Below are positions 1 through 64,000 of a DNA stretch of 64,000 nucleotides, piece by piece (position 1 is the stretch's first letter; each line of letters begins with the position of its first letter). This stretch comes from Leyella lascolaii (lineage in GTDB: Bacteria; Bacteroidota; Bacteroidia; Bacteroidales; Bacteroidaceae), in assembly GCF_900079775.1 (NCBI RefSeq), contig NZ_LT556044.1, positions 1,917 through 65,916 of the forward strand, given 5' to 3'. The notes beneath the pieces are model-generated. The model had not been told where the DNA came from, searched no databases, and saw only the letters and a list, made by a program, of their open reading frames with translations. Made by a program: the position numbers and the translations under genes.

Positions 1-140
1 AAATCTGGATTGGCAGTTGTCTTGCAACTGAACTGCGCCTGTGTTCCGTCCACTGTGATACGTCCCATAACTGGAACAGTACCATCTTTCTTTACTACCT
101 GTCTTTTGAGGTAGAAGATAATTGAAAATGTACTCTTCAT
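1..140 (-). CDS. Tyrosine recombinase (integrase), N-terminal fragment cut by window edge
   Basis: The minus strand has an ATG at 140 and stays open for 46 codons to the window edge. The protein begins MKSTFSIIFYLKRQ and continues with a DGTxPVMGRITVDG-like stretch and a CKTT segment. This is the usual opening of Bacteroidales tyrosine recombinases, an arm-type DNA-binding beta-sheet domain that precedes the SAM-like and catalytic domains. The catalytic R-H-R-H-Y part lies outside the window. A TAnnTTTG promoter box sits about 22 bases before the ATG (162-169), which supports this start. Such enzymes integrate and excise mobile elements, so an integrated element probably lies to the left. The family call is good; the type of element cannot be known from here. 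Confidence 0.8.
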   Translation of the reverse strand, partial: MKSTFSIIFYLKRQVVKKDGTVPVMGRITVDGTQAQFSCKTTANPD

Positions 141-161
141 AACGTCATTCTTTTTTGCGTT

Positions 162-169
162 CAAAATTA
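162..169 (-). promoter_or_regulatory. Bacteroidetes -7 box for the integrase gene
   Basis: Read on the minus strand this is TAATTTTG, matching TAnnTTTG, and it lies 22 bases before the integrase ATG. No clear -33 TTTG was found. The adjacent DNA has short inverted repeats, for example TTTGGTT..AACCAAA at 222-238. Confidence 0.45.
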
Positions 170-720
170 ATACATGAAGAGTCTTTTCTTGCTACGCATT
201 TCACGGCAGAACACGGCAAATTTGGTTCGTAACCAAAAATCTTACGTTGCTCATCAGTAACTCACTATAAATCAGAGTGTTCAAATTCAATTCGTAACCT
301 TCCTCATTCTTCCGAACCTCAACATTTCCCATTTGGGGTATAGGTTACGGATAGGTAACGTTCCTCTGTCTCAACTTGTCGTATTCCCGTCTTCGTCTGT
401 CCTCGCCACTTTTAACCAAAATGAGGAAAGTAACTGATAACCAGTAAACTTTCCTCATTCTTCTCTCAAACACTTTTTATATGTACTTTCATGATGCGGA
501 ACGGTACGTTTGACAAGGCGGAAAAGGCTTTCTGAGAGTATTGAACATGCCATTTGGGAATATGGTATAACAGCCGTGAGGGGATAGTAATCAGGAAACG
601 AGGCATCGGAAGGGCTAATAATCCGATGTAATGACGTGTCGAGTGGTGAAAAATACGAATTATGATGAAATGCTATAATAATAAAACACTTGTAAGATAG
701 CAAATGTTGCCATATGCCGT

Positions 721-789
721 TTCTATTTTGTAAAAAAATAATGTAAAGATTTTTTACCTTTCGTTCTGCATAAATATGCATTCTGATGA
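721..789. repeat. Intergenic repeat B, copy 1
   Basis: A 69-base block aligns without gaps to 58505-58573, with 57 identical bases by hand count. Both copies contain an A-rich/T-rich hairpin (gtaaaaaa..ttttttac here) followed by a near-palindromic tgcataaatatgca-type motif. DNA upstream (about 640-720) also resembles the DNA upstream of copy 2, so the real unit may be longer and decayed. There is no coding capacity. The role is unknown. Confidence 0.7.
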
Positions 790-1356
790 ATATGAGTGTT
801 CGTATAAAAATTGGACCGTCGCCATTATATATGTCAAGGCTGGTGGGTAGCAAGGCATAACACCGCTATGCATATGCTTACATGCGCTTTCACGCTTTTT
901 ATGTCTATACAGCATTGCAGCCACCATACTGTTTCCCGATTTTCTCTGATGCAGTGCGCTTGTTATTCTATAAAATAAGGAGTGCATGCGCCTTACATCA
1001 TTGCGAAAGGTGTATGTGGGTAGGCTGGGGAATAGTTGTGAAAGTGTGGTCCACGGACACTTGGCATTTCTGATTAACGTGCAGAAGAAAATGTTGCATT
1101 ACAGTTGTTTTTAATGGTGTGTTTTTCGGTGGGATGACAATAAATATCCGAGGCTTTAGTCACATCAATCGGTATGTCTGACAGTATGCATTCTGCTGAA
1201 ATGATGTGTCTTTTTCTTGTGTGCTTCCTATAATTTATACCTTGTAATCTTCTCTATATCAATACATTTTCTTTACAAGTCGGATGTGCTGCACAGTATG
1301 ATTAAACATAAATAAATATTTTTTTTGTTATTATGAATTATTCGGATATTTATTAT

Positions 1357-1364
1357 TAACTTTG
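1357..1364 (+). promoter_or_regulatory. Bacteroidetes -7 box for the nuo operon
   Basis: TAACTTTG matches TAnnTTTG and is followed by GC, as is common in this phylum. It leaves a leader of about 110 bases before nuoA. A properly spaced -33 TTTG is not evident. Confidence 0.55.
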
Positions 1365-1482
1365 CACGTTGAAATCAGTAGTGTACACTTTCGTGTTATA
1401 GAAATTATTCTATTACGCACTAAAAAAATAACATGAATACGATTTGTCTTCGAATACAAAAACGTAATATTTTATATATTTT

Positions 1483-1833
1483 ATGTATTTTATCTTGTTA
1501 ATTACCGTTTTAATAACGGCTGTTTTCTTGGTAGTAGCGGCCTACGTGATTGCAAAACTCATAGGTCCTCGTACATTTAATAAGGTAAAGGGTGAGCCCT
1601 TTGAGTGCGGTATTCCGACCCATGGCTCGTCATGGATACCGGTACATGTAGGCTACTATCTTTTTGCCATTCTGTTCCTGATTTTTGATGTTGAGACAGT
1701 GTTTCTTTATCCTTGGGCAGTAGTGGTGAAGGACTTCGGTGCCATGGCACTGGTAAGTATCGGGTTCTTCTTGTTGGTACTTGTATTTGGCTTGGCTTAT
1801 GCTTGGCGGAAAGGAGCATTGGAATGGAAGTAA
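1483..1833 (+). CDS. nuoA: NADH-quinone oxidoreductase subunit A
   Basis: A small inner-membrane subunit of respiratory complex I (116 aa), near the usual family length. Three hydrophobic helices are visible (about residues 2-24, 60-78 and 86-108). Between the first two is the conserved loop with [10 protein letters not shown], whose cysteine lies in the region that faces the quinone channel in this family. The second helix has the typical FDVET acidic motif. It is the first gene of a ten-gene nuo operon, and its last 10 bases overlap the start of nuoB. The ATG at 1483 gives a protein that begins directly with the first membrane helix; no strong Shine-Dalgarno precedes it, which is normal for Bacteroidetes. 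Confidence 0.95.
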
Positions 1834-2480
1834 AGAAACCGGTCATTAAGAGTATTCCTTATTCGGAATTCAAGGACAATGAGTCTCTGGAGAAAATCGT
1901 GCAGGAGCTTCATGAAGGAGGCGTGAATGTAGTTACGGGTTCTCTGGACCAGATGATCAATTGGGGACGTAGCAACTCGTTGTGGTCTTTAACCTTTGCA
2001 ACAAGCTGTTGCGGTATTGAGTTTATGGCTGTAGGTTGTGCCAGATATGATTTCGCGAGATTCGGTTTTGAAGTCACACGTAACTCACCGCGTCAGGCAG
2101 ATTTGATTATGTGTGCCGGCACAATAACAAACAAGATGGCGCCGGTGTTCAAACGTCTGTACGACCAGATGGCTGAGCCTAAATATGTGGTTGCTGTAGG
2201 CGGTTGTGCCATTTCCGGAGGACCGTTCAAGAGCAGTTATCATGTTGTGAAGGGCATCAATGAAATAGTGCCGGTGGATGTGTATGTTCCGGGTTGCCCT
2301 CCGCGTCCTGAGGCTATTCTTTATGGAATGATGCAGCTTCAGAGGAAGGTGAAGGTTGAGAAATTCTTCGGTGGTGTAAACCGAAAGGAACACAAGCCAA
2401 TAATAGTTGACGGGAAAATAGACAAGTCCATGTTAAACGACTTTGCTCCTGACGATACGGGCAAGGACAGCAATATATAA
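1824..2480 (+). CDS. nuoB: NADH-quinone oxidoreductase subunit B
   Basis: The peripheral-arm subunit that holds the terminal [4Fe-4S] cluster N2 and passes electrons to quinone. The sequence shows the paired cysteines in [12 protein letters not shown], then [13 protein letters not shown] and PGCPPRPE, which together supply the cluster ligands and the NuoD contact. The start at 1824 ([10 protein letters not shown]) is chosen over an upstream in-frame ATG at 1713, because 1713 lies deep inside nuoA and the extra 37 residues are not NuoB-like. An AAAGGAG motif sits just before 1824. The start overlaps the nuoA end by 10 bases, suggesting translational coupling. Length is 218 aa. Confidence 0.95.
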
Positions 2481-2492
2481 TAAAGGAAGGAT

Positions 2493-4061
2493 ATGAAATT
2501 AGAACATAAACTTTTTGAACTTAAAGATTTTGCCGTACAAATGGCAAAACTTAGAAACGAGAAGCATTTCGACTTCCTTGTGACGATTGTCGGAGAGGAT
2601 TTCGGTGAGGAAGGACTCGGATGTGTATATATTCTTGAGAATACAAAGAATTATGAGCGCATTAGTGTGAAGGTTGTAAACCCTGACCGTGAAAACGCAT
2701 ACATTCCTACTGTAAGCCACCTTTGGAAGGCTGCCGATTTCCTTGAACGTGAGGTTTTCGATTTTTATGGCATAAAGTTCCTCGGCCATAAGGATATGCG
2801 CCGTCTTTATCTTCGCTCAGACTTTAAAGGCTATCCTTTCCGTAAGGATTATGACATGAGTCCTGAAAACAATACATATACGCTTGAAGACGACCCTGAG
2901 ACAGATTATACCGTAGAATTCAATATCGATGAAAACGGCAAGATAAAGGAGACATATCATAAGCTGTTTACAGATGACGACTATGTAATCAATATCGGTC
3001 CTCAGCATCCGGCAACACATGGTGTGCTTCGTTTGCAGACCATTCTTGACGGAGAGGTTATACGTAAGGTGTATCCACATTGCGGATATATACATCGCGG
3101 TATAGAGAAAATGTGCGAAAGCTACACATATCCTCAGACGCTGGCTTTGACAGATAGGCTTGACTATCTTTCGGCTATGATGAACCGGCATGCGCTTGTC
3201 TCTGTGATAGAAGAGGCAATGGGCGTGGAACTGAGCGAGCGTATAATGTATATCCGCACTATAATGGATGAGCTCCAACGTCTGGATTCGCATTTGCTGT
3301 TCTATGCATGTTGTGCACAGGATTTAGGTGCGCTTACGGCATTTATCTATGGAATGCGCGACCGCGAGCAGGTTCTTAATGTAATGGAAGAGACCACCGG
3401 AGGCCGTCTGATTCAGAATTATTATAGAATAGGCGGATGCTACGCGGACATAGACCCCAACTTTGTAAGTAATGTCAAAAAGCTTTGTGCATATATAAAA
3501 CCGATGTTCAAAGAATATAATGACATTTTTACAGGAAATGTTATTCTTCACAACCGTTTTGTAGGCGTAGGAAAACTGTCGCTTGACAGTGCTGTTTCTT
3601 ATGGATGTACCGGTGGTACGGGCCGCGCATGCGGATGGCACAATGATGTGAGAAAGCATCATCCGTATGACATGTATGGAAAAGTGGATTTCGATGAGAT
3701 TGTCCTTAACAATGGCGACTGCTTCGATCGTTATATGGTTCGTATGAAAGAAATGGAGCAGAGCGTGAGAATCATCGAACAGCTTATTGACAACATACCG
3801 GCAGGTGATTTTTACATAAAACAGAAACCTATTATACGTGTGCCGGAAGGTCAATGGTATAAGTCTGTTGAAGGAAGCCGTGGTGAGATTGGCGTATATC
3901 TTGACAGCCGCGGTGACAAGAGTCCCTACCGTTTGAAATTCCGTCCTATGGGATTGCCGCTGGTGTCAGCTCTTGATGAGATGTTGCAGGGAGAGAAAAT
4001 TGCGGATCTTATTTCAGTAGGAGCAACACTTGATTATGTGATACCGGATATCGACAGATAA
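2493..4061 (+). CDS. nuoCD: NADH-quinone oxidoreductase fused subunits C and D
   Basis: A 522-residue fusion of NuoC (about residues 1-140, ending near the RRLYLRSDFKGYPFRKDY stretch) and NuoD (about 165-522). The NuoD part has NIGPQHPATHGVLRL, followed by CGYIHRGIEK and the C-terminal DPV-like region that descends from the NiFe-hydrogenase large subunit. NuoC and NuoD form part of the quinone-binding peripheral arm together with NuoB. The fusion is common in several bacterial groups, including Bacteroidetes. An AAAGGAAGG motif precedes the ATG by a few bases, and the gene begins 12 bases after nuoB. No internal stop or frameshift marks the junction, so the fusion is genuine. Confidence 0.95.
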   Translation: MKLEHKLFELKDFAVQMAKLRNEKHFDFLVTIVGEDFGEEGLGCVYILENTKNYERISVKVVNPDRENAYIPTVSHLWKAADFLEREVFDFYGIKFLGHKDMRRLYLRSDFKGYPFRKDYDMSPENNTYTLEDDPETDYTVEFNIDENGKIKETYHKLFTDDDYVINIGPQHPATHGVLRLQTILDGEVIRKVYPHCGYIHRGIEKMCESYTYPQTLALTDRLDYLSAMMNRHALVSVIEEAMGVELSERIMYIRTIMDELQRLDSHLLFYACCAQDLGALTAFIYGMRDREQVLNVMEETTGGRLIQNYYRIGGCYADIDPNFVSNVKKLCAYIKPMFKEYNDIFTGNVILHNRFVGVGKLSLDSAVSYGCTGGTGRACGWHNDVRKHHPYDMYGKVDFDEIVLNNGDCFDRYMVRMKEMEQSVRIIEQLIDNIPAGDFYIKQKPIIRVPEGQWYKSVEGSRGEIGVYLDSRGDKSPYRLKFRPMGLPLVSALDEMLQGEKIADLISVGATLDYVIPDIDR

Positions 4062-4089
4062 CTAATAAATAATAAATCATTTTATAGAA

Positions 4090-5172
4090 ATGTTTGATTT
4101 TAGTATAGTTACAACATGGTTTGACAGTCTTCTGCGCGACACGTTAGGATTGGGCAGTTTTCTGTCTGTCCTGATTGAGTGCGTGCTTGTCGGCTTGTTC
4201 ATACTCATTGCATATGCGCTGCTGGCTATAGTACTGATATTTATGGAGCGTAAGGTGTGTGCATATTTCCAGTGCCGTCTCGGTCCGATGCGTGTGGGAC
4301 CTTGGGGAGTATTCCAGGTATTTGCCGACGTTGTGAAAATGCTTATAAAGGAAATATTCTTTGTTGATAAGGCAGACAAACTGCTTTATGCCATCGCACC
4401 GTTCCTTGTACTCATAGGAAGTGTGGGAGCTTTTGCGTTCATGCCTTGGAATAAAGGCGCTCATATATTGGATTTTAACCTCGGAGTATTTTTACTGACA
4501 GCTATATCAAGTATAGGTGTTGTGGGTATATTCCTTGCCGGATGGAGCTCGAACAACAAGTATAGCGTTGTGTCCGCGATGCGTGGTGCAGTGCAGTTGA
4601 TTTCATATGAAATGTCTCTTTGCCTGTGTCTCATTACCGCAGTAGTACTTACCGGTACCATGCAGCTGTCTGGCATAATTGAGGCACAGGAGAATGGCTG
4701 GCTTATATTCCGTGGGCATATACCGGCGATAATCGCGTTTATAGTGTTCCTCATTGCAGGAAACGCGGAGGCAAACCGTGGTCCGTTCGACCTTGCAGAG
4801 GCAGAGAGTGAGCTTACCGCAGGTTATCATACAGAATATTCGGGAATGGGATTCGGATTTTTCTATCTCGCAGAATATCTGAATATGTTCATAATCGCAG
4901 GTCTTGCTGCAACGATATTCCTCGGAGGATGGATGCCTTTGCATATTGCCGGACTTGACGGGTTCAATGCTGTAATGGATTATATCCCGGGTATAGTGTG
5001 GTTCCTTGCCAAAGCATTCCTTATTGTTTGGATTATGCTGTGGATTAAATGGTCTTTCCCGCGTCTGAGAATCGACCAGATTCTGAAACTGGAATGGAAG
5101 TATCTTATGCCTTTGGCACTTCTCAATCTGGTTATTATGACATTGGTGGTAGCATTCGGACTTCACTTTTGA
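4090..5172 (+). CDS. nuoH: NADH-quinone oxidoreductase subunit H
   Basis: The membrane subunit (360 aa, normal length) that connects the quinone site to the proton-pumping arm. It has about eight hydrophobic helices. Family hallmarks are the [19 protein letters not shown] loop after the first helix, [11 protein letters not shown], and [20 protein letters not shown], the charged loop that helps form the quinone pocket. It lies 28 bases after nuoCD in the same operon. Nothing is unusual. Confidence 0.95.
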
Positions 5173-5217
5173 TATAAATAGTGTATTATTTTATAACATT
5201 CGTTGACTATCAAAGAA

Positions 5218-5745
5218 ATGGAAAATAGTAAAACATACATTGGAGAGGTTAAGGATGCAATTAAATCCCTGCTCACCGGTATGGGTGTGACCTGGAAGGA
5301 ATATTTCACAAAAAAGGTCACCGAACAATATCCGGAAAACAGAAAGACGACATTGCATGTCTCTCAAAGACATCGTGGCAGACTTGTAATGCCACATGAC
5401 GCTAACGGCAATAATAAATGTGTAGCATGTACGTTGTGCGAGAAGGCTTGTCCGAACGGCACTATAAAGATAACCACGGAGATGGTGACAGATGAAGAGG
5501 GCAAAAAGAAACGCCGTCTCGTTGATTACCAGTACGATTTGGGTGATTGTATGTTCTGTGAGTTGTGTGTACAGGCATGTCCTCATGATGCGATTATATT
5601 TACCAACGATTTTGAGAATTCTACATTCAGCCGCGATTCATTGGTGCTGCATCTTGACAAGGAAAAAACATATAATCCGTCGTTACCCAATATTATAGAT
5701 GGCGGTGCTGAGTTTGAGATAGGAAAATTTAATACAAAGAAATAG
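5218..5745 (+). CDS. nuoI: NADH-quinone oxidoreductase subunit I
   Basis: A peripheral-arm protein with two [4Fe-4S] clusters (N6a/N6b) that carries electrons toward NuoB. Two ferredoxin motifs are visible: CVACTLCEKACP and CMFCELCVQACP. I chose ATG 5218 (MENSKTYIGEV, 175 aa) over an in-frame TTG at 5203, since ATG is preferred and the extra five residues add nothing. Because this operon has no nuoE, nuoF or nuoG, NuoI is the most distal iron-sulfur subunit encoded here. It may therefore be close to where an external donor delivers electrons; that is inference. Confidence 0.93.
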   Translation: MENSKTYIGEVKDAIKSLLTGMGVTWKEYFTKKVTEQYPENRKTTLHVSQRHRGRLVMPHDANGNNKCVACTLCEKACPNGTIKITTEMVTDEEGKKKRRLVDYQYDLGDCMFCELCVQACPHDAIIFTNDFENSTFSRDSLVLHLDKEKTYNPSLPNIIDGGAEFEIGKFNTKK

Positions 5746-5759
5746 GAGGAGACGTAAAA

Positions 5760-6275
5760 ATGGCTAATATGGTAATGTTTATAATTCTTGCTGTCTTCAT
5801 CCTTGGCTCAGCTTTGGTATGTGTTACGACAAAGAGAATAATGAGAGCGGCAACATTCCTGTTGTTTGTGCTTTTTGGTGTCGCAGGTCTTTATTTCCTG
5901 CTTGATTATACATTCTTGGGTGCAGCTCAGATATCTGTGTATGCCGGAGGTGTAACCATTATTTATATTTTTGCAATTCAGCTTGTCAGCAAACATACCC
6001 TTCAGGGCTTGTCCGAAAAATTGCGTGGAAAACGTGTGATATGCGGAGGATTGCTTTCTATAGCAGGGTTTGCTACGGTTGTTGCCGTTTTATTAAAGAA
6101 CAAGTTCATATCTATGGCTGCGCAGTTGCCAGACACGGAAATACCTATGGACCAGATAGGTCATACTCTAATGGGAGCAGACAAGTATCAGTATGTACTT
6201 CCGTTTGAGTTTATATCTGTATTCTTGCTGGCATGTATTATCGGAGGCATAGTAATTTCAAGAAAGGAGAAGTAA
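5760..6275 (+). CDS. nuoJ: NADH-quinone oxidoreductase subunit J
   Basis: A five-helix membrane subunit (171 aa) of the complex I pumping arm. The third helix region, with AAQISVYAGGVTIIYIFAIQL, matches the conserved NuoJ segment involved in coupling. A strong AGGAGGAG lies about 12 bases before the ATG, one of the clearest Shine-Dalgarno sequences in the operon. The stop at 6275 is two bases before the nuoK ATG. Confidence 0.93.
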   Translation: MANMVMFIILAVFILGSALVCVTTKRIMRAATFLLFVLFGVAGLYFLLDYTFLGAAQISVYAGGVTIIYIFAIQLVSKHTLQGLSEKLRGKRVICGGLLSIAGFATVVAVLLKNKFISMAAQLPDTEIPMDQIGHTLMGADKYQYVLPFEFISVFLLACIIGGIVISRKEK

Positions 6276-6277
6276 TC

Positions 6278-6586
6278 ATGGTACCGGTAGAATATTATTT
6301 TGTGCTTTCCGCACTGCTGTTTTTTATTGGCGTATTCGGGTTTGTCACAAGACGTAACCTTATTGCCATGCTGATATCTATTGAGTTGATACTCAATTCT
6401 GTTGATATAAACTTTGCAGCATTCAACAGAATGCTTTATCCCGGACAAATGGAAGGAATGTTTTTTACATTGTTTTCTATAGGTGTGTCTGCGGCAGAGT
6501 CAGCAGTAGCTATTGCAATCATTATTAATGTTTATCGCAATTTCCATAGTGATCAGGTAAACAGTATTGAAAACATGAAATTTTAA
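6278..6586 (+). CDS. nuoK: NADH-quinone oxidoreductase subunit K
   Basis: A three-helix membrane subunit (102 aa, the standard NuoK size) with the two buried glutamates typical of the family, in SIELILNSVDINF and GVSAAESAVAIAI. The start at 6278 (MVPVEYYFV) is preferred over an upstream in-frame ATG at 6233. The extra 15 residues are basic, lie inside nuoJ and do not look like NuoK, while AAAGGAG precedes 6278 at good spacing. Only two bases separate it from the nuoJ stop. Confidence 0.93.
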   Translation: MVPVEYYFVLSALLFFIGVFGFVTRRNLIAMLISIELILNSVDINFAAFNRMLYPGQMEGMFFTLFSIGVSAAESAVAIAIIINVYRNFHSDQVNSIENMKF

Positions 6587-6591
6587 GTGTT

Positions 6592-8571
6592 ATGGATTAT
6601 AGTTATGTATATCTGATACTTTTATTGCCTGCATTGTCATTCATCTTGCTTGGACTTGCAGGAATGAAGATGTCTCATAAATTAGCTGGAATTATCGGTA
6701 CGTGTTCTTTGGCAGTAGTTACTGTTCTTTCATATTACACAGCCATTGAATATTTCCTTGTTGTAGGACGTGAGGCTTCAAGCGGACTGTATCCGACAGT
6801 TACGGCGTTTGATTTCACATGGTTGAAATTCAGCGAACTGTTGACGTTCAACATCGGTTTCAGACTGACGCCTATTTCTGTTATGATGCTTATCGTAATA
6901 TCCACTGTCAGCCTGATGGTACACATATATTCATTCGGATATATGCATGGAGAAAAAGGTTTTCAGCGTTATTATGCGTTCTTGAGTCTTTTCTCAATGT
7001 CGATGTTGGGACTGGTCGTAGCTACGAATATATTCCAAATGTATCTGTTCTGGGAGCTTGTCGGTGTGTCTTCGTATCTTCTCATCGGATTCTATTATCC
7101 TTTGCATGCTGCGGTGGCAGCCTCGAAGAAGGCTTTTATCGTGACACGATTCGCTGACTTGTTCTTCCTTATAGGAATATTATTTTACAGCTTCTATGTC
7201 GGTACGTTCAATTATGATCTGACAACAATGACTCCGGAACAAGCCGAAGCACTTCATAATTCGGCATGGATCATTCCTACATCGTTGTTCCTGATGTTCA
7301 TAGGAGGTGCCGGAAAGAGTGCCATGTTCCCGTTACACATATGGTTGCCTGACGCAATGGAAGGACCTACCCCCGTCTCAGCACTGATACATGCCGCAAC
7401 GATGGTTGTCGCCGGAGTTTATCTTGTGGCAAGCCTTTTCCCTATTTTTGTGGAGTTCGCACCACAGGCGCTGCATGTGATTGCTTATATTGCGGCGTTC
7501 ACCGCTTTTTATGCAGCAGCAGTGGCTTGTTGCCAAAGCGACATCAAGAGAGTTCTGGCATTCTCTACAATATCACAAATAGGTTTCATGCTTGTAGCCT
7601 TGGGTGTTTGCATGCCTGATCCGGAAATAGGAAAAGTTGCTATGACAGAAGAATATGCGGATGTAAATGGGTTGGGATACATGGCAGGTATGTATCATCT
7701 GTTTACTCACGCCATGTTCAAGGCATGTCTGTTCCTCGGAGCCGGATGCATTATACATGCGGTACATTCAAATGAGAAGAAATTCATGGGAGGATTGCGC
7801 AAATATATGCCTGTCACACATTTGACATTCCTGATTTCGTGTCTTGCGATAGCCGGAATACCTTTCTTCTCCGGGTTCTGTTCTAAGGATGAGATTCTAG
7901 TAGCTTGCTATAATTTCTCTATGCCTATGGGGATTATAATGAGTGGTATTGCTGCGATGACAGCATTCTATATGTTCCGGCTTTATTACGTTATTTTCTG
8001 GGGAGAAAGCTATTATGAGACACATAAGTCTGAGGGTGCGCATGCTCCCCACGAGGCTCCTCTGACAATGACTGTTCCGCTTATTGTCCTGTCAGTTATA
8101 ACTCTGTTGATTGGCATAACAGGAACATTACATATATTTGAATTCGGAGAATATGTCTCTGCTAATGGAATCGGATTCGCAACTCACACTAATTGGACTG
8201 TTGCAGGAGTAAGCACCGTACTTGCTCTTTGCGGTATCGGTCTTGCTACATTTATGTATAAAGGTGCTAAAACACCTGTTGCGGATATGCTCGCCAAAAA
8301 GTTCCCGCGTCTGCATGAGGCTGCTTACCGCCGTTTCTATATGGATGAAGTCTGGATGTTTGTGACACATAAGATAATATTCCGTTGTGTTTCTACACCT
8401 TTGGCATGGTTTGACCGTCATGTTGTTGACGGAACTATGAACTTTATGGCTTGGGCAGCAAATGCCGGTGGAGAAAGCATACGCAGTTGGCAGAGCGGTG
8501 ATGTAAGACAGTATGCCGTATGGTTCCTGACCGGAACAGTCGCTCTGACTCTGATTTTGTTGTGTTTGTAA
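6592..8571 (+). CDS. nuoL: NADH-quinone oxidoreductase subunit L
   Basis: The distal proton-pumping antiporter-like subunit (659 aa). Conserved motifs include the glutamate helix LFWELVGVSSYLLIGFYY and FLMFIGGAGKSAMFPLHIWLPDAMEGPTPVSALIHAATMV (lysine and histidine of the proton path), then the second half ending in a long amphipathic lateral helix and a final C-terminal membrane helix. It begins five bases after nuoK. Length and order are normal. Confidence 0.95.
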   Translation: MDYSYVYLILLLPALSFILLGLAGMKMSHKLAGIIGTCSLAVVTVLSYYTAIEYFLVVGREASSGLYPTVTAFDFTWLKFSELLTFNIGFRLTPISVMMLIVISTVSLMVHIYSFGYMHGEKGFQRYYAFLSLFSMSMLGLVVATNIFQMYLFWELVGVSSYLLIGFYYPLHAAVAASKKAFIVTRFADLFFLIGILFYSFYVGTFNYDLTTMTPEQAEALHNSAWIIPTSLFLMFIGGAGKSAMFPLHIWLPDAMEGPTPVSALIHAATMVVAGVYLVASLFPIFVEFAPQALHVIAYIAAFTAFYAAAVACCQSDIKRVLAFSTISQIGFMLVALGVCMPDPEIGKVAMTEEYADVNGLGYMAGMYHLFTHAMFKACLFLGAGCIIHAVHSNEKKFMGGLRKYMPVTHLTFLISCLAIAGIPFFSGFCSKDEILVACYNFSMPMGIIMSGIAAMTAFYMFRLYYVIFWGESYYETHKSEGAHAPHEAPLTMTVPLIVLSVITLLIGITGTLHIFEFGEYVSANGIGFATHTNWTVAGVSTVLALCGIGLATFMYKGAKTPVADMLAKKFPRLHEAAYRRFYMDEVWMFVTHKIIFRCVSTPLAWFDRHVVDGTMNFMAWAANAGGESIRSWQSGDVRQYAVWFLTGTVALTLILLCL

Positions 8572-8628
8572 GTAACACTCCGGTTTCATTAAATGAAAAT
8601 ATAGTCAATACTTAGATAATAAATAAAG

Positions 8629-10134
8629 ATGAATATATTAAGTTTATTTGTTGTAATACCATTACTGATGTTATTGGGTTTGTGGATATCACGAAACCTG
8701 AATCAGGTACGTGGTGTGATGGTGGCTGGCTCATCGTGTCTGTTGCTGCTTTCTGTTTGGCTGACCATTACGTTCATTCAGATGCGTAGTGCGGGTGAAA
8801 CGGCACCGATGCTGTTTACATATAGCATTCCTTGGTTTAAGCCATTGAATATTGCATATTCCATAGGAGTAGACGGAATCTCGGTCGTCATGCTTCTGTT
8901 GTCAAGTATCATTGTCTTTACAGGAACATTCGCTTCATGGCAGCTCAAACCGCTCACAAAGGAGTATTTTCTGTGGTTCACGTTGCTGTCTACAGGAGTG
9001 TTCGGCTTCTTCATATGTACAGATATGTTTGCAATGTTTGTATTCTATGAGGTTGCGCTTATCCCGATGTATCTGTTGATAGGAGTATGGGGTAGTGGTC
9101 CTAAGGAATATGCTGCAATGAAGCTTACGCTTATGCTCATGGGTGGCTCCGCACTTCTTATAATAGGTATACTCGGCATATATTATTTCAGCGGTGCTAC
9201 TACGATGAACATCATGGAAATAGCAGCTATGAACAATATTCCGGCTAATGTTCAGAAAGTATTCTTCCCGTTTGTATTTGTAGGATTCGGTGTACTTGGA
9301 GCTTTGTTCCCGTTTCATACATGGTCACCGGATGGTCATGCGTCTGCCCCGACAGCTGTTTCAATGCTGCATGCGGGTGTGTTGATGAAACTTGGTGGAT
9401 ATGGTTGTTTCCGTATAGCAATGTTTCTCTTGCCGGATGCTGCCCGTGAACTTGCTTGGATATTTATCATACTTACAACAATATCCGTGGTTTATGGCGC
9501 ACTCTCCGCATGTGTACAGACAGACTTGAAATACATCAATGCTTATTCGTCAGTGTCTCACTGCGGTCTGGTGCTTTTCGCACTTCTTATGATGACGCAG
9601 ACAGCTTGCACAGGAGCTATCCTTCAGATGCTTTCTCATGGTTTGATGACAGCGCTTTTCTTTGCTCTTATCGGTATGATATATGGGCGTACGCATACAC
9701 GCGACATCCGTAAACTGGGTGGTTTGATGAAGATTATGCCATTCCTTAGTGTCGGCTATGTCATTGCCGGTCTTGCAAACCTCGGATTGCCGGGCTTTTC
9801 CGGATTCATCGCAGAAATGACAATCTTTGTAGGTTCATTTGCAAATAACGATATGTTCCATCGTACGGCAACGATTATCGCATGTACCAGTATAGTTGTG
9901 ACTGCCGTTTATATACTCCGTGTTGTTGGTAAGATTCTTTACCAGAAAGTGGCAGATCCTCATTATCTTGAACTTACGGATGCCACATGGGATGAGCGCG
10001 TGGCTGTATGCTGCCTGATATTCTGCGTCGCCGGTCTGGGTATTGCTCCTTTGTGGGCAAGTGACGTTATCAGTGGTTCTGTAGGTCCTATTATTGAGCA
10101 TATCCATTCATTATCAGCAATTGCAACATTATAA
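8629..10134 (+). CDS. nuoM: NADH-quinone oxidoreductase subunit M
   Basis: The second antiporter-like proton-pumping subunit (501 aa). It has the membrane-embedded glutamate in FVFYEVALIPMYLLIGVWG, the LGALFPFHTWSPDGHASAPTAVSMLHAGVLMKLGGYG core motif, and the QTDLKYINAYSSVSHCGLV segment with the central lysine. It lies 57 bases after nuoL, the largest gap inside the operon; no terminator hairpin is evident there. Confidence 0.95.
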   Translation: MNILSLFVVIPLLMLLGLWISRNLNQVRGVMVAGSSCLLLLSVWLTITFIQMRSAGETAPMLFTYSIPWFKPLNIAYSIGVDGISVVMLLLSSIIVFTGTFASWQLKPLTKEYFLWFTLLSTGVFGFFICTDMFAMFVFYEVALIPMYLLIGVWGSGPKEYAAMKLTLMLMGGSALLIIGILGIYYFSGATTMNIMEIAAMNNIPANVQKVFFPFVFVGFGVLGALFPFHTWSPDGHASAPTAVSMLHAGVLMKLGGYGCFRIAMFLLPDAARELAWIFIILTTISVVYGALSACVQTDLKYINAYSSVSHCGLVLFALLMMTQTACTGAILQMLSHGLMTALFFALIGMIYGRTHTRDIRKLGGLMKIMPFLSVGYVIAGLANLGLPGFSGFIAEMTIFVGSFANNDMFHRTATIIACTSIVVTAVYILRVVGKILYQKVADPHYLELTDATWDERVAVCCLIFCVAGLGIAPLWASDVISGSVGPIIEHIHSLSAIATL

Positions 10135-10147
10135 TAAATAGTCAAAA

Positions 10148-11587
10148 ATGGGTTATAGTCAATTTCTAAATATGGTTCCGGAAGTCACATTGGTGGCTAT
10201 CCTGATAATCGTTTTTATTGCAGACTTCATATCATCACGCAATAATAACAGGACGTGGTTTAATCCGCTTGTATGTATACTGATGCTCATACAGGTTGTA
10301 GCCACAATTCTTTCACCAGATAGTGGAACTGCTTTCGGAGAAATGTATGTAACAACAGCTGCTGCCAATGTGATGAAAGTCATCCTCGCTGCAGGTACTC
10401 TGATTGTGCTGATTCAGAGTCGTTTATGGCTCAATCGTGAAGATGTACGCAATAGAGAAGGGGAGTTCTACATGCTCGTGCTGTCCACTTTGCTTGGAAT
10501 GAACGTAATGATGAGCTCCGGTCATTTCCTGCTGTTCTTCTTAGGACTTGAGATGGCGTCGGTACCTATGGCATGTATGGTTGCCTTTGACAAATATCGT
10601 CGCAATTCTGCCGAAGGTGCTGCAAAGTTCATACTTACAGCTACATTCTCAAGTGGAGTGATGCTCTATGGCATATCTTTTATATATGGAAGCACAGGAA
10701 CTTTATATTTTGCAGATGTTGCAGCAGCTTTGAGTTCTTCAGAGAATGTTGCGATGAACATAATGGGTCTGGTATTCTTCTTTAGTGGTCTTGGTTTCAA
10801 GATAAGTCTTGTTCCATTCCATTTCTGGACAGCGGATGCATATCAGGGAGCCCCGACATCAGTTACCGGTTATCTGAGTGTAATATCCAAAGGCGCTGCT
10901 GCTTTCACACTTATGGTTATTTTGGTAAAAGCATTCGCACCTATGATTGAATATTGGCAGTATATGCTTTATATAGTAATTGTACTCAGTATAACAGTTG
11001 CCAATCTTTTTGCAATACGGCAGAGCGAGCTTAAGCGTTTCATGGCATTCAGTTCAATATCTCAGGCTGGATATATAATGCTGGCGGTTTGTGGTGACAA
11101 TGCGATGGCAATGTCATCGCTCATGTTCTACGTGCTGGTCTATGTTGTTGCCAATATGAGCGTATTCACGGTAATCGGTGTTGTAGAGCAGAAGAATGGC
11201 GGCACAACAGAAATGTCAAGTTACAACGGATTATATCAAACCAATCCGAAGCTTTCTTTCCTGATGACGCTGGCGTTGTTTTCTCTCGCCGGTATTCCTC
11301 CTTTTGCAGGAATGTTCAGCAAGTTCTTCGTGTTTATGGCAGCAGCACAGTCAGGTACAGTGTGGGCTTATCTTGTTGTATTCATTGCTCTTATAAATAC
11401 GGTTATAAGTCTTTATTATTATCTGCTTATAGTAAAAGCAATGTATATCAATAAGACTGACGCTCCATTGCCTGCATTTAAGAGTGATTGCAATACAAAG
11501 CTTGCTCTTGCATTGTGTACAATAGGCATTTTAGTCTTTGGAGTATTCAGCTTCTTCTATGATTGGATTGCTCAGACTGTTGGATAA
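10148..11587 (+). CDS. nuoN: NADH-quinone oxidoreductase subunit N
   Basis: The third antiporter-like subunit (479 aa), nearest to NuoA/J/K in the assembled membrane arm. Motifs include [17 protein letters not shown], the [38 protein letters not shown] core, and [19 protein letters not shown]. It ends the operon and is followed 23 bases later by a strong intrinsic terminator. The protein is complete, so the operon has ten genes covering subunits A-D and H-N, without E, F or G. Confidence 0.95.
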
Positions 11588-11610
11588 AAGATACTGTTAG
11601 CTTAAATAAG

Positions 11611-11658
11611 AGATTGCATCATAGAGTTAAGTTTCTCAATGGTGCAATCTTTTGTTTT
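11611..11658 (+). terminator. Intrinsic terminator of the nuo operon
   Basis: A 12-bp stem (agattgcatcat with atggtgcaatct, one G-U pair) is followed by TTTTGTTTT. It lies just after nuoN. Confidence 0.85.
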
Positions 11659-12003
11659 ATCATATAGGAAAAGGGGCTAAACCTGATTCTATTATATATT
11701 ATAATGTGAAGGTCATATCTTTTCTTATATATTTAAGTGATAATGTTATTATGCTTACTCTGCCATTCTGTCATATGATGCATGTGATAGATACATGCTA
11801 TACAAGCAATGCTGACAGTCAATTTAAACATTTGTAAATTTTACTTTTCCTGAATTTAATAGCCGTTAATATGTTAAATTGTAGTGTTAAAATGGAATAA
11901 AGATGTGGTCATAATTTCATTTGTCACAATTTTTGCTCATATATTTGCACACAATTAGAAGAGAAAATTAAAGTTATAAATAAATTAATTAATCAGTGAA
12001 AAG
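11659..12003. other. AT-rich leader/intergenic region before htrA
   Basis: No convincing gene. The only recognisable element is the promoter at 11920-11947; the rest is AT-rich DNA with short incidental open frames. Confidence 0.6.
11920..11947 (+). promoter_or_regulatory. Promoter of the htrA gene
   Basis: A TTTG at 11920-11923 and TATATTTG at 11940-11947 (TAnnTTTG) lie 16 bases apart, slightly short of the usual spacing. A leader of about 50 bases follows before the ATG. Confidence 0.55.
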
Positions 12004-13479
12004 ATGAAAAAGTATTCCAAGTATTTAATAGTCGCTATGTGCGTCATTGCTGTGGCATTCTCTGCAGGTTCATTTATACGAGTTAATGCTGCCTGTTCAT
12101 CAACTTCTGCTTCCGCACCCGGTCAGCCGGTAGATCTTACATATGCAGCGGAAAAATCTTTGCCATCAGTCGTGCATATCTTAAATACGCGCAACAGCAA
12201 AGTCCAGACTGTGGAAGTGGAAAGTGATCCTTTCAGTGATTTCTTCTCCGATCCGTTCGGTTTCTTTGGAAATCCGCAGGGGGGAGGTACGCAGAAGCGT
12301 CAGATACGAACCCCGAAAAGTCAGGGAAGTGGTTCAGGAGTAATCATCTCGTCAGACGGTTATATCGTAACGAATAACCATGTTGTAGAAGGAGCGGATG
12401 AACTTACTGTTACCCTTAATGACAACAAGGAATATTCTGCCCGTATCATAGGAACTGATAAAAGTACTGATTTGGCTCTCATAAAAATTGAGGGTAGTGG
12501 TTTCCCTGCAATAACAATAGCAAACAGTGATGATATAAAGGTCGGTGAATGGGTTCTTGCTGTAGGTAATCCTTTCAACCTTACAAACACAGTAACTGCT
12601 GGTATTGTTAGTGCCAAGAGCCGTTCTCTGTATGTAAATACAAAAGGTGTAGAATCCTTTATACAAACCGATGCCGCAATTAACAGAGGAAATTCTGGAG
12701 GTGCGCTTGTAAATACAAGAGGTGAACTTATCGGCATCAATGCAATGTTGTATTCAGAAACAGGCTCATACAGTGGTTATGGGTTTGCAATTCCTACATC
12801 AATTATGAATAAAGTCGTTGATGACCTCAAGAAATATGGTACGGTTCAGCGTGCTGTAATAGGAATCAGTGGAACGGATGTCAAGAGATATATTGACGCT
12901 CAGAAGGAAGAGGGTAACGAGTTGGAGCTTGGTACGATGGAAGGAATATATGTTGACTCGGTAACTGATGGAAGTGCTGCAGCTGAAATGGGACTCAAAC
13001 ATGGTGATGTCATTACAGCTATTGATGGTAAACAAGTCAAGAAAATGGCAGAGCTTCAGGAAGTGTTGGCAACAAAACGTCCGGGAGACAAGGTCACCAT
13101 CAGCTATCTGCGTGACAAGAAAAAATATTCTAAGAACGCAACATTAAAGAATGAACAGGGAAATACCGGAGTTGTTAAGAAAATAGATCTTGACATACTT
13201 GGAGGTAATTTCAGGGAAATATCAACTTCTCAGAAACGGCAGTATAATATAGGTAACGGTCTGGAAGTAATCAAGGTGAATAATGGAAAACTTAAGGAAG
13301 CGGGAATAAACAAAGGCTTTATCATACAGAAAGTCAATGATTTTGCTGTAAAATCAATCGAGGATTTACAGCAGATAGTAAAGGAGGCTTCGACAAGTAA
13401 AGACCCGGTATTGTACATTCAGGGAATTTATCCTACAGGTAAGAAAGCTTATTTCGCCGTTCCTTTGCAGGAAGATTGA
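12004..13479 (+). CDS. htrA: Periplasmic serine protease, HtrA/DegP (Do) family
   Basis: An envelope quality-control protease/chaperone of 491 aa. An N-terminal hydrophobic segment (about residues 7-29) is a signal peptide or anchor. The trypsin-like domain (about 105-290) has the triad His126 in VTNNHVV, Asp156 in KSTDLALIK and Ser231 in RGNSGGALVN. Two PDZ domains follow (about 300-385 and 400-490), the first with the GSAAAEMGLKHGDVI substrate-binding pattern. The glycine- and phenylalanine-rich stretch at about 75-95 resembles the flexible LA loop of DegP-like enzymes. It is a single-gene unit with its own promoter and terminator. Whether it is stress-induced cannot be read from the sequence. 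Confidence 0.93.
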   Translation: MKKYSKYLIVAMCVIAVAFSAGSFIRVNAACSSTSASAPGQPVDLTYAAEKSLPSVVHILNTRNSKVQTVEVESDPFSDFFSDPFGFFGNPQGGGTQKRQIRTPKSQGSGSGVIISSDGYIVTNNHVVEGADELTVTLNDNKEYSARIIGTDKSTDLALIKIEGSGFPAITIANSDDIKVGEWVLAVGNPFNLTNTVTAGIVSAKSRSLYVNTKGVESFIQTDAAINRGNSGGALVNTRGELIGINAMLYSETGSYSGYGFAIPTSIMNKVVDDLKKYGTVQRAVIGISGTDVKRYIDAQKEEGNELELGTMEGIYVDSVTDGSAAAEMGLKHGDVITAIDGKQVKKMAELQEVLATKRPGDKVTISYLRDKKKYSKNATLKNEQGNTGVVKKIDLDILGGNFREISTSQKRQYNIGNGLEVIKVNNGKLKEAGINKGFIIQKVNDFAVKSIEDLQQIVKEASTSKDPVLYIQGIYPTGKKAYFAVPLQED

Positions 13480-13501
13480 TTTGACATGATATTTAACAAC
13501 A

Positions 13502-13545
13502 GAGTATGTGGTGATTCATAATTTCACCGCATACTCTTTTCTTTC
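13502..13545 (+). terminator. Intrinsic terminator after htrA
   Basis: The stem gagtatgtggtga / tcaccgcatactc (13 bp, one G-U pair) is followed by TTTTCTTTCTT. Confidence 0.85.
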
Positions 13546-13564
13546 TTAATTGGAACAAGAAATA

Positions 13565-13596
13565 TTTGCCATTCTAAAATTTATTTGTTAAATTTG
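13565..13596 (+). promoter_or_regulatory. Promoter of rpoD
   Basis: TTTG at 13565-13568 and TAAATTTG at 13589-13596 are separated by 20 bases. This is a textbook Bacteroidetes promoter. The -7 box overlaps the region where an upstream in-frame start for rpoD would lie, which argues for the later ATG at 13627. Confidence 0.75.
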
Positions 13597-13626
13597 CAGC
13601 GTTACACACTTAAAAAGTCATCCTTG

Positions 13627-14490
13627 ATGAGACAACTAAAAATCACAAAATCAATTACCAACCGGGAAAGTGCTTCACTGGATAAATATTTGCAGGAAAT
13701 AGGACATGAAGAACTTATCTCGGTAGAAGAAGAGGCAGAACTGTCGCGCCGGATAAAAAATGGGGACAAGAAGGCTTTGGAAAAACTAACAAAAGCCAAC
13801 TTGCGATTTGTTGTATCTGTAGCGAAACAATATCAGAATCAAGGACTCAGTTTGCCGGATTTGATAAACGAAGGTAATCTGGGATTGATTAAGGCTGCAG
13901 AAAAATTCGATGAAACAAGAGGATTTAAATTCATATCATATGCCGTGTGGTGGATACGGCAGAGTATATTGCAGGCAATTGCAGAACAAAGTCGTATAGT
14001 CCGACTTCCACTGAATCAGATTGGCTCTGTGAACAAAATAAACCGTGTGCTGAATAAGTTTGAACAGGAAAACGAACGGCATCCAAGTATTGATGAAATA
14101 GCGGAAAAGGTGGATATTCCAGAAGACAAGATTATAGATGCAATGCAGATGAATAAGCGTCAGATCTCTGTTGATGCGCCTCTCGCTGACAGCGATAATA
14201 CGAGCTACATTGATATTCTGCCAAACAATTTGTCCACGAATACAGATAATAACCTTGTTCTACAGTCATTACGTGATGAGATTGCATGTGCGCTTAATGC
14301 ATTGAATGAGCGCGAAAAGAATGTAATTGAGGCATACTTCGGAATTAACCAGCCTGAATGTACATTAGAGGAAATCGGTCAAAAATATGGGCTGACCCGA
14401 GAACGTGTAAGGCAAATCCGAGAAAAGGCCATAAGGAAGTTGCGCCAAAACACAAAGAATAAAATTTTAAAAACATATCTTGGACAATAA
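13627..14490 (+). CDS. rpoD: Primary RNA polymerase sigma factor (sigma-70 / SigA of Bacteroidetes)
   Basis: The housekeeping sigma factor that directs RNA polymerase to TAnnTTTG promoters. It is 287 aa, the short form typical of Bacteroidetes, without the long N-terminal region 1.1 of proteobacterial RpoD. Visible regions: 1.2 ([10 protein letters not shown]), 2 ([29 protein letters not shown]; the melting motif [13 protein letters not shown]), 3 ([23 protein letters not shown]) and 4.2 ([28 protein letters not shown]). The start at 13627 ([10 protein letters not shown]) agrees with the family N-terminus and with the promoter position; an upstream start at 13585 would fall inside the -7 box. 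Confidence 0.95.
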
Positions 14491-14500
14491 AGAAAACAAT

Positions 14501-14935
14501 ATGAGAAACAAATTTATATATTTGGGGATTTTGTTTATTTTATTTTTCGTATTAACCATTAATGCAGCAAATAAGCGCACAAAACTCTATATGTACGGAG
14601 TTGTTACATCATTTAATGATTCAACAATATACTTTACGGATATTATGGAGATAGACTCTGTCTGGGTAGACAGTAAAACAGGATTCCTATACAGCAGAAA
14701 TAACTATTCGTATCAGTTGCGTAATTACATGAGAAATAAGGGAGTGGCATATCCGACATGCGTAACTTCCTATGCAAAAAAGAGAAAAGACATTGAGAAG
14801 AAGTATTCCAAGCTAAAGAAGAAATATATAAACAGCAAAGCTCTTAATATAAAATATATTCCGGCAAATGAGTTCAGGTATATACCTATAGTACCGGACG
14901 ATGTGGCTGCTGAGGAAAAAGAAGAAAGTAAATAA
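14501..14935 (+). CDS. Small exported protein of unknown function
   Basis: A 144-residue protein starting MRNKFIYLGILFILFF, with a hydrophobic signal segment (about residues 5-24) ending in INAANK. The remainder is basic and tyrosine-rich, with a charged lysine stretch (about 95-115) and an acidic tail (AAEEKEESK). No lipobox cysteine is present and I recognise no family. The start at 14501 is preferred over one at 14480, which overlaps rpoD, because the signal segment then begins close to the N-terminus. It is 10 bases after rpoD and 32 bases before the HprK-like gene, so it may share their transcript. Function unknown. Confidence 0.7.
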   Translation: MRNKFIYLGILFILFFVLTINAANKRTKLYMYGVVTSFNDSTIYFTDIMEIDSVWVDSKTGFLYSRNNYSYQLRNYMRNKGVAYPTCVTSYAKKRKDIEKKYSKLKKKYINSKALNIKYIPANEFRYIPIVPDDVAAEEKEESK

Positions 14936-14967
14936 TAAATATTATAATCTTTTTTTATTGAATAAAT

Positions 14968-15864
14968 ATGGAAGAGAACATTCATTATTATAGAATAGCA
15001 GAATATTATATAAAAATAAGTTTCAAAAAGTCTGATATTAATAATGAATATCTTCTTCCTTCTTTCTCTCCGTTCAAAACAGAGACAGCATGTGAAGAAC
15101 CTTTTTTTGAGCTTACTGTAGATGATTCTATTATCCCAATAGATAAAGATAATCTTGAAAAAATAGGAGATTTTGATACCGGTAATGGAATTATCTCTGT
15201 ATGTAAAAGCAAAGATGCATCTGGCACATACCAATATATCATAAATAACATAAATGGACACAACTGCTGTCTTCTTCAAGCCTACAATGATTTCTCATAT
15301 TGTAGATGCGCCCTAAATGGCAATACTAACATGAGAATGTTTGGCTTGAATAATGCACTTATGATTGTATTCGCTTTCAAAGGAAGCTTTAACAATACTC
15401 TTCTAATACATGCTTCGACTGTATGCCATAAAAATTACGCCTACGCATTTATCGCAAAGAGCGGAACCGGGAAAAGCACCCATTCCTCATTATGGCTCAG
15501 GTATATTCCCGAATGTGAGCTCATTAATGATGATAATCCTATTATAAGGATTATAGACGGAATACCATATTTATATGGAAGTCCGTGGAGTGGAAAAACT
15601 CCATGTTATCGTAACATAAAAGTTAAACTTGGTGGAATAACACGGATTGATAGAGCTGAGCGTAATAGTATAAATAAATTGTCGCCAACAGAAGCGTTTG
15701 CTTCGTTATTGCCATCATGTTCAACAATGAAATGGGATAAAGTTATATTTGGAAATATATGTTCTACCATTTCATTACTTATAGAAAGAACAAATATATA
15801 CACACTTCATTGTTTACCAGATAAAGAGGCTGCAGTAATATGCCACAGGACAATTTCGAAATAA
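14968..15864 (+). CDS. HPr kinase/phosphorylase-like P-loop protein (PqqD-associated type)
   Basis: A 298-aa cytoplasmic protein. Residues 145-298 resemble the HprK C-terminal kinase domain: LLIHASTVCH leads into a Walker A motif AKSGTGKS (163-170), then LINDDNPIIR and a GSPWSGKTP segment as in HprK-related proteins. The N-terminal ~140 residues match nothing I recognise. Similar stand-alone HprK-like proteins are found next to PqqD-type peptide-binding proteins and signal peptidases, and some phosphorylate RiPP peptides; that role is only inferred here. The last 25 bases overlap the S26 peptidase gene. No classical HPr or PTS gene is nearby, so a carbon-catabolite role is unlikely from context. 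Confidence 0.75.
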   Translation: MEENIHYYRIAEYYIKISFKKSDINNEYLLPSFSPFKTETACEEPFFELTVDDSIIPIDKDNLEKIGDFDTGNGIISVCKSKDASGTYQYIINNINGHNCCLLQAYNDFSYCRCALNGNTNMRMFGLNNALMIVFAFKGSFNNTLLIHASTVCHKNYAYAFIAKSGTGKSTHSSLWLRYIPECELINDDNPIIRIIDGIPYLYGSPWSGKTPCYRNIKVKLGGITRIDRAERNSINKLSPTEAFASLLPSCSTMKWDKVIFGNICSTISLLIERTNIYTLHCLPDKEAAVICHRTISK

Positions 15865-16313
15865 AGGAAAAATATTATTCAAATAATGTTTTCATTCCTG
15901 ATGTTGTTAAAATAATGGAAGAAGGACATACTGTAACATTGAAGTTACGGGGATTTAGCATGAGACCATTCTTGGAGGATAACAGAGACAAAGCACTTCT
16001 GACTAAAGCCCGTAATCTGAAACGTGGCGATGTCGTCCTTGCAGAAATAGCTCCAAGAGTGTATGTCCTCCATAGAATTATTAAGATTGAGTCAGACAAT
16101 GTTGTTTTACGTGGTGACGGAAATTTGAATTGCGAGTACTGTAAGATTGATGATGTGAAAGGATTCGCCATCGGTTTTTACAGAAAAGGAAGCTCCAGGC
16201 TTGATAAAACCAATGGATGGAAATGGATTGTCTATTCTTTTTTCTGGACAAGACTTATTCCTGTAAGACGTTATTTGCTTGCAATTTACAGAAGATGCAG
16301 AAAACTACAATGA
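15840..16313 (+). CDS. S24/S26-type serine peptidase (signal-peptidase-like)
   Basis: A 157-aa protein with the signal peptidase I fold signature: LRGFSMRPFL with the nucleophile Ser40, KRGDVVLAEI (about 61-70), YVLHRIIKI with His78 and LRGDGN (about 90-95). The serine-histidine pattern is nearer to SipW/ER-type enzymes than to the Ser-Lys bacterial enzyme. It lacks an obvious N-terminal membrane anchor; a hydrophobic stretch with tryptophans (about 128-150) near the C-terminus may bind membrane. It overlaps the preceding HprK-like gene by 25 bases, which indicates tight coupling. By analogy it could cleave a leader peptide; no substrate is visible nearby. Confidence 0.8.
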   Translation: MPQDNFEIKEKYYSNNVFIPDVVKIMEEGHTVTLKLRGFSMRPFLEDNRDKALLTKARNLKRGDVVLAEIAPRVYVLHRIIKIESDNVVLRGDGNLNCEYCKIDDVKGFAIGFYRKGSSRLDKTNGWKWIVYSFFWTRLIPVRRYLLAIYRRCRKLQ

Positions 16314-16388
16314 TTGTGATTTCATGTGACAGACTTTATTTTAATAATGTACAGTGAAGCAGTATTTTAAGAATATAAGAAATTACAG

Positions 16389-16431
16389 TGCCTGCCATCA
16401 TTGTCTGTATTTGATGGCAGGCATTTTATTT
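16389..16431. terminator. Terminator between convergent S26 peptidase and PqqD-like genes
   Basis: A perfect 12-bp stem tgcctgccatca / tgatggcaggca with an 11-base loop is followed by TTTTATTTT on the plus strand. It lies between converging genes. A weaker T-rich tail on the minus strand may let it work both ways. Confidence 0.85.
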
Positions 16432-16725
16432 TCACAGCATGTTCACCATTATTATACAGCCTCTACGATGCCTGGCGTCAATCCATTGCTTCACAAGATT
16501 ATTCGCGTCTTTTAGTGCAGTTTCTTTATCTACATCATACTGATTCGTAAGTAATTCAGCCAGATATTCAGCATCAAAATCCTTATCTTGTATTTCTTTC
16601 CACAGATAAGCAGAGCTTTCATTCATACTTATAATATTGCAGAAATCTATATTCTCTTTACCTTCTGCAACGATTATGTATTCACCGCAAACCTCTCTCA
16701 AATTAAAATCTTTCTTTATTCTCAT
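16432..16725 (-). CDS. PqqD-like peptide-recognition protein
   Basis: A 97-aa protein with the PqqD/RRE pattern: an N-terminal beta region with REVCGEYIIVAEG, a SMNESSAYLWKEI helix (the typical LNxxxAxLWxxl motif of the family) and a C-terminal helical part with LLTNQYDVDKETALKD. PqqD-like domains bind leader peptides of ribosomally made, modified peptides and deliver them to enzymes. It lies 29 bases after dnaB on the same strand and converges on the HprK-like/S26 pair. No radical-SAM enzyme, cyclase or precursor is seen in the window, so its partner is unknown. Confidence 0.8.
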   Translation of the reverse strand: MRIKKDFNLREVCGEYIIVAEGKENIDFCNIISMNESSAYLWKEIQDKDFDAEYLAELLTNQYDVDKETALKDANNLVKQWIDARHRRGCIIMVNML

Positions 16726-16754
16726 CTTCTAATGATTAATTTTATTGTTTAAAA

Positions 16755-18284
16755 CTAAAATGGAACAGCGTCAAGACTGTCTGAAGGTAATGGATCAAAA
16801 GAATCAACACCACCATTTACTTTACTTCCAATAATCTCTGCGTCAAACGGTGCGTCCGCCTTATTGTATGACTTATCCGGATCCTGAAATCTGGTAAATT
16901 CTCCACGGAATTTTAAAAGCACATCCCCTGTCGCGCCTTTTCTGTGCTTGGCAATTATTATTTGCGCCATTCCTCGTAAATCGTTACCTTTATCGTCTTC
17001 GACAATATGATAATACTCTGGTCTGTGAACGAATAGAACCATATCTGCGTCCTGCTCTATAGCTCCTGATTCTCGCAAATCGCTCAATTGCGGTCTTTTT
17101 CCGTCAAGACCCTCTCGATTCTCTACGGTACGGTTCAATTGTGAAAGAGCCAGAATAGGAATGTCAAGTTCCTTTGCCAATCCTTTCAATGATTGGGATA
17201 TTTTAGAGACTTCTTCCTGTCGGCTTCCAAATCTCATGCCACTTGCATTCATCAATTGCAGATAGTCAATCATTATAATTTTAACTCCTTTTTCTCTTAC
17301 GAGTCGTCTTGCCTTTGTCCGCAATTCGAATATGGATAATCCTGCAGTGTCATCGATATATAAAGGAGCGCCTTGTAGCCTTCGTATGTTTTTGTCAAGC
17401 CTTTCCCATTCATCAGGAGACAGCTGTCCGTTTAACATTTTGTTTCCAGGTATTTCGCATACGTTTGAAATAAGCCTGTTCACCAATTGCACATTATTCA
17501 TTTCCAAAGAAAAGAAGGCAATGGGAGTCTGATAGTCAACAGCAATATTTTTCGCCAATGAAAGTGCAAATGAGGTCTTACCCATCGCAGGACGTCCTGC
17601 GATAATAATCAAATCGGAATTTTGCCATCCACTTGTTTTCTCATCCAACTTTGCAAATCCTGTCGGTACACCGGTAAGACCTCCACTGTTTGCCGATGCT
17701 TTTTGGAGTATTTCAACGGCTTTTGTAATGACCGGATCTATTTGAACATAGTCTTTTTTCATGTTTCTTTGAGACAACTCAAACAGACTACCTTCAGCCT
17801 CCTGCATCAGTTCATTTATGTCTACAGTCTCATCAAAAGCTTTCGTCTCAATGTTGCTCGCAAATGAAATCAACTGCCTTGCCAGAAATTTCTGTGCCAA
17901 TATGCGGGCATGATATTCTATATGAGCAGACGATGCGACGTGAGAACTTAGCTCTATTATATAAGCCGGACCTCCGACATCCTCCAAGGTTCCCTCTCTT
18001 TTAAGTTCCTCCGTAACACTCATTATATCAACGGGATATTCATTCATATTTAAAGAACGGATTGCCGTAAATATTTTCTTGTTACGAGGCTCGTAAAATG
18101 TATCCGGATTCAGAATTTCCGATATGACAGAAAACGCGTCTTTGTCAATCATCAGTGCTCCTAAAACAACCTTCTCTACATCCAATGCCTGTGGTTGTAA
18201 GTGTCCGTATGTGCTGTCAAATGATGACTTGGACTTGGATTTGTTCTTATTTATCTTTTCGTTATTTGAGCTCTTTTCGGGCAT
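16755..18284 (-). CDS. dnaB: Replicative DNA helicase DnaB
   Basis: A hexameric 5'-3' helicase of the replication fork (509 aa). After a lysine- and serine-rich N-terminal extension (residues 1-28) comes the DnaB N-terminal helical domain (about 30-135: QALDVEKVVLGALMID). The RecA-like domain has Walker A GRPAMGKTSFAL, Walker B VKIIMIDYLQLM, and the LSQLNRTVENR and DLRESGAIEQDADMV motifs. The C-terminal tail is acidic. No intein or insertion is present. Upstream, 74 bases away, is panD. Confidence 0.96.
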   Translation of the reverse strand: MPEKSSNNEKINKNKSKSKSSFDSTYGHLQPQALDVEKVVLGALMIDKDAFSVISEILNPDTFYEPRNKKIFTAIRSLNMNEYPVDIMSVTEELKREGTLEDVGGPAYIIELSSHVASSAHIEYHARILAQKFLARQLISFASNIETKAFDETVDINELMQEAEGSLFELSQRNMKKDYVQIDPVITKAVEILQKASANSGGLTGVPTGFAKLDEKTSGWQNSDLIIIAGRPAMGKTSFALSLAKNIAVDYQTPIAFFSLEMNNVQLVNRLISNVCEIPGNKMLNGQLSPDEWERLDKNIRRLQGAPLYIDDTAGLSIFELRTKARRLVREKGVKIIMIDYLQLMNASGMRFGSRQEEVSKISQSLKGLAKELDIPILALSQLNRTVENREGLDGKRPQLSDLRESGAIEQDADMVLFVHRPEYYHIVEDDKGNDLRGMAQIIIAKHRKGATGDVLLKFRGEFTRFQDPDKSYNKADAPFDAEIIGSKVNGGVDSFDPLPSDSLDAVPF

Positions 18285-18358
18285 ACTGTATAAATTAGAA
18301 TATGAGCACTATATGATTTTTATAAATCCTTGATATCCAGATATGATAGTTCCTTACT

Positions 18359-18703
18359 TTATAATATTCTGTTATTCTCCGGAAATACTATTGTCGGTGA
18401 GAATGTTTTGGCTTCATTAAAGTCCATCAACGCGTACGAAATGATAATTATTGTGTCTCCTACAATCACCTTTCTTGCTGCGGCGCCATTTAGACATATA
18501 CATCCGCTTCCTCGTTCACCTTTAATGATATATGTTTCAAAACGCTCTCCATTATTGTTATCCACAATTTGAACTTTCTCACCTTCAATCATGTTTGCAG
18601 CATCCATAAGATCCTCATCTATGGTTATACTGCCCATATAATTTAAGTTAGCCTCTGTTACTTTTACACAATGTAATTTCGACTTCAAAACTTCTATCAT
18701 CAT
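18359..18703 (-). CDS. panD: Aspartate 1-decarboxylase
   Basis: Makes beta-alanine from aspartate for pantothenate synthesis. A pyruvoyl enzyme: the proenzyme self-cleaves between Gly24 and Ser25 in NYMGSITID, and both residues are present. The conserved [13 protein letters not shown] opening and NGAAARKV segment are visible. It is 114 aa, slightly short of the typical 115-125. It follows panC after five bases, so the two pathway genes are probably translated from one message. Confidence 0.95.
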
Positions 18704-18708
18704 GTCTT

Positions 18709-19560
18709 TTATCCCTTATATGCTATGTGATCAATAAGTCTTATCGGCGTTCTGCCGCAAAATACAGTTATACAACCGGAAATGCCCTGACAGTCATCCC
18801 ATTTGGCTACATCCTCAAGCGTATCATTGTTTACTATTGAGAAATATTCAACTTTTAATTCCGGATAAGTGTTTATGCTATTTACAACGAAATCATGTGT
18901 TTCCTGAACACTATGACTGGTCGCATATGAAACGCTTTCCTTTAATACACGATATATGTTTGATGCCACATCGCGCTCCTCCGCTGTAAGAAGAGCGTTT
19001 CTTGAACTCATTGCAAGTCCGCTTTCCTCCCTTATAAGCTCGCATTCAACAATCTTGATTTTCAATCCAAGACTCTTCACAAGTTGCTTTATCACTGCAA
19101 TTTGCTGCCAGTCTTTCTCTCCAAAATATGCCGCATCGGGCTTTGTTATGTAGAATAATCTGGAAACCACCTGACACACGCCATTGAAATGTCCGGGGCG
19201 ATGCGCACCTTCCATAACTGATGTAACCGGAGGAAAGTCAAACCTGCGCTTATCCGGAACAGGATACATTTCTTTCACTGTAGGAGCGAAGACATAGTCG
19301 GCTCCACACTTTTCCAACAGCTCACAATCGGCATCCAGATTTTGCGGATAACGCTCAAGGTCTTTCTTATCGTTAAATTGTGTCGGATTTAAGAAAACAG
19401 ATACAATTGTGACGTCGTTTTCTGCAATACTGCGCTTTACAAGCGAAACATGTCCGTCGTGAAGTGCTCCCATTGTAGGGACCAAACCAACCGATTGTCC
19501 CTTTTTGCGAACTTCAAACAATTCATTCTGGAGTTCAACAATCTTTTTACATAACTTCAT
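18709..19560 (-). CDS. panC: Pantothenate synthetase
   Basis: ATP-dependent condensation of pantoate with beta-alanine (283 aa). Motifs include [16 protein letters not shown] with the HxGH nucleotide-binding signature, [26 protein letters not shown] and the KMSKS-like [10 protein letters not shown]. It is first in a panC-panD pair; divergent from the glycogen-synthase-like gene at 19793. No panB is in the window. Confidence 0.95.
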
Positions 19561-19715
19561 GCTAATTTATGCTTTACACAATAATGATGTATGTTGCCTT
19601 TGCAAAATAACAACATTTTTCTTAAACAAGAAAGAATAAATCTGAAAATATACCAATTAATCAATTAATAATGGCGTATTTTCTTAATATATCATGATAT
19701 ATGAAGTTTTTTTAG

Positions 19716-19723
19716 TATCTTTG
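19716..19723 (+). promoter_or_regulatory. -7 box before the glycogen-synthase-like gene
   Basis: TATCTTTG matches TAnnTTTG and is followed by CG. It is about 70 bases before the ATG at 19793. No well-placed -33 box was seen. Confidence 0.5.
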
Positions 19724-19792
19724 CGAAAATATGCATGAGAGTGAGCGCATGTCGTTTCTTAAACTCATGTTTTTACATATAAAATTCAAAGC

Positions 19793-20602
19793 ATGGCAAA
19801 TAAAATCTTATTTATCAACCAGGAAATCTATCCTTATGTTCCTAAGTCCGAGATGTCCTGCATGGGGCGTGACCTTTCAAACAAAATGCAGGAGAACGGT
19901 TATGAGATTCGTACGTTTATGCCCAAGTGGGGGAATATAAATGAACGCAGAGGACAGTTGCACGAGGTGATACGTCTTTCTGGTATGAACCTGATTATTG
20001 ACGATACGGATCATCCTCTTATAATAAAGGTCGCATCAATACCGCAGACAAGATTGCAGGTATATTTTATTGATAACGATGATTTCTTCATGAAGCGCCA
20101 AATGGCATGTGATGAATCCGGCAAAGAATATGAAGATAATGGTGAAAGGGCTGTTTTTTTTGCAAGAGGTGTGCTGGAAACGGTGAAGAAGCTTAGGTGG
20201 ACTCCGGATATCATCCATTGTCAGGGATGGATGTCCGCAATTGTACCGATATACGTGAAACTCGCATATAGCAATGAGCCTACTTTTGCAAACACAAAAA
20301 TAGTAACATCGATTTTTAAAGACAAGCTGGAAAACAGTATCGGACAGAATTTCAAGAAAAGCTTGGAATTACGTAATGTTTCTGCCGAGACGCTGGGGGC
20401 GTACAGAGATGACTTTGATTTCACCGAGCTCGGTAAGCTTGCAATAGATTATAGTGATGCTGTTATAGAAGCGGAAGAAAATGCCAACGCATCGTTGATA
20501 CAGTATGCAATAGATAATAAAAAGGATGTTTTAAGACATTCCGCAGATAATTATATAGACAGTTATAAATCATTGTACGACAAAATACTATCTGCCAAAT
20601 AG
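19793..20602 (+). CDS. Short glycogen/starch-synthase-like protein (GT5 N-terminal domain only)
   Basis: A 269-aa protein corresponding to the N-terminal Rossmann domain of GT5 glycogen synthases: KILFINQEIYPYVPKSEMSCMGRDL replaces the usual KxGGL-type ADP-glucose loop, and PDIIHCQGWMSAIVPIYVK is the typical PDVVHxHDW region. The C-terminal GT-B domain, with its nucleotide-sugar-binding glutamates, is absent and the following DNA starts another gene. I recall proteins of this length in other Bacteroidetes, so this is probably a stable family rather than a fresh truncation. Catalysis by this domain alone is doubtful. Divergent from panC; 41 bases before the DUF4270 gene. Confidence 0.75.
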   Translation: MANKILFINQEIYPYVPKSEMSCMGRDLSNKMQENGYEIRTFMPKWGNINERRGQLHEVIRLSGMNLIIDDTDHPLIIKVASIPQTRLQVYFIDNDDFFMKRQMACDESGKEYEDNGERAVFFARGVLETVKKLRWTPDIIHCQGWMSAIVPIYVKLAYSNEPTFANTKIVTSIFKDKLENSIGQNFKKSLELRNVSAETLGAYRDDFDFTELGKLAIDYSDAVIEAEENANASLIQYAIDNKKDVLRHSADNYIDSYKSLYDKILSAK

Positions 20603-20643
20603 AGCGTGGCAGTATTAATAAATAAGATTAACATACCCGACAT

Positions 20644-22068
20644 ATGAAACTTTATTATATATCCGCAATCATCATTTCTGCATTTATATTCGGATCATGT
20701 GATGACAATACAGATGAAATAGGCTCTTCCCTTATCGGAAATATGGATGACTTGGAGATAATTCCGGCAAAGTATAATATATCCACGTCTTCGATTATCG
20801 CAGACTCCGTATATTCAAGAAATACTATAGGGTATCTTGGGAAGATAAGAGATCCGGAGACTGGGGCATATATAACAAGCGATTTCACCACTCAATTCCA
20901 TACATTGGAAAACTATGAGTTTCCCGATAAAGACAGTATACGCAGTCTTGTAACCTTGTCGGATGACAGTAAGGAAATTATAGCTGATTCCTGTGAACTG
21001 AGATTGTATTTCGATAATTATTATGGCGACTCTCTCTCAACGATGAAAGTTACGGCATACGAATTGCAGACTCCGATGTCTGAGGGTGAGAAATATTATT
21101 CAAATTATGATCCCATAAAAGACGGTCTGATACGGACGGACGGAATTAAGATCAATAAATTGTATACATTGTCAGACCAGAATGTGGACGAAAGTGTCCG
21201 GGGCAGTTCAAACTACACAGCCAACATCCGTATTAAGCTTGATAAAGAATACACGGATAAAGACGGGAAGAAATACAATAATTTCGGTACTTATCTTATG
21301 CGCAAGTATTATGAGAACCCGTCATATTTCAAGGATTCATACACTTTTATACATAATCTTGTTCCGGGATATTATTTCAAAATCCAAAGTGGGCTCGGCT
21401 CTATGGCATATATCCGTACGAGCCAGCTGAATGTTTATTTCAGATTCCTAAAAAATGACTCTGTTGTGGTGGGCGCGTCATCTTTTGTTGGTACAGAGGA
21501 AGTCATACAATCTACCCGTATAGCCAATGACGTCAATACCTTAAAACGGCTTGTGGAAGACAAGAGTTGTACATATATAAAGTCTCCAGCCGGTATTTTC
21601 ACGGAGTTGACAATCCCCGTTGATGACATTATGAACGGACACAGGAATGATACAATCAATACAGCAAAGATTGTATTGCCGCGTATTAATAACACCTCAC
21701 AAAGCGAATACACGCTTGACATACCACAGACATTGCTGATGATACCTGCTGAGGAAATACATTCATTTTTTGAGGAGGGCAGGGTCGTTGATTATAAAAC
21801 GTCATTCATAGCGTTATACGACAGCAAGAAGAACAGTTACACATTCAATAACATCAGCACATTAGTCAAGGCGATGGACCAGAAAGACCGCTCTGACTCA
21901 AAATGGAATAAAGCGGTCATCATACCTGTTACCGTTACATATAACACTGATGGCGAAATCATCAAAGTCGCACACGACATGTCTATGACAAGTACAAGAC
22001 TTGTCGGTGGAAGTGAGAATCCATACGAACCACTTACAATAGATGTCATATACAGTAAATTCAAATAA
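20644..22068 (+). CDS. DUF4270-type lipoprotein
   Basis: A 474-aa surface or periplasmic lipoprotein. The signal peptide MKLYYISAIIISAFIFGSC ends in a lipobox with Cys19, followed by acidic DDNTDE. The body has the alternating beta pattern and GxYRTSQLNVYF-like features of the Bacteroidetes DUF4270 family (here YIRTSQLNVYFRFLKNDS). Its biochemical role is unknown. It follows the glycogen-synthase-like gene and precedes a tiny gene at 22074; this grouping may be transcribed together. Confidence 0.75.
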   Translation: MKLYYISAIIISAFIFGSCDDNTDEIGSSLIGNMDDLEIIPAKYNISTSSIIADSVYSRNTIGYLGKIRDPETGAYITSDFTTQFHTLENYEFPDKDSIRSLVTLSDDSKEIIADSCELRLYFDNYYGDSLSTMKVTAYELQTPMSEGEKYYSNYDPIKDGLIRTDGIKINKLYTLSDQNVDESVRGSSNYTANIRIKLDKEYTDKDGKKYNNFGTYLMRKYYENPSYFKDSYTFIHNLVPGYYFKIQSGLGSMAYIRTSQLNVYFRFLKNDSVVVGASSFVGTEEVIQSTRIANDVNTLKRLVEDKSCTYIKSPAGIFTELTIPVDDIMNGHRNDTINTAKIVLPRINNTSQSEYTLDIPQTLLMIPAEEIHSFFEEGRVVDYKTSFIALYDSKKNSYTFNNISTLVKAMDQKDRSDSKWNKAVIIPVTVTYNTDGEIIKVAHDMSMTSTRLVGGSENPYEPLTIDVIYSKFK

Positions 22069-22073
22069 AATTA

Positions 22074-22202
22074 ATGGCTGATAATTTTCTTGAAAGACAA
22101 AGGGCGGATTACGAGAAACGTAAGGAGGAATGGATGAAGAAAAAGATACGTCTCTCCGTTGCGCGAAAGAATCTGATGGTCTCTCATGAGATAACTGATT
22201 GA
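22074..22202 (+). CDS. 42-residue charged protein
   Basis: An ATG five bases after the DUF4270 stop opens a 43-codon frame ending in TGA. The product begins MADNFLERQRADYEKRKEEW and is very rich in Lys, Arg and Glu, predicted as one long helix. Short proteins with this pattern (NFLERxxxxYExRKxxW) are, from memory, common in Bacteroidales, often misnamed. The tight spacing and clean composition support a real gene. Function unknown. Confidence 0.55.
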   Translation: MADNFLERQRADYEKRKEEWMKKKIRLSVARKNLMVSHEITD

Positions 22203-22614
22203 CACAACGCTTTATAGTTTTGCAATAATATGTTTAGATGAATTGTGTGTGGAGCTTCCGACAATCCGGTACATGCGGGTATATGTTCCGGATAGATGAA
22301 GCCGGTTATGACATAAAAGATTACAAGGACATAGCTGCCATGAGCCGTCACAATGGGCTCATGGCAGTTTGTGTTTGTTGTAAACATCGTGCGGCTCGCC
22401 TATTTCAGTTCTAATGAATACGAAAGTTTTTTATGATAAACATACAAGTCTACATCAGTACTGACTGATTGCTATGAGCGGACTTCTTCGGTGTGCATAC
22501 GTGATAAGGCTATATATAATGTGAAAAGTATATCGGAAAACATGTCTGACAGTAACTTTATGGAACAAAATCGTATATCCGATGAATGAAAATATAGTAA
22601 TAAAGATTTTTACA
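22203..22614. other. Intergenic region with terminator
   Basis: No convincing gene. It contains the strong hairpin at 22335-22372. An in-frame ATG at 22582 could extend the next protein by 11 residues, but the signal peptide favours 22615. Confidence 0.6.
22335..22372 (+). terminator. Intrinsic terminator
   Basis: A perfect 12-bp stem ctgccatgagcc / ggctcatggcag with a nine-base loop is followed by TTTGTGTTTG. It ends the 19793-22202 gene group. Confidence 0.8.
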
Positions 22615-23865
22615 ATGAAGAAGACAATCACGACATTATCATTAATCTTCGTAGTAACAATATGTACATATGCCGGAAATGTTAGTGCAGACACGCTGAC
22701 GATGTATCTGCAACCACACATCAGTCCGGATTTGCGACTTTATGGTCAGTTTAAAGATGTTCCAAAAGAAGCGGCGGGCCATTATGCTTCTTCAATGACC
22801 GATAACTCCAGACTTCTCAGATATAGCTATACCGAAAAGGAAAAGCCTCTGATGGTATTGCTTTCCGAAGAGGATGACGGTCGTTTCTCGCTTGTTGCTG
22901 ACATGAATTTCAACAACAGCTTTGCGGACGACTATAAGTATTACTTCTTTTACGGACAGCTTTCACAGGCTTCAAATCCGCTTTTTCTCCAGCCACAGCC
23001 TCTGTCAGTAAGATACGGTTCAGATAAGAGATTCTTCCATTGGTTCTCTCCAGGAGTCTATGCCGATGGGAACTCTGACAATCCTCTGCAAGCGGTCAAG
23101 GTTATTCCGGCATTCGAACGTGTTTATTACGGCAGTTTTGAATATGGAGACAAATCTTATTCCATAATTTTATTATCAAATTCTATCAATTATTCAAGAG
23201 CCGAAACAACTTATGTGATTATTGATAATAAAGACAAAAAACAGTCTGGAACAGCCTTTCCGGATGTTCCTCCGACAGTGGAATACATATCTCTAAACAT
23301 TCCGACTGCTATCAATGGGAATATGGCTCTGAGCGTCGGCAACATAGACTTCTCAGACATGACATGCGGACTTACCATATCCGGCATATCCGGTGAGAGC
23401 AGTGAGTCCATACCGTTTACCGGTTTCAATGCTCCACTGTTCAAGAAAAAGAGTGTTGAAGGACGGTCAATATCGTTAGAGAAGATGCGCGGACACTATA
23501 TCCTCATCGACTTCTGGGGCACTTGGTGCAAGCCGTGCATATCCGTAATACCGGAACTGCGCGACATTCATAAAAAATATCCTCAGCTTGAACTTATCAG
23601 CGTCGCGGTTGATCCAGCCCCTAACACTAATTACGGTTTTACGCCGGCACCTCTGAAAACAGCCATAAAAGAACTTCAGATGGACTGGATAAACATTCAG
23701 GACAGGTCAGCGGAAGGTTCAGAGCAGATAAGTGAAAAATACAAAATAAAGTCATACCCGACAACTGTACTGATTGATACCGATGGCAAGATAATATATA
23801 GAAAGAGCAGCATTCTGGCTATGGATTCGCTGAGACAAATCCTTGAGGATGTTTTCGGATATTGA
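22615..23865 (+). CDS. TlpA-like exported thiol-disulfide oxidoreductase
   Basis: A 416-aa exported protein. A signal peptide occupies residues 1-25 (KKTITTLSLIFVVTICTYAG..VSA). Residues about 26-270 form an uncharacterised N-terminal region, and about 272-416 form a thioredoxin fold with WGTWCKPC holding the redox pair Cys305/Cys308 and a cis-proline in KSYPTTVLID. Such proteins reduce disulfides or support cytochrome maturation in the periplasm; the specific partner is not evident. The start at 22615 places the signal peptide at the N-terminus. It stands alone, between two gene-free regions. Confidence 0.85.
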   Translation: MKKTITTLSLIFVVTICTYAGNVSADTLTMYLQPHISPDLRLYGQFKDVPKEAAGHYASSMTDNSRLLRYSYTEKEKPLMVLLSEEDDGRFSLVADMNFNNSFADDYKYYFFYGQLSQASNPLFLQPQPLSVRYGSDKRFFHWFSPGVYADGNSDNPLQAVKVIPAFERVYYGSFEYGDKSYSIILLSNSINYSRAETTYVIIDNKDKKQSGTAFPDVPPTVEYISLNIPTAINGNMALSVGNIDFSDMTCGLTISGISGESSESIPFTGFNAPLFKKKSVEGRSISLEKMRGHYILIDFWGTWCKPCISVIPELRDIHKKYPQLELISVAVDPAPNTNYGFTPAPLKTAIKELQMDWINIQDRSAEGSEQISEKYKIKSYPTTVLIDTDGKIIYRKSSILAMDSLRQILEDVFGY

Positions 23866-24648
23866 AAAAGTCATCCCTACAGACTGTGATAGCGTCATGT
23901 CTTGGTTTTCAATTGCCAGGCAGTCTCACTACAGAGATTTAATCACGAATCGGTCATTAGACTCCGGTTTGACTATGCGTTAATGTAGAGCGGATTGCTT
24001 GCCGTTTCGACGAAGATGTAGCGGGCTACGCCGAGACAGAACGGTAAGCAAGACTCTGATAGAAACGCGTAAGCAGACCGGAGAGTATGTGAAATAAAGA
24101 TTTATTCAAAAACATACGTTCTAATGACTGATTTGGGCTAATGCATGAATATGCAAAAGTAGGCTATGTGTGGTGGATTATGATGTGTCATAACTCAAAA
24201 TTAAGACTGTATTTGCGCGCCATTGTGTCTTTGTCCGCAAATACGCGATATTTCAGCTTTATATATATGCCGTTGTTATACAGCGTGTTAGGTTGTTTGG
24301 CATTTCGAAAGCTCCAGTAATGAAATATGAAACAGCATGTTCGGCACACCGGAAAAGCCTGTTTCAGACGTCTGAATGGTTAATACTGATTGCCAGAAAA
24401 GCCTCTCCGGTGGATTGAAACGTGCCGTTCGGCTTTGTTACGTTGCATCGCACAGCTCATAGGGAGAGTTATATACTGACGAAACATGCTGTTCCGTCAG
24501 TATTTGACAGGCTGTAACCATGTCCTGTTTTTCTGTTTCGAGAATTTCCGTTGTCAAATTTCTTTACTGCATAAATGAATGAATATACAGTTGGGCTCAG
24601 TCATTCCGGCTTCGTTTACGTGATGGAATCAGTCAACAGCAGGTGTTG
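23866..24648. other. Repeat-bearing gene-free region
   Basis: About 780 bases with no gene. It holds a MITE-like element (23939-24141), then DNA at about 24330-24440 that loosely resembles the 58210-58350 region (repeated ccggaaaagcctg-type motifs). A hairpin at 24473-24503 (atactgacg..cgtcagtat) has no T-tract. Confidence 0.6.
23939..24141. repeat. MITE-like element, copy 1 (about 203 bp)
   Basis: The left end ttaatcacgaatcggtcat and the inverted right end (read on the minus strand, ttagcccaaatcagtcatta) form imperfect terminal inverted repeats of about 24 bp. Inside are gcttgccg and the short inverted repeat gatgtagcgggctac (24015-24029). The same ends, interior motifs and total length recur at 58629-58832. 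There is no coding capacity. Confidence 0.75.
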
Positions 24649-25485
24649 TCATATTCTGACAGAGGCTGCTGATTTGAGCGCATTCAGATAAAAACGTACC
24701 CAGTCATCGTACTCTCTCGTGTCATTCACATTCTGTATTCTCATGTAGTATCCAAGCATCTTTTTGTTCAAGACAGCGGAAAGTTGCAGTATGGGATATT
24801 CGAGTGCGTCCTGATTCATCAGGTATAAGGTGTTAAGCAAGCGGCCTATCCTTCCGTTACCGTCAATAAACGGATGTATCATCTCAAACTGATAATGTAT
24901 CAGTGCGGCACGTACAAATACGTTTTCTGAACATTCATAATTGATGTAACGTTCGAGATCGGTGAAGGAGTCGGTCATGTCTTCATAAACGGGCGGAACG
25001 AATGTCGCTTCTTTCAGGCTGTTCCCTTTCTGCCCGATCCACACAGGAGACGTACGGAACTCACCGGGATACATCTTCTCATATCTGTCGCTGTCGCACA
25101 TCAGGTAATGCGCGTTTTTCAGCAGGCGGGCACTCAATGGCAGACCATCCATTGCCTCAACGGCATACGACGTGGCTTTAAGAAGGTTGGCAGTGTCCTC
25201 TTTCAGTGCGTTGCCTTCCTCTGTCGTTGTGTCAGCGTTTGACGTCTGTCCGCCAAACGCCAGCATGCAGGAGTTTTCCGCCTCATACAGCATCAGTTGC
25301 CTGATATGGTCGTAGGGCAGTTGAGAGGCATAGGCATTCAGCTGACGTACAGAGTTTTCCACTTCTTCTATCAGTCCGTCCAGTTCTGCTGTATGTACAA
25401 CATGTATTTCCGTGAGCGGTGTAGGGACATACGACATGAACTCAGCCTCGCCCGTCAGATGTTTACGAAATCCAGTCAGTTTCAT
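24649..25485 (-). CDS. Fic-domain protein (putative AMP-transferase)
   Basis: A 278-aa protein with the Fic motif HPFIDGNGRIGR: His204, Asp208, Asn210, Arg212 and Arg215. Fic enzymes usually transfer AMP from ATP to a hydroxyl side chain of a target protein. Members normally carry an inhibitory helix S-x-x-x-E-G; the matching N-terminal place here reads EAENSCMLAFGG (residues 68-79), with Ala76/Phe77 where Glu-Gly is expected. This suggests loss of self-inhibition, if the alignment is right. The C-terminal helices (about 225-278) are typical. Its ATG overlaps the pncB stop by four bases (ATGA), so it is translationally coupled to NAD salvage. No antitoxin-like gene is adjacent. The target is unknown. 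Confidence 0.88.
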   Translation of the reverse strand: MKLTGFRKHLTGEAEFMSYVPTPLTEIHVVHTAELDGLIEEVENSVRQLNAYASQLPYDHIRQLMLYEAENSCMLAFGGQTSNADTTTEEGNALKEDTANLLKATSYAVEAMDGLPLSARLLKNAHYLMCDSDRYEKMYPGEFRTSPVWIGQKGNSLKEATFVPPVYEDMTDSFTDLERYINYECSENVFVRAALIHYQFEMIHPFIDGNGRIGRLLNTLYLMNQDALEYPILQLSAVLNKKMLGYYMRIQNVNDTREYDDWVRFYLNALKSAASVRI

Positions 25486-26684
25486 TCCATGTGCAGTGTA
25501 TTCATAAATCGTCTCACAACATTCGGATTTCCTGTGTGCTTGCCTTCGTCTTCACTTATTTTGCAGGTGTCATTATAGAATGGCCATGACTCGGTAATCT
25601 TTGCGGCGATGAGTTTTATGACAATGTTCAAAGGTTTGACGTTATCAAAATCATTGGTGAAATGTGTGCCAATTCCGAACGAGGGCTGGCAATAGTCTTT
25701 GGCATATCGCATTATCTTAATGGCATTATCCGTATTAAGAGCATTGCTGAACACTATCTGTTTTGTCTTCGGATTAATGCCCAGCGAACGGTATTTGTCC
25801 ACTATCTTCATCAGTTGTTCATAATTGTCTCCACTGTCTATACGTAGTCCCTTGAACAGGTTGGCGAAGTCTTCGGAGAAGTTCAGACTGAATATATCCC
25901 AACCGAAACTGTCATAAAGGAAAGTGCCAAGCGCGCCGCGGAAAGTGTTTCTCCATGTGTTCATGGCAATGTGGTTCGCCATTTGCGGACCGTACATTCC
26001 ACCGATGGCGCATACAAACTCATGAGCCATGGTGCCAACCGGCAGCAAATCATGTTTCATGGCGAGATATACGTTGCTTGTTCCTACGAACTGTCCGGAC
26101 CAGTCACGGCTTCGGCAACAGTCTTTAAGTGCCTGTACGGCGGTGTCTTCTGCTTTAAATGATGCCCTGCGCCGTGTACCGAAATCGCTGAACACGCATC
26201 CGGCTTCCAGAAGTCTCATTCCTTTCTTGAAGGACTTGTCATAATAGGCGTCATAGTCGAATTCTTTGTTTTCCCCCGTCATGACATAGTAGAGCTCGGA
26301 GATGATGGCGAGAATCTTAACCTCAAGCAAGATGGTTTCTGACCAGTTGCCTTCAATGTCTACATACAGGTGACCATAATCATCCTGATGTACCGACACC
26401 CACTCGTGATGGAAACGGAATCCTTTGAGATAAGTGTAAAACCATGACGGTATGTATTTGCACCGACGTTTCATGAAATCTATTTCTTCGTCGGTTATTG
26501 TGACTGTTTCCAACATTCTCACCTGTTCTGTCACAGCCTGTGCGAAACCGGCAGGATAGGTGGTGTTGTCCCTGTCTGTAAAGGTGTATTTTACCTGTGC
26601 CCGTGGGAAATTGTCAATCACCGCACAGCACATTGTGAACTTGTACAGGTCATCGTCTGTGAAATAGTTGATTATTTGCTTCAT
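25482..26684 (-). CDS. pncB: Nicotinate phosphoribosyltransferase
   Basis: Converts nicotinate, PRPP and ATP to nicotinate mononucleotide in NAD salvage (400 aa). Seen: YKFTMCCAV near the N-terminus, FGTRRRASF (PRPP-site arginines), GTSNVYLAM and PVGTMAHEF, whose histidine is the autophosphorylated residue of the family, and FGIGTHFTND near the C-terminus. The start at 26684 (MKQIINYFTDDDLYKF) matches known family N-termini; an in-frame ATG at 26780 adds 32 unrelated basic residues. The stop overlaps the fic start. Confidence 0.94.
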   Translation of the reverse strand: MKQIINYFTDDDLYKFTMCCAVIDNFPRAQVKYTFTDRDNTTYPAGFAQAVTEQVRMLETVTITDEEIDFMKRRCKYIPSWFYTYLKGFRFHHEWVSVHQDDYGHLYVDIEGNWSETILLEVKILAIISELYYVMTGENKEFDYDAYYDKSFKKGMRLLEAGCVFSDFGTRRRASFKAEDTAVQALKDCCRSRDWSGQFVGTSNVYLAMKHDLLPVGTMAHEFVCAIGGMYGPQMANHIAMNTWRNTFRGALGTFLYDSFGWDIFSLNFSEDFANLFKGLRIDSGDNYEQLMKIVDKYRSLGINPKTKQIVFSNALNTDNAIKIMRYAKDYCQPSFGIGTHFTNDFDNVKPLNIVIKLIAAKITESWPFYNDTCKISEDEGKHTGNPNVVRRFMNTLHME

Positions 26685-26854
26685 CTTAATAGCTTTTTTG
26701 CGTCCTTTATGCCCGAAACTTCCATCTGTTCGAGTGCTTTCTGTCCTCATTGTCCGTGTCTGGATTGAGGCTTTCACCAATTTGGTTACGGGTAAAAGAC
26801 TTACATGATTACTTAGACATATCTGTATGCTTCCGATTCATGTCTTGCCTGATG

Positions 26855-27295
26855 TTATCTCATTTTTGTGATGAATTCTGTGAGTAGTCGCCCAAGATTC
26901 TCGGCGGTTGGACAGCTCATATTCATCTCCGATAGCGATGTGGCTACACGCGCTGACACGTCTCTTACATTAATGCGCATCTTTTTACCCTTTTCCGCCA
27001 GTGATATGATACGCTGGCGTTGGTCTGAGCAGCGCAGCCCTCTGCTGATAAGCCCCAGCCTCTCCATTCTTTGCAGCAGGGGTGTCACCGTGTTGCTTTC
27101 AAGCATCAGCCTTGCAGAGATGACATTTACAGGAATGCCGTCTTCCTCAAAAAGTATTTTCATCACGAGGTATTGCGGATAGGTTATTCCCAGAGGCACA
27201 AGATAATCCTGATATGCCTGCTGTATGAGCCTGTTTAGAGAATATAGCTTGAAGCTTATCTCGTCGTCAAGCAGTTGCGGCTGTATGTTATTCAT
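26855..27295 (-). CDS. MarR-family transcriptional regulator
   Basis: A 146-aa winged-helix repressor-type protein: LGITYPQYLVMKILFEEDGIPV, then the recognition region ARLMLESNTVTPLLQRMERLGLISR and the wing CSDQRQRIISLAEKG. Two cysteines (in RGLRCSDQ and NMSCPT) could sense redox, but this is not the classic OhrR N-terminal cysteine. I chose the ATG at 27295, because a TAnnTTTG box at 27325-27332 lies downstream of the more distal ATG at 27349. It is divergent from the pirin genes, the likely target of its regulation (inference). Confidence 0.88.
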   Translation of the reverse strand: MNNIQPQLLDDEISFKLYSLNRLIQQAYQDYLVPLGITYPQYLVMKILFEEDGIPVNVISARLMLESNTVTPLLQRMERLGLISRGLRCSDQRQRIISLAEKGKKMRINVRDVSARVATSLSEMNMSCPTAENLGRLLTEFITKMR

Positions 27296-27324
27296 ATTAT
27301 CGGTATGCATTGTTGTTTGGGTGG

Positions 27325-27332
27325 CAAAGTTA
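27325..27332 (-). promoter_or_regulatory. -7 box of the marR gene
   Basis: On the minus strand this reads TAACTTTG followed by CC. It places transcription start near 27318 and so rules out the ATG at 27349. The divergent region 27296-27507 may hold the MarR operator. Confidence 0.6.
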
Positions 27333-27507
27333 AGGTTTTTCCAGTTCAATCAGTCATTTTTGCTTGCTAAAGTTATCTTTTATGACAAAAATATGCAGTA
27401 GGTCGCGCGCGACTGAAATTATCCTGCCGTGCGACATGTTGGCAGCGATGTTGCAGTATGTCAGGTGTAGTGACAATAACCATAATATCAGAGAAAGGAC
27501 AGCATAT

Positions 27508-28377
27508 ATGGAAAGAAAACAGATAGACTTTGTGACTCACCCTCAGGAGACGCATATGGTAGGTGACGGATTCAGGGTTCACAACTTCATACCGCAGATG
27601 CCGGGAATGAGCCGGTATGATATGGATCCGTTCCTGCTGCTCGACTATAATGCTGCAATGCCTGTGGCACCCGGTGTCCCGCGTGGAGTGGGGGCACACC
27701 CGCACCGGGGATTCTCTACGGTCACGTTTGCTTATCGAGGCAGTGTGGAGCATCGTGACAGCCGCGGCAATCATGGAATAATAAGTGAAGGCGATGTTCA
27801 GTGGATGACGGCTGCCAAAGGTGTGCTTCATGAGGAACTTTATGAGCGCGAGTTCGCTGCCCGTGGCGGTTGTTTCCAGATGGTCCAGCTATGGGTCAAT
27901 CTGCACGCAAACCACAAAATGGACGAACCTTCATACCAGTCGATTCGCCGTGAGGACATGGGACGTGTGGAACTGCCGTCAGGCGGAGGCGTCGTTGAGG
28001 TGGTGAGCGGTCAGTACAAAGGTGTAAGCGGACCTGCCAGAAGCCATGTTGATGTGACAATGCTCAATCTCAGGATGAACAAAGGCGGAAAAGCTGAGTT
28101 CAGTTTCAATGAGAAACACACAACCTTTCTCGTCGTGCTCAGTGGGGCGGTAGAGGTGAACGGTGTGGGTGTTCCGCAAGACAATGTTCTGAAATTCAAA
28201 CGCAAGGGCGAGTCCTTTGACATTGTTGCCACAGCAGACAACACCGTTGTGCTGCTCGTGTCTGGTGCTCCTTTGCATGAACCTATTGTCGGCATAGGTC
28301 CGTTTGTGATGAACTCACATGAGGAACTTGTTCAGGCATTTGAGGATTTCAGTGACGGAAAGTTTGGATATATGTGA
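27508..28377 (+). CDS. Pirin-family protein 1
   Basis: A 289-aa bicupin. The N-terminal cupin has the metal ligands in AHPHRGFSTVTF and in AAKGVLHEELYE (His, His, His, Glu pattern). The C-terminal cupin (about 160-285) ends with EPIVGIGPFVMNS. Pirins bind Fe(II) and act as quercetinases or redox-linked cofactors; the true role here is not known. The start at 27508 (MERKQIDFV) has GAAAGGA upstream, whereas the frame extends back to 27364 with unrelated sequence. It is 26 bases from a second pirin gene and divergent from marR. Confidence 0.9.
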   Translation: MERKQIDFVTHPQETHMVGDGFRVHNFIPQMPGMSRYDMDPFLLLDYNAAMPVAPGVPRGVGAHPHRGFSTVTFAYRGSVEHRDSRGNHGIISEGDVQWMTAAKGVLHEELYEREFAARGGCFQMVQLWVNLHANHKMDEPSYQSIRREDMGRVELPSGGGVVEVVSGQYKGVSGPARSHVDVTMLNLRMNKGGKAEFSFNEKHTTFLVVLSGAVEVNGVGVPQDNVLKFKRKGESFDIVATADNTVVLLVSGAPLHEPIVGIGPFVMNSHEELVQAFEDFSDGKFGYM

Positions 28378-28403
28378 TATATGATAATAAAAAAACAAGA
28401 CAA

Positions 28404-29249
28404 ATGAAAGAGAGAAAAGTAATACAGAAAGTAAGAGGCGTGCGCGCAACCGATGGTGCCGGAGTAAGACTTGTGAGAGTATTGGGTAATGAAACGATGT
28501 ATGACTTTGACCCGTTTCTGATGCTCGATTCGTTTGACAGCGATAATCCTGATGACTACAGACGCGGTTTCCCGGAGCATCCGCACCGTGGCATAGAGAC
28601 TGTCAGTTTTATTGCAAAGGGCAGTATGACTCATGAGGATCACCTCGGTAGCAGGCAGACAATCACAGATGGGGAGGCGCAGTGGCTCACCGCGGGCTCA
28701 GGGGCATTCCATTCTGAACAACCGGGAGGCAGACGTATGTTGGGGTTGCAGTTGTGGCTCAATATGCCTGGAAACAGGAAGATGTCTGCTGAGCCTGAAT
28801 ATCATGGCATAACTCGTGATGAGATACCGGAGTTCAGGTCTGACGGGGTGTTGCTGAGGGTATTGACCGGAGAGTATCACGGACTGAAAGGATGGCAGGG
28901 CAGATATGTTCCGCTCGATTATTACGACCTGCATATGCAGCCCGGAGCAAAAACGGAGATTGACGTGAAGCCGGGCAATACAGTCATGGTGTTTACTCTT
29001 GTGAGTGACGTGATAACCGGAGGTACTACCGTCGTTGAAAAAACAGCAGCCCGCTTCTCTGACGGAGATACTGTTGTCATCGAAGCTGGCGGTGACGGGG
29101 CAGAGGTGATGCTTATGTCGGCTCCACCACTCAATGAGCCTATAGCCTGGTATGGACCTATAGTCATGAACAGCGAGCATGAATTACGCACAGCCTTGCG
29201 TGAACTTGACGAGGGGACATTTTTGAAGGGAAATACAAAATATACTTAA
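28404..29249 (+). CDS. Pirin-family protein 2
   Basis: A 281-aa bicupin, distinct in sequence from the preceding pirin. Metal ligands are in EHPHRGIETVSF and SGAFHSEQP; the C-terminal cupin ends EPIAWYGPIVMNS. Ligand spacing matches canonical pirin. The start at 28404 (MKERKVIQKV) is chosen; a GTG at 28374 in the same frame overlaps the previous stop and adds ten unrelated residues. The two genes form an operon and probably came from an older duplication. Confidence 0.9.
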   Translation: MKERKVIQKVRGVRATDGAGVRLVRVLGNETMYDFDPFLMLDSFDSDNPDDYRRGFPEHPHRGIETVSFIAKGSMTHEDHLGSRQTITDGEAQWLTAGSGAFHSEQPGGRRMLGLQLWLNMPGNRKMSAEPEYHGITRDEIPEFRSDGVLLRVLTGEYHGLKGWQGRYVPLDYYDLHMQPGAKTEIDVKPGNTVMVFTLVSDVITGGTTVVEKTAARFSDGDTVVIEAGGDGAEVMLMSAPPLNEPIAWYGPIVMNSEHELRTALRELDEGTFLKGNTKYT

Positions 29250-29286
29250 ATTATACAGTATTATTACCGTTTCTGACTTTTAATGT

Positions 29287-29294
29287 TAATTTTG
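29287..29294 (+). promoter_or_regulatory. Possible -7 box before doxX
   Basis: TAATTTTG followed by C, about 210 bases before the doxX ATG. If used, it gives a long leader in which I found no riboswitch-like fold. Confidence 0.4.
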
Positions 29295-29506
29295 CATTTG
29301 TGAACATGGATGGTCCTAACATGTCTGACAGACCGTAGTGTCTTCAATTGGAGTTTTAACTCACACTATGTTACAACTTCCGCACATGGTATTGACTATG
29401 TCTTGCCATATTGCATAGAGGCACTATAGAAGAAGGTATCAGGCATAATATAAACTCGGACTGAGTGACCGTCCTCTTTATTTTAACTATAAAAAAGAAT
29501 GAACTT

Positions 29507-29929
29507 ATGAAATTAGAACAGAATTTTCTGCGTAGCAACGACCTTGGTCTGCTGTTGCTTCGTATTACAGTTGGAGGCATGATGCTTTTCCATGGTATAC
29601 ACAAGGCGGTTTATGGCGTCGGTCCCATCGGGGATATGCTCTCTGCAATAGGATTGCCGTCGTTTATTGCATACGGGTCGCTGCTTGCCGAACTTGTTGC
29701 TTCACTCATGATTGTCTGTGGTGTATGGACCCGTATGGCATCCGTGGTGTTTGCCGGTAACATGATTGTGGCTATACTGATGGCACATTCGGCTGACATA
29801 TTCTCGATAAATGCCATGACCGGCGGATGGGCTATAGAGCTTCCTGCATTCTATCTGCTTGCCTCTGCTGTGCTATGCCTTACCGGTGCCGGCAAGTATG
29901 CTGTTACAAAGGGCAGCTTCTTGGATTAG
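29507..29929 (+). CDS. DoxX-family membrane protein
   Basis: A 140-aa protein with four membrane helices (about residues 13-32, 48-70, 74-94 and 105-125) and the family pattern LLLRITVGGMMLFHGIHK..YG near the N-terminus, plus AELVASLMIVCGVWTR. DoxX proteins are linked to thiol/oxidative stress and quinone-related redox in various bacteria. The ATG at 29507 is preferred to a GTG at 29465, since the helix then starts where expected. It follows the pirin pair and MarR, making a plausible redox-response neighbourhood. Confidence 0.88.
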   Translation: MKLEQNFLRSNDLGLLLLRITVGGMMLFHGIHKAVYGVGPIGDMLSAIGLPSFIAYGSLLAELVASLMIVCGVWTRMASVVFAGNMIVAILMAHSADIFSINAMTGGWAIELPAFYLLASAVLCLTGAGKYAVTKGSFLD

Positions 29930-29936
29930 GAATATT

Positions 29937-29975
29937 GCAAGAACGGAATCAGGTGTTCCGTTCTTGCTTTATCTT
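29937..29975 (+). terminator. Intrinsic terminator after doxX
   Basis: A perfect 12-bp stem gcaagaacggaa / ttccgttcttgc with a seven-base loop is followed by TTTATCTTT, eight bases past the stop. Confidence 0.85.
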
Positions 29976-30005
29976 TGTAATTTCAGAAAATGCATGGAAT
30001 GTCAT

Positions 30006-31907
30006 TCAATCCTCATAAATGGCTCTATGTATATCCCTGTCGCTAACACGTATATATATATTATTATCAACGGAAGGCACGATGTAGGTGATATGTGAAG
30101 CAGTACGCTCATTAAAGATTTTACACACTGAACATTTCTCAAACTGAGTCCCTTTTCTTCGTATGCGCAATTCTGATTCTGCAACGGCAAGCGAGCATTT
30201 AAAAAGAACGTCACGTAATTCATAGTGGAATGCAAATGATATCGGATTTCCGTCATAATCATGCCCTATATTGATATAATTTTTGAAATTCCTTATCTCA
30301 AACACGATGTCATATGCGAATGTATAGAACAGAATTCTGTCTGTTGTGTCATTTACGTCAACCGACATTATAGTGCGTATTCTATGTTCTTCTGGAATCA
30401 AGATGAATGTCGGACCTTCTATATGTAGGGTTACATCCATCAAATCGCTATCAGTTATTGACTTATTGTAATGAGACTTGAATGATGTGCCGATAACTTT
30501 ATATAGCTTGACGTCTTCATAATTGAGGTCAGGCATTTGAACTTCTTTTATATTTGACGGTTTGGGACGATGTTCAAAACATTTTGCAAATACAGGATCT
30601 GACTCAGGTAATACGTGTATGTGTTTTTGTGTGAGATCTATGATACAATCTACCCATGGGGTTGAAAGACGATGGTTCGACGTGTCCTGAATATACCAAT
30701 TATCTATTCTTGTCAGTTTTTTCATCAATTCCCAATGAGCTTGAATGTTCTTGTCATATTTATATTTTCCACCATCGGTGTCAACAAAAGGAATAGCGAA
30801 CATATATGCTATATCATATATCCATATAATGGCAGTACAATATGGAGCGTCAAGTTTGTTTTGTCGGTTATTTATGAAAATATCCAGAATCGGCTGTTCT
30901 TTAAATTCTGCCCCTGGCAGTAATGCAAGAAGAATGGACGGCAATGCATCAGGTGTCCAGTCCATGTATTTAATCCATTTGATTGTATTAACAAAATGAG
31001 GTAGCTCTGTTTTTGGCAGAATGTCTATTACCATCTTGCATAAAGCCTTGTACATGCGCTCATTGTTTATGGGCGTTTTCAGTTCCAAACGCATGTTGAA
31101 AGGTTGGTTTTTCATTACTTCTGATTGCGGTAAGGCTTCCTTCATGAGAAACAATTCCGGCTCTCCATGACTGCCAGCTTTGACAATGAAGCTCTTTCCT
31201 ACGACAGTAGGAACCTTGGTTGTCTTTTTACGGGAAATATGGTACATTGCCCTGCGGAAATCCATAATATAGCGGAAATTGTCTTCTGTCATTGACAGAT
31301 CGTTGTTGCACGAGTCGCATTCTTCATTGCAAATCAACAACTTGTTTCCAAGACCTTCCTGTATGGCATGTGCAACGTTGTTAAAAGTAACATCAGGCAT
31401 TCTCCTGCCACAGAAACGGCACACACGTTTAGATTTTTCCTCTTCTCCAACACACACTTTTATTCCATCATATCCGAAGGACATGTATGTGAAGTATATG
31501 TCCATCATTAAGTAATAGTGGAATGCCATGTTGTGTAAGTTGGCATTCCAAGACATGCCTTGTCTAATTGCCTTAATGCATAGTATCGCAGTCTTACGCG
31601 CTACTACAGATGTCTTTTCTTCATTAAAATAATAAAAGCAATTGCCATCTGGAAGTTTTGATATGAAGCCGCTCAGTTTACGGATGTGCGAGCCTGTAGC
31701 TTTGTCATATTTCTTTACTAATGTATTCAGAGCATCGCGTGTCTTCTGACATACTTCTATTCTACATCCACCGGGCATAAAGTTTCTTACATGACACCTG
31801 TGGAAATATGCATCTTCTATGTCTGTCGTCATTACTCCGTTTGTATCCTTATAGATAAGGCGCTGATTGTTTATAGGTGAATACAATATAACTTTAAGTA
31901 TAGACAT
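30006..31907 (-). CDS. Large protein with HNH_5-like zinc/nuclease domain
   Basis: A 633-aa protein. Residues 163-202 resemble an HNH endonuclease of the HNH_5 type: CRFCG (Cys163, Cys166), then AHAIQEGLGN with His180, and CNEECDSCNN (Cys197, Cys200, Asn201). Before it lies an N-terminal region of about 150 residues and after it a long region (about 230-580) without a motif I can name. A second Cys pair CSVC (592, 595) with His605 near the C-terminus may bind zinc. No signal peptide is present. It stands alone between two terminated transcription units, which suits an accessory nuclease or single-gene defence protein; that role is inference. An intact DNA cutter is not proven, since the final HNH histidine is not obvious. 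Confidence 0.7.
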   Translation of the reverse strand: MSILKVILYSPINNQRLIYKDTNGVMTTDIEDAYFHRCHVRNFMPGGCRIEVCQKTRDALNTLVKKYDKATGSHIRKLSGFISKLPDGNCFYYFNEEKTSVVARKTAILCIKAIRQGMSWNANLHNMAFHYYLMMDIYFTYMSFGYDGIKVCVGEEEKSKRVCRFCGRRMPDVTFNNVAHAIQEGLGNKLLICNEECDSCNNDLSMTEDNFRYIMDFRRAMYHISRKKTTKVPTVVGKSFIVKAGSHGEPELFLMKEALPQSEVMKNQPFNMRLELKTPINNERMYKALCKMVIDILPKTELPHFVNTIKWIKYMDWTPDALPSILLALLPGAEFKEQPILDIFINNRQNKLDAPYCTAIIWIYDIAYMFAIPFVDTDGGKYKYDKNIQAHWELMKKLTRIDNWYIQDTSNHRLSTPWVDCIIDLTQKHIHVLPESDPVFAKCFEHRPKPSNIKEVQMPDLNYEDVKLYKVIGTSFKSHYNKSITDSDLMDVTLHIEGPTFILIPEEHRIRTIMSVDVNDTTDRILFYTFAYDIVFEIRNFKNYINIGHDYDGNPISFAFHYELRDVLFKCSLAVAESELRIRRKGTQFEKCSVCKIFNERTASHITYIVPSVDNNIYIRVSDRDIHRAIYED

Positions 31908-31983
31908 AATAATAAAGTGTCAATTATATTTATGGTCTGAAATATGTAAAACGAGTCATGTGTTTTCTTGCTACAGACTGCGT

Positions 31984-32202
31984 TTAAAACTAATGTTTAG
32001 ATAAGGACTGATTGTCGATAAACCGCCAAAACAGCGTTTTTCCAGGGCCGTAGGCTATTCATTGCTCTTCCGCTTAGCGGTAATCCTCTTGTTTACTGCT
32101 TTTGTATTATATAATTTGGTGTTTCTTCTACAGAATCAAGAACCAATCTATATGAGAGCGGCACTAAATACTGATAAACTATGATGACTTTATTTGTGCT
32201 AA
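31984..32202. repeat. Degenerate MITE-like element, copy 3
   Basis: The right end read on the minus strand (ttagcacaaataaagtcatc) resembles the right end of copy 1, and the DNA at 32138-32187 aligns with 58769-58820 (aagaaccaatct / aggaacaaatct; ctatgatgac / tctgatgac). The left end is poorly preserved. Boundaries are approximate. Confidence 0.45.
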
Positions 32203-32349
32203 TCGTAGTACTTCAAGTAAGGATACATAATACGTGGAGCATAAATGAATGTGTGATTATACGCTACTTGGATTTTGCTTAAAAGTAATATGTATTTTCA
32301 TATTGCTTTATTATAGTATATGCCTGTTCGGTATCCGGTGCTACTCTGC

Positions 32350-32387
32350 ATAAAACACAAAAGGGATTGCTGTTTTGCAACCCCTTT
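32350..32387 (-). terminator. Intrinsic terminator of the AspT-like transporter gene
   Basis: On the minus strand the stem aaaggggttgc / gcaatcccttt (one G-U pair) encloses aaaaca and is followed by TGTGTTTTA. Confidence 0.75.
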
Positions 32388-32411
32388 GTTGTATTTGTAT
32401 TTTTACTATTT

Positions 32412-34100
32412 TTATCCGCAGCAGAACAGTACAATCATTTGTGCTGTAAATATTCTTAAGAACATAGCCAGCGGGTAAACTGTTGAGTAACCTACAGCAG
32501 GTGCCTCCCTTGAACAACTGGAGTTAGCGTAAGCGAGAGCTGGCGGGTCTGTATATGTTCCGGCTATCATTCCCATTATTGTGAAATAGTTCAACTTGAA
32601 GCGCACGCGTGCGATGACGCCTACCAACAATATCGGGATGACAGTAATCATGAAACCTGTGTATACATATTTCAGACCGTCTCCCTGAATGACTGTTTCC
32701 CAGAAACCTGCGCCGGCTTTTATGCCCACACTGGCGAGGAATAGCACCAGACCAATCTCTCTTAACATCATATTTGCTGATGTTGTCGTGTATGTAACCA
32801 GTTTGAATTTATATCCGAAGCGTCCGATAAGAATAGCTATGATAAGAGGACCTCCAGCCAAACCCAACTTCAACGGTACAGGCATGCCGGGAATTGCCAA
32901 AGGAATACTTCCAAACAGGATACCTACCAATATACCGATAAAGATTGTTGCAATGTTCGGGGAGTCGAGTCTTTTAACCGAATTTCCCATTATGTCAGCT
33001 ACTCGGTTGACATTATCCATAGGGCCGACAACAAGAATCTTATCACCTACCTGAAAATGATAGTTTCTGCTTGCAAAGACATCCATGCCCTGCCTTGATA
33101 CTCGTGTCACGGTTACACCATAAACACTTGAGAAGTGCATCTTTCCAAGCGTTTTGCCGTTCATTGAAGGACGGGTGATGATTATTCTACGAGATACCAA
33201 TGGCTGGTTCTGATCTTCTTCTGACCATGGTGTATCTATTTCCGGACCTATAAATGCCTTTATCGCCTCGGCATCGGCTTCTGCGCATACAATCAGCACT
33301 TCGTCTCCCAATTCGAATACTGTCTTACTGTTGGGAATTAAAGTGGTGCCATTGTGCTGTAAGCGTGAACACACCAAATCTCTGTTTAAGAACTCTGAAA
33401 TTTCCCTGAGCGTTCTTCCTGCCAGATAAGAGTTGTTCACTTTCAGATGCATCTGGTGTGGTTTTGCGTGAGGATTTTCGGCTTCTTCTTCCTCCAGCAT
33501 CTTTTCTTCGTCTGCAAGCTTTGTCTTGGTCAGATAGCGGATGGCAATTGTGGCACCGATGATGCCTAATACTCCAAGAGGATAAGCGCATGCATATCCG
33601 GATGCTATCTGTGGGACATTATTTCCAAACAAAGATGCCAAAGCCTCGTTTGCGGCTCCAAGTCCTGGAGTGTTTGTTACAGCACCGTATAAGGTACCTA
33701 CCATCATCGGTAGGTTGTTGACGTTTTCGGTGTCAAAAAATATAAAATAACAAGCAAACATGACAAGTACGTTTAGCAGTACTATTGTCACCGACAGCAT
33801 GTTTAATGTTATACCTCCTTTTTTGAAGCTTTCAAAGAATCCAGGACCCACTTGTAGTCCTATGCAGAACACAAACAAAATCAATCCGAAATCCTGAATG
33901 AAGTTCAGAATATTGGTCGGGGCTGTAAATCCAATATGTCCGGCTACAATTCCTGCAAACAGTACGAATGTCACACCGAGGGAGATTCCGCCAAACTTGA
34001 TTTTTCCGAGCAAGACTCCAACTGCTATAACGAATGCGTAAAGCAATGTTATGTGAGCTACAGAGTCTGTTGTAGTAAACAGATCAATAAGCCAATTCAT
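32412..34100 (-). CDS. AspT/YidE-type membrane transporter with two RCK-C domains
   Basis: A 562-aa protein made of two membrane halves of the AspT-YidE-YbjL duplication family (about residues 1-180 and 385-562). Between them are two TrkA-C (RCK-C) ligand-binding domains (about 215-285 and 300-380; [13 protein letters not shown] and [14 protein letters not shown]). The inner-membrane antiporter AspT exchanges aspartate for alanine; the substrate here is not shown by the sequence. The ATG at 34100 is 21 bases after the proS stop, so the two genes probably share a transcript. Confidence 0.88.
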
Positions 34101-34121
34101 ATTATAACCATATATATTATT

Positions 34122-35600
34122 TTAATAACTTCTTGCAATTATAACCCGTTTGGATGCAGGTTTGCCCGATACCATATCTATACCGTTTGTGGGTTCGTAT
34201 CCAAAGGGCTCACACCGTATAGTTGCCTGTGTCTCTTCTTTTATTTTGGCTTCTGTCTCAGCCGTACCGTCCCAATGACAAAGGAAGAAGCCGCCGTCCT
34301 TTATCTTTTCTTTAAATTCTGCATAGTCATCGCATTCATAAATATGAGCGTCGCGGAATGATTTTGCCTTGTCAAACATGTTTTTTTGTATTTCATCCAA
34401 CAAAGATTTGACATAGTCTGCGATACCTTCAATTGGTCTGGTCTCTTTTTCCAGTGTGTCACGGCGCATTACCTCAATTGTACCATTTTCAATATCTCTT
34501 GCACCGAGAACAAGGCGGACAGGTACTCCTTTTACTTCGTAATCGGCAAACTTGTAACCGGGACGTTTGTTCTCTGCATCATCATATTTTACAGAAATTC
34601 CGGACTCACGTAATTGTCTGATTATTGGCGATGCTTTTTCTGATATCTTAGCCAGCCCGTCCGAGCCTTTTGAAATTGGAATTATTACTACCTGAATGGG
34701 TGCGAGCTTTGGAGGCAGAACCAGTCCGTTATCGTCAGAATGAGTCATTATGAGTGCTCCTATCAGTCTCGTCGACACTCCCCATGACGTAGCCCATACA
34801 TATTCGGGTTTATTTTCTTTATTCAAATATGTTACATCAAATGCTTTTGCAAAATTCTGACCCAAGAAATGGCTTGTGCCGCTTTGCAATGCTTTGCCGT
34901 CTTGCATCATTGCTTCAATGGTGTAAGTATTCAATGCTCCGGCAAAACGTTCAGTTTCGCTTTTCACGCCTTGGACAACAGGCATTGACATCCAGTTTTC
35001 TGCAAAGTCTGCATAGACATGAAGCATCATCTGTGCTTCCTTTTCAGCTTCTTCTTTTGTGGCATGTGCCGTATGGCCCTCTTGCCATAAGAACTCTGAC
35101 GTACGTAAGAAAGGTCTTGTACGCATTTCCCATCTCATTACGTTACACCACTGGTTGCACATCAATGGTAAATCACGCCACGAATGTATCCAGTTCTTAT
35201 ATGTATTCCATATGATGGTTTCAGATGTGGGACGTATAATCAACTCTTCGTCCAACTTTGCTGTGGGATCAACTTCTATTCCGCTTTTGTCTTCTTTGGA
35301 ACGCAATCTGTAATGTGTAACCACCGCGCATTCTTTGGCAAAGCCTTCCACGTGTTCTGCCTCACGGCTTAAAAAAGATTTTGGTATTAACAACGGAAAA
35401 TAAGCATTCTGAACCCCTGTCTCTTTAAACATTGAGTCCAGCTGATGCTGCATCTTTTCCCAAATGGCGTATCCGTAAGGCTTGATAACCATACATCCAC
35501 GTACCGCGGCCTGTTCTGCCAAATCCGCCTTTACGATTAAATCATTATACCATTGGCTGTAGTTATCAGCTCTTTTGGTAAGTTCTTTTAATTCTACCAT
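34122..35600 (-). CDS. proS: Prolyl-tRNA synthetase (archaeal/eukaryotic-like type)
   Basis: A class II aminoacyl-tRNA synthetase charging tRNA-Pro (492 aa). Motif 2/3-type segments include [45 protein letters not shown] and [14 protein letters not shown]; the C-terminal anticodon-binding and zinc-like extension follows (ending [10 protein letters not shown] with the terminal tyrosine). It lacks the large editing insertion of the typical bacterial form and belongs to the shorter archaeal-like class common in Bacteroidetes. It is preceded by a TAnnTTTG box on the minus strand. Confidence 0.95.
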
Positions 35601-35636
35601 TATATATGATTATAATTTATATGATTATTTTGGGTG

Positions 35637-35644
35637 CAAAAGTA
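35637..35644 (-). promoter_or_regulatory. -7 box of proS
   Basis: On the minus strand it reads TACTTTTG followed by CA, 37 bases before the ATG. It is back-to-back with the promoter box of the OmpA-like gene. Confidence 0.6.
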
Positions 35645-35686
35645 CAAAAAATTGTTGTAACATAGCATCATAATAATAAAAAACGC

Positions 35687-35694
35687 TACCTTTG
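35687..35694 (+). promoter_or_regulatory. -7 box of the OmpA-like gene
   Basis: TACCTTTG followed by CA, about 43 bases before the ATG at 35738. No correctly spaced -33 box is obvious. Confidence 0.6.
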
Positions 35695-35737
35695 CAAATG
35701 TATATAATAATTTACAGACAAATAAAAAAACAGGATT

Positions 35738-36415
35738 ATGAAAAAAATTAGGGTTATGACACTTACAATGTGTTTGCTTGCCATTATAGGATGTCAGACA
35801 AAACAGGGTACAGGTGCATTGATTGGAACAGGTGGCGGAGCTGCATTAGGTGCAATAATTGGTAAGATAGCCGGAAATACAGCCGTTGGTGCAGCTATAG
35901 GCGGAGCGGTCGGTGCAGGAGCCGGTGCGTTGATTGGGCGTCATATGGACAAAGTCGCAGAAGAAGCTGCGGCACAGGTTGAAAATGCAAAAGTAGAGGA
36001 AGTTACCGATGCAAATGGTCTGAAAGCAGTAAAGGTTACTTTTGATTCCGGAATATTGTTCGCTACAAATAAGGCAGACCTTAATGCAACATCAAAGAAC
36101 GAACTTGCAAAGTTCTCAACAGTACTGAAGAATAATGCAGATTGCCATATTGACATATACGGACATACTGATTCTACCGGAAATGATGGAATAAATATTC
36201 CTTTAAGTAACAGTAGGGCAAAAAGTGTCGCTGATTATCTGAAGAGTTGTGGCGTGTCAAATTCGCAGTTTCAGCAGATTACAGGAAAAGGTAGCTCTGA
36301 ACCAGTAGCTGACAATGGCACGGCTTCAGGACGTCAGCAAAACAGACGTGTTGAAATATATATGTATGCAAGTCAGGCTATGATAGATGCTGCAAATGCC
36401 GGGACTTTAAAGTAA
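35738..36415 (+). CDS. OmpA-family lipoprotein with glycine-zipper segment
   Basis: A 225-aa outer-membrane lipoprotein. The signal peptide ends in a lipobox AIIGC (Cys19). A glycine/alanine-rich stretch (about residues 25-68: GTGGGAALGAIIG..AAIGGAVGAGAGALIG) is a glycine-zipper-type segment. The OmpA-C peptidoglycan-binding domain (about 95-210) has DIYGHTDSTGND, LSNSRAKSVADYL and the QQNRRVEI motif. The protein should tether the outer membrane to peptidoglycan, as YiaD-like proteins do. Monocistronic, with its own promoter and a long perfect terminator. Confidence 0.92.
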   Translation: MKKIRVMTLTMCLLAIIGCQTKQGTGALIGTGGGAALGAIIGKIAGNTAVGAAIGGAVGAGAGALIGRHMDKVAEEAAAQVENAKVEEVTDANGLKAVKVTFDSGILFATNKADLNATSKNELAKFSTVLKNNADCHIDIYGHTDSTGNDGINIPLSNSRAKSVADYLKSCGVSNSQFQQITGKGSSEPVADNGTASGRQQNRRVEIYMYASQAMIDAANAGTLK

Positions 36416-36435
36416 ATATTTTGTTTGACTTTAAT

Positions 36436-36480
36436 CATATTAAGTCATCACAAGTACTTTGTGATGACTTAATATGTTTA
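36436..36480 (+). terminator. Intrinsic terminator after the OmpA-like gene
   Basis: An 18-bp perfect stem catattaagtcatcacaa / ttgtgatgacttaatatg with a five-base loop is followed by TTTATA. Confidence 0.85.
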
Positions 36481-36502
36481 TATACGAGAAATAAATTTGA
36501 CA

Positions 36503-37234
36503 ATGAAATTAATAGGTAGGATTTTACGCTGGGGAATCGCCTTGTTTTTCAGCAGTACCATACTTATGGTGATTGCCTATAGATTTATTCCTGTTTATAT
36601 TACACCGCTTATGGTAATAAGATGTTTTCAGCAGGCTTTGAACAATGAGCATATAACATTGCATCATAAGTGGATACCAATAGAAGATATATCATGTTAT
36701 TTGCCTGTGGCAGTAATGGCAAGTGAGGATCAGAAATTTCTTATACATCACGGTTTTGATTTTAATGCAATAGAGAATGCTGCCAGATATAACAGGCATG
36801 GCAGGAAACGCATGGGAGCAAGTACCATCTCACAACAAACAGCTAAGAATGTGTTTTTATGGCCCGGACGTACATGGGTCAGAAAAGGTTTCGAGGCTTA
36901 TTTTACCGTTCTTATTGAATTGCTGTGGAGCAAACAGAGAATCATGGAGGTATATCTCAATTCAATTGAGATGGGAAATGGCATATATGGGGCAAGTGCT
37001 GTGGCAAAATATCATTTCGACAAAGAAGCTCGTGACCTAACAAGAGCTGAATGTGCATTGATTGCGGCAACACTTCCAAATCCAATAAAATACAGCAGTA
37101 AGACACCGGATTCGTATTTGTTGAATAGGCGAAAAAGAATAGAAAGGCAAATGAAATTCATACCAATATTGCCAAAGGAGGGAGAAGATATAAACCATAA
37201 TACAGTTTCCGGAGGAATTTATAGAAGGAAATAG
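36503..37234 (+). CDS. mtgA: Monofunctional peptidoglycan glycosyltransferase
   Basis: A GT51 enzyme (243 aa) that polymerises lipid II into glycan strands without a transpeptidase domain. One N-terminal membrane helix (about residues 9-28). Catalytic motifs: ASEDQKFLIHHGFD with Glu75, RMGASTISQQTAKNVFLWPGRTW, and LYW-like KQRIMEVYLNSIEMGNGIYG with the second glutamate. I use the ATG at 36503 rather than a TTG at 36497. It is 22 bases before the helicase gene. Confidence 0.94.
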   Translation: MKLIGRILRWGIALFFSSTILMVIAYRFIPVYITPLMVIRCFQQALNNEHITLHHKWIPIEDISCYLPVAVMASEDQKFLIHHGFDFNAIENAARYNRHGRKRMGASTISQQTAKNVFLWPGRTWVRKGFEAYFTVLIELLWSKQRIMEVYLNSIEMGNGIYGASAVAKYHFDKEARDLTRAECALIAATLPNPIKYSSKTPDSYLLNRRKRIERQMKFIPILPKEGEDINHNTVSGGIYRRK

Positions 37235-37256
37235 TTCATTATATACATTAATTTAT

Positions 37257-39509
37257 ATGTTTGATTTTTTGAAAGATTTAGACGAAAATCAATTGTCCGC
37301 AGTAAAATATAATGATGGACCGCAACTTGTTATAGCAGGTGCAGGTGCCGGGAAAACAAGGGTGTTGACATACAAAATTGCCTATCTTCTAAAAAATGGA
37401 ATTAAACCATGGAATATATTGGCATTGACGTTCACAAATAAGGCTGCTGATGAAATGAAAGAGCGCATAGGAATTCTTGTCGGGGATAAATTGGCACGGC
37501 AGATTCATATGGGGACATTCCATTCTGTATTCTATAGGATTCTGAGAAATGAAATAAATAAAATAGACTACAAACCCAATTTTACGATATATGATGAGAG
37601 TGATTCAAAATCACTTGTTAATAGCATCATAAAAGAATATAATATTGATGATAAAAAATATAGTCCGGGATTTGTCCTTAACCAGATAAGTTATGCCAAG
37701 AATAATTTAATTAATGTAGATGACTTTTCAGTAAATGGTAAAACAAATGTAATAGGAACTATTTACAGAGAATATATTCAGAGATGTCATATTGCAAATG
37801 TAATGGATTTTGATGACTTACTGGTTCTGACATATAGGCTCTTTATGGATAATCCGGAAATATTGGCTGATTATGCTGACATATTCAGGTATGTTCTTGT
37901 TGATGAATATCAGGATACAAATTATGTACAGCAAAAAATAATAGAGTTATTCTATAGAAAAAATGCTTTTATTTGTTTGGTTGGTGATGATGCTCAAAGT
38001 ATCTACAGTTTTAGAGGTGCAAATATCGATTATATACTTGAATTCCCAAAAAAGAACGGATTTGAGATCTTCAAATTGGAGCAAAACTATCGTAGTACAA
38101 AAAATATAGTTGCCGCAGCTAACAGTCTAATCAAACATAACGAACACCAAATATATAAAGATGTATACAGTAAGAAGGATGAAGGTGGAAAGCTCGATTT
38201 AAAAGTTGCATATTCTGATCGAGAGGAAGCGTGCATCGTATGTAATGAAATAAGGCGCATAAAACGACAGTCCGGATGCGACTATAAGGATTTTTGCGTG
38301 TTGTATAGAACAAATTCACAGAGTCGTGTTATTGAGGAAGAGCTTATAAATAAATCTATTCCATATAAAATATTCGGTGGGTTGAATTTTTATCAGCGTA
38401 AAGAAATTAAAGATATCATTGCGTACTTTCGACTGACTGTAAATACTGATGATGAGGAGGCAATAAGGAGGGTTATCAATTATCCGGTAAGAGGAATCGG
38501 AACAACCACACTTAAGAAACTTACAGAATCTGCAAAGGCTAATAGTGTAAGTATTTGGGAAGTTATATCGTTCCCAGACAAATATAGCCTTAATGTGAAA
38601 AGCAATACAAAAAATAAACTTATTGATTTTCATGATTTTATAGAAGAATGTAAACGTAAGAGCAATGAACTTGATGCATATGAATTAGGTGTAGAAATAA
38701 TAGATAAAAGCGGTATAAAAGGAGTGCTTTATTCTAATGGTTCTCCTGAAGATGTTGCGCGACAACAAAATGTAGAAGAATTATTGAGTGCTTTGAAAGA
38801 TTTCGTAGACAATAAAAAAGAGGAGGGGCAAGAGGACTTTTATATATCAGATTTTCTACAGACTATATCTTTAATATCAACTATAGATGATAATAACAAT
38901 GATGACAATACTGTATCATTGATGACAATTCATTCGGCAAAAGGACTTGAATTTTCCACAGTGTTTATAGTTGGAGTTGAAGAAAATATAATCCCGAATA
39001 TACGTATGTCTTCCTCACTACGTGAAATTGAGGAAGAAAGAAGGTTGATGTATGTTGCGATAACAAGAGCGCAAATGCATTGTATTATTACATATGCAAA
39101 AAGTAGATATAGATATGGAAAGATGGAATTCTGTCGTCCGAGTAGATTTATTTCTGAAATAGATTCTAATTATATACATAATAATGAAGCCGACATCCGT
39201 ACGGGAACAGATTCGGCAAAGTGGGGAAGAGCAAGTAACATGTTTACAAACCGCCATGTTAAAGTAAGTCATTTTACTAATGAAAATTTGGTAAGTAAAA
39301 ACCGTCCAATGGAATCTGATATATCAGCAAGTGTGGATTATAATAGTGATGTGAAAATAGGAGATATAATAGAACATCAGCGTTTTGGAATCGGTACGAT
39401 AGAAATGCTGGACGGTGAGGGGGAAAATACAAAAGCCACAGTGCGTTTCAACAATGCAGGAACTAAACAGTTATTGCTGAAATTCGCAAAATATAAGATA
39501 ATTTCATGA
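37257..39509 (+). CDS. pcrA: UvrD/PcrA-type ATP-dependent 3'-5' DNA helicase
   Basis: A superfamily 1 helicase (750 aa) for repair and removal of proteins from DNA. Motifs: Q-motif NQLSAV, Walker A AGAGAGKTRVLTYK, Ia TFTNKAADEMKERI, II VDEYQDTNYVQ, III GDDAQSIYSFRGA, IV LEQNYRST, V TIHSAKGLEF and VI RRLMYVAITRAQ. The C-terminus has the small Tudor-like PcrA domain (VGDxVxHxxFGxGT pattern: IGDIIEHQRFGIGT). The full motif set makes this a functional helicase. It likely shares the mtgA transcript, though the functional link is not evident. Confidence 0.94.
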   Translation: MFDFLKDLDENQLSAVKYNDGPQLVIAGAGAGKTRVLTYKIAYLLKNGIKPWNILALTFTNKAADEMKERIGILVGDKLARQIHMGTFHSVFYRILRNEINKIDYKPNFTIYDESDSKSLVNSIIKEYNIDDKKYSPGFVLNQISYAKNNLINVDDFSVNGKTNVIGTIYREYIQRCHIANVMDFDDLLVLTYRLFMDNPEILADYADIFRYVLVDEYQDTNYVQQKIIELFYRKNAFICLVGDDAQSIYSFRGANIDYILEFPKKNGFEIFKLEQNYRSTKNIVAAANSLIKHNEHQIYKDVYSKKDEGGKLDLKVAYSDREEACIVCNEIRRIKRQSGCDYKDFCVLYRTNSQSRVIEEELINKSIPYKIFGGLNFYQRKEIKDIIAYFRLTVNTDDEEAIRRVINYPVRGIGTTTLKKLTESAKANSVSIWEVISFPDKYSLNVKSNTKNKLIDFHDFIEECKRKSNELDAYELGVEIIDKSGIKGVLYSNGSPEDVARQQNVEELLSALKDFVDNKKEEGQEDFYISDFLQTISLISTIDDNNNDDNTVSLMTIHSAKGLEFSTVFIVGVEENIIPNIRMSSSLREIEEERRLMYVAITRAQMHCIITYAKSRYRYGKMEFCRPSRFISEIDSNYIHNNEADIRTGTDSAKWGRASNMFTNRHVKVSHFTNENLVSKNRPMESDISASVDYNSDVKIGDIIEHQRFGIGTIEMLDGEGENTKATVRFNNAGTKQLLLKFAKYKIIS

Positions 39510-39757
39510 GTTTTGAATAGGACTATGTTGTAAAATATAATTAATTATATCCTTGCGTAAGGATATATATGTGTCTTATGTTGAAATAAGCAGAATATTA
39601 TAATGATTGATCATAGATTTGTTTTCTCTTTTTTAATGTACACAATATTGTTCTATTACGGAGTCGAGTTTGATATTTAGAGAGGCTAACGAACATTCAT
39701 GAGGGTTAAAAAACGTAAAAGATGCTATGCGCGCGTGTTTTTGCACGTTAATTTAAT

Positions 39758-39765
39758 TAACTTTG
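39758..39765 (+). promoter_or_regulatory. -7 box of the GHL10 gene
   Basis: TAACTTTG fits TAnnTTTG. A TTTG lies at 39740-39743, closer than usual. The box covers an upstream in-frame ATG at 39763, so translation should begin at 39784. Confidence 0.6.
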
Positions 39766-39783
39766 TTGGATAAAATTTATAAT

Positions 39784-41298
39784 ATGAGAATGTATCAGAC
39801 AATGAGATTTAGCTGTGTGTTCGTGGCTTTATCATTATGCTTATTTATGCAGGCGGCAAAGAAATATGTGCCTAAGAGGGAATTCCGCGGTGCGTGGATA
39901 CAATGTGTTAATGGTCAGTTTCAGGGACTTTCCACAGCCGCCATGCAGCAGAATCTGTCAAATCAGTTGGATGAATTACAAAAGTGCAATGTTAATGCGG
40001 TTATCTTTCAGGTTCGTCCTGAATGTGATGCTCTTTATCAAAGTAGCATTGAGCCATGGAGCCGCTTTCTTACAGGTGTGCAAGGACAGGCTCCATCACC
40101 ATTTTGGGATCCGTTGCAGTGGATGATTGACGAATGCCATAAGCGTGGAATGGAACTTCATGCTTGGATTAATCCATATAGAGCTAAAACCAAAAGTACT
40201 CTTACGTTAGCCTCTTCACATATTGCAATAAAAAATCCTGCACGTGTATTCTCGTACGACGGACAGTTCATACTAAATCCCGGAATGCCAGAAAATAGAG
40301 AATACATTTGTAGGGTCGTGGATGACATTGTGTCACGCTATGACGTGGATGGCGTGCATATTGATGATTATTTTTATCCATATCCTGTCGCAAGACAGTC
40401 TATTCCAGACAGTAACGAGTTTGCCAGATATAATAATGGCATACGGGACATTGGTGACTGGAGACGTTATAATGTCAATCTTTGTATAAAGGAACTCGGA
40501 GAAACAATACACAGACGCAAGCCATGGGTGAAATTCGGTGTTTCGCCATTCGGAATATATAGAAACAAAAGAACAGCTCCCAATATAGGTAGTGATACTG
40601 GAGGACTCCAGAATTATGATGATTTGTATGCGGACGTGTTACTTTGGGTTAACAATGGATGGGTGGATTATTGTGCTCCGCAGCTTTATTGGCAGATAGG
40701 TCACAAGACGGCAGACTACAAGACTCTGATAAACTGGTGGAACAGGTATTCATCCAACAGACCTATTTTCATTGGAGAGGATGTTGAGCGTACGGTAAAG
40801 TTTGCAGATGTGGATAATCCTTCGATAAATCAAATGCCGGCAAAGTATTCATTACGCAGCCAGATGCGCAATGTGAGTGGGGTTGTTTTATGGTATTCTA
40901 AAGCCGTGGTTGATAATGTTGGAAATTATGCAACAGTTTTGAAAAACAGCTATTGGAAATATCCGGCTTTGCAGCCTCTTATGCCTTTTATTGATGATGA
41001 CAGACCAAGAAAGCCAAGAAAGGTGAAGCCTATTTGGACAAGCGATGGCTACATACTGTTCTGGACACAGCCCAAAGGTAAGGATTGGGATGATAAGGCT
41101 GTGAAGTATGTTATTTATAGATTTGCCCGTGGAGAAAAAGTGGACATTGATGACGCAACGCATATAATTGATATCACAACAGATACTTTCTATAAGTTAC
41201 CTTATGTCGATGGTGAGACAAAATACACTTATGTCGTAACATCACTCGATCGTATGGGTAATGAGAGCAAAGGCGTTAAGAAAAAGGTAAAACTTTAA
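39784..41298 (+). CDS. GHL10 (DUF187) family glycosyl-hydrolase-like protein
   Basis: A 504-aa exported protein. A signal peptide lies at about residues 8-25. The GHL10 catalytic-like domain follows (about 30-330): REFRGAWIQCVNG, NAVIFQVRPECDALY, GMELHAWINPYRAK, DGVHIDDYFYPYP (acidic pair) and WVDYCAPQLYWQIG. The C-terminal ~100 residues form a fibronectin-III-like domain. The family includes E. coli YddW (DigH), which acts on denuded peptidoglycan glycan; a similar wall role is plausible but not shown. Start chosen by promoter position. Confidence 0.87.
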   Translation: MRMYQTMRFSCVFVALSLCLFMQAAKKYVPKREFRGAWIQCVNGQFQGLSTAAMQQNLSNQLDELQKCNVNAVIFQVRPECDALYQSSIEPWSRFLTGVQGQAPSPFWDPLQWMIDECHKRGMELHAWINPYRAKTKSTLTLASSHIAIKNPARVFSYDGQFILNPGMPENREYICRVVDDIVSRYDVDGVHIDDYFYPYPVARQSIPDSNEFARYNNGIRDIGDWRRYNVNLCIKELGETIHRRKPWVKFGVSPFGIYRNKRTAPNIGSDTGGLQNYDDLYADVLLWVNNGWVDYCAPQLYWQIGHKTADYKTLINWWNRYSSNRPIFIGEDVERTVKFADVDNPSINQMPAKYSLRSQMRNVSGVVLWYSKAVVDNVGNYATVLKNSYWKYPALQPLMPFIDDDRPRKPRKVKPIWTSDGYILFWTQPKGKDWDDKAVKYVIYRFARGEKVDIDDATHIIDITTDTFYKLPYVDGETKYTYVVTSLDRMGNESKGVKKKVKL

Positions 41299-41668
41299 AG
41301 TAGAAAGACGTCATGTTATAGAGATGATGTGAAAGTACGTTTTCGAAATTTATTATTTAGTTTCTATTAAGGATGATAAGTAATAGAAGAAGTTGGTTAT
41401 TTTGTGTTTGTATTTATTATATTGCAGATATTCTTTATGTAATTGCAAAGTTTCATAAGATTCTAACTTCTTCTATTACATCCTTTATATAACTGCTCAA
41501 TTATTTATTTTATTTGAGTTTATCATACACAGTCGAATATGTTGTCTTTTCCCCATTCAATGGAATTTTGGCTCACATTATAATAAAATCAAACATTTGT
41601 TTTGTGCTGCGATAAATTTAAATTAACTTTGCCTCTGTTATTACTATTATTTTATTGTTAGTATATAT
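41299..41668. other. Intergenic region with a long-spaced inverted repeat
   Basis: No gene. A 15-bp perfect inverted repeat (gtaatagaagaagtt at 41380-41394 and aacttcttctattac at 41465-41479) is separated by 70 bases and extends outward imperfectly to ggatg/catcc. The promoter of the next gene is at 41601-41631. Confidence 0.6.
41601..41631 (+). promoter_or_regulatory. Promoter of the DUF4738-like gene
   Basis: TTTG at 41601-41604 and TAACTTTG at 41624-41631, spaced by 19 bases, form a canonical Bacteroidetes promoter. Confidence 0.75.
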
Positions 41669-42244
41669 ATGATAAGGATTGCATCTATTATAACGATGTT
41701 TTTTTTCATTGGAGTTTTGACATCATGTAATGAAAATAAAAAAACAAATGATATCATAACCCGTAAACCGGAGAAGACCCATGTTAAAAAAAGTATTCAG
41801 AAGATTGGTGATTATGAGCAAACACGTACAGTTGATTGGCATGGCTCTGTATATAATGTTAGCATAGAGAGAAAGGCTGACGTTAATTTACCTTTAGTAG
41901 ATGACGGTACTGGAAACAAGTATTATGATAACCGTATAAGATTGTGTTTGACTGGTAAGGATGGGAAGGATCTGCTGAGACGTGATTTTACAAAAGACGA
42001 TTTTAGAAAATATGTAGGAGATGAATATGCTAAGAATAATGTGTTGCTTGGCGTGGTCTTTGATAGGGTTGATGATGATTTTATTTATTTTGCAGCAAGT
42101 GTCGGCTCTCCTGACAAAATGAGTGATGAATATATTCCTTTAGTTGTAAGATTCTCTTATAGAAATTTTAAATTGGATATATATAGAGACACGACGCTCG
42201 ATACGTCAGACTCTGAGCCAGAGTTATCGGATGACGATATTTGA
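41669..42244 (+). CDS. DUF4738-like lipoprotein
   Basis: A 191-aa lipoprotein. The signal peptide ends in a lipobox LTSC (Cys20). The mature part has the pattern RTVDWHGSVYNVSIERKAD..LPLVDDGTGNKYYDNRIRL followed by LRRDFTKDDFRKYV, which fits my memory of the Bacteroidales DUF4738 family, and an acidic tail (SEPELSDDDI). The role is unknown. It has its own clear promoter and a hairpin about 107 bases downstream. The lipoprotein call is secure; the family name is moderate. Confidence 0.7.
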   Translation: MIRIASIITMFFFIGVLTSCNENKKTNDIITRKPEKTHVKKSIQKIGDYEQTRTVDWHGSVYNVSIERKADVNLPLVDDGTGNKYYDNRIRLCLTGKDGKDLLRRDFTKDDFRKYVGDEYAKNNVLLGVVFDRVDDDFIYFAASVGSPDKMSDEYIPLVVRFSYRNFKLDIYRDTTLDTSDSEPELSDDDI

Positions 42245-42563
42245 AAACAATGTTTTTATTGTACAGACTATTGAGGAACGACAACCGTGAATACTTTTGC
42301 TATCATATATATACAATATAGTTTAATATAAAATTCAAGAAATAATATGGCGAGGATGTGTCAAAATGGACACATCCTCGTCATGATACCGACTATTGCA
42401 AGATTCGTATATCTGTAGTCAGTAACCGGTTTTCTCAAAAGGTTGAGCTATGGAGAAAGTAAGACTCAGTAGAAATTTAGTGGGTAAGCAAACTGTTTTG
42501 CAATTCTTAAAAGGAAAAATTTCTTATCTACTGAGCCGGAATAGGTATATTGCAATAAGTTAC
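42245..42563. other. Intergenic region with two hairpins
   Basis: No gene. It contains the strong hairpin at 42351-42380 and a weaker one at 42465-42535 (ctcagtagaaattt with aaatttcttatctactgag, four-base bulge) with a nested gcaaa/ttttgc hairpin. Confidence 0.55.
42351..42380. terminator. Terminator-like hairpin without T-tract
   Basis: A perfect 12-bp stem cgaggatgtgtc / gacacatcctcg with a six-base loop. There is no clear T-run on either side, so it may be a processing or protective hairpin rather than an intrinsic terminator. Confidence 0.5.
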
Positions 42564-43600
42564 TTAATCCATGGTTATTGACATATTGTTGAAATCGAGT
42601 GTTACTCGGTTAAACCTATTGATAAAATCCATTCCAAGAACTCCGTCCATACCGACCTGGTTCTCATTCTTTTCTATGCGGGCATTAGATAATGTCACAT
42701 CATGTCAAACATAACAGAGTTTGATATCAGGAACACGCAATACATCATCAATATTCTGTACATTAGAGCCTTTATTTTGTAATATCATGTTCTCATTTGC
42801 AAATTTGTTGAAATGTTTCTCGTAGTAGGGCTGCAAGAAATAAGCTTCCATTTCTCCTGTAGACAGCAATAATTTTAAGTTACCCGATTGGTCATTAGAA
42901 TCTATAAAAAGCTTACGTCCGTTTTCAAGTCTTATGTTGTGAATATTCTGTTTTGTCTTTATGTTATTTATAGGGAATATCAACTCTTTTGCTCTCACAT
43001 CAAATGCATATTTCTCCCATTCTTCTAATGAAATAAGCACCTATGACGCCATCCATTTGTTCAAGCGTTTTTTTCTGTGTTAGCTGGTCAAAGACAAATG
43101 CAATGGGGTCTTTATAAATGATGTCTCCTATCGCGATACTATCAATATGAGCCATGTGGAAGCCGTTATATGCATCTAACGTCTTTAGGCCAAGTTTCTC
43201 TGCTGCATGTTTTGATATATCGGTGTTTTCAGTGCCAGTGTCAAAGACAAACTTATAGTCCTTACCTTTTATTTTCACATTGATATATATATGCTACTCC
43301 CAAGCATGCAAGGCTGTATGCATTGTTAGAGCCAATCTGTTGTTGCCTCTCATTAACAAGGGTTACAATATAGTCCAGAGTCTTTTCCGGCTTATTGAAT
43401 TGTGATGCAAGCACAAATTCTGCCATGAGTGCAAGATTATTATCTTCCAGTGAATATTTCAATTTCGGATATTCATCAGCCAACGCAAACCACTCTGACT
43501 CGTTAATATGTTCACTTATACGCATGTCAGCCTCTTGAGAGTTGGCATATAGACACAGACCTGTCAATACTGTTATAATAATATGACGAATGCCATATAA
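42564..43600 (-). pseudogene. Decayed retropepsin-like aspartyl protease gene
   Basis: Pieces of one exported aspartyl protease lie in different frames. Order on the minus strand: a signal-like segment and a helical region (to about 43262), the protease core KDYKFVFDTGTENTDIS with the DTG active site and MDGVIGA flap (to about 43035), then LISLEEWEKYAFDV.. in another frame, an in-frame TGA at 42705-42707, and finally MDGVLGMDFINRFNRVTLDF to a TAA at 42564. At least one frameshift near 43040, one frame change near 43270 (perhaps with a deletion) and one nonsense codon are needed. No ATG opens the first frame in place. The gene is therefore dead in this sequence, unless assembly errors explain it. 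Confidence 0.75.
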
Positions 43601-43620
43601 TTCAGGGATATATCAAAATA

Positions 43621-43909
43621 TCATTGTAAAGAAGTGTCAGTACTGTTCTGAAACTGTATATAATCAAAAGAGTTATTCAATACACGACTTCCTACGTTCG
43701 TTGTAGTGTTTGTGTGTGTTACCATAGCTCCGTAAAAAGCCGGTGGAATATGGTTTTCACGGAAAAGCGACCAATGGCAGCCTTTCTTTATCTTGTGCAA
43801 GATGACTTCTGCATCCGTATATTACAACTAAGAGTAATGTAATTACGTTTTCTTTTGGATTGCTGTGCCATATTTCATTCGCTACATCTTTGTCGTACGC
43901 AGTGTACAT
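43621..43909 (-). pseudogene. Second decayed coding remnant, unknown family
   Basis: On the minus strand an ATG at 43909 opens MYTAYDKDVANEIWHSNPKE, which runs out of frame after LLLVVIY. A second frame then reads EVILHKIKKGCHWSLFRE.. and PPAFYGAMVTHTNTTTNV to a TGA at 43621. The join needs one frameshift. The composition is protein-like, but I do not recognise the family. It directly precedes the retropepsin remnant on the same strand, so both may derive from one lost operon. Confidence 0.45.
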
Positions 43910-44052
43910 GCAACTGTCACTATATACGAGTTAGGTTGTCCATTATAAGTAGTAATGCTATTTGTACGCTGTACTTTTATGTTTTGACGTGGTTATAACA
44001 AAACCACATAAGTTTAAATCACTTCGATATGTATAAATAAATCAGATAAACC

Positions 44053-44083
44053 TTTGTTAATATTAAAAATAATCGTATTTTTG
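44053..44083 (+). promoter_or_regulatory. Promoter of the polysaccharide export gene
   Basis: TTTG at 44053-44056 and TATTTTTG at 44076-44083 are separated by 19 bases. An upstream TTG start at 44054 would fall within the -33 box and can be excluded. Confidence 0.75.
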
Positions 44084-44119
44084 CAAAATAAAAAAATTAA
44101 TTGTTCAGTTCTTTTTATT

Positions 44120-44908
44120 ATGAAAAGATTATTATTCAATCTGATTGTTTTAATTACTGTTGTGGTACTGTTGGATAGCTGTTCTAGTGCCAAGCGAGTT
44201 GCTTATTTTCAGAATATAGATAGTGTGGATCTTTCTGCGTCACAAGGATTGTATGATGCCAAGATAATGCCTAAGGACATGCTGACAATAATTGTCAATA
44301 CTACAAATCCTGATGCGGCACGTCCGTTTAATCTTTATTCAGCTACAGTAAGCGGACAGTCTGGAAATAATAATATGCAGGGCTATCTCGTGGATAATAG
44401 TGGTAATATTAATTTCCCTGTAATAGGAAAGGTGCATGTCTCAGGACTGACAAAGGGGCAATGTGAGGATTTGATACGTGAAAAAATAATGCCTTACATG
44501 TCTGGAACTGAAAATCCGGTTGTAACTGTTAGAATGTCCAGTTTCCGTGTGACGGTAGCTGGGGAGGTGAATAGTCCCGGCGTTGTTCCTGTGAATTCTG
44601 AAAAGATGAGTGTTATAGAGGCTTTGGCACAGGCAGGAGACCTTACTATTTACGGACGACGTGACAATGTGCTGTTGATTCGTGAGAATGAATTGGGGCA
44701 AAAGAGTCAGGTTAGAATAAATCTTAATGACGCGAATTTTATTAATTCTCCATATTATTATGTTCAGCAGAATGACATTATTTATGTCCAGCCAAATAAG
44801 GTTAAGGCGAAGTCTTCTTCCATCGGAACTTCTACCACATTATGGATTTCAGGTGTAAGCATATTGACTTCTCTTGCGTCGTTGGTTGTTAATATATTAA
44901 GGAATTAA
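44120..44908 (+). CDS. Wza-type polysaccharide export lipoprotein
   Basis: A 262-aa outer-membrane lipoprotein. The signal peptide ends LLDSC (Cys19). It has a Poly-export domain (about 40-130: DAKIMPKDMLTIIVNTTNPDAARPF; YLVDNSGNINFPVIGKVHVSG) and an SLBB domain (about 138-225: FRVTVAGEVNSPGVVPV, MSVIEALAQAGDLTIYGRRDNV). A C-terminal hydrophobic segment (about 238-260) may be the pore-forming helix. It would export capsule or exopolysaccharide, but no Wzc-type chain-length gene follows here, so it is separated from a glycan cluster. The start follows from the promoter position. Confidence 0.88.
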   Translation: MKRLLFNLIVLITVVVLLDSCSSAKRVAYFQNIDSVDLSASQGLYDAKIMPKDMLTIIVNTTNPDAARPFNLYSATVSGQSGNNNMQGYLVDNSGNINFPVIGKVHVSGLTKGQCEDLIREKIMPYMSGTENPVVTVRMSSFRVTVAGEVNSPGVVPVNSEKMSVIEALAQAGDLTIYGRRDNVLLIRENELGQKSQVRINLNDANFINSPYYYVQQNDIIYVQPNKVKAKSSSIGTSTTLWISGVSILTSLASLVVNILRN

Positions 44909-44924
44909 AGAATAAACAAATAAG

Positions 44925-44970
44925 AACGTTAGACATTTTATATCAAAATATGTCTAACGTTTATTTTATG
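44925..44970 (+). terminator. Intrinsic terminator between export gene and glmS
   Basis: The stem aacgttagacat / atgtctaacgtt (12 bp, perfect) is followed by TATTTTAT. It lies between 44908 and 44992. Confidence 0.75.
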
Positions 44971-44991
44971 TGATATACCAAATTTAGAATT

Positions 44992-46836
44992 ATGTGTGGA
45001 ATTGTCGGATATTTAGGTAATAAAGAAGCCTATCCCATTTTAATAAAGGGATTGAGAAGATTAGAATATCGTGGGTATGACAGTGCCGGAGTAGCTATTA
45101 TAAATGATGACAATCAGCTTAATGTTTATAAGACAATAGGAAAGGTTTCTGATCTTGAGGATTTTTGCAAAGATAAGAATATAAGCGGACATGTAGGTAT
45201 CGCACATACACGGTGGGCAACACACGGAGTCCCTTCTTCAAAAAACGCACATCCTCATTTCTCTGAATCTAAGGATTTGGCAATAATCCATAACGGAATA
45301 ATCGAAAATTATAGCGTTATTAAGCGTAATCTTATTTCAAACGGTGTGAGTTTTCGCTCTGATACAGATACAGAAGTTTTAATCCAACTCATAGAATATG
45401 TCAAGAAAAAGAAAAATCTTGATTTATTGACTGCCGTACAATTGTCGCTTCATCAGGTGATTGGTGCGTATGCCATAGCTATATTGGATAAGAATAACCC
45501 TAATCAGATAATTGCGGCACGCAAGCAAAGCCCGCTTGTTGTCGGAGTAGGCGAAAATGAGTTCTTCTTAGGTTCTGACGCATCTCCAATTATTGAGTAT
45601 ACAGACAAGGTCGTTTATTTAGACGACGGCAATATTGCCGTTATACGCAGTGATGAAGGTTTGAAGGTTGTCAACATTTTTAATAGAGAGTTGAATCCTG
45701 AAATACAGACCGTAGATTTAAATCTTGGTCAGATAGAGAAGGGAGGTTTCCCTCACTTTATGCTGAAGGAGATATTTGAACAACCTGAGTGTATTAAGAA
45801 TTGCATGCGTGGGCGGGTAAACGATGATAATAGCAATATAACGTTAAGTGCTATCTTAGATAATAAGGAAAAACTGTTGAACGCAAAGCGTATTATAATT
45901 GTTGCCTGTGGAACTTCATGGCATGCAGGGCTTATAGGTAAATATCTTATTGAGAATTTTTGTCGCATTCCTGTAACAGTAGAATATGCCAGTGAGTTCA
46001 GGTATTCAAATCCTGTCGTAACAGAGAACGATGTCGTCATAGCAATATCACAAAGCGGTGAGACTGCGGACACACTTGCCGCAATAGAAGTTGCAAAAAG
46101 GAATGGAGCGTTCGTATATGGTATCTGTAATGTAGTCGGTTCCAGCATACCGCGTGCGACGGATGCCGGCAGCTACATTCATGTGGGTCCGGAAATTGGT
46201 GTCGCTTCTACGAAGGCTTTTACCGGTCAGGTTACAGTCCTTGCCATGTTCGCACTGGCGTTGGCGAAAGAAAAAGACATTATAGATAAGAGACAATACT
46301 CTGAGATAATAAAAGAGTTATGGACTCTACCTGAAAAGATGAAGACTGTTTTGGAGCTTAACAACAGAATTGCCGAACTAAGCCGAATATTCACTTACGC
46401 TCACAATTTCCTTTATCTTGGCAGAGGCTACAGCTATCCTGTCGCGCTTGAAGGCGCATTGAAATTAAAGGAAATAAGCTATATACATGCAGAAGGATAT
46501 CCTGCGGCAGAGATGAAACACGGACCTATTGCTCTCATAGATTCGGACATGCCTGTTGTTGTTATTGCGACACATAACAAGATGTATGAGAAGGTGTTGA
46601 GCAATATTCAGGAAATAAAAGCACGACAGGGTAAGGTCATTGCACTTGTCAGCAAAGGGGACGATACTATAAGCCGTATAGCTGACGAGGTCATCGAACT
46701 GCCTTCTACAATGGAATGTTTTGAGTCTCTTATAGATGTCATACCTTTGCAGTTGCTGGCTTACCATGTGGCTGTATGTAAAGGTAAGAATGTAGACCAA
46801 CCGAGAAATCTGGCAAAATCTGTAACCGTAGAGTAA
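44992..46836 (+). CDS. glmS: Glutamine-fructose-6-phosphate aminotransferase
   Basis: Makes glucosamine-6-phosphate, the first step of UDP-GlcNAc synthesis (614 aa). The N-terminal glutaminase starts MCGIVGYLG, with Cys2 as the nucleophile after Met removal, plus RLEYRGYDSAGVA and HTRWATHG. Two SIS domains follow (about 280-410 and 450-590): CGTSWHAGLIGKY, ISQSGETADTLAA, and the C-terminal VDQPRNLAKSVTVE ending with the typical PRNLAKSVTVE tail. I saw no glmS-ribozyme-like leader upstream. It precedes the PurF-type gene by 37 bases. Confidence 0.95.
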   Translation: MCGIVGYLGNKEAYPILIKGLRRLEYRGYDSAGVAIINDDNQLNVYKTIGKVSDLEDFCKDKNISGHVGIAHTRWATHGVPSSKNAHPHFSESKDLAIIHNGIIENYSVIKRNLISNGVSFRSDTDTEVLIQLIEYVKKKKNLDLLTAVQLSLHQVIGAYAIAILDKNNPNQIIAARKQSPLVVGVGENEFFLGSDASPIIEYTDKVVYLDDGNIAVIRSDEGLKVVNIFNRELNPEIQTVDLNLGQIEKGGFPHFMLKEIFEQPECIKNCMRGRVNDDNSNITLSAILDNKEKLLNAKRIIIVACGTSWHAGLIGKYLIENFCRIPVTVEYASEFRYSNPVVTENDVVIAISQSGETADTLAAIEVAKRNGAFVYGICNVVGSSIPRATDAGSYIHVGPEIGVASTKAFTGQVTVLAMFALALAKEKDIIDKRQYSEIIKELWTLPEKMKTVLELNNRIAELSRIFTYAHNFLYLGRGYSYPVALEGALKLKEISYIHAEGYPAAEMKHGPIALIDSDMPVVVIATHNKMYEKVLSNIQEIKARQGKVIALVSKGDDTISRIADEVIELPSTMECFESLIDVIPLQLLAYHVAVCKGKNVDQPRNLAKSVTVE

Positions 46837-46873
46837 ATATATTGTAAATATATAATATAAAACAAAATAGAGC

Positions 46874-48769
46874 GTGGAACCATTAAAGCATGAATGCGGG
46901 ATTGCAATGATAAGATTGCTCAAACCGTTGACGTATTATCAGGAAAAGTACGGCACCTGGATGTTCGGATTGAACAAACTTTATCTTATGATGGAGAAAC
47001 AGCACAATCGCGGACAGGAAGGTGCCGGTATGGCATGTGTTAAACTTGACAGTGCTCCGGGTCGGGAATATATGTTCCGTGAGAGAGCAGAAGGTAAGGA
47101 TGCGATAACCGAGATTTTCGGTCAGGCTCATCGTGATCTTAAAAATCTAAGTCAGGAAAAGTTGTCAGATGTCGCATTTGCGAAAGACTGCCTGCCATTT
47201 GCTGGCGAACTGTACATGGGGCATTTAAGATATTCCACTACAGGTAAAAGCGGACTGTCGTATGTCCATCCTTTCTTGCGCCGTAATAACTGGCAGGCAA
47301 AGAACCTGTGCCTGTGCGGAAATTTCAATATGACAAATGTTGATGAAATTTTCGACAAGCTTACCATGCAGGGGCAATATCCCCGTATATATAGCGATGC
47401 TTATATCATGCTGGAATTTATGGGGCATCGGTTAGACCGCGAGGTGGAACGCAATTTTGCTAAAGCTAAAGAGTTCGACTTGAATAATAAGGAGATAACT
47501 GAATACATAAACGACCATGTCGAAATGAAGAATGTGCTGAAAAGCACAATGACAGATTTTGACGGTGGATATGTCGTCTGCGGAATAACCGGCAGTGGGG
47601 AAATGTTTTCCATGCGCGATCCATGGGGCATAAGACCAGCGTTTTATTATAAAAACGACGAATTTATTGCAGTTGCAAGCGAGCGTCCTGTGTTGCAGAC
47701 AACATTCGATCTCGAATGTGAGGACGTCTGTGAGCTGATGCCCGGAACCGCATTGCTGGTAAAGCGTAACGGTGATTTCTCAATAGAAGAGATAATTCCG
47801 GCAAAAGGAAACAACGCCTGTTCTTTCGAGCGTATTTATTTCAGCCGTGGCAGTGACAGAGACATATACAAAGAACGCAAACTGTTGGGGGAAAGTCTGC
47901 ATGAGCCCGTTTTGAAAGCCATCGGCTATGATGTGAAACATACGGTTTTCTCTTTCATTCCCAATACGGCGGAGGTCGCATACTATGGATTGCTTACAGG
48001 CTTCAAGAGATATGTGAATGAGAGCAAGGTGCGTAGGATACAGGAACTTGGTCATATCCCATCAGAAGAGGAATTAAGGGAAATACTTGGCGATTACGTA
48101 CGTTCGGAGAAAGTGGCATGGAAGGATATAAAACTCAGAACCTTTATCACAGAGGGAAACTCGAGAAATGACCTTGCCTCACATGTGTACGATATAACAT
48201 ACGAGAGCATTGAGCCGCATGTCGACAACCTTGTTGTCATTGATGACAGTATCGTGCGCGGAACAACTCTTAAGGAAAGCATTTTGAGAATTCTTGACAG
48301 GTTGCATCCCAAGAAAATCATCATAGTAAGCAGTGCTCCTCAAATACGTTATCCTGATTATTATGGAATTGACATGGCGCGTCTTGAGGAATTCTGCGCG
48401 TTCAGGGCAACAATAGAACTGCTTAAGGAAAGAGGCATGTACAGTCTGATAATGGATACATACAACGCATGCAAGACAGAATTATGCAAGTGCCCGGACG
48501 AGATGCGTAACTGCGTGCGCGATATTTATGAGCCGTTTACGGTTGATGAGATAAATAAAAAGATCGTTGAGATATTACGCCCCGCAGAGGTGACGACACC
48601 GATAGAATTGGTATTCCAGTCTATTGACGGATTACATAAGGCAATACCCAACCATAAAGGTGATTGGTATTTCACCGGAAAATATCCTACACCGGGCGGT
48701 ACCAAATTATGTAATCGCGCCTTTGTGAATTACATAGAGAATGTTTATCAGAATGAAAAGAAATTCTAA
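46874..48769 (+). CDS. purF: Amidophosphoribosyltransferase (long PurF-type) with class II glutaminase
   Basis: A 631-aa enzyme joining an N-terminal class II glutaminase (about 1-290) to a phosphoribosyltransferase domain. The start is GTG at 46874 (product EPLKHECGIAM..). The nucleophile Cys8 would need a seven-residue propeptide to be removed. PRPP motif VVIDDSIVRGTTL and the NRGQEGAGMA segment are clear. It is longer than the usual ~470-500-aa PurF, a form seen from memory in other Bacteroidales. A separate standard PurF may exist elsewhere. It is nine bases before carA, so it appears to head a purF-carA-carB operon. Confidence 0.85.
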   Translation: MEPLKHECGIAMIRLLKPLTYYQEKYGTWMFGLNKLYLMMEKQHNRGQEGAGMACVKLDSAPGREYMFRERAEGKDAITEIFGQAHRDLKNLSQEKLSDVAFAKDCLPFAGELYMGHLRYSTTGKSGLSYVHPFLRRNNWQAKNLCLCGNFNMTNVDEIFDKLTMQGQYPRIYSDAYIMLEFMGHRLDREVERNFAKAKEFDLNNKEITEYINDHVEMKNVLKSTMTDFDGGYVVCGITGSGEMFSMRDPWGIRPAFYYKNDEFIAVASERPVLQTTFDLECEDVCELMPGTALLVKRNGDFSIEEIIPAKGNNACSFERIYFSRGSDRDIYKERKLLGESLHEPVLKAIGYDVKHTVFSFIPNTAEVAYYGLLTGFKRYVNESKVRRIQELGHIPSEEELREILGDYVRSEKVAWKDIKLRTFITEGNSRNDLASHVYDITYESIEPHVDNLVVIDDSIVRGTTLKESILRILDRLHPKKIIIVSSAPQIRYPDYYGIDMARLEEFCAFRATIELLKERGMYSLIMDTYNACKTELCKCPDEMRNCVRDIYEPFTVDEINKKIVEILRPAEVTTPIELVFQSIDGLHKAIPNHKGDWYFTGKYPTPGGTKLCNRAFVNYIENVYQNEKKF

Positions 48770-48778
48770 AATCATAAG

Positions 48779-49855
48779 ATGAGAAACGTAACTTTAGCTT
48801 TGGAGAACGGAATTAAGTTCCATGGAAAATCATTTGGCTATGAAGCACCCATGGCCGGTGAGGTTGTTTTTAACACAGCTATGGTAGGATATCCGGAGTC
48901 ATTGACCGATCCTTCATATGCCGGACAGATGATAGTACTTACTTATCCGCTTATAGGTAATTATGGGGTGCCGTCATTTGCATATGATGACAATAAACTG
49001 CCGTTGTTTATGGAGAGCGACAGAATTTATGCATCGGCAATCATTGTGACAGACTACAGTGAGAGCTACTCACACTGGAACGCGAAAGAGAGTCTTGCGG
49101 AATGGCTGAAGCGTGAGCATATTCCCGGAATCACAGGGATAGATACAAGAGAACTTACAAAGGTTCTTCGCGAGCATGGGGTTATGATGGGTAAAATACT
49201 TTTTGATGATGAACCGGATAATATTCCGACGGCTACTTATGAAGGAGTGAATTTTGTTGATAAGGTGAGTTGCCGCGATATTATACGTTATAATGAAGGA
49301 GCCGGCAAGAAAGTTGTTCTTGTGGATTGCGGTGTCAAGGCAAATATCATAAGATGTCTTATAAACAGAGGTGTTGAGGTTATCCGTGTACCCTGGAATT
49401 ATGATTATACCGATATGGATTTTGACGGATTGTTCCTTGCTAATGGTCCTGGAGACCCGGAGATGTGTGAGGATGCTGTGGCGGTATTGCGGAAATATAT
49501 GCAGATGTCACGCAAGCCTATATGCGGAATATGTATGGGTAACCAGCTTCTGGCAAAAGCAGGCGGAGCAAAGACTTACAAATTGAAATATGGACATCGG
49601 TCCCACAACCAGCCTGTACGCATGGTCGGTACTGATAACTGCTACATCACGACACAAAACCATGGATACGCGGTTGACGGCAGTACAATAGGGGCTGATT
49701 GGGAAGAACTTTTTATTAACATGAATGATGGTTCCAACGAAGGCATCAGGCACAAGAGCAACCCTTGGTTTTCGAGTCAGTTCCATCCGGAAGCCCGTTC
49801 CGGCTCATTGGATACAGAGTTCCTGTTTGATAGATTTGTAGACACACTAAAGTAA
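48779..49855 (+). CDS. carA: Carbamoyl-phosphate synthase small subunit
   Basis: Supplies ammonia from glutamine for carbamoyl phosphate (358 aa). N-terminal CPSase domain (about 1-130) and C-terminal class I glutaminase with PICGICMGNQLLAKAGG (nucleophile Cys) and QFHPEARSG (His-Glu pair). GITGIDTRELTKVLREHG is the usual central segment. It follows the PurF-type gene by nine bases and precedes carB by 12. Confidence 0.95.
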   Translation: MRNVTLALENGIKFHGKSFGYEAPMAGEVVFNTAMVGYPESLTDPSYAGQMIVLTYPLIGNYGVPSFAYDDNKLPLFMESDRIYASAIIVTDYSESYSHWNAKESLAEWLKREHIPGITGIDTRELTKVLREHGVMMGKILFDDEPDNIPTATYEGVNFVDKVSCRDIIRYNEGAGKKVVLVDCGVKANIIRCLINRGVEVIRVPWNYDYTDMDFDGLFLANGPGDPEMCEDAVAVLRKYMQMSRKPICGICMGNQLLAKAGGAKTYKLKYGHRSHNQPVRMVGTDNCYITTQNHGYAVDGSTIGADWEELFINMNDGSNEGIRHKSNPWFSSQFHPEARSGSLDTEFLFDRFVDTLK

Positions 49856-49867
49856 AAAATAAACGGT

Positions 49868-52800
49868 ATGAAGTACGACAATATAAAGAAAGTTTTGCTA
49901 TTGGGTTCCGGTGCGCTCAAGATAGGTGAGGCAGGTGAATTCGACTATTCCGGTTCGCAGGCACTTAAGGCATTGCGTGAAGAAGGCGTGGAGACTGTCC
50001 TTATAAATCCGAACATTGCGACAGTCCAGACATCGGAAGGCGTTGCCGATCAGATATATTTCCTTCCAGTGCAGCCTTATTTTGTAGAAAGAGTCATCGA
50101 GAAAGAGAGACCGGACGGCATATTGCTCGCATTTGGCGGGCAGACTGCATTAAACTGTGGCGTGGCATTATACCGCGAGGGTATTCTTGACAAGTATGGA
50201 GTTCAGGTGCTTGGAACATCTGTTCAGGCAATAATGGACACGGAGGACCGTGAGCTTTTTGTTGAGAAACTTAACGAGATAGGCGTCAAGACTATAAAGA
50301 GCGAGGCATGCGAGTCAATTGAGGCTGCACGCAAGGCTGCCGCTGAACTTGGCTATCCTGTCATACTTCGTGCTGCTTATGCATTAGGTGGTTTGGGCAG
50401 TGGCTTCTGTGACAATGAGGATGAGTTGAATCGTCTTGCAGAGAAAGCGTTCTCGTTCTCTCCCCAGGTTCTTGTTGAGAAAAGCCTGAAGGGATGGAAG
50501 GAAATAGAGTATGAGGTTGTAAGAGACCGTTATGACAACTGTATCACTGTATGTAATATGGAGAATTTCGACCCTCTGGGAATACATACCGGAGAAAGCA
50601 TAGTTGTCGCTCCTACTCAGACGCTGACAGACCGCGAAAGCCAGAAACTACGCTCACTGGCAATAAAGATTATCCGTCATATAGGTATTGTAGGAGAATG
50701 CAATGTGCAGTATGCTCTTGATCCGAACAGTGAGGATTACCGTGTTATAGAAGTTAATGCACGTCTTAGTCGTTCTTCGGCTCTTGCATCAAAGGCAACC
50801 GGATATCCTCTTGCGTTTGTGGCTGCAAAACTCGGTATGGGATACGGACTTTTCGAACTGAAAAACTCAATAACCAAAACCACAAGTGTTTTCTTCGAGC
50901 CTGCGCTTGATTATGTTGTTTGTAAGATTCCGCGTTGGGATTTGAGCAAATTCCGCGGAGTTGACAAGGAACTTGGTTCCTCAATGAAGTCTGTCGGTGA
51001 GGTTATGGCGATAGGACGCACTTTTGAGGAAGCTATTCAGAAAGGCTTGCGCATGATAGGACAAAGCATGCACGGTTTTGTGGAGAACAAGGAGCTGGAG
51101 ATTGATGATATCGATGTCGCCCTGCGCGAACCCACCGACAAGCGTGTCTTCATAATCTCGAAGGCAATGCATAAGGGATACACCATCGACCAGATACACG
51201 AACTCACAAAGATTGACAAATGGTTCCTTGAGAAGCTCAAGCACATCATTGACATAGACGAGCGGATGAAGGCTCTTAAGAATGTGAACAATCTCGACAA
51301 GGAGTTGTTGAGAACAGCAAAAATATATGGCTTCACAGACTTCCAGATAGCACGTGCCGTCGGTCTTGAGGAGGAAGTGGGAAATATGCACAAGGCAATG
51401 CTCACTATACGCCAGTTGCGTAAGAACTATGGCATACTTCCGGTTGTCAAGCAGATAGACACTCTGGCGGCGGAATATCCGGCACATACCAACTATCTGT
51501 ATGTAACTTATTCTGGTGTGGCAAGCGACATTTCGTTCGACCGTGACAATCGCTCCATCATTGTACTTGGTTCAGGAGCTTACAGGATTGGCAGCTCCGT
51601 AGAGTTTGACTGGTGTGGTGTGCAGGCGTTGAATACAATACGCCGAGAGGGATTCCGTTCGGTGATGATCAACTACAATCCTGAAACTGTGTCGACAGAC
51701 TATGACATGTGCGATCGTCTTTATTTCGATGAACTCACATTCGAACGTGTGATGGATATCATCGAGTTTGAAAGTCCGTACGGAGTCATAGTCTCAACCG
51801 GAGGTCAGATTCCTAATAATCTTGCGATGAGACTTGATGCACAGAACGTTCCTATTCTGGGAACATCGGCGAAGGACATTGACAATGCGGAAGACCGTGC
51901 CAAGTTCTCCTCGATGCTGACACGCAACAACATCAGTCAGCCGGAGTGGAGTGCGCTTACATCAATGGATGACATAAACAAGTTCATAGACAAAGTAGGT
52001 TTCCCCGTACTCGTAAGACCGTCATATGTGTTGTCAGGTGCCGCGATGAATGTCTGCTCAAACCGTGACGAGCTGGAACGTTTTCTGAAACTTGCCGCTA
52101 ATGTCTCGGAAGACCATCCTGTGGTTGTCAGCCGTTTCATTGAGCATGCCAAGGAAATAGAGATGGATGCTGTCGCCAATAAGGGAGAGATTATAGCTTA
52201 TGCCATCTCAGAGCACATTGAGTTTGCCGGAGTACATTCCGGTGACGCCACAATACAGTTCCCTCCGCAGAAACTATATGTGGAGACCGTACGTAGAATA
52301 AAACGCGTAAGCCGCCAGATAGCAAAAGAACTGCACATATCGGGTCCGTTCAACATACAGTTCATGGCACGCGATAATGACATACTTGTTATCGAGTGTA
52401 ACCTCAGAGCCTCACGTTCATTCCCGTTTGTCAGCAAGGTTCTTAAGCTTAATCTCATAGATCTGGCAACAAAGGTCATGCTTGGTAAGCCGGTAGAGAA
52501 GCCCAACAAGAATCTGTTCGATCTCGACTATGTCGGAATCAAGGCGTCACAGTTCTCGTTCAACAGATTGCAGAAGGCAGACCCTGTTCTGGGTGTCGAC
52601 ATGTCTTCTACCGGAGAGGTCGGATGTCTTGGCGATGATACAAATGACGCGTTGCTCAAGAGCATGCTTGCAGTGGGACAGGGTATACCAAAGAAAACAA
52701 TACTGTTGTCCACAGGAGGTGCAAAGCAAAAGGCGGAGATGCTCGACGCTGCGAAGAAGCTGGTGGAGAATGGATACGAACTGTATGCCACAGGAGGCAC

Positions 52801-53098
52801 TTCAAAATATCTGGACGATAACGGTGTGCGTAATGTCCGTGTCTATTGGCCTTCGGAAGAGGGCAAAGAGCCGCAGGCACTTACACTGCTCCATGAGAAG
52901 AAGATAGACATGGTTGTAAATATTCCCAAAGACCTCACACCGCGTGAGCTCACTGACGGCTATAAGATCCGCCGTGCATCCATCGATCTCAATGTGCCGC
53001 TGGTAACCAACAGCAGGCTGGCAAGCGCATTTATCAATGCATTCTGCACGCTGAAACTCAGCGATATTGACATCAAGAGTTGGGCGGAATACAAATAA
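49868..53098 (+). CDS. carB: Carbamoyl-phosphate synthase large subunit
   Basis: A 1076-aa enzyme with two ATP-grasp halves. First half: GSGALKIGEAGEFDYSGSQALKAL and VEKSLKGWKEIEYEVVRD. Second half: GSGAYRIGSSVEFDWCGVQAL and SRFIEHAKEIEMDAVA. A C-terminal MGS-like allosteric domain follows (about 935-1076: ILLSTGGAKQKAEML; YELYATGGTSKYLDDNG). Together with CarA it feeds arginine and pyrimidine synthesis. A strong terminator lies just after it. Confidence 0.96.
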   Translation: MKYDNIKKVLLLGSGALKIGEAGEFDYSGSQALKALREEGVETVLINPNIATVQTSEGVADQIYFLPVQPYFVERVIEKERPDGILLAFGGQTALNCGVALYREGILDKYGVQVLGTSVQAIMDTEDRELFVEKLNEIGVKTIKSEACESIEAARKAAAELGYPVILRAAYALGGLGSGFCDNEDELNRLAEKAFSFSPQVLVEKSLKGWKEIEYEVVRDRYDNCITVCNMENFDPLGIHTGESIVVAPTQTLTDRESQKLRSLAIKIIRHIGIVGECNVQYALDPNSEDYRVIEVNARLSRSSALASKATGYPLAFVAAKLGMGYGLFELKNSITKTTSVFFEPALDYVVCKIPRWDLSKFRGVDKELGSSMKSVGEVMAIGRTFEEAIQKGLRMIGQSMHGFVENKELEIDDIDVALREPTDKRVFIISKAMHKGYTIDQIHELTKIDKWFLEKLKHIIDIDERMKALKNVNNLDKELLRTAKIYGFTDFQIARAVGLEEEVGNMHKAMLTIRQLRKNYGILPVVKQIDTLAAEYPAHTNYLYVTYSGVASDISFDRDNRSIIVLGSGAYRIGSSVEFDWCGVQALNTIRREGFRSVMINYNPETVSTDYDMCDRLYFDELTFERVMDIIEFESPYGVIVSTGGQIPNNLAMRLDAQNVPILGTSAKDIDNAEDRAKFSSMLTRNNISQPEWSALTSMDDINKFIDKVGFPVLVRPSYVLSGAAMNVCSNRDELERFLKLAANVSEDHPVVVSRFIEHAKEIEMDAVANKGEIIAYAISEHIEFAGVHSGDATIQFPPQKLYVETVRRIKRVSRQIAKELHISGPFNIQFMARDNDILVIECNLRASRSFPFVSKVLKLNLIDLATKVMLGKPVEKPNKNLFDLDYVGIKASQFSFNRLQKADPVLGVDMSSTGEVGCLGDDTNDALLKSMLAVGQGIPKKTILLSTGGAKQKAEMLDAAKKLVENGYELYATGGTSKYLDDNGVRNVRVYWPSEEGKEPQALTLLHEKKIDMVVNIPKDLTPRELTDGYKIRRASIDLNVPLVTNSRLASAFINAFCTLKLSDIDIKSWAEYK

Positions 53099-53116
53099 AA
53101 ACATAAAGGATAAAGT

Positions 53117-53159
53117 GTGTGGTCGGGATGTTTCAATGCATCCTGACCACACTTTTTTT
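53117..53159 (+). terminator. Intrinsic terminator after carB
   Basis: A 14-bp stem gtgtggtcgggatg / catcctgaccacac (one G-U pair) with an eight-base loop is followed by TTTTTTT. Confidence 0.9.
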
Positions 53160-53366
53160 ATTCCGAACGGGTCATGATATGCCATCCGTATCTTGTGCTT
53201 CACCATAACTTGCCGTTTCCAGATTTTGTGGAAAATGTTGCAGGAAACACTTGTAGGAAGCGGATGGCAGAATGAAGACAGCGGTGCGGAGTAGGGAAGA
53301 AGAACATTCCATAAGGGAAAAAAGCTGTTTTTGCACTATAGTGACCGGTTCAGACTCGCTGAAATT

Positions 53367-53705
53367 TTAGTGTTCAACAGTCTTCAAATGCTGCTTGAAG
53401 AAGTCCATATAAGTGTTATACCAATCGGCAGGTGTCTCGTGTTTGCACTCTGGATTTACTACGTAATGCTTCTCCTCAGACTTGAAGTTGTTGTAAGGTG
53501 CGAAGTTTGTGTGCGGCGGACATACCGGGTCTTGTAGTCCTATTGCCGATATTACAGGGCATGTTACGAGTGTGGCGAGGTTCTTCGTGTCGAAGTAAGA
53601 GAGAAACTTGTACATCGTAGCGTTGTCCAGGTCAAGCTTTTCCTGCATAGCACGTGCCGTTGAGGCTGGCCAAGAGCCAACTTTGAAGTCGTAATATGAT
53701 AAAAA
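53367..53705 (-). pseudogene. 3' fragment of an acetylxylan-esterase-type gene
   Basis: The minus-strand frame encodes the C-terminal ~110 residues of an AXE1/cephalosporin-C-deacetylase type alpha/beta hydrolase: KVGSWPASTARAM, LATLVTCPVISAIGLQDPVCPP with the catalytic Asp, and NPECKHETPADWY with the catalytic His. The first two-thirds, including the nucleophile serine, are missing; homology stops at about 53700 beside an AT-rich run. This is a leftover of a deleted carbohydrate esterase gene. Confidence 0.8.
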
Positions 53706-53764
53706 AATAATGTGAGATATTTTAGTTTTATAAAATACAGATAAGGCAAAATTATTTCAATTTA

Positions 53765-53796
53765 TTTGTTTATATCGAAATATTAATGTATATTCG
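53765..53796 (+). promoter_or_regulatory. Probable promoter of serC
   Basis: TTTG at 53765-53768 and TATATTCG at 53789-53796 (a one-base variant of TAnnTTTG) are separated by 20 bases. Confidence 0.5.
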
Positions 53797-53850
53797 CAAA
53801 CCAAAGTTTATTTTGGGCTATTAAATTTACTAACTAAAATACGCATACAG

Positions 53851-54918
53851 ATGAAGAAGTACAATTTTAATGCCGGACCGTCAATGCTTCCAAGAGAAGT
53901 TATTGAGAATACGGCAAAACAGATTTTAGACTTCAATGGTTCAGGCCTTTCTCTGGCAGAAATAAGTCACAGAGCCAAAGATTTCCAACCGGTCGTTGAC
54001 GAAGCTGTTGCTTTAATAAAGGAGTTGTTAGAGATTCCTGAGGGATATTCGGTTCTTTTCTTAGGTGGAGGCGCCTCTCTTGAATTCTGTATGGTTCCAT
54101 ATAATTTCCTGAAGAAAAAGGCGGCATATCTCAATACTGGTGTATGGGCAAAGAAAGCCATGAAAGAGGCGAAGTTGTTCGGTGAAGTTGTGGAAGTGGC
54201 TTCCTCTGCAGAAGCAAACTATACTTACATACCGAAAGACTGGGAATGTCCTGCAGACGCAGACTATCTTCACATTACGACAAACAACACTATTTACGGT
54301 ACAGAAATAAGACATGAGCTTCAGGTTCCTGTAAGGATGATTGCAGACATGTCGTCAGACATATTCAGCCGTCCCGTTGATGTATCAAAGTATGATTGTA
54401 TTTATGCCGGAGCACAGAAGAATCTTGCAATGGCAGGTGTTACTCTTGTTATTGTGAAGGATGACGCTTTAGGTAAGGTTGACCGCAGCATACCGACAAT
54501 GCTTGACTACAGAACTCATGTGGAAAAGGGTTCAATGTTCAACACACCGCCTGTGGTTCCGATATATTCAGCCTTGGAGACTCTGAGATGGATAAAGGCA
54601 CAGGGAGGTTTGAAGATGATGGATAAGTTAGCGCACGAGCGAGCAGAAATGCTATATGCAGAGATTGACAGAAACAAGCTTTTCCGTGGAACGGCAAAAG
54701 AAGAAGACCGCTCGCTGATGAATATATGCTTTGTTATGAACGATGAATATAAAGAACTGGAAAAGCCATTCCTCGATTACGCTCTTTCTTGCGGTATGGT
54801 CGGAGTGAAAGGTCATCGTTCTGTCGGAGGTTTCAGAGCAAGTTGCTATAATGCCCAGACCATAGAAGGTGTTGAGGCTCTTGTGAAGTGCATGCAGGAT
54901 TTTGAGGCACAACACTGA
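53851..54918 (+). CDS. serC: Phosphoserine aminotransferase
   Basis: A PLP enzyme (355 aa) making phosphoserine from 3-phosphohydroxypyruvate. It begins [16 protein letters not shown], has [17 protein letters not shown], and the Schiff-base lysine in [30 protein letters not shown] is the C-terminal substrate region. It opens a serC-serA-DUF1015 group. Confidence 0.95.
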
Positions 54919-54941
54919 ATCCTTTTATAAAACAAATAAAA

Positions 54942-54967
54942 AGGGCGGATATGTCACTATCCGCTCT
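54942..54967 (+). terminator. Hairpin between serC and serA
   Basis: The stem agggcggata / tatccgctct (one G-U pair) with a six-base loop lies in the 83-base serC-serA gap and is followed by TATAAATTTATAAT, not a clean T-run. It could partly reduce readthrough into serA. Confidence 0.45.
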
Positions 54968-55001
54968 TATAAATTTATAATAACCCATAAATTTAATCGT
55001 T

Positions 55002-55919
55002 ATGAAAGTTTTAGTTGCAACAGAAAAACCATTTGCCGCAGCTGCTGTAGATGGTATAAAGAAAGAAATAGAAGGAGCTGGCAATGAGCTGGTGCTACTT
55101 GAGAAATATACGGATGTTCAGGAATTATTGGATGCTGTAAAAGATGCTGATGCACTTATTGTACGTTCTGATAAGGTTAATGCCGCTGTGTTGGATGCGG
55201 CGGAAAACTTGCGTATCGTAGTACGTGCCGGAGCCGGATATGACAATATTGACATAGAGTATGCTAAAAAGAAGAATGTTGTTGTGGAGAATACTCCCGG
55301 ACAGAACTCCAATGCCGTAGCCGAACTTGTTTTCGGCTTGTTGGTATTTGCTTGCAGAAGCTTCTATAGCGGCAAAACAGGAAATGAGCTGAAAGGGAAA
55401 AAGATAGGAATACTCGCATATGGTAATGTAGGACGTAATGTCGCACGGATAGCCAAGGGCTTTGGTATGGAAATATATGCATATGACGCTTTCTGTCCTA
55501 AAGAATCCATTGAGAAAGACGGAGTTGTTGCGGTAGACTCTCAGGATAAGCTGTTTACCGATTGTGACATTGTTTCTTTACATATTCCGGCAACACCTCA
55601 GACAGTGAAATCAATAAACAAGGAACTGGTAGGCAAGATGAAAAAGAATGCCATCATAATAAATACTGCGAGAAAAGAAGTGATAGACGAAGCCGGTCTG
55701 TTGGAAATAATGAAGGTGCGTACTGACTTGAAGTACATAACAGATATAAAGCCAGATGCTGACGCTGAATTCCAGACTTTTGAAGGACGTTACTTCAGTA
55801 CACCGAAAAAGATGGGCGCACAGACTGCGGAAGCAAACATAAATGCCGGTATTGCAGCGGCTGTACAGATAAATGCGTATTTCAAAGACGGATGTACCAA
55901 ATTCCAAGTAAATAAATAA
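55002..55919 (+). CDS. serA: D-3-phosphoglycerate dehydrogenase, short lysine-type
   Basis: A 305-aa NAD-dependent dehydrogenase that starts serine synthesis. Rossmann motif GILAYGNVGRNVARI; substrate arginine in VRAGAGYDNIDIEY. No C-terminal ACT regulatory domain, so serine feedback of the E. coli kind is not expected. The site that holds the catalytic His in most homologues reads STPKKMGAQTAEA, with Lys269. This fits the type III-K group described for Entamoeba and Bacteroidetes. The stop overlaps the next ATG by one base. Confidence 0.93.
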   Translation: MKVLVATEKPFAAAAVDGIKKEIEGAGNELVLLEKYTDVQELLDAVKDADALIVRSDKVNAAVLDAAENLRIVVRAGAGYDNIDIEYAKKKNVVVENTPGQNSNAVAELVFGLLVFACRSFYSGKTGNELKGKKIGILAYGNVGRNVARIAKGFGMEIYAYDAFCPKESIEKDGVVAVDSQDKLFTDCDIVSLHIPATPQTVKSINKELVGKMKKNAIIINTARKEVIDEAGLLEIMKVRTDLKYITDIKPDADAEFQTFEGRYFSTPKKMGAQTAEANINAGIAAAVQINAYFKDGCTKFQVNK

Positions 55920-57166
55920 TGGCAACAATAAAACCATTCAAAGGGATACGTCCTCCAAAAGAACTGGTGGAAAGTATCGAGTCTCGTCCATACGACGTGT
56001 TGAGCAGTAAAGAGGCGCGTGAAGAGGCAGGCGATAATGAAATGAGTCTGTATCATATAATCAAACCTGAAATAGATTTCGAGGAAGATATTGACGAATA
56101 TGATCCGAGAGTATATCAGAAAGCGGCAGATAACTTCAAGAAGTTTATGGACAAGGGATGGCTGGTTCAGGATGACAAAGAAAACTATTATCTATATGCC
56201 CAGACCATGAACGGTAAGACACAGTACGGACTTGTAGTAGGAGCTGCTGTCGCTGATTATATGTCAGGACTGATAAAGAAACACGAGCTTACAAGATGCG
56301 ACAAGGAAGAAGACCGTATGAAGCACGTGCGAGTGTGCAATGCCAATATGGAACCGGTGTTCTTCGCTTATCCTGATAATGCAAGGCTTGATGAGATAAT
56401 AAAGCGTATCGCACAGAACGAGCCTGAATATGATTTCATAGCACCAATTGACGGATTCAGGCATCAGTTCTGGATTATCAGCAATGAAGATGACATTAGA
56501 GCTATAACTGAAGAGTTTGCAAAAATACCGGCTCTGTATATAGCAGACGGTCATCATCGTAGTGCCGCTGCGGCATTGGTAGGAGCGGAATTGGCAAGAA
56601 AAGACGAAAATCATACAGGAAATGAGGAATATAATTATTTCATGGCTGTATGTTTTCAGGCTTCTCAGCTCACCATATTGGACTATAACAGAGTTGTGAA
56701 GGATCTTAATGGTCTTACGCCAGAACAATTCATCAATGCCCTGTCAAAGAATTTCATCATTGAAAAGAAAGGTTCGGAAACATACAAACCATTGTGTATA
56801 CATAACTTCTCACTTTATCTTGACGGATGTTGGTATTCTCTCACAGCTAAAGAAGGTACGTATAATGACTCCGATCCCATTGGCGTTCTTGACGTGGATA
56901 TTTCCACACGTCTTATTTTGAATGAGATTCTTAATATTCAGGATTTGAGATCGGACAAGCGTATAGATTTTGTTGGAGGTCTGCGTGGTCTGGAAGAACT
57001 GAAGAAGAGAGTGGATAGTGGAGAAATGAAAGCCGCTCTCGCATTGTATCCGGTATCAATGAAACAGATTATGGAAATTGCAGACAGTGGTGCCATAATG
57101 CCTCCAAAGGCGACATGGTTTGAGCCTAAACTGCGTTCTGGGCTTGTCATACACAAGTTGTCTTAA
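55919..57166 (+). CDS. DUF1015-family protein
   Basis: A 415-aa protein of the DUF1015/COG4198 family. Visible are KPFKGIRPPKELVESI and RPYDVLSSKEAREEA at the N-terminus and ADGHHRSAAAALVG in the middle (about 217-230). The DGHHR motif recalls ParB/SerK-fold proteins, some of which phosphorylate free serine. With serC and serA upstream (TAATG overlap), a role around phosphoserine is plausible; this is inference. No serB phosphatase is seen in this cluster. Confidence 0.85.
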   Translation: MATIKPFKGIRPPKELVESIESRPYDVLSSKEAREEAGDNEMSLYHIIKPEIDFEEDIDEYDPRVYQKAADNFKKFMDKGWLVQDDKENYYLYAQTMNGKTQYGLVVGAAVADYMSGLIKKHELTRCDKEEDRMKHVRVCNANMEPVFFAYPDNARLDEIIKRIAQNEPEYDFIAPIDGFRHQFWIISNEDDIRAITEEFAKIPALYIADGHHRSAAAALVGAELARKDENHTGNEEYNYFMAVCFQASQLTILDYNRVVKDLNGLTPEQFINALSKNFIIEKKGSETYKPLCIHNFSLYLDGCWYSLTAKEGTYNDSDPIGVLDVDISTRLILNEILNIQDLRSDKRIDFVGGLRGLEELKKRVDSGEMKAALALYPVSMKQIMEIADSGAIMPPKATWFEPKLRSGLVIHKLS

Positions 57167-57211
57167 TGTAACAGAACACAAATTTACGAGATTTATGTCT
57201 CATTAATAATG

Positions 57212-57237
57212 GAGGGGCGAACCGCAATTCGCCCCTC
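57212..57237. terminator. Hairpin between DUF1015 and yigZ genes
   Basis: A perfect stem gaggggcga / tcgcccctc with an eight-base loop lacks a T-tract. It may be a weak terminator or an RNA processing site. Confidence 0.4.
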
Positions 57238-57251
57238 TACAATATCATAAG

Positions 57252-57872
57252 ATGAGTAATATTTCAGACGAGTATAAAACTGTCACATCCGAGGTAGCTG
57301 AAGGGTTTTATAGTGAAAAGCGTAGCAAGTTTTTTGCTTTTGTCCATCATGTGACGTCAGAAAGTGATATAAAAAACATAATCTCCGCTTATCATAAGTC
57401 ACACTATGATGCGCGTCATATATGTTATGCATATGTATTAGGTCCGGATAAAGCTCATTTCAGAGCAAATGATGACGGGGAGCCCAGTAGTACAGCAGGG
57501 AAGCCTATACTTGGACAGATAATAAAAAATGACCTGACGGACATTCTTGTTGTTGTCATTCGCTATTACGGAGGTGTTAATCTTGGTACAAGCGGACTTA
57601 TAGTAGCATACCGTACTGCCGCAGCAGATGCCATTTCGTCGGCAAAGATTGTATCCAAACAAGTTGAAGAGACTGTTAAACTTAAATTCCCTTATGAGTT
57701 GACCAACAGCGTTATGAAGATCGTGAAGGAATTATCCGCACGTATCTTATCAAATGAATATAACAATGATAATATGTGTGACATGACTTTATCAGTAAGG
57801 AAATCTCAGGCTGAGATTTTGAGAAGCAAATTCAAACATTTGACATTACTTCGTAATCTTGATGTCCGCTAA
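57252..57872 (+). CDS. yigZ: YigZ/IMPACT (UPF0029) family protein
   Basis: A 206-aa protein. The N-terminal IMPACT domain (about 1-120) has EKRSKFFAFVHHV, ARHICYAYVLG and DDGEPSSTAGKPILGQI; the C-terminal DUF1949-like domain (about 135-206) follows. Bacterial members are thought to act on translation or as peptidase-linked factors; the role is not firm. It may be read from the serC-serA transcript. Confidence 0.9.
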   Translation: MSNISDEYKTVTSEVAEGFYSEKRSKFFAFVHHVTSESDIKNIISAYHKSHYDARHICYAYVLGPDKAHFRANDDGEPSSTAGKPILGQIIKNDLTDILVVVIRYYGGVNLGTSGLIVAYRTAAADAISSAKIVSKQVEETVKLKFPYELTNSVMKIVKELSARILSNEYNNDNMCDMTLSVRKSQAEILRSKFKHLTLLRNLDVR

Positions 57873-58504
57873 AATTATCTATATATAAAATGTCTGTTCG
57901 CAATACATAAACCACGTTCCAACAGACTTCATCTGTATTTAGTGTTGCTGTAATACCGCCTTCCGCTTTTCCCATATTCAATCCAACTAATCTTCTATAT
58001 AAACAGAAAGCTTTCATTCAAAAATAAGTATGAAATTTGATAAAAGTGACGGTCGGTTCTGATAAGACATAAGATGTATATTTATGCAAGTGGAGCAGGC
58101 TATTTGAATATTTATATAATGTAAAATCGCTGAGAATCGAATAAAAACAAACAATAAAACATCGATCGTCATATACACTGTTTTCAGCATGTCAATATAA
58201 CGTATTGAATATCAGTATTTTGGCTGACGTGACACTTCCGATATGTTTTTTCAACATACGACAAAGCCTTTTCCGGTATGCGAGAAAGCCTGTATGGACG
58301 TGCGAAAGAGAACGTTTGGGAGTATGATACAGTCTCTTTTGTAGTAGGAGAGCGATGTTGTAAGAGGGTTGGAATGATAAAAATTTATCATGATATAGCA
58401 AAATAATATTATTAAGACGGATATAGCTGTATAAGATGTGGGGTAGGATAGGACACAGACTAAAATAATACTGTTGTAGAAACGTATCCGGAATGTAAAG
58501 CCCT

Positions 58505-58573
58505 TTCTATTTTGTAAAAATTATATGTAAAGATTTTTTACTGTCTGTTCTGTATAAATATTCATTCTATTGA
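58505..58573. repeat. Intergenic repeat B, copy 2
   Basis: The same 69-base block as at 721-789. Both keep the hairpin half TGTAAAGATTTTTTAC and a TTCTGYATAAATATKCATTCT motif. It lies 56 bases left of a MITE-like element. Confidence 0.7.
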
Positions 58574-58628
58574 GTTATATTTAGATTACATATATGGCTG
58601 TATTGAACTTTATAATGCTTCCTGACTC

Positions 58629-58832
58629 TTAACCACGAATCTGCCATCAGACCGCCATAGTCTTGTTCTCACTTAATTTATATGCAGTTCATCCGTATTC
58701 CGCACAGCTGACTCCCATTTTGCTTGCCGCCTCTTTCCGATGTAGCCCGCTACATCTTAGACAAAACCAGGAACAAATCTGTCTGAAGACAACACGTAAT
58801 ACGGATGAAGTCTGATGACAGGTTCCGGTTAA
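58629..58832. repeat. MITE-like element, copy 2 (about 204 bp)
   Basis: The left end ttaaccacgaatctgccatc and the inverted right end (minus strand, ttaaccggaacctgtcatca) form imperfect terminal inverted repeats of 23-24 bp. The interior has gcttgccg and an 8-bp inverted repeat gatgtagc..gctacatc (58739-58756). Length and plan match 23939-24141. There is no coding capacity. Confidence 0.78.
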
Positions 58833-58952
58833 TCATAATAGAAATATGTTCTGTTTCCTTTGATTTATTATATATCCATCACGCATATCCGCTGTTCACA
58901 ATTATAAATGTTTTATACAGACTTATCAATACTAAGTTTTATAAAACAAACA

Positions 58953-58985
58953 GTCTGCAGACGTTTTGTAATCACATCTGCAGAC
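58953..58985 (-). terminator. Terminator-like hairpin after the M13 peptidase gene
   Basis: The stem gtctgcaga / tctgcagac (9 bp, perfect) with a 15-base loop lies 36 bases past the stop. On the minus strand it is followed by TGTTTGTTTTA. Confidence 0.65.
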
Positions 58986-59020
58986 CGTCGTACATTTGTT
59001 TGTATATTATGTTATGTATC

Positions 59021-61060
59021 TTACCAAAGATTCAAACGGTTCTCTTTTGGAATAAACATCTTATCAGTGGATTTGATGTTAAACGCATCGTACCACGCGT
59101 CAATATGTGGCAGAGCACCGTCTACGCGCCAACATCCAAGAGAATGCGGGTCACTCTTGGTACGGTTTCTGATTTCCTCCGTAGTTATATTTGCAGCCCA
59201 GACACCTGCATATGCAAGGAAGAAACGCTGTTCTGGAGTAAAACCGTCAATTGTCGGTAGTTTCTCGTTCTTTGTGGCATTCTTGAACGCATTGAATGAA
59301 ACCATCAGTCCACCGTGATCGGCGAGATTCTCGCCCAATGTCAGTTTTCCGTTCGCGTTAAGATCAGGAAGTACTTTTATCGAAGAGAAAAATTTATCAC
59401 ACAGTTCTGCACGCTTATTGAACTTCTCGGCATCTTCTGCTGTCCACCAGTCTGTCATATTGCCGTTTTTATCATAGTTACGTCCCTGATCATCAAAACC
59501 ATGTGTCATCTCGTGACCAATGACAACTCCAATAGCTCCGTAGTTGAACGCATCATCGGCATTCATATCGAAGAACGGAACCTGAAGTATTCCTGCCGGG
59601 AAACATATTTCGTTTGTTGTCGGGTTGTAGTATGCATTCACTGTCTGCGGTGTCATGAACCATTCATCTTTGTCTACAGGTTTGCCCGCACGATAGTTGA
59701 TGTCCCACTTTCTCCAGAAAATCTTGCAGTTCTGTACATTCTCATAATATGACAGATTCGGATCTATGGAAAGACCGGACATGTCTTTCCACTTGTCAGG
59801 GTATCCAATCTTGACATAGAAAGAATTGAGCTTGTCAAGTGCCGCCTTTTTGGTGTCCTCGCTCATCCAGTCCTGTTCTCTTATACGTTGTGCCAGAGAA
59901 ATCTGTAGATTTTCAACAAGTTTTTCCATTCTTGCTTTGGCTGCTGCCGGGAAATAACGTTCCACATACATTTTGCCGAGAGCCTCACCCATCTGACTTT
60001 CAACCTGACTTGTGGCACGTTTCCAACGCGGATAGTTTTCCTTGCGTCCAGACATTGTTTTACCGAAGAAATCGAAATTGGCGGCAATGACATCATCACT
60101 TAGATAGTCCACGGCAGAAAGGATGACATCCCATTCCATATATGCCTTGAGCTCATCCGCTGTCATCGACTCTACTATTTTATTGGCTCCGCTGACAAAA
60201 TCCGGCTGACCTACGACAAGTTCCTTGAAGCATGAATTGTCCACATCCAGCTTGCTCATATAGGCAGACAGCTTTATGGCAGGATAATTGCTTTCAAAGT
60301 CTTCAATTGTCATTTTGTTATAATTGGCTGCGACATCCCTCAACTCAGCACGTGACTTTGACACTTTGGCAAGTGCTGTCTCTATTTTCATGATGTTCTC
60401 CATTTTCTTTGTGGCTGATTTTTTGTCAAAGCCGAAGAACTGGAACATGCGTATGATGTGTTTTTTGTACGCATCACGTATGCCGGCTGTCGCAGAGTCA
60501 TTGTCCAGATAATACTCTTTTTGTCCAAGAAACAATCCGCCCTGGTATATGTTAAGAATATTCATCCTTGAGTTTTTCTCGTCCGCTCCAAATCCGATTC
60601 CAAGAGGAATGCCGTATCCGAATGTAGCGTATTTAAATTGTATATCACGTAATGCTGACGTATTAGAGGCTTTCTCAATCTCGTTAATCAGCGGCATTAC
60701 CGGTTTTACGCCATCTTTATTGCGACGTACAGAATCCATCGCCTGTTTATAGAAATCGCTCAATTTCTGTTCTGTACTGCCCGGTGTGAATGTCTTTGAC
60801 GCCAGTTCTGCAAGAATAGTGTTTATACGCTTGTTGTTGGCTTGTGCCAGTTGGTCGAAGCTTCCATATCTGGAATATGCAGCCGGTAATGGATTGTTCT
60901 TCATCCATCCACCACAGGCAAACTGATAAAAGCTCTCACCGGGATTGGCTGTTCTGTCGAGATTCTCCAAACTAATACCCGATTTAAGCTGTTCTTGAGC
61001 AAATCCGAGTAACGGAGCACTTGCTATTACCATAATCGGAATGATTTTTTTGATTTTCAT
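59021..61060 (-). CDS. pepO: M13-family zinc metallopeptidase (PepO/neprilysin-like)
   Basis: A 679-aa exported oligopeptidase. The signal peptide (MKIKKIIPIMVIASAPLLGFA) is followed by the N-terminal M13 domain (about 40-430) and the catalytic domain with VVIGHEMTHGFDDQG (HExxH, about residue 510), GENLADHGGL (third zinc ligand Glu) and HSLGCWRVDGAL near the C-terminus. It begins 69 bases after the ABC-F stop on the same strand. The substrate is not predictable beyond short peptides. Confidence 0.94.
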   Translation of the reverse strand: MKIKKIIPIMVIASAPLLGFAQEQLKSGISLENLDRTANPGESFYQFACGGWMKNNPLPAAYSRYGSFDQLAQANNKRINTILAELASKTFTPGSTEQKLSDFYKQAMDSVRRNKDGVKPVMPLINEIEKASNTSALRDIQFKYATFGYGIPLGIGFGADEKNSRMNILNIYQGGLFLGQKEYYLDNDSATAGIRDAYKKHIIRMFQFFGFDKKSATKKMENIMKIETALAKVSKSRAELRDVAANYNKMTIEDFESNYPAIKLSAYMSKLDVDNSCFKELVVGQPDFVSGANKIVESMTADELKAYMEWDVILSAVDYLSDDVIAANFDFFGKTMSGRKENYPRWKRATSQVESQMGEALGKMYVERYFPAAAKARMEKLVENLQISLAQRIREQDWMSEDTKKAALDKLNSFYVKIGYPDKWKDMSGLSIDPNLSYYENVQNCKIFWRKWDINYRAGKPVDKDEWFMTPQTVNAYYNPTTNEICFPAGILQVPFFDMNADDAFNYGAIGVVIGHEMTHGFDDQGRNYDKNGNMTDWWTAEDAEKFNKRAELCDKFFSSIKVLPDLNANGKLTLGENLADHGGLMVSFNAFKNATKNEKLPTIDGFTPEQRFFLAYAGVWAANITTEEIRNRTKSDPHSLGCWRVDGALPHIDAWYDAFNIKSTDKMFIPKENRLNLW

Positions 61061-61129
61061 TTTAATTTATATATTATGTTTATGATATTTATACGAAATG
61101 ATTAATTGACGTTTTGTATATCCGTAACA

Positions 61130-63079
61130 TTAGTACGACAACTTGTTCTGTTCTTCCTCCAACTTTTCAGACAGACTCGTCCATGTGTTTTCTTCTTCTT
61201 CGAGCAAGCCTTTAAGAGAGGTATATTCTGCTATAAGATTCATATCTGCGGCACCTTCCGGAGTACATAATTTGTCGTTGATTGTTTTAATCTTATTTTC
61301 AAGGACTTCGATTCTTTGTTCAGACTCCTTTATTGTTTTCTCTATTCTGCGTATTTTTTTCTGTATTTCCTTGTGTTCTATATAATTGTTCTTTTTCTGT
61401 GATGATATTGTGTCTTGCAGAGATTCGCCTGCATTCAGATTCTTTTTAGGTGCTGCAAGTTCGTCAGGAGATTCAATGTTACGCTTGTATAGATAGTCAT
61501 ATATTCCTCCGAGATGTTCCGTAACGCTGCCATCTGCAAATTCATATACTTTAGAGACAAGTCCGTCCAGAAAATCGCGGTCATGACTTACGATAATGGC
61601 TGTACCGTCAAACGCTTTGATTGCTTCTTTCAACACCTCCTTCGACTGCATGTCAAGGTGGTTGGTCGGCTCGTCGAGAATAAGCAGATTAACCGGCTCC
61701 AACAGCAATCTTATCATAGCCAATCTGCTACGTTCTCCACCACTGAGCATTCTTACTTTCTTTTCAGAAGCCTCGCCGCCAAACATGAACGCTCCAAGAA
61801 TGTTATTTATTTTCAGTCTTATTTCTCCCTTTGCCACATTGTCAATTGTCTCAAAAACAGACAGACTGCCGTCAAGCAGTTGTGCCTGGTTTTGCGCAAA
61901 GTATCCTATCTGCACATTGTGCCCTATCTTTAATGTTCCTGAATAGGGAATCTCTCCCATAATACATTTTATCAATGTGGATTTTCCGGATCCGTTACGT
62001 CCTACAAACGCTACTTTCTCACCGCGTTTTATAGTAAATGTAACATTTTCGAAAACGGTGTGTGTGCCGTATTGTTTGCCTACTTCATCACAGATTACCG
62101 GATAATCGCCGCTGCGAAGACAAGGCGGAAACTTCAGATGCATGGATGACCTGTCAACTTCATCTATCTCAATAGGTACGATTTTCTCAAGTTGCTTTAT
62201 ACGACTCTGGACCTGCACCGCTTTTGTCGCCTTGTATCGGAAGCGCTCGATGAAATCCTTTATGTCCGCAATCTCTTTTTGCTGGTTTTCGTATGCACGT
62301 ATTTGCTGTTCTCGTCTTTCCGCACGCAGTTTTATGTATTCATCATATTTTACCTTGTAGTCGATAATCTTGCCGCATGATATTTCCAGAGTCCTGTTTG
62401 TCACATTATTTATGAATGCCCTGTCGTGACTTACAAGTATTACTGCTTTACTGCTTTGCTGCAAGAAACGTTCCAGCCATTGTATGCTTTCAATGTCAAG
62501 ATGGTTTGTCGGCTCATCAAGAAGCAGGCAGTCAGGTCTGCTCAATAATATCTTCGCCAACTCAATGCGCATGCGCCATCCACCGCTGAATTCTGAGGTA
62601 GGGCGGTCAAAATCAGATTTATAAAAGCCAAGACCGGTAAGTATTCTTTCTATCTCAGCTTCATAGTTTTCTCCTCCCAACATGAGATATCTGTCATGTT
62701 CCTGAGTATATTTATCGACAAGGGCAATGTATTCATCGCTATCGTAATCGGTGCGTTCCGTAAGTTCCTTGCTCATCGCATCGATTTTATCTTTCATGTT
62801 TATAATGTCGGAGAATGATTTTCTTGCCTCATCTCTCACTGTAGTGTCATCCTGCAATATCATTACCTGTGGAAGATAACCGATTCTCATGTCCGATGAA
62901 ATTGATATTTTACCGTCTGTAGGCTGTTGCTGACCACAGAGTATCTTCATTAGAGTGGATTTTCCGGCTCCATTTTTTCCTACAAGCGCAACTTTGTCAT
63001 TATCGTTTATTACAAATGACGCATCTTGAAAGAGAGGTTTTATTCCAAATTCTACTTTTAATTTTTCTACAGAAATCAT
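61130..63079 (-). CDS. ABC-F family ATPase
   Basis: A 649-aa soluble protein with two ABC domains and no membrane segments. Domain 1: GKNGAGKSTLMKIL, EFSGGWRMRIELAKIL and LLLDEPTNHLDIES. Domain 2: GRNGSGKSTLIKCI, MLSGGERSRLAMI and LILDEPTNHLDMQS. A linker (about 245-310) and a long C-terminal coiled coil (about 550-649, rich in Lys and Glu) follow the Uup/YheS type, which act on ribosomes. Antibiotic protection is possible for some ABC-F proteins but not indicated here. The promoter motifs of a 66-bp tandem repeat lie upstream. Confidence 0.93.
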   Translation of the reverse strand: MISVEKLKVEFGIKPLFQDASFVINDNDKVALVGKNGAGKSTLMKILCGQQQPTDGKISISSDMRIGYLPQVMILQDDTTVRDEARKSFSDIINMKDKIDAMSKELTERTDYDSDEYIALVDKYTQEHDRYLMLGGENYEAEIERILTGLGFYKSDFDRPTSEFSGGWRMRIELAKILLSRPDCLLLDEPTNHLDIESIQWLERFLQQSSKAVILVSHDRAFINNVTNRTLEISCGKIIDYKVKYDEYIKLRAERREQQIRAYENQQKEIADIKDFIERFRYKATKAVQVQSRIKQLEKIVPIEIDEVDRSSMHLKFPPCLRSGDYPVICDEVGKQYGTHTVFENVTFTIKRGEKVAFVGRNGSGKSTLIKCIMGEIPYSGTLKIGHNVQIGYFAQNQAQLLDGSLSVFETIDNVAKGEIRLKINNILGAFMFGGEASEKKVRMLSGGERSRLAMIRLLLEPVNLLILDEPTNHLDMQSKEVLKEAIKAFDGTAIIVSHDRDFLDGLVSKVYEFADGSVTEHLGGIYDYLYKRNIESPDELAAPKKNLNAGESLQDTISSQKKNNYIEHKEIQKKIRRIEKTIKESEQRIEVLENKIKTINDKLCTPEGAADMNLIAEYTSLKGLLEEEENTWTSLSEKLEEEQNKLSY

Positions 63080-63178
63080 TTTATATGATATTTAAACATG
63101 CAAAAGATAATGAAAGATGAGTGCGACAGCAAGGAGGGAAAACTGAGTTTTACCGGACTTGATACTGCCGAATCGAAT

Positions 63179-63396
63179 CTTATCTTATGCAAAGATGATG
63201 CAAATGAGCGGAAAGCGAGCTTGCTCTTAATTTCCCGAGTGCAGCTTATCTTATACAAAGATAATGCAAACGAGCGGAAAGAGAACTCGCTCTTAATTTC
63301 CCGAGTGCGGCTTATCTTATACAAAGATAATGCAAATGAGCGGAAAGCGAGCTTGCTCTTAATTTCCCGAGTGTAGCTTATCTTATACAAAGATAC
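63179..63396. repeat. 66-bp tandem repeat (3.3 copies) carrying minus-strand promoter boxes
   Basis: Units start at 63179, 63245 and 63311, with a partial fourth at 63377. Each begins cttatcttat and includes gagcggaaag and taatttcccgagtg. On the minus strand each unit carries TATCTTTG (63388-63395, 63322-63329, 63256-63263; decayed at 63190-63197), the Bacteroidetes -7 box, pointing at the ABC-F gene. Because 66 is divisible by three, both strands have repeat-coded open frames (63098-63376 plus, 63076-63390 minus); I do not accept them as genes. Confidence 0.85.
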
Positions 63397-63422
63397 AAAA
63401 TTTCAGATATTATATACTCAAA
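63388..63422 (-). promoter_or_regulatory. Most distal candidate promoter of the ABC-F gene
   Basis: Minus-strand TATCTTTG at 63388-63395 with a TTTG at 63419-63422, spaced 23 bases. Similar -7 boxes recur every 66 bases toward the gene. Confidence 0.45.
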
Positions 63423-63470
63423 ACATATTATATATGAGATACATGCATACTGAATATTAAAACTGTCTAT

Positions 63471-63504
63471 AAAAACGCCTGATCTTGATATATGTGATCA
63501 GGCG
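63471..63504 (-). terminator. Intrinsic terminator of the partial right-end gene
   Basis: A 9-bp perfect stem cgcctgatc / gatcaggcg is followed on the minus strand by TTTTTATAG, 15 bases past the stop at 63520. Confidence 0.75.
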
Positions 63505-63519
63505 ATATTTATTAATAAA

Positions 63520-64000
63520 CTATTGTTCTATTATTCGTCTCATATTAAATTCTTGTATTTTACCATCCGGACTGACTTTGGATAGGATTCTGAAATTGTG
63601 ACGTTCTGTTGTTTCATCCGTATATTGAATGTCTTGAATGGCATTGAATTCTACGGTGTATTCGTATTGTTGTTCACCAATCTCCTTTTTCGATATCTTA
63701 TAGTCTCCATTTGTATGCCAGTCCATGTGTGATACGTTACTCTTATAAATTTTGTTCATAAAAGAAAGTACATCCATGCGGGTTGCCCCCTGTTTACCCA
63801 AGAATGATGTCAGGACCGGATTGACGGAGTCTGACAGTGTGTTTTCATCTTTTGTGTTAAGACTTTGAAAGAAATTCCTGAAAATCATATCAATCATTAT
63901 TTCTTCCTCCGGCTGCACTGTTTGAATCTTTATTTTCCTAATACAATCGGAAGCCTCATCATAATATTCGCCATTTGGCTGGTTTTGTATGTAAGTTTCG
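63520..64000 (-). CDS. Unknown protein, N-terminus beyond the window edge
   Basis: A minus-strand frame from the stop at 63520 stays open to the window end (160 codons), passing an internal Met at 63918 with protein-like sequence upstream (YYDEASDCIRKIKIQTVQPE), so the true start lies outside. The visible part alternates helix and beta strand (IFRNFFQSLNTKDENTL; DWHTNGDYKISKKEIGEQQY; YEYTVEFNAIQDI), suggestive of an NTF2/SnoaL-like or small lipoprotein fold. I do not recognise the family. Confidence 0.65.
   Translation of the reverse strand, partial: ETYIQNQPNGEYYDEASDCIRKIKIQTVQPEEEIMIDMIFRNFFQSLNTKDENTLSDSVNPVLTSFLGKQGATRMDVLSFMNKIYKSNVSHMDWHTNGDYKISKKEIGEQQYEYTVEFNAIQDIQYTDETTERHNFRILSKVSPDGKIQEFNMRRIIEQ

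Follow-up and report, generated by a model that had tools for sequence, protein, structure and literature searches.

A conserved HprK-like kinase, S26 peptidase and PqqD-like protein in Bacteroidales, with candidate precursor peptides encoded elsewhere in the genome

The window analyzed here is a stretch of 64,000 nucleotides from Leyella lascolaii (contig NZ_LT556044.1), and all positions are counted from its first letter. Three small genes lie in it between those of an RpoD-type sigma factor (13627..14490, plus strand) and the DnaB helicase (16755..18284, minus strand), both recognized by Pfam and treated as context only. The first, on the plus strand at 14968..15864, encodes a kinase with a PEPCK/HprK-type fold, assigned from its open reading frame (ORF), its Walker A motif and an AlphaFold model. 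It is followed by an S26 protein resembling archaeal and SipW-type signal peptidases (15840..16313, plus strand), a putative leader peptidase recognized by S40, H78 and D93 and by sub-cut-off profile matches. The third gene, on the minus strand at 16432..16725, converges on both and encodes a PqqD-like RiPP recognition element (RRE), supported by PF05402 and a profile match to TfuB1. By comparison with the linear polyphosphorylated peptide (LPP) system, the three would have roles like those of LppK, LppS and LppB (or the B1 protein of lasso systems), respectively. Directly upstream, at 14501..14935 on the plus strand, is orf144, a core gene for a 144-residue exported protein with a hydrophobic N-terminus, again context only. 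The original prediction had described this arrangement from the letters alone, and the ORFs and alignments bear out its coordinates for the trio, the 25-base overlap between the kinase and S26 ORFs, the Walker A motif at residues 163-170 and the Ser40/His78 pattern. Among the neighboring ORFs there is no radical SAM gene, NTP transferase or MsbA-like transporter. An NTP_transf_5 gene of the host genome lies in a separate locus (L296, G000:C5:636000-652500) that reads, by eye, as an exopolysaccharide locus.

The Walker A motif of the kinase is well preserved, with G168, K169 and S170 present in 27/27 aligned relatives, and D188 and D189 are likewise invariant in all 27. The AlphaFold model has a pLDDT of 94.6 and adopts a PEPCK-type fold, aligning with the best PEPCK structure over 239 residues (Z 15.2, rmsd 3.6). 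This fold is common to PEPCK and HprK. At the level of sequence, the kinase reached none of the HprK-type family cut-offs: it scored 13.7 bits against TIGR04352 (HprK-related kinase A; cut-off 200) and had no match at E ≤ 1 to TIGR00679 (HPr kinase) or to ScmC of the SynChlorMet system. A sequence search of the PDB returned nothing below E 0.028, with one HprK structure at E 0.67.

The S26 protein matches Pfam S24 (E 3.3e-4) and TIGR02228, sigpep_I_arch (E 7.8e-5), both under the cut-off, and no N-terminal transmembrane segment was seen by eye. Its S40, H78 and D93 are invariant in 27/27 aligned relatives. The SipW-like peptidase LppS, an enzyme that cuts the leader only with the help of LppB, requires S29, H68 and D93 (PMC13381572, section 11).

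The PqqD-like protein matches PF05402 above the cut-off (E 4.4e-13). Its profile finds the lasso RRE TfuB1 best (E 8.3e-7) and LppB weakly (E 0.12). LppB binds a YxxP leader with N33 and D70 among other residues (PMC13381572, section 8), and in a hand mapping on the profile-LppB alignment (offset 18) these positions are taken by N35, found in 26/26 relatives, and D73, found in 25/26. Other pocket residues of LppB differ in the same hand-mapped alignment, with V35 falling on Ser37 and F74 on Leu77. The C-terminal residues encoded at 16432-16485 are out of register with most relatives, which end in the form A-G-I-I-E. The tail is a shifted frame, due to either a true late frameshift or a sequence error. 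The orientation of the gene also varies: in the first survey of rpoD-linked loci (L002-L022) it lies behind the S26 gene on the same strand in 18/21, and it is inverted relative to the kinase and S26 genes in 3/21, namely the window, L004 (758-1024) and L020 (2871-3143).

A first search found a kinase relative in 34/60 genomes. A scan of named genomes then gave at least 588 relatives, and the best 80 of these, a set that consequently leans towards close relatives, were taken for locus reading. All 80 are Bacteroidales by record title. In these best 80 loci the S26 gene follows the kinase directly in 79, the PqqD-like gene lies at most 3 kb downstream in 75 and orf144 is upstream in 73, and 70 of these nearest loci keep all four genes in the order orf144-kinase-S26-PqqD. 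The remaining ten comprise five at a contig end (L056, L095, L099, L109, L124), two that are rearranged (L072, L096) and three with no orf144 upstream (L106, L115, L118). Within 4 kb, an NTP transferase was found in 0/80 and a transporter in 2/80 of the same best-scoring loci.

Other cassettes, a second group, are not linked to rpoD; in the first nine of them seen, the kinases are 34-41% identical. Among the 38 non-rpoD loci read, the S26 gene is present in 36 and the PqqD-like gene in 37, and within 4.5 kb there is an ABC transporter in 29, an NTP_transf_5 gene in nine and a peptide of the family described below in nine. Kinase, S26 and PqqD-like genes thus form a conserved cassette whose order is kept in most relatives; loss of this co-conservation would have counted against the original prediction. 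Its reading of the trio as peptide-maturation enzymes also gains support, since elsewhere the trio is accompanied by an ABC transporter and at some loci also by an NTP transferase and YxxP peptides, matching the LPP set.

Several of these loci have features of their own. Three (L038, L039, L041) combine the trio with a YxxP or FxxP peptide and a radical SAM gene and look RiPP-like, the SPASM match in L041 being just under the cut-off. A clostripain-family (C11) lipoprotein-like peptidase (PF03415, E below 1e-40) is encoded between orf144 and the kinase in the distant relatives L100, L120, L126 and L130 and near the cassette of L042 (L042:4508-5782). Single open frames join S26 with NTP_transf_5 (L118:9905-11485) and a Pfam family 2 glycosyltransferase with an S26 profile match (L072:12474-13964).

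The upstream gene orf144 behaves differently from the trio. It occurs once in each of 199/199 genomes of the family, spanning 22 genera, and 38 of these genomes have no kinase. In the genus sample of 149 genomes, 146 have orf144 and 135 a kinase relative; of the 146, 104 carry the kinase no more than 3 kb from orf144, 30 only elsewhere and 12 not at all. We read 20 of the 42 loci without an adjacent kinase, and in 20/20 the sigma-orf144 pair is retained and followed by other genes. The trio is therefore an accessory behind a core pair, and orf144, suggested in the original prediction as a possible member of the group, falls outside the cassette. The protein has no YxxP near its start, and its model (pLDDT 87) gave no convincing fold match among solved structures (best Z 4.0).

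We looked for precursors beyond the locus. Peptides near some non-rpoD cassettes begin like MKKKYVKPTMEVYVLN...LLVGS, and a profile made from them picked up genes at scattered positions of the genome that contains the window. This first profile (A5) found peptides in 96/135 kinase genomes vs 4/14 kinase-less ones; it was replaced by a joint profile (A7) to which the peptides of the window's own genome had been added. With A7, the host genome yields 10 peptides at a threshold of E ≤ 0.01, or 11 when this is relaxed to E ≤ 0.02, all scattered small genes, so that the proposed genome search for short peptides co-occurring with the trio did yield candidates. Their leader, KKxYxxP...LLAGS, resembles that of the peptides beside some related cassettes. 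A [YF]xxP motif stands near the start in 34/35 distinct peptides from fetched loci (YxxP in 31), and 30/34 have a hydrophobic pair followed by Ser or Thr 18-20 residues after the [YF], counts that are partly built in because the peptides were found by profile. The rest of the peptide is variable and polar, often with a Trp-containing tail at the end. None of the tested peptides matched Pfam or NCBIfam above the cut-off, with one weak Pfam match below it. Three profile matches within the 64-kb window, at E 3.7 or worse, were rejected as precursors; when the ORFs searched there were reversed, none matched at E ≤ 0.05. The earlier observation that no precursor is visible thus stands for the window, while candidates are encoded in trans, and the precursors missing from the locus seem to be encoded elsewhere in the genome.

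Eight of the 11 host peptide genes are followed, at a distance of about 210 bases or less, by a gene on the same strand whose product starts, by eye, like a signal-peptide protein or a lipoprotein. A Pfam search of ten proteins near the peptides, including all eight downstream exported ones, gave two weak matches below the cut-off and none above it. In L273, L274, L275, L276 and L281 the peptide gene is followed by a large exported protein with no Pfam family above the cut-off. These downstream proteins are partly alike, with VYLYN...FLNAGG shared by L273 and L274.

Peptides and kinase co-occur across genomes, in tests scored throughout on the kinase alone of the trio. In the genus sample, 136/149 genomes hold peptides: 132/135 with a kinase vs 4/14 without (Fisher p 2.4e-10), with four genomes (G000, G007, G087, G121) matching by construction because they supplied part of the training peptides. 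The proportion is 102/104 where the kinase is rpoD-linked and 30/31 where, among the matches listed, it is found only elsewhere; this last class includes one genome without orf144 (G157), and two (G158 and G099) with one further kinase match each. In the family sample of 199 genomes, peptides are present in 123/161 with a kinase vs 2/38 without (p 1.3e-16), leaving 38/161 kinase genomes without a peptide, and the association holds within genera (stratified p 0.0015, permutation p 0.002). The exceptions run in both directions. Peptides occur without a kinase in G116 (13 peptides) and G032 (two), where the trio is missing from an rpoD locus that is itself present, and in G085 (four) and G127 (three), where orf144 was not found and the genomes may be incomplete. 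In G065, G133 and G167 the kinase is present and no peptide was found.

The association was also examined on a tree built with FastTree from sigma factor and orf144 sequences, midpoint-rooted and with a few very long branches. Of 118 genomes fetched, seven, including G116, had too little sequence to be used, leaving 111 of the 149. By parsimony, the kinase changes seven times and the peptides eight. The best of 200 random orders gave seven independent pairs, five concordant, two tied and none contrary, and the five informative pairs correspond to a one-sided p of 0.031. Losses are confined to a few clades on this tree, and shared ancestry matters to the association. Nine of the ten genomes without kinase and peptides have a peptide-bearing relative within a tree distance of 0.5, which makes lower sensitivity an unlikely cause of the absences. 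Trio and peptides tend to disappear together.

We consider it likely that the trio supplies shared maturation enzymes for the short precursors, whose genes are spread over some ten sites of the same genome. By analogy with LPP and lasso work, from which we infer binding, phosphorylation, cleavage, their order and the exact sites, the PqqD-like RRE would bind the leader at its Y-x-x-P stretch. The HprK-like kinase would then phosphorylate a core Ser or Thr, the probable target being the conserved residue that follows the Tyr by 19-20 positions. With the precursor held by the RRE, the S26 peptidase (Ser40/His78/Asp93) would remove the leader by cutting close to the [IL]-L-A-G-S junction, so that a polar, acidic linear peptide would be released. 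This product may act together with an exported protein, the gene of which often follows closely behind that of the peptide.

Alternatively, the trio could mature the adjacent 144-residue exported protein rather than the scattered peptides. The position of orf144 upstream of the kinase in most of the best 80 named loci, including loci without an adjacent sigma gene, speaks for this proposal; the presence of orf144 in kinase-less genomes, its retention at the 20 rpoD loci without an adjacent kinase, and a hydrophobic N-terminus of its own in place of a YxxP leader make it very improbable. A general cytoplasmic role near rpoD, such as protein phosphorylation or regulation, with the peptide association reflecting shared ancestry or lifestyle, would agree with the stable site of the trio beside core genes, with the lack of a cis exporter or precursor and with trio losses in a few clades. 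We regard this as unlikely, as related trios adjoin transporters and, in 9/38 loci, peptides, and as the peptide-kinase association persists within genera and in 5/7 independent pairs.

It could also be that the scattered peptides are the substrates and that their main modification is not phosphorylation, either because the kinase-fold protein transfers another group or because NTP_transf_5 completes the product. The kinase model does resemble PEPCK most, the host genome has one NTP_transf_5 gene (E ≤ 0.01) in what appears by eye to be a polysaccharide locus, and capsule loci are among the sites of LPP loci (PMC13381572, section 6). This is opposed by the finding that LppK and BsfK, which are comparable in role, phosphorylate Ser3 of the core (PMC13381572, section 7; PMC10368454, section 25), and we hold such a modification to be quite unlikely. 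The preferred reading thus remains that of shared enzymes phosphorylating and cleaving dispersed precursors.

If this reading is correct, LPP-type maturation extends beyond Bacillota to very common gut, oral and rumen bacteria, and an otherwise orphan-looking enzyme set gains candidate substrates in most genomes of the genus sample. Looking only beside the enzymes can miss precursors, for which co-loss across genomes was here the best clue. More tentatively, it is possible that in Bacteroidaceae, chiefly the Prevotella group, one fixed trio serves numerous dispersed precursors, often in a pair with a large exported protein, and that the phosphorylated linear peptides so made, with roles as surface ligands, signals or antagonists, are produced and lost as one whole repertoire.

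Among known systems, phosphorylated lasso peptides (paeninodin, Bsf) likewise use an HprK-like kinase and a PqqD-like B1 protein that binds YxxP or WxxP leaders. YxxP substitutions did not stop phosphorylation in one lasso system (PMC10368454, section 25), which counts against the preferred reading. They differ in having a B2 cysteine peptidase where the window trio has an S26 serine peptidase, and neither B2 nor the asparagine-synthetase-like cyclase was noticed by eye among the neighboring ORFs. Likeness to SynChlorMet is limited to a weak match of a non-rpoD kinase relative to ScmC (24.9 bits, cut-off 125) and, for the radical SAM protein of L041, a match to ScmF far under the curated cut-off. 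HprK is likewise a P-loop kinase, with different gene neighbors, and one non-rpoD relative scores 23.5 bits against TIGR00679 (cut-off 240).

The closest comparison is with the LPP RiPPs of Bacillota (LppA-K-B-S-D-N), published in May 2026 (PMC13381572) and described there as "restricted" to Bacillota in section 12 and "predominantly" so in section 6. Both systems have an HprK-like kinase, a discrete PqqD-like RRE with the leader-holding Asn and Asp, and a SipW/archaeal-type (SpI-like) peptidase with Ser, His and Asp, and the YxxP leader is common to LPP precursors and the trans-encoded candidates. A locus on a Butyrivibrio plasmid, with a kinase, a 57-residue YVKP peptide, a PqqD-like protein and an S24/S26 protein beside capsule-type genes, was matched by our profiles (kinase 110.6, S26 82.1, PqqD 73.0 and peptide 8.0 bits); its S26 protein reads GES where the window type reads GDG. 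Precursor, NTP transferase and transporter belong to the LPP cluster, whereas none adjoins the window trio, and such extras are present in part of the non-rpoD loci (ABC transporter 29/38, NTP transferase 9/38). The LPP leader consensus, YxxPxVLxHQxIxFETxxS, is shared by the host peptides only in YxxP and a later Ser/Thr, without HQ and FET. The window locus is consequently not filed as an LPP cluster. It also differs in that its candidate precursors are many and scattered, and its host belongs to Bacteroidota. In our paper searches, which covered few subscription journals, neither a Bacteroidota version nor an arrangement with dispersed precursors turned up. The module is therefore not undescribed, as had been proposed, in its combination of enzymes, which is published for Bacillota (PMC13381572); what is apparently new is the presence of LPP-like enzymes in Bacteroidota and the dispersal of their precursors. 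Judged by these likenesses, the window trio most likely works like LPP maturation, with its substrates encoded elsewhere.
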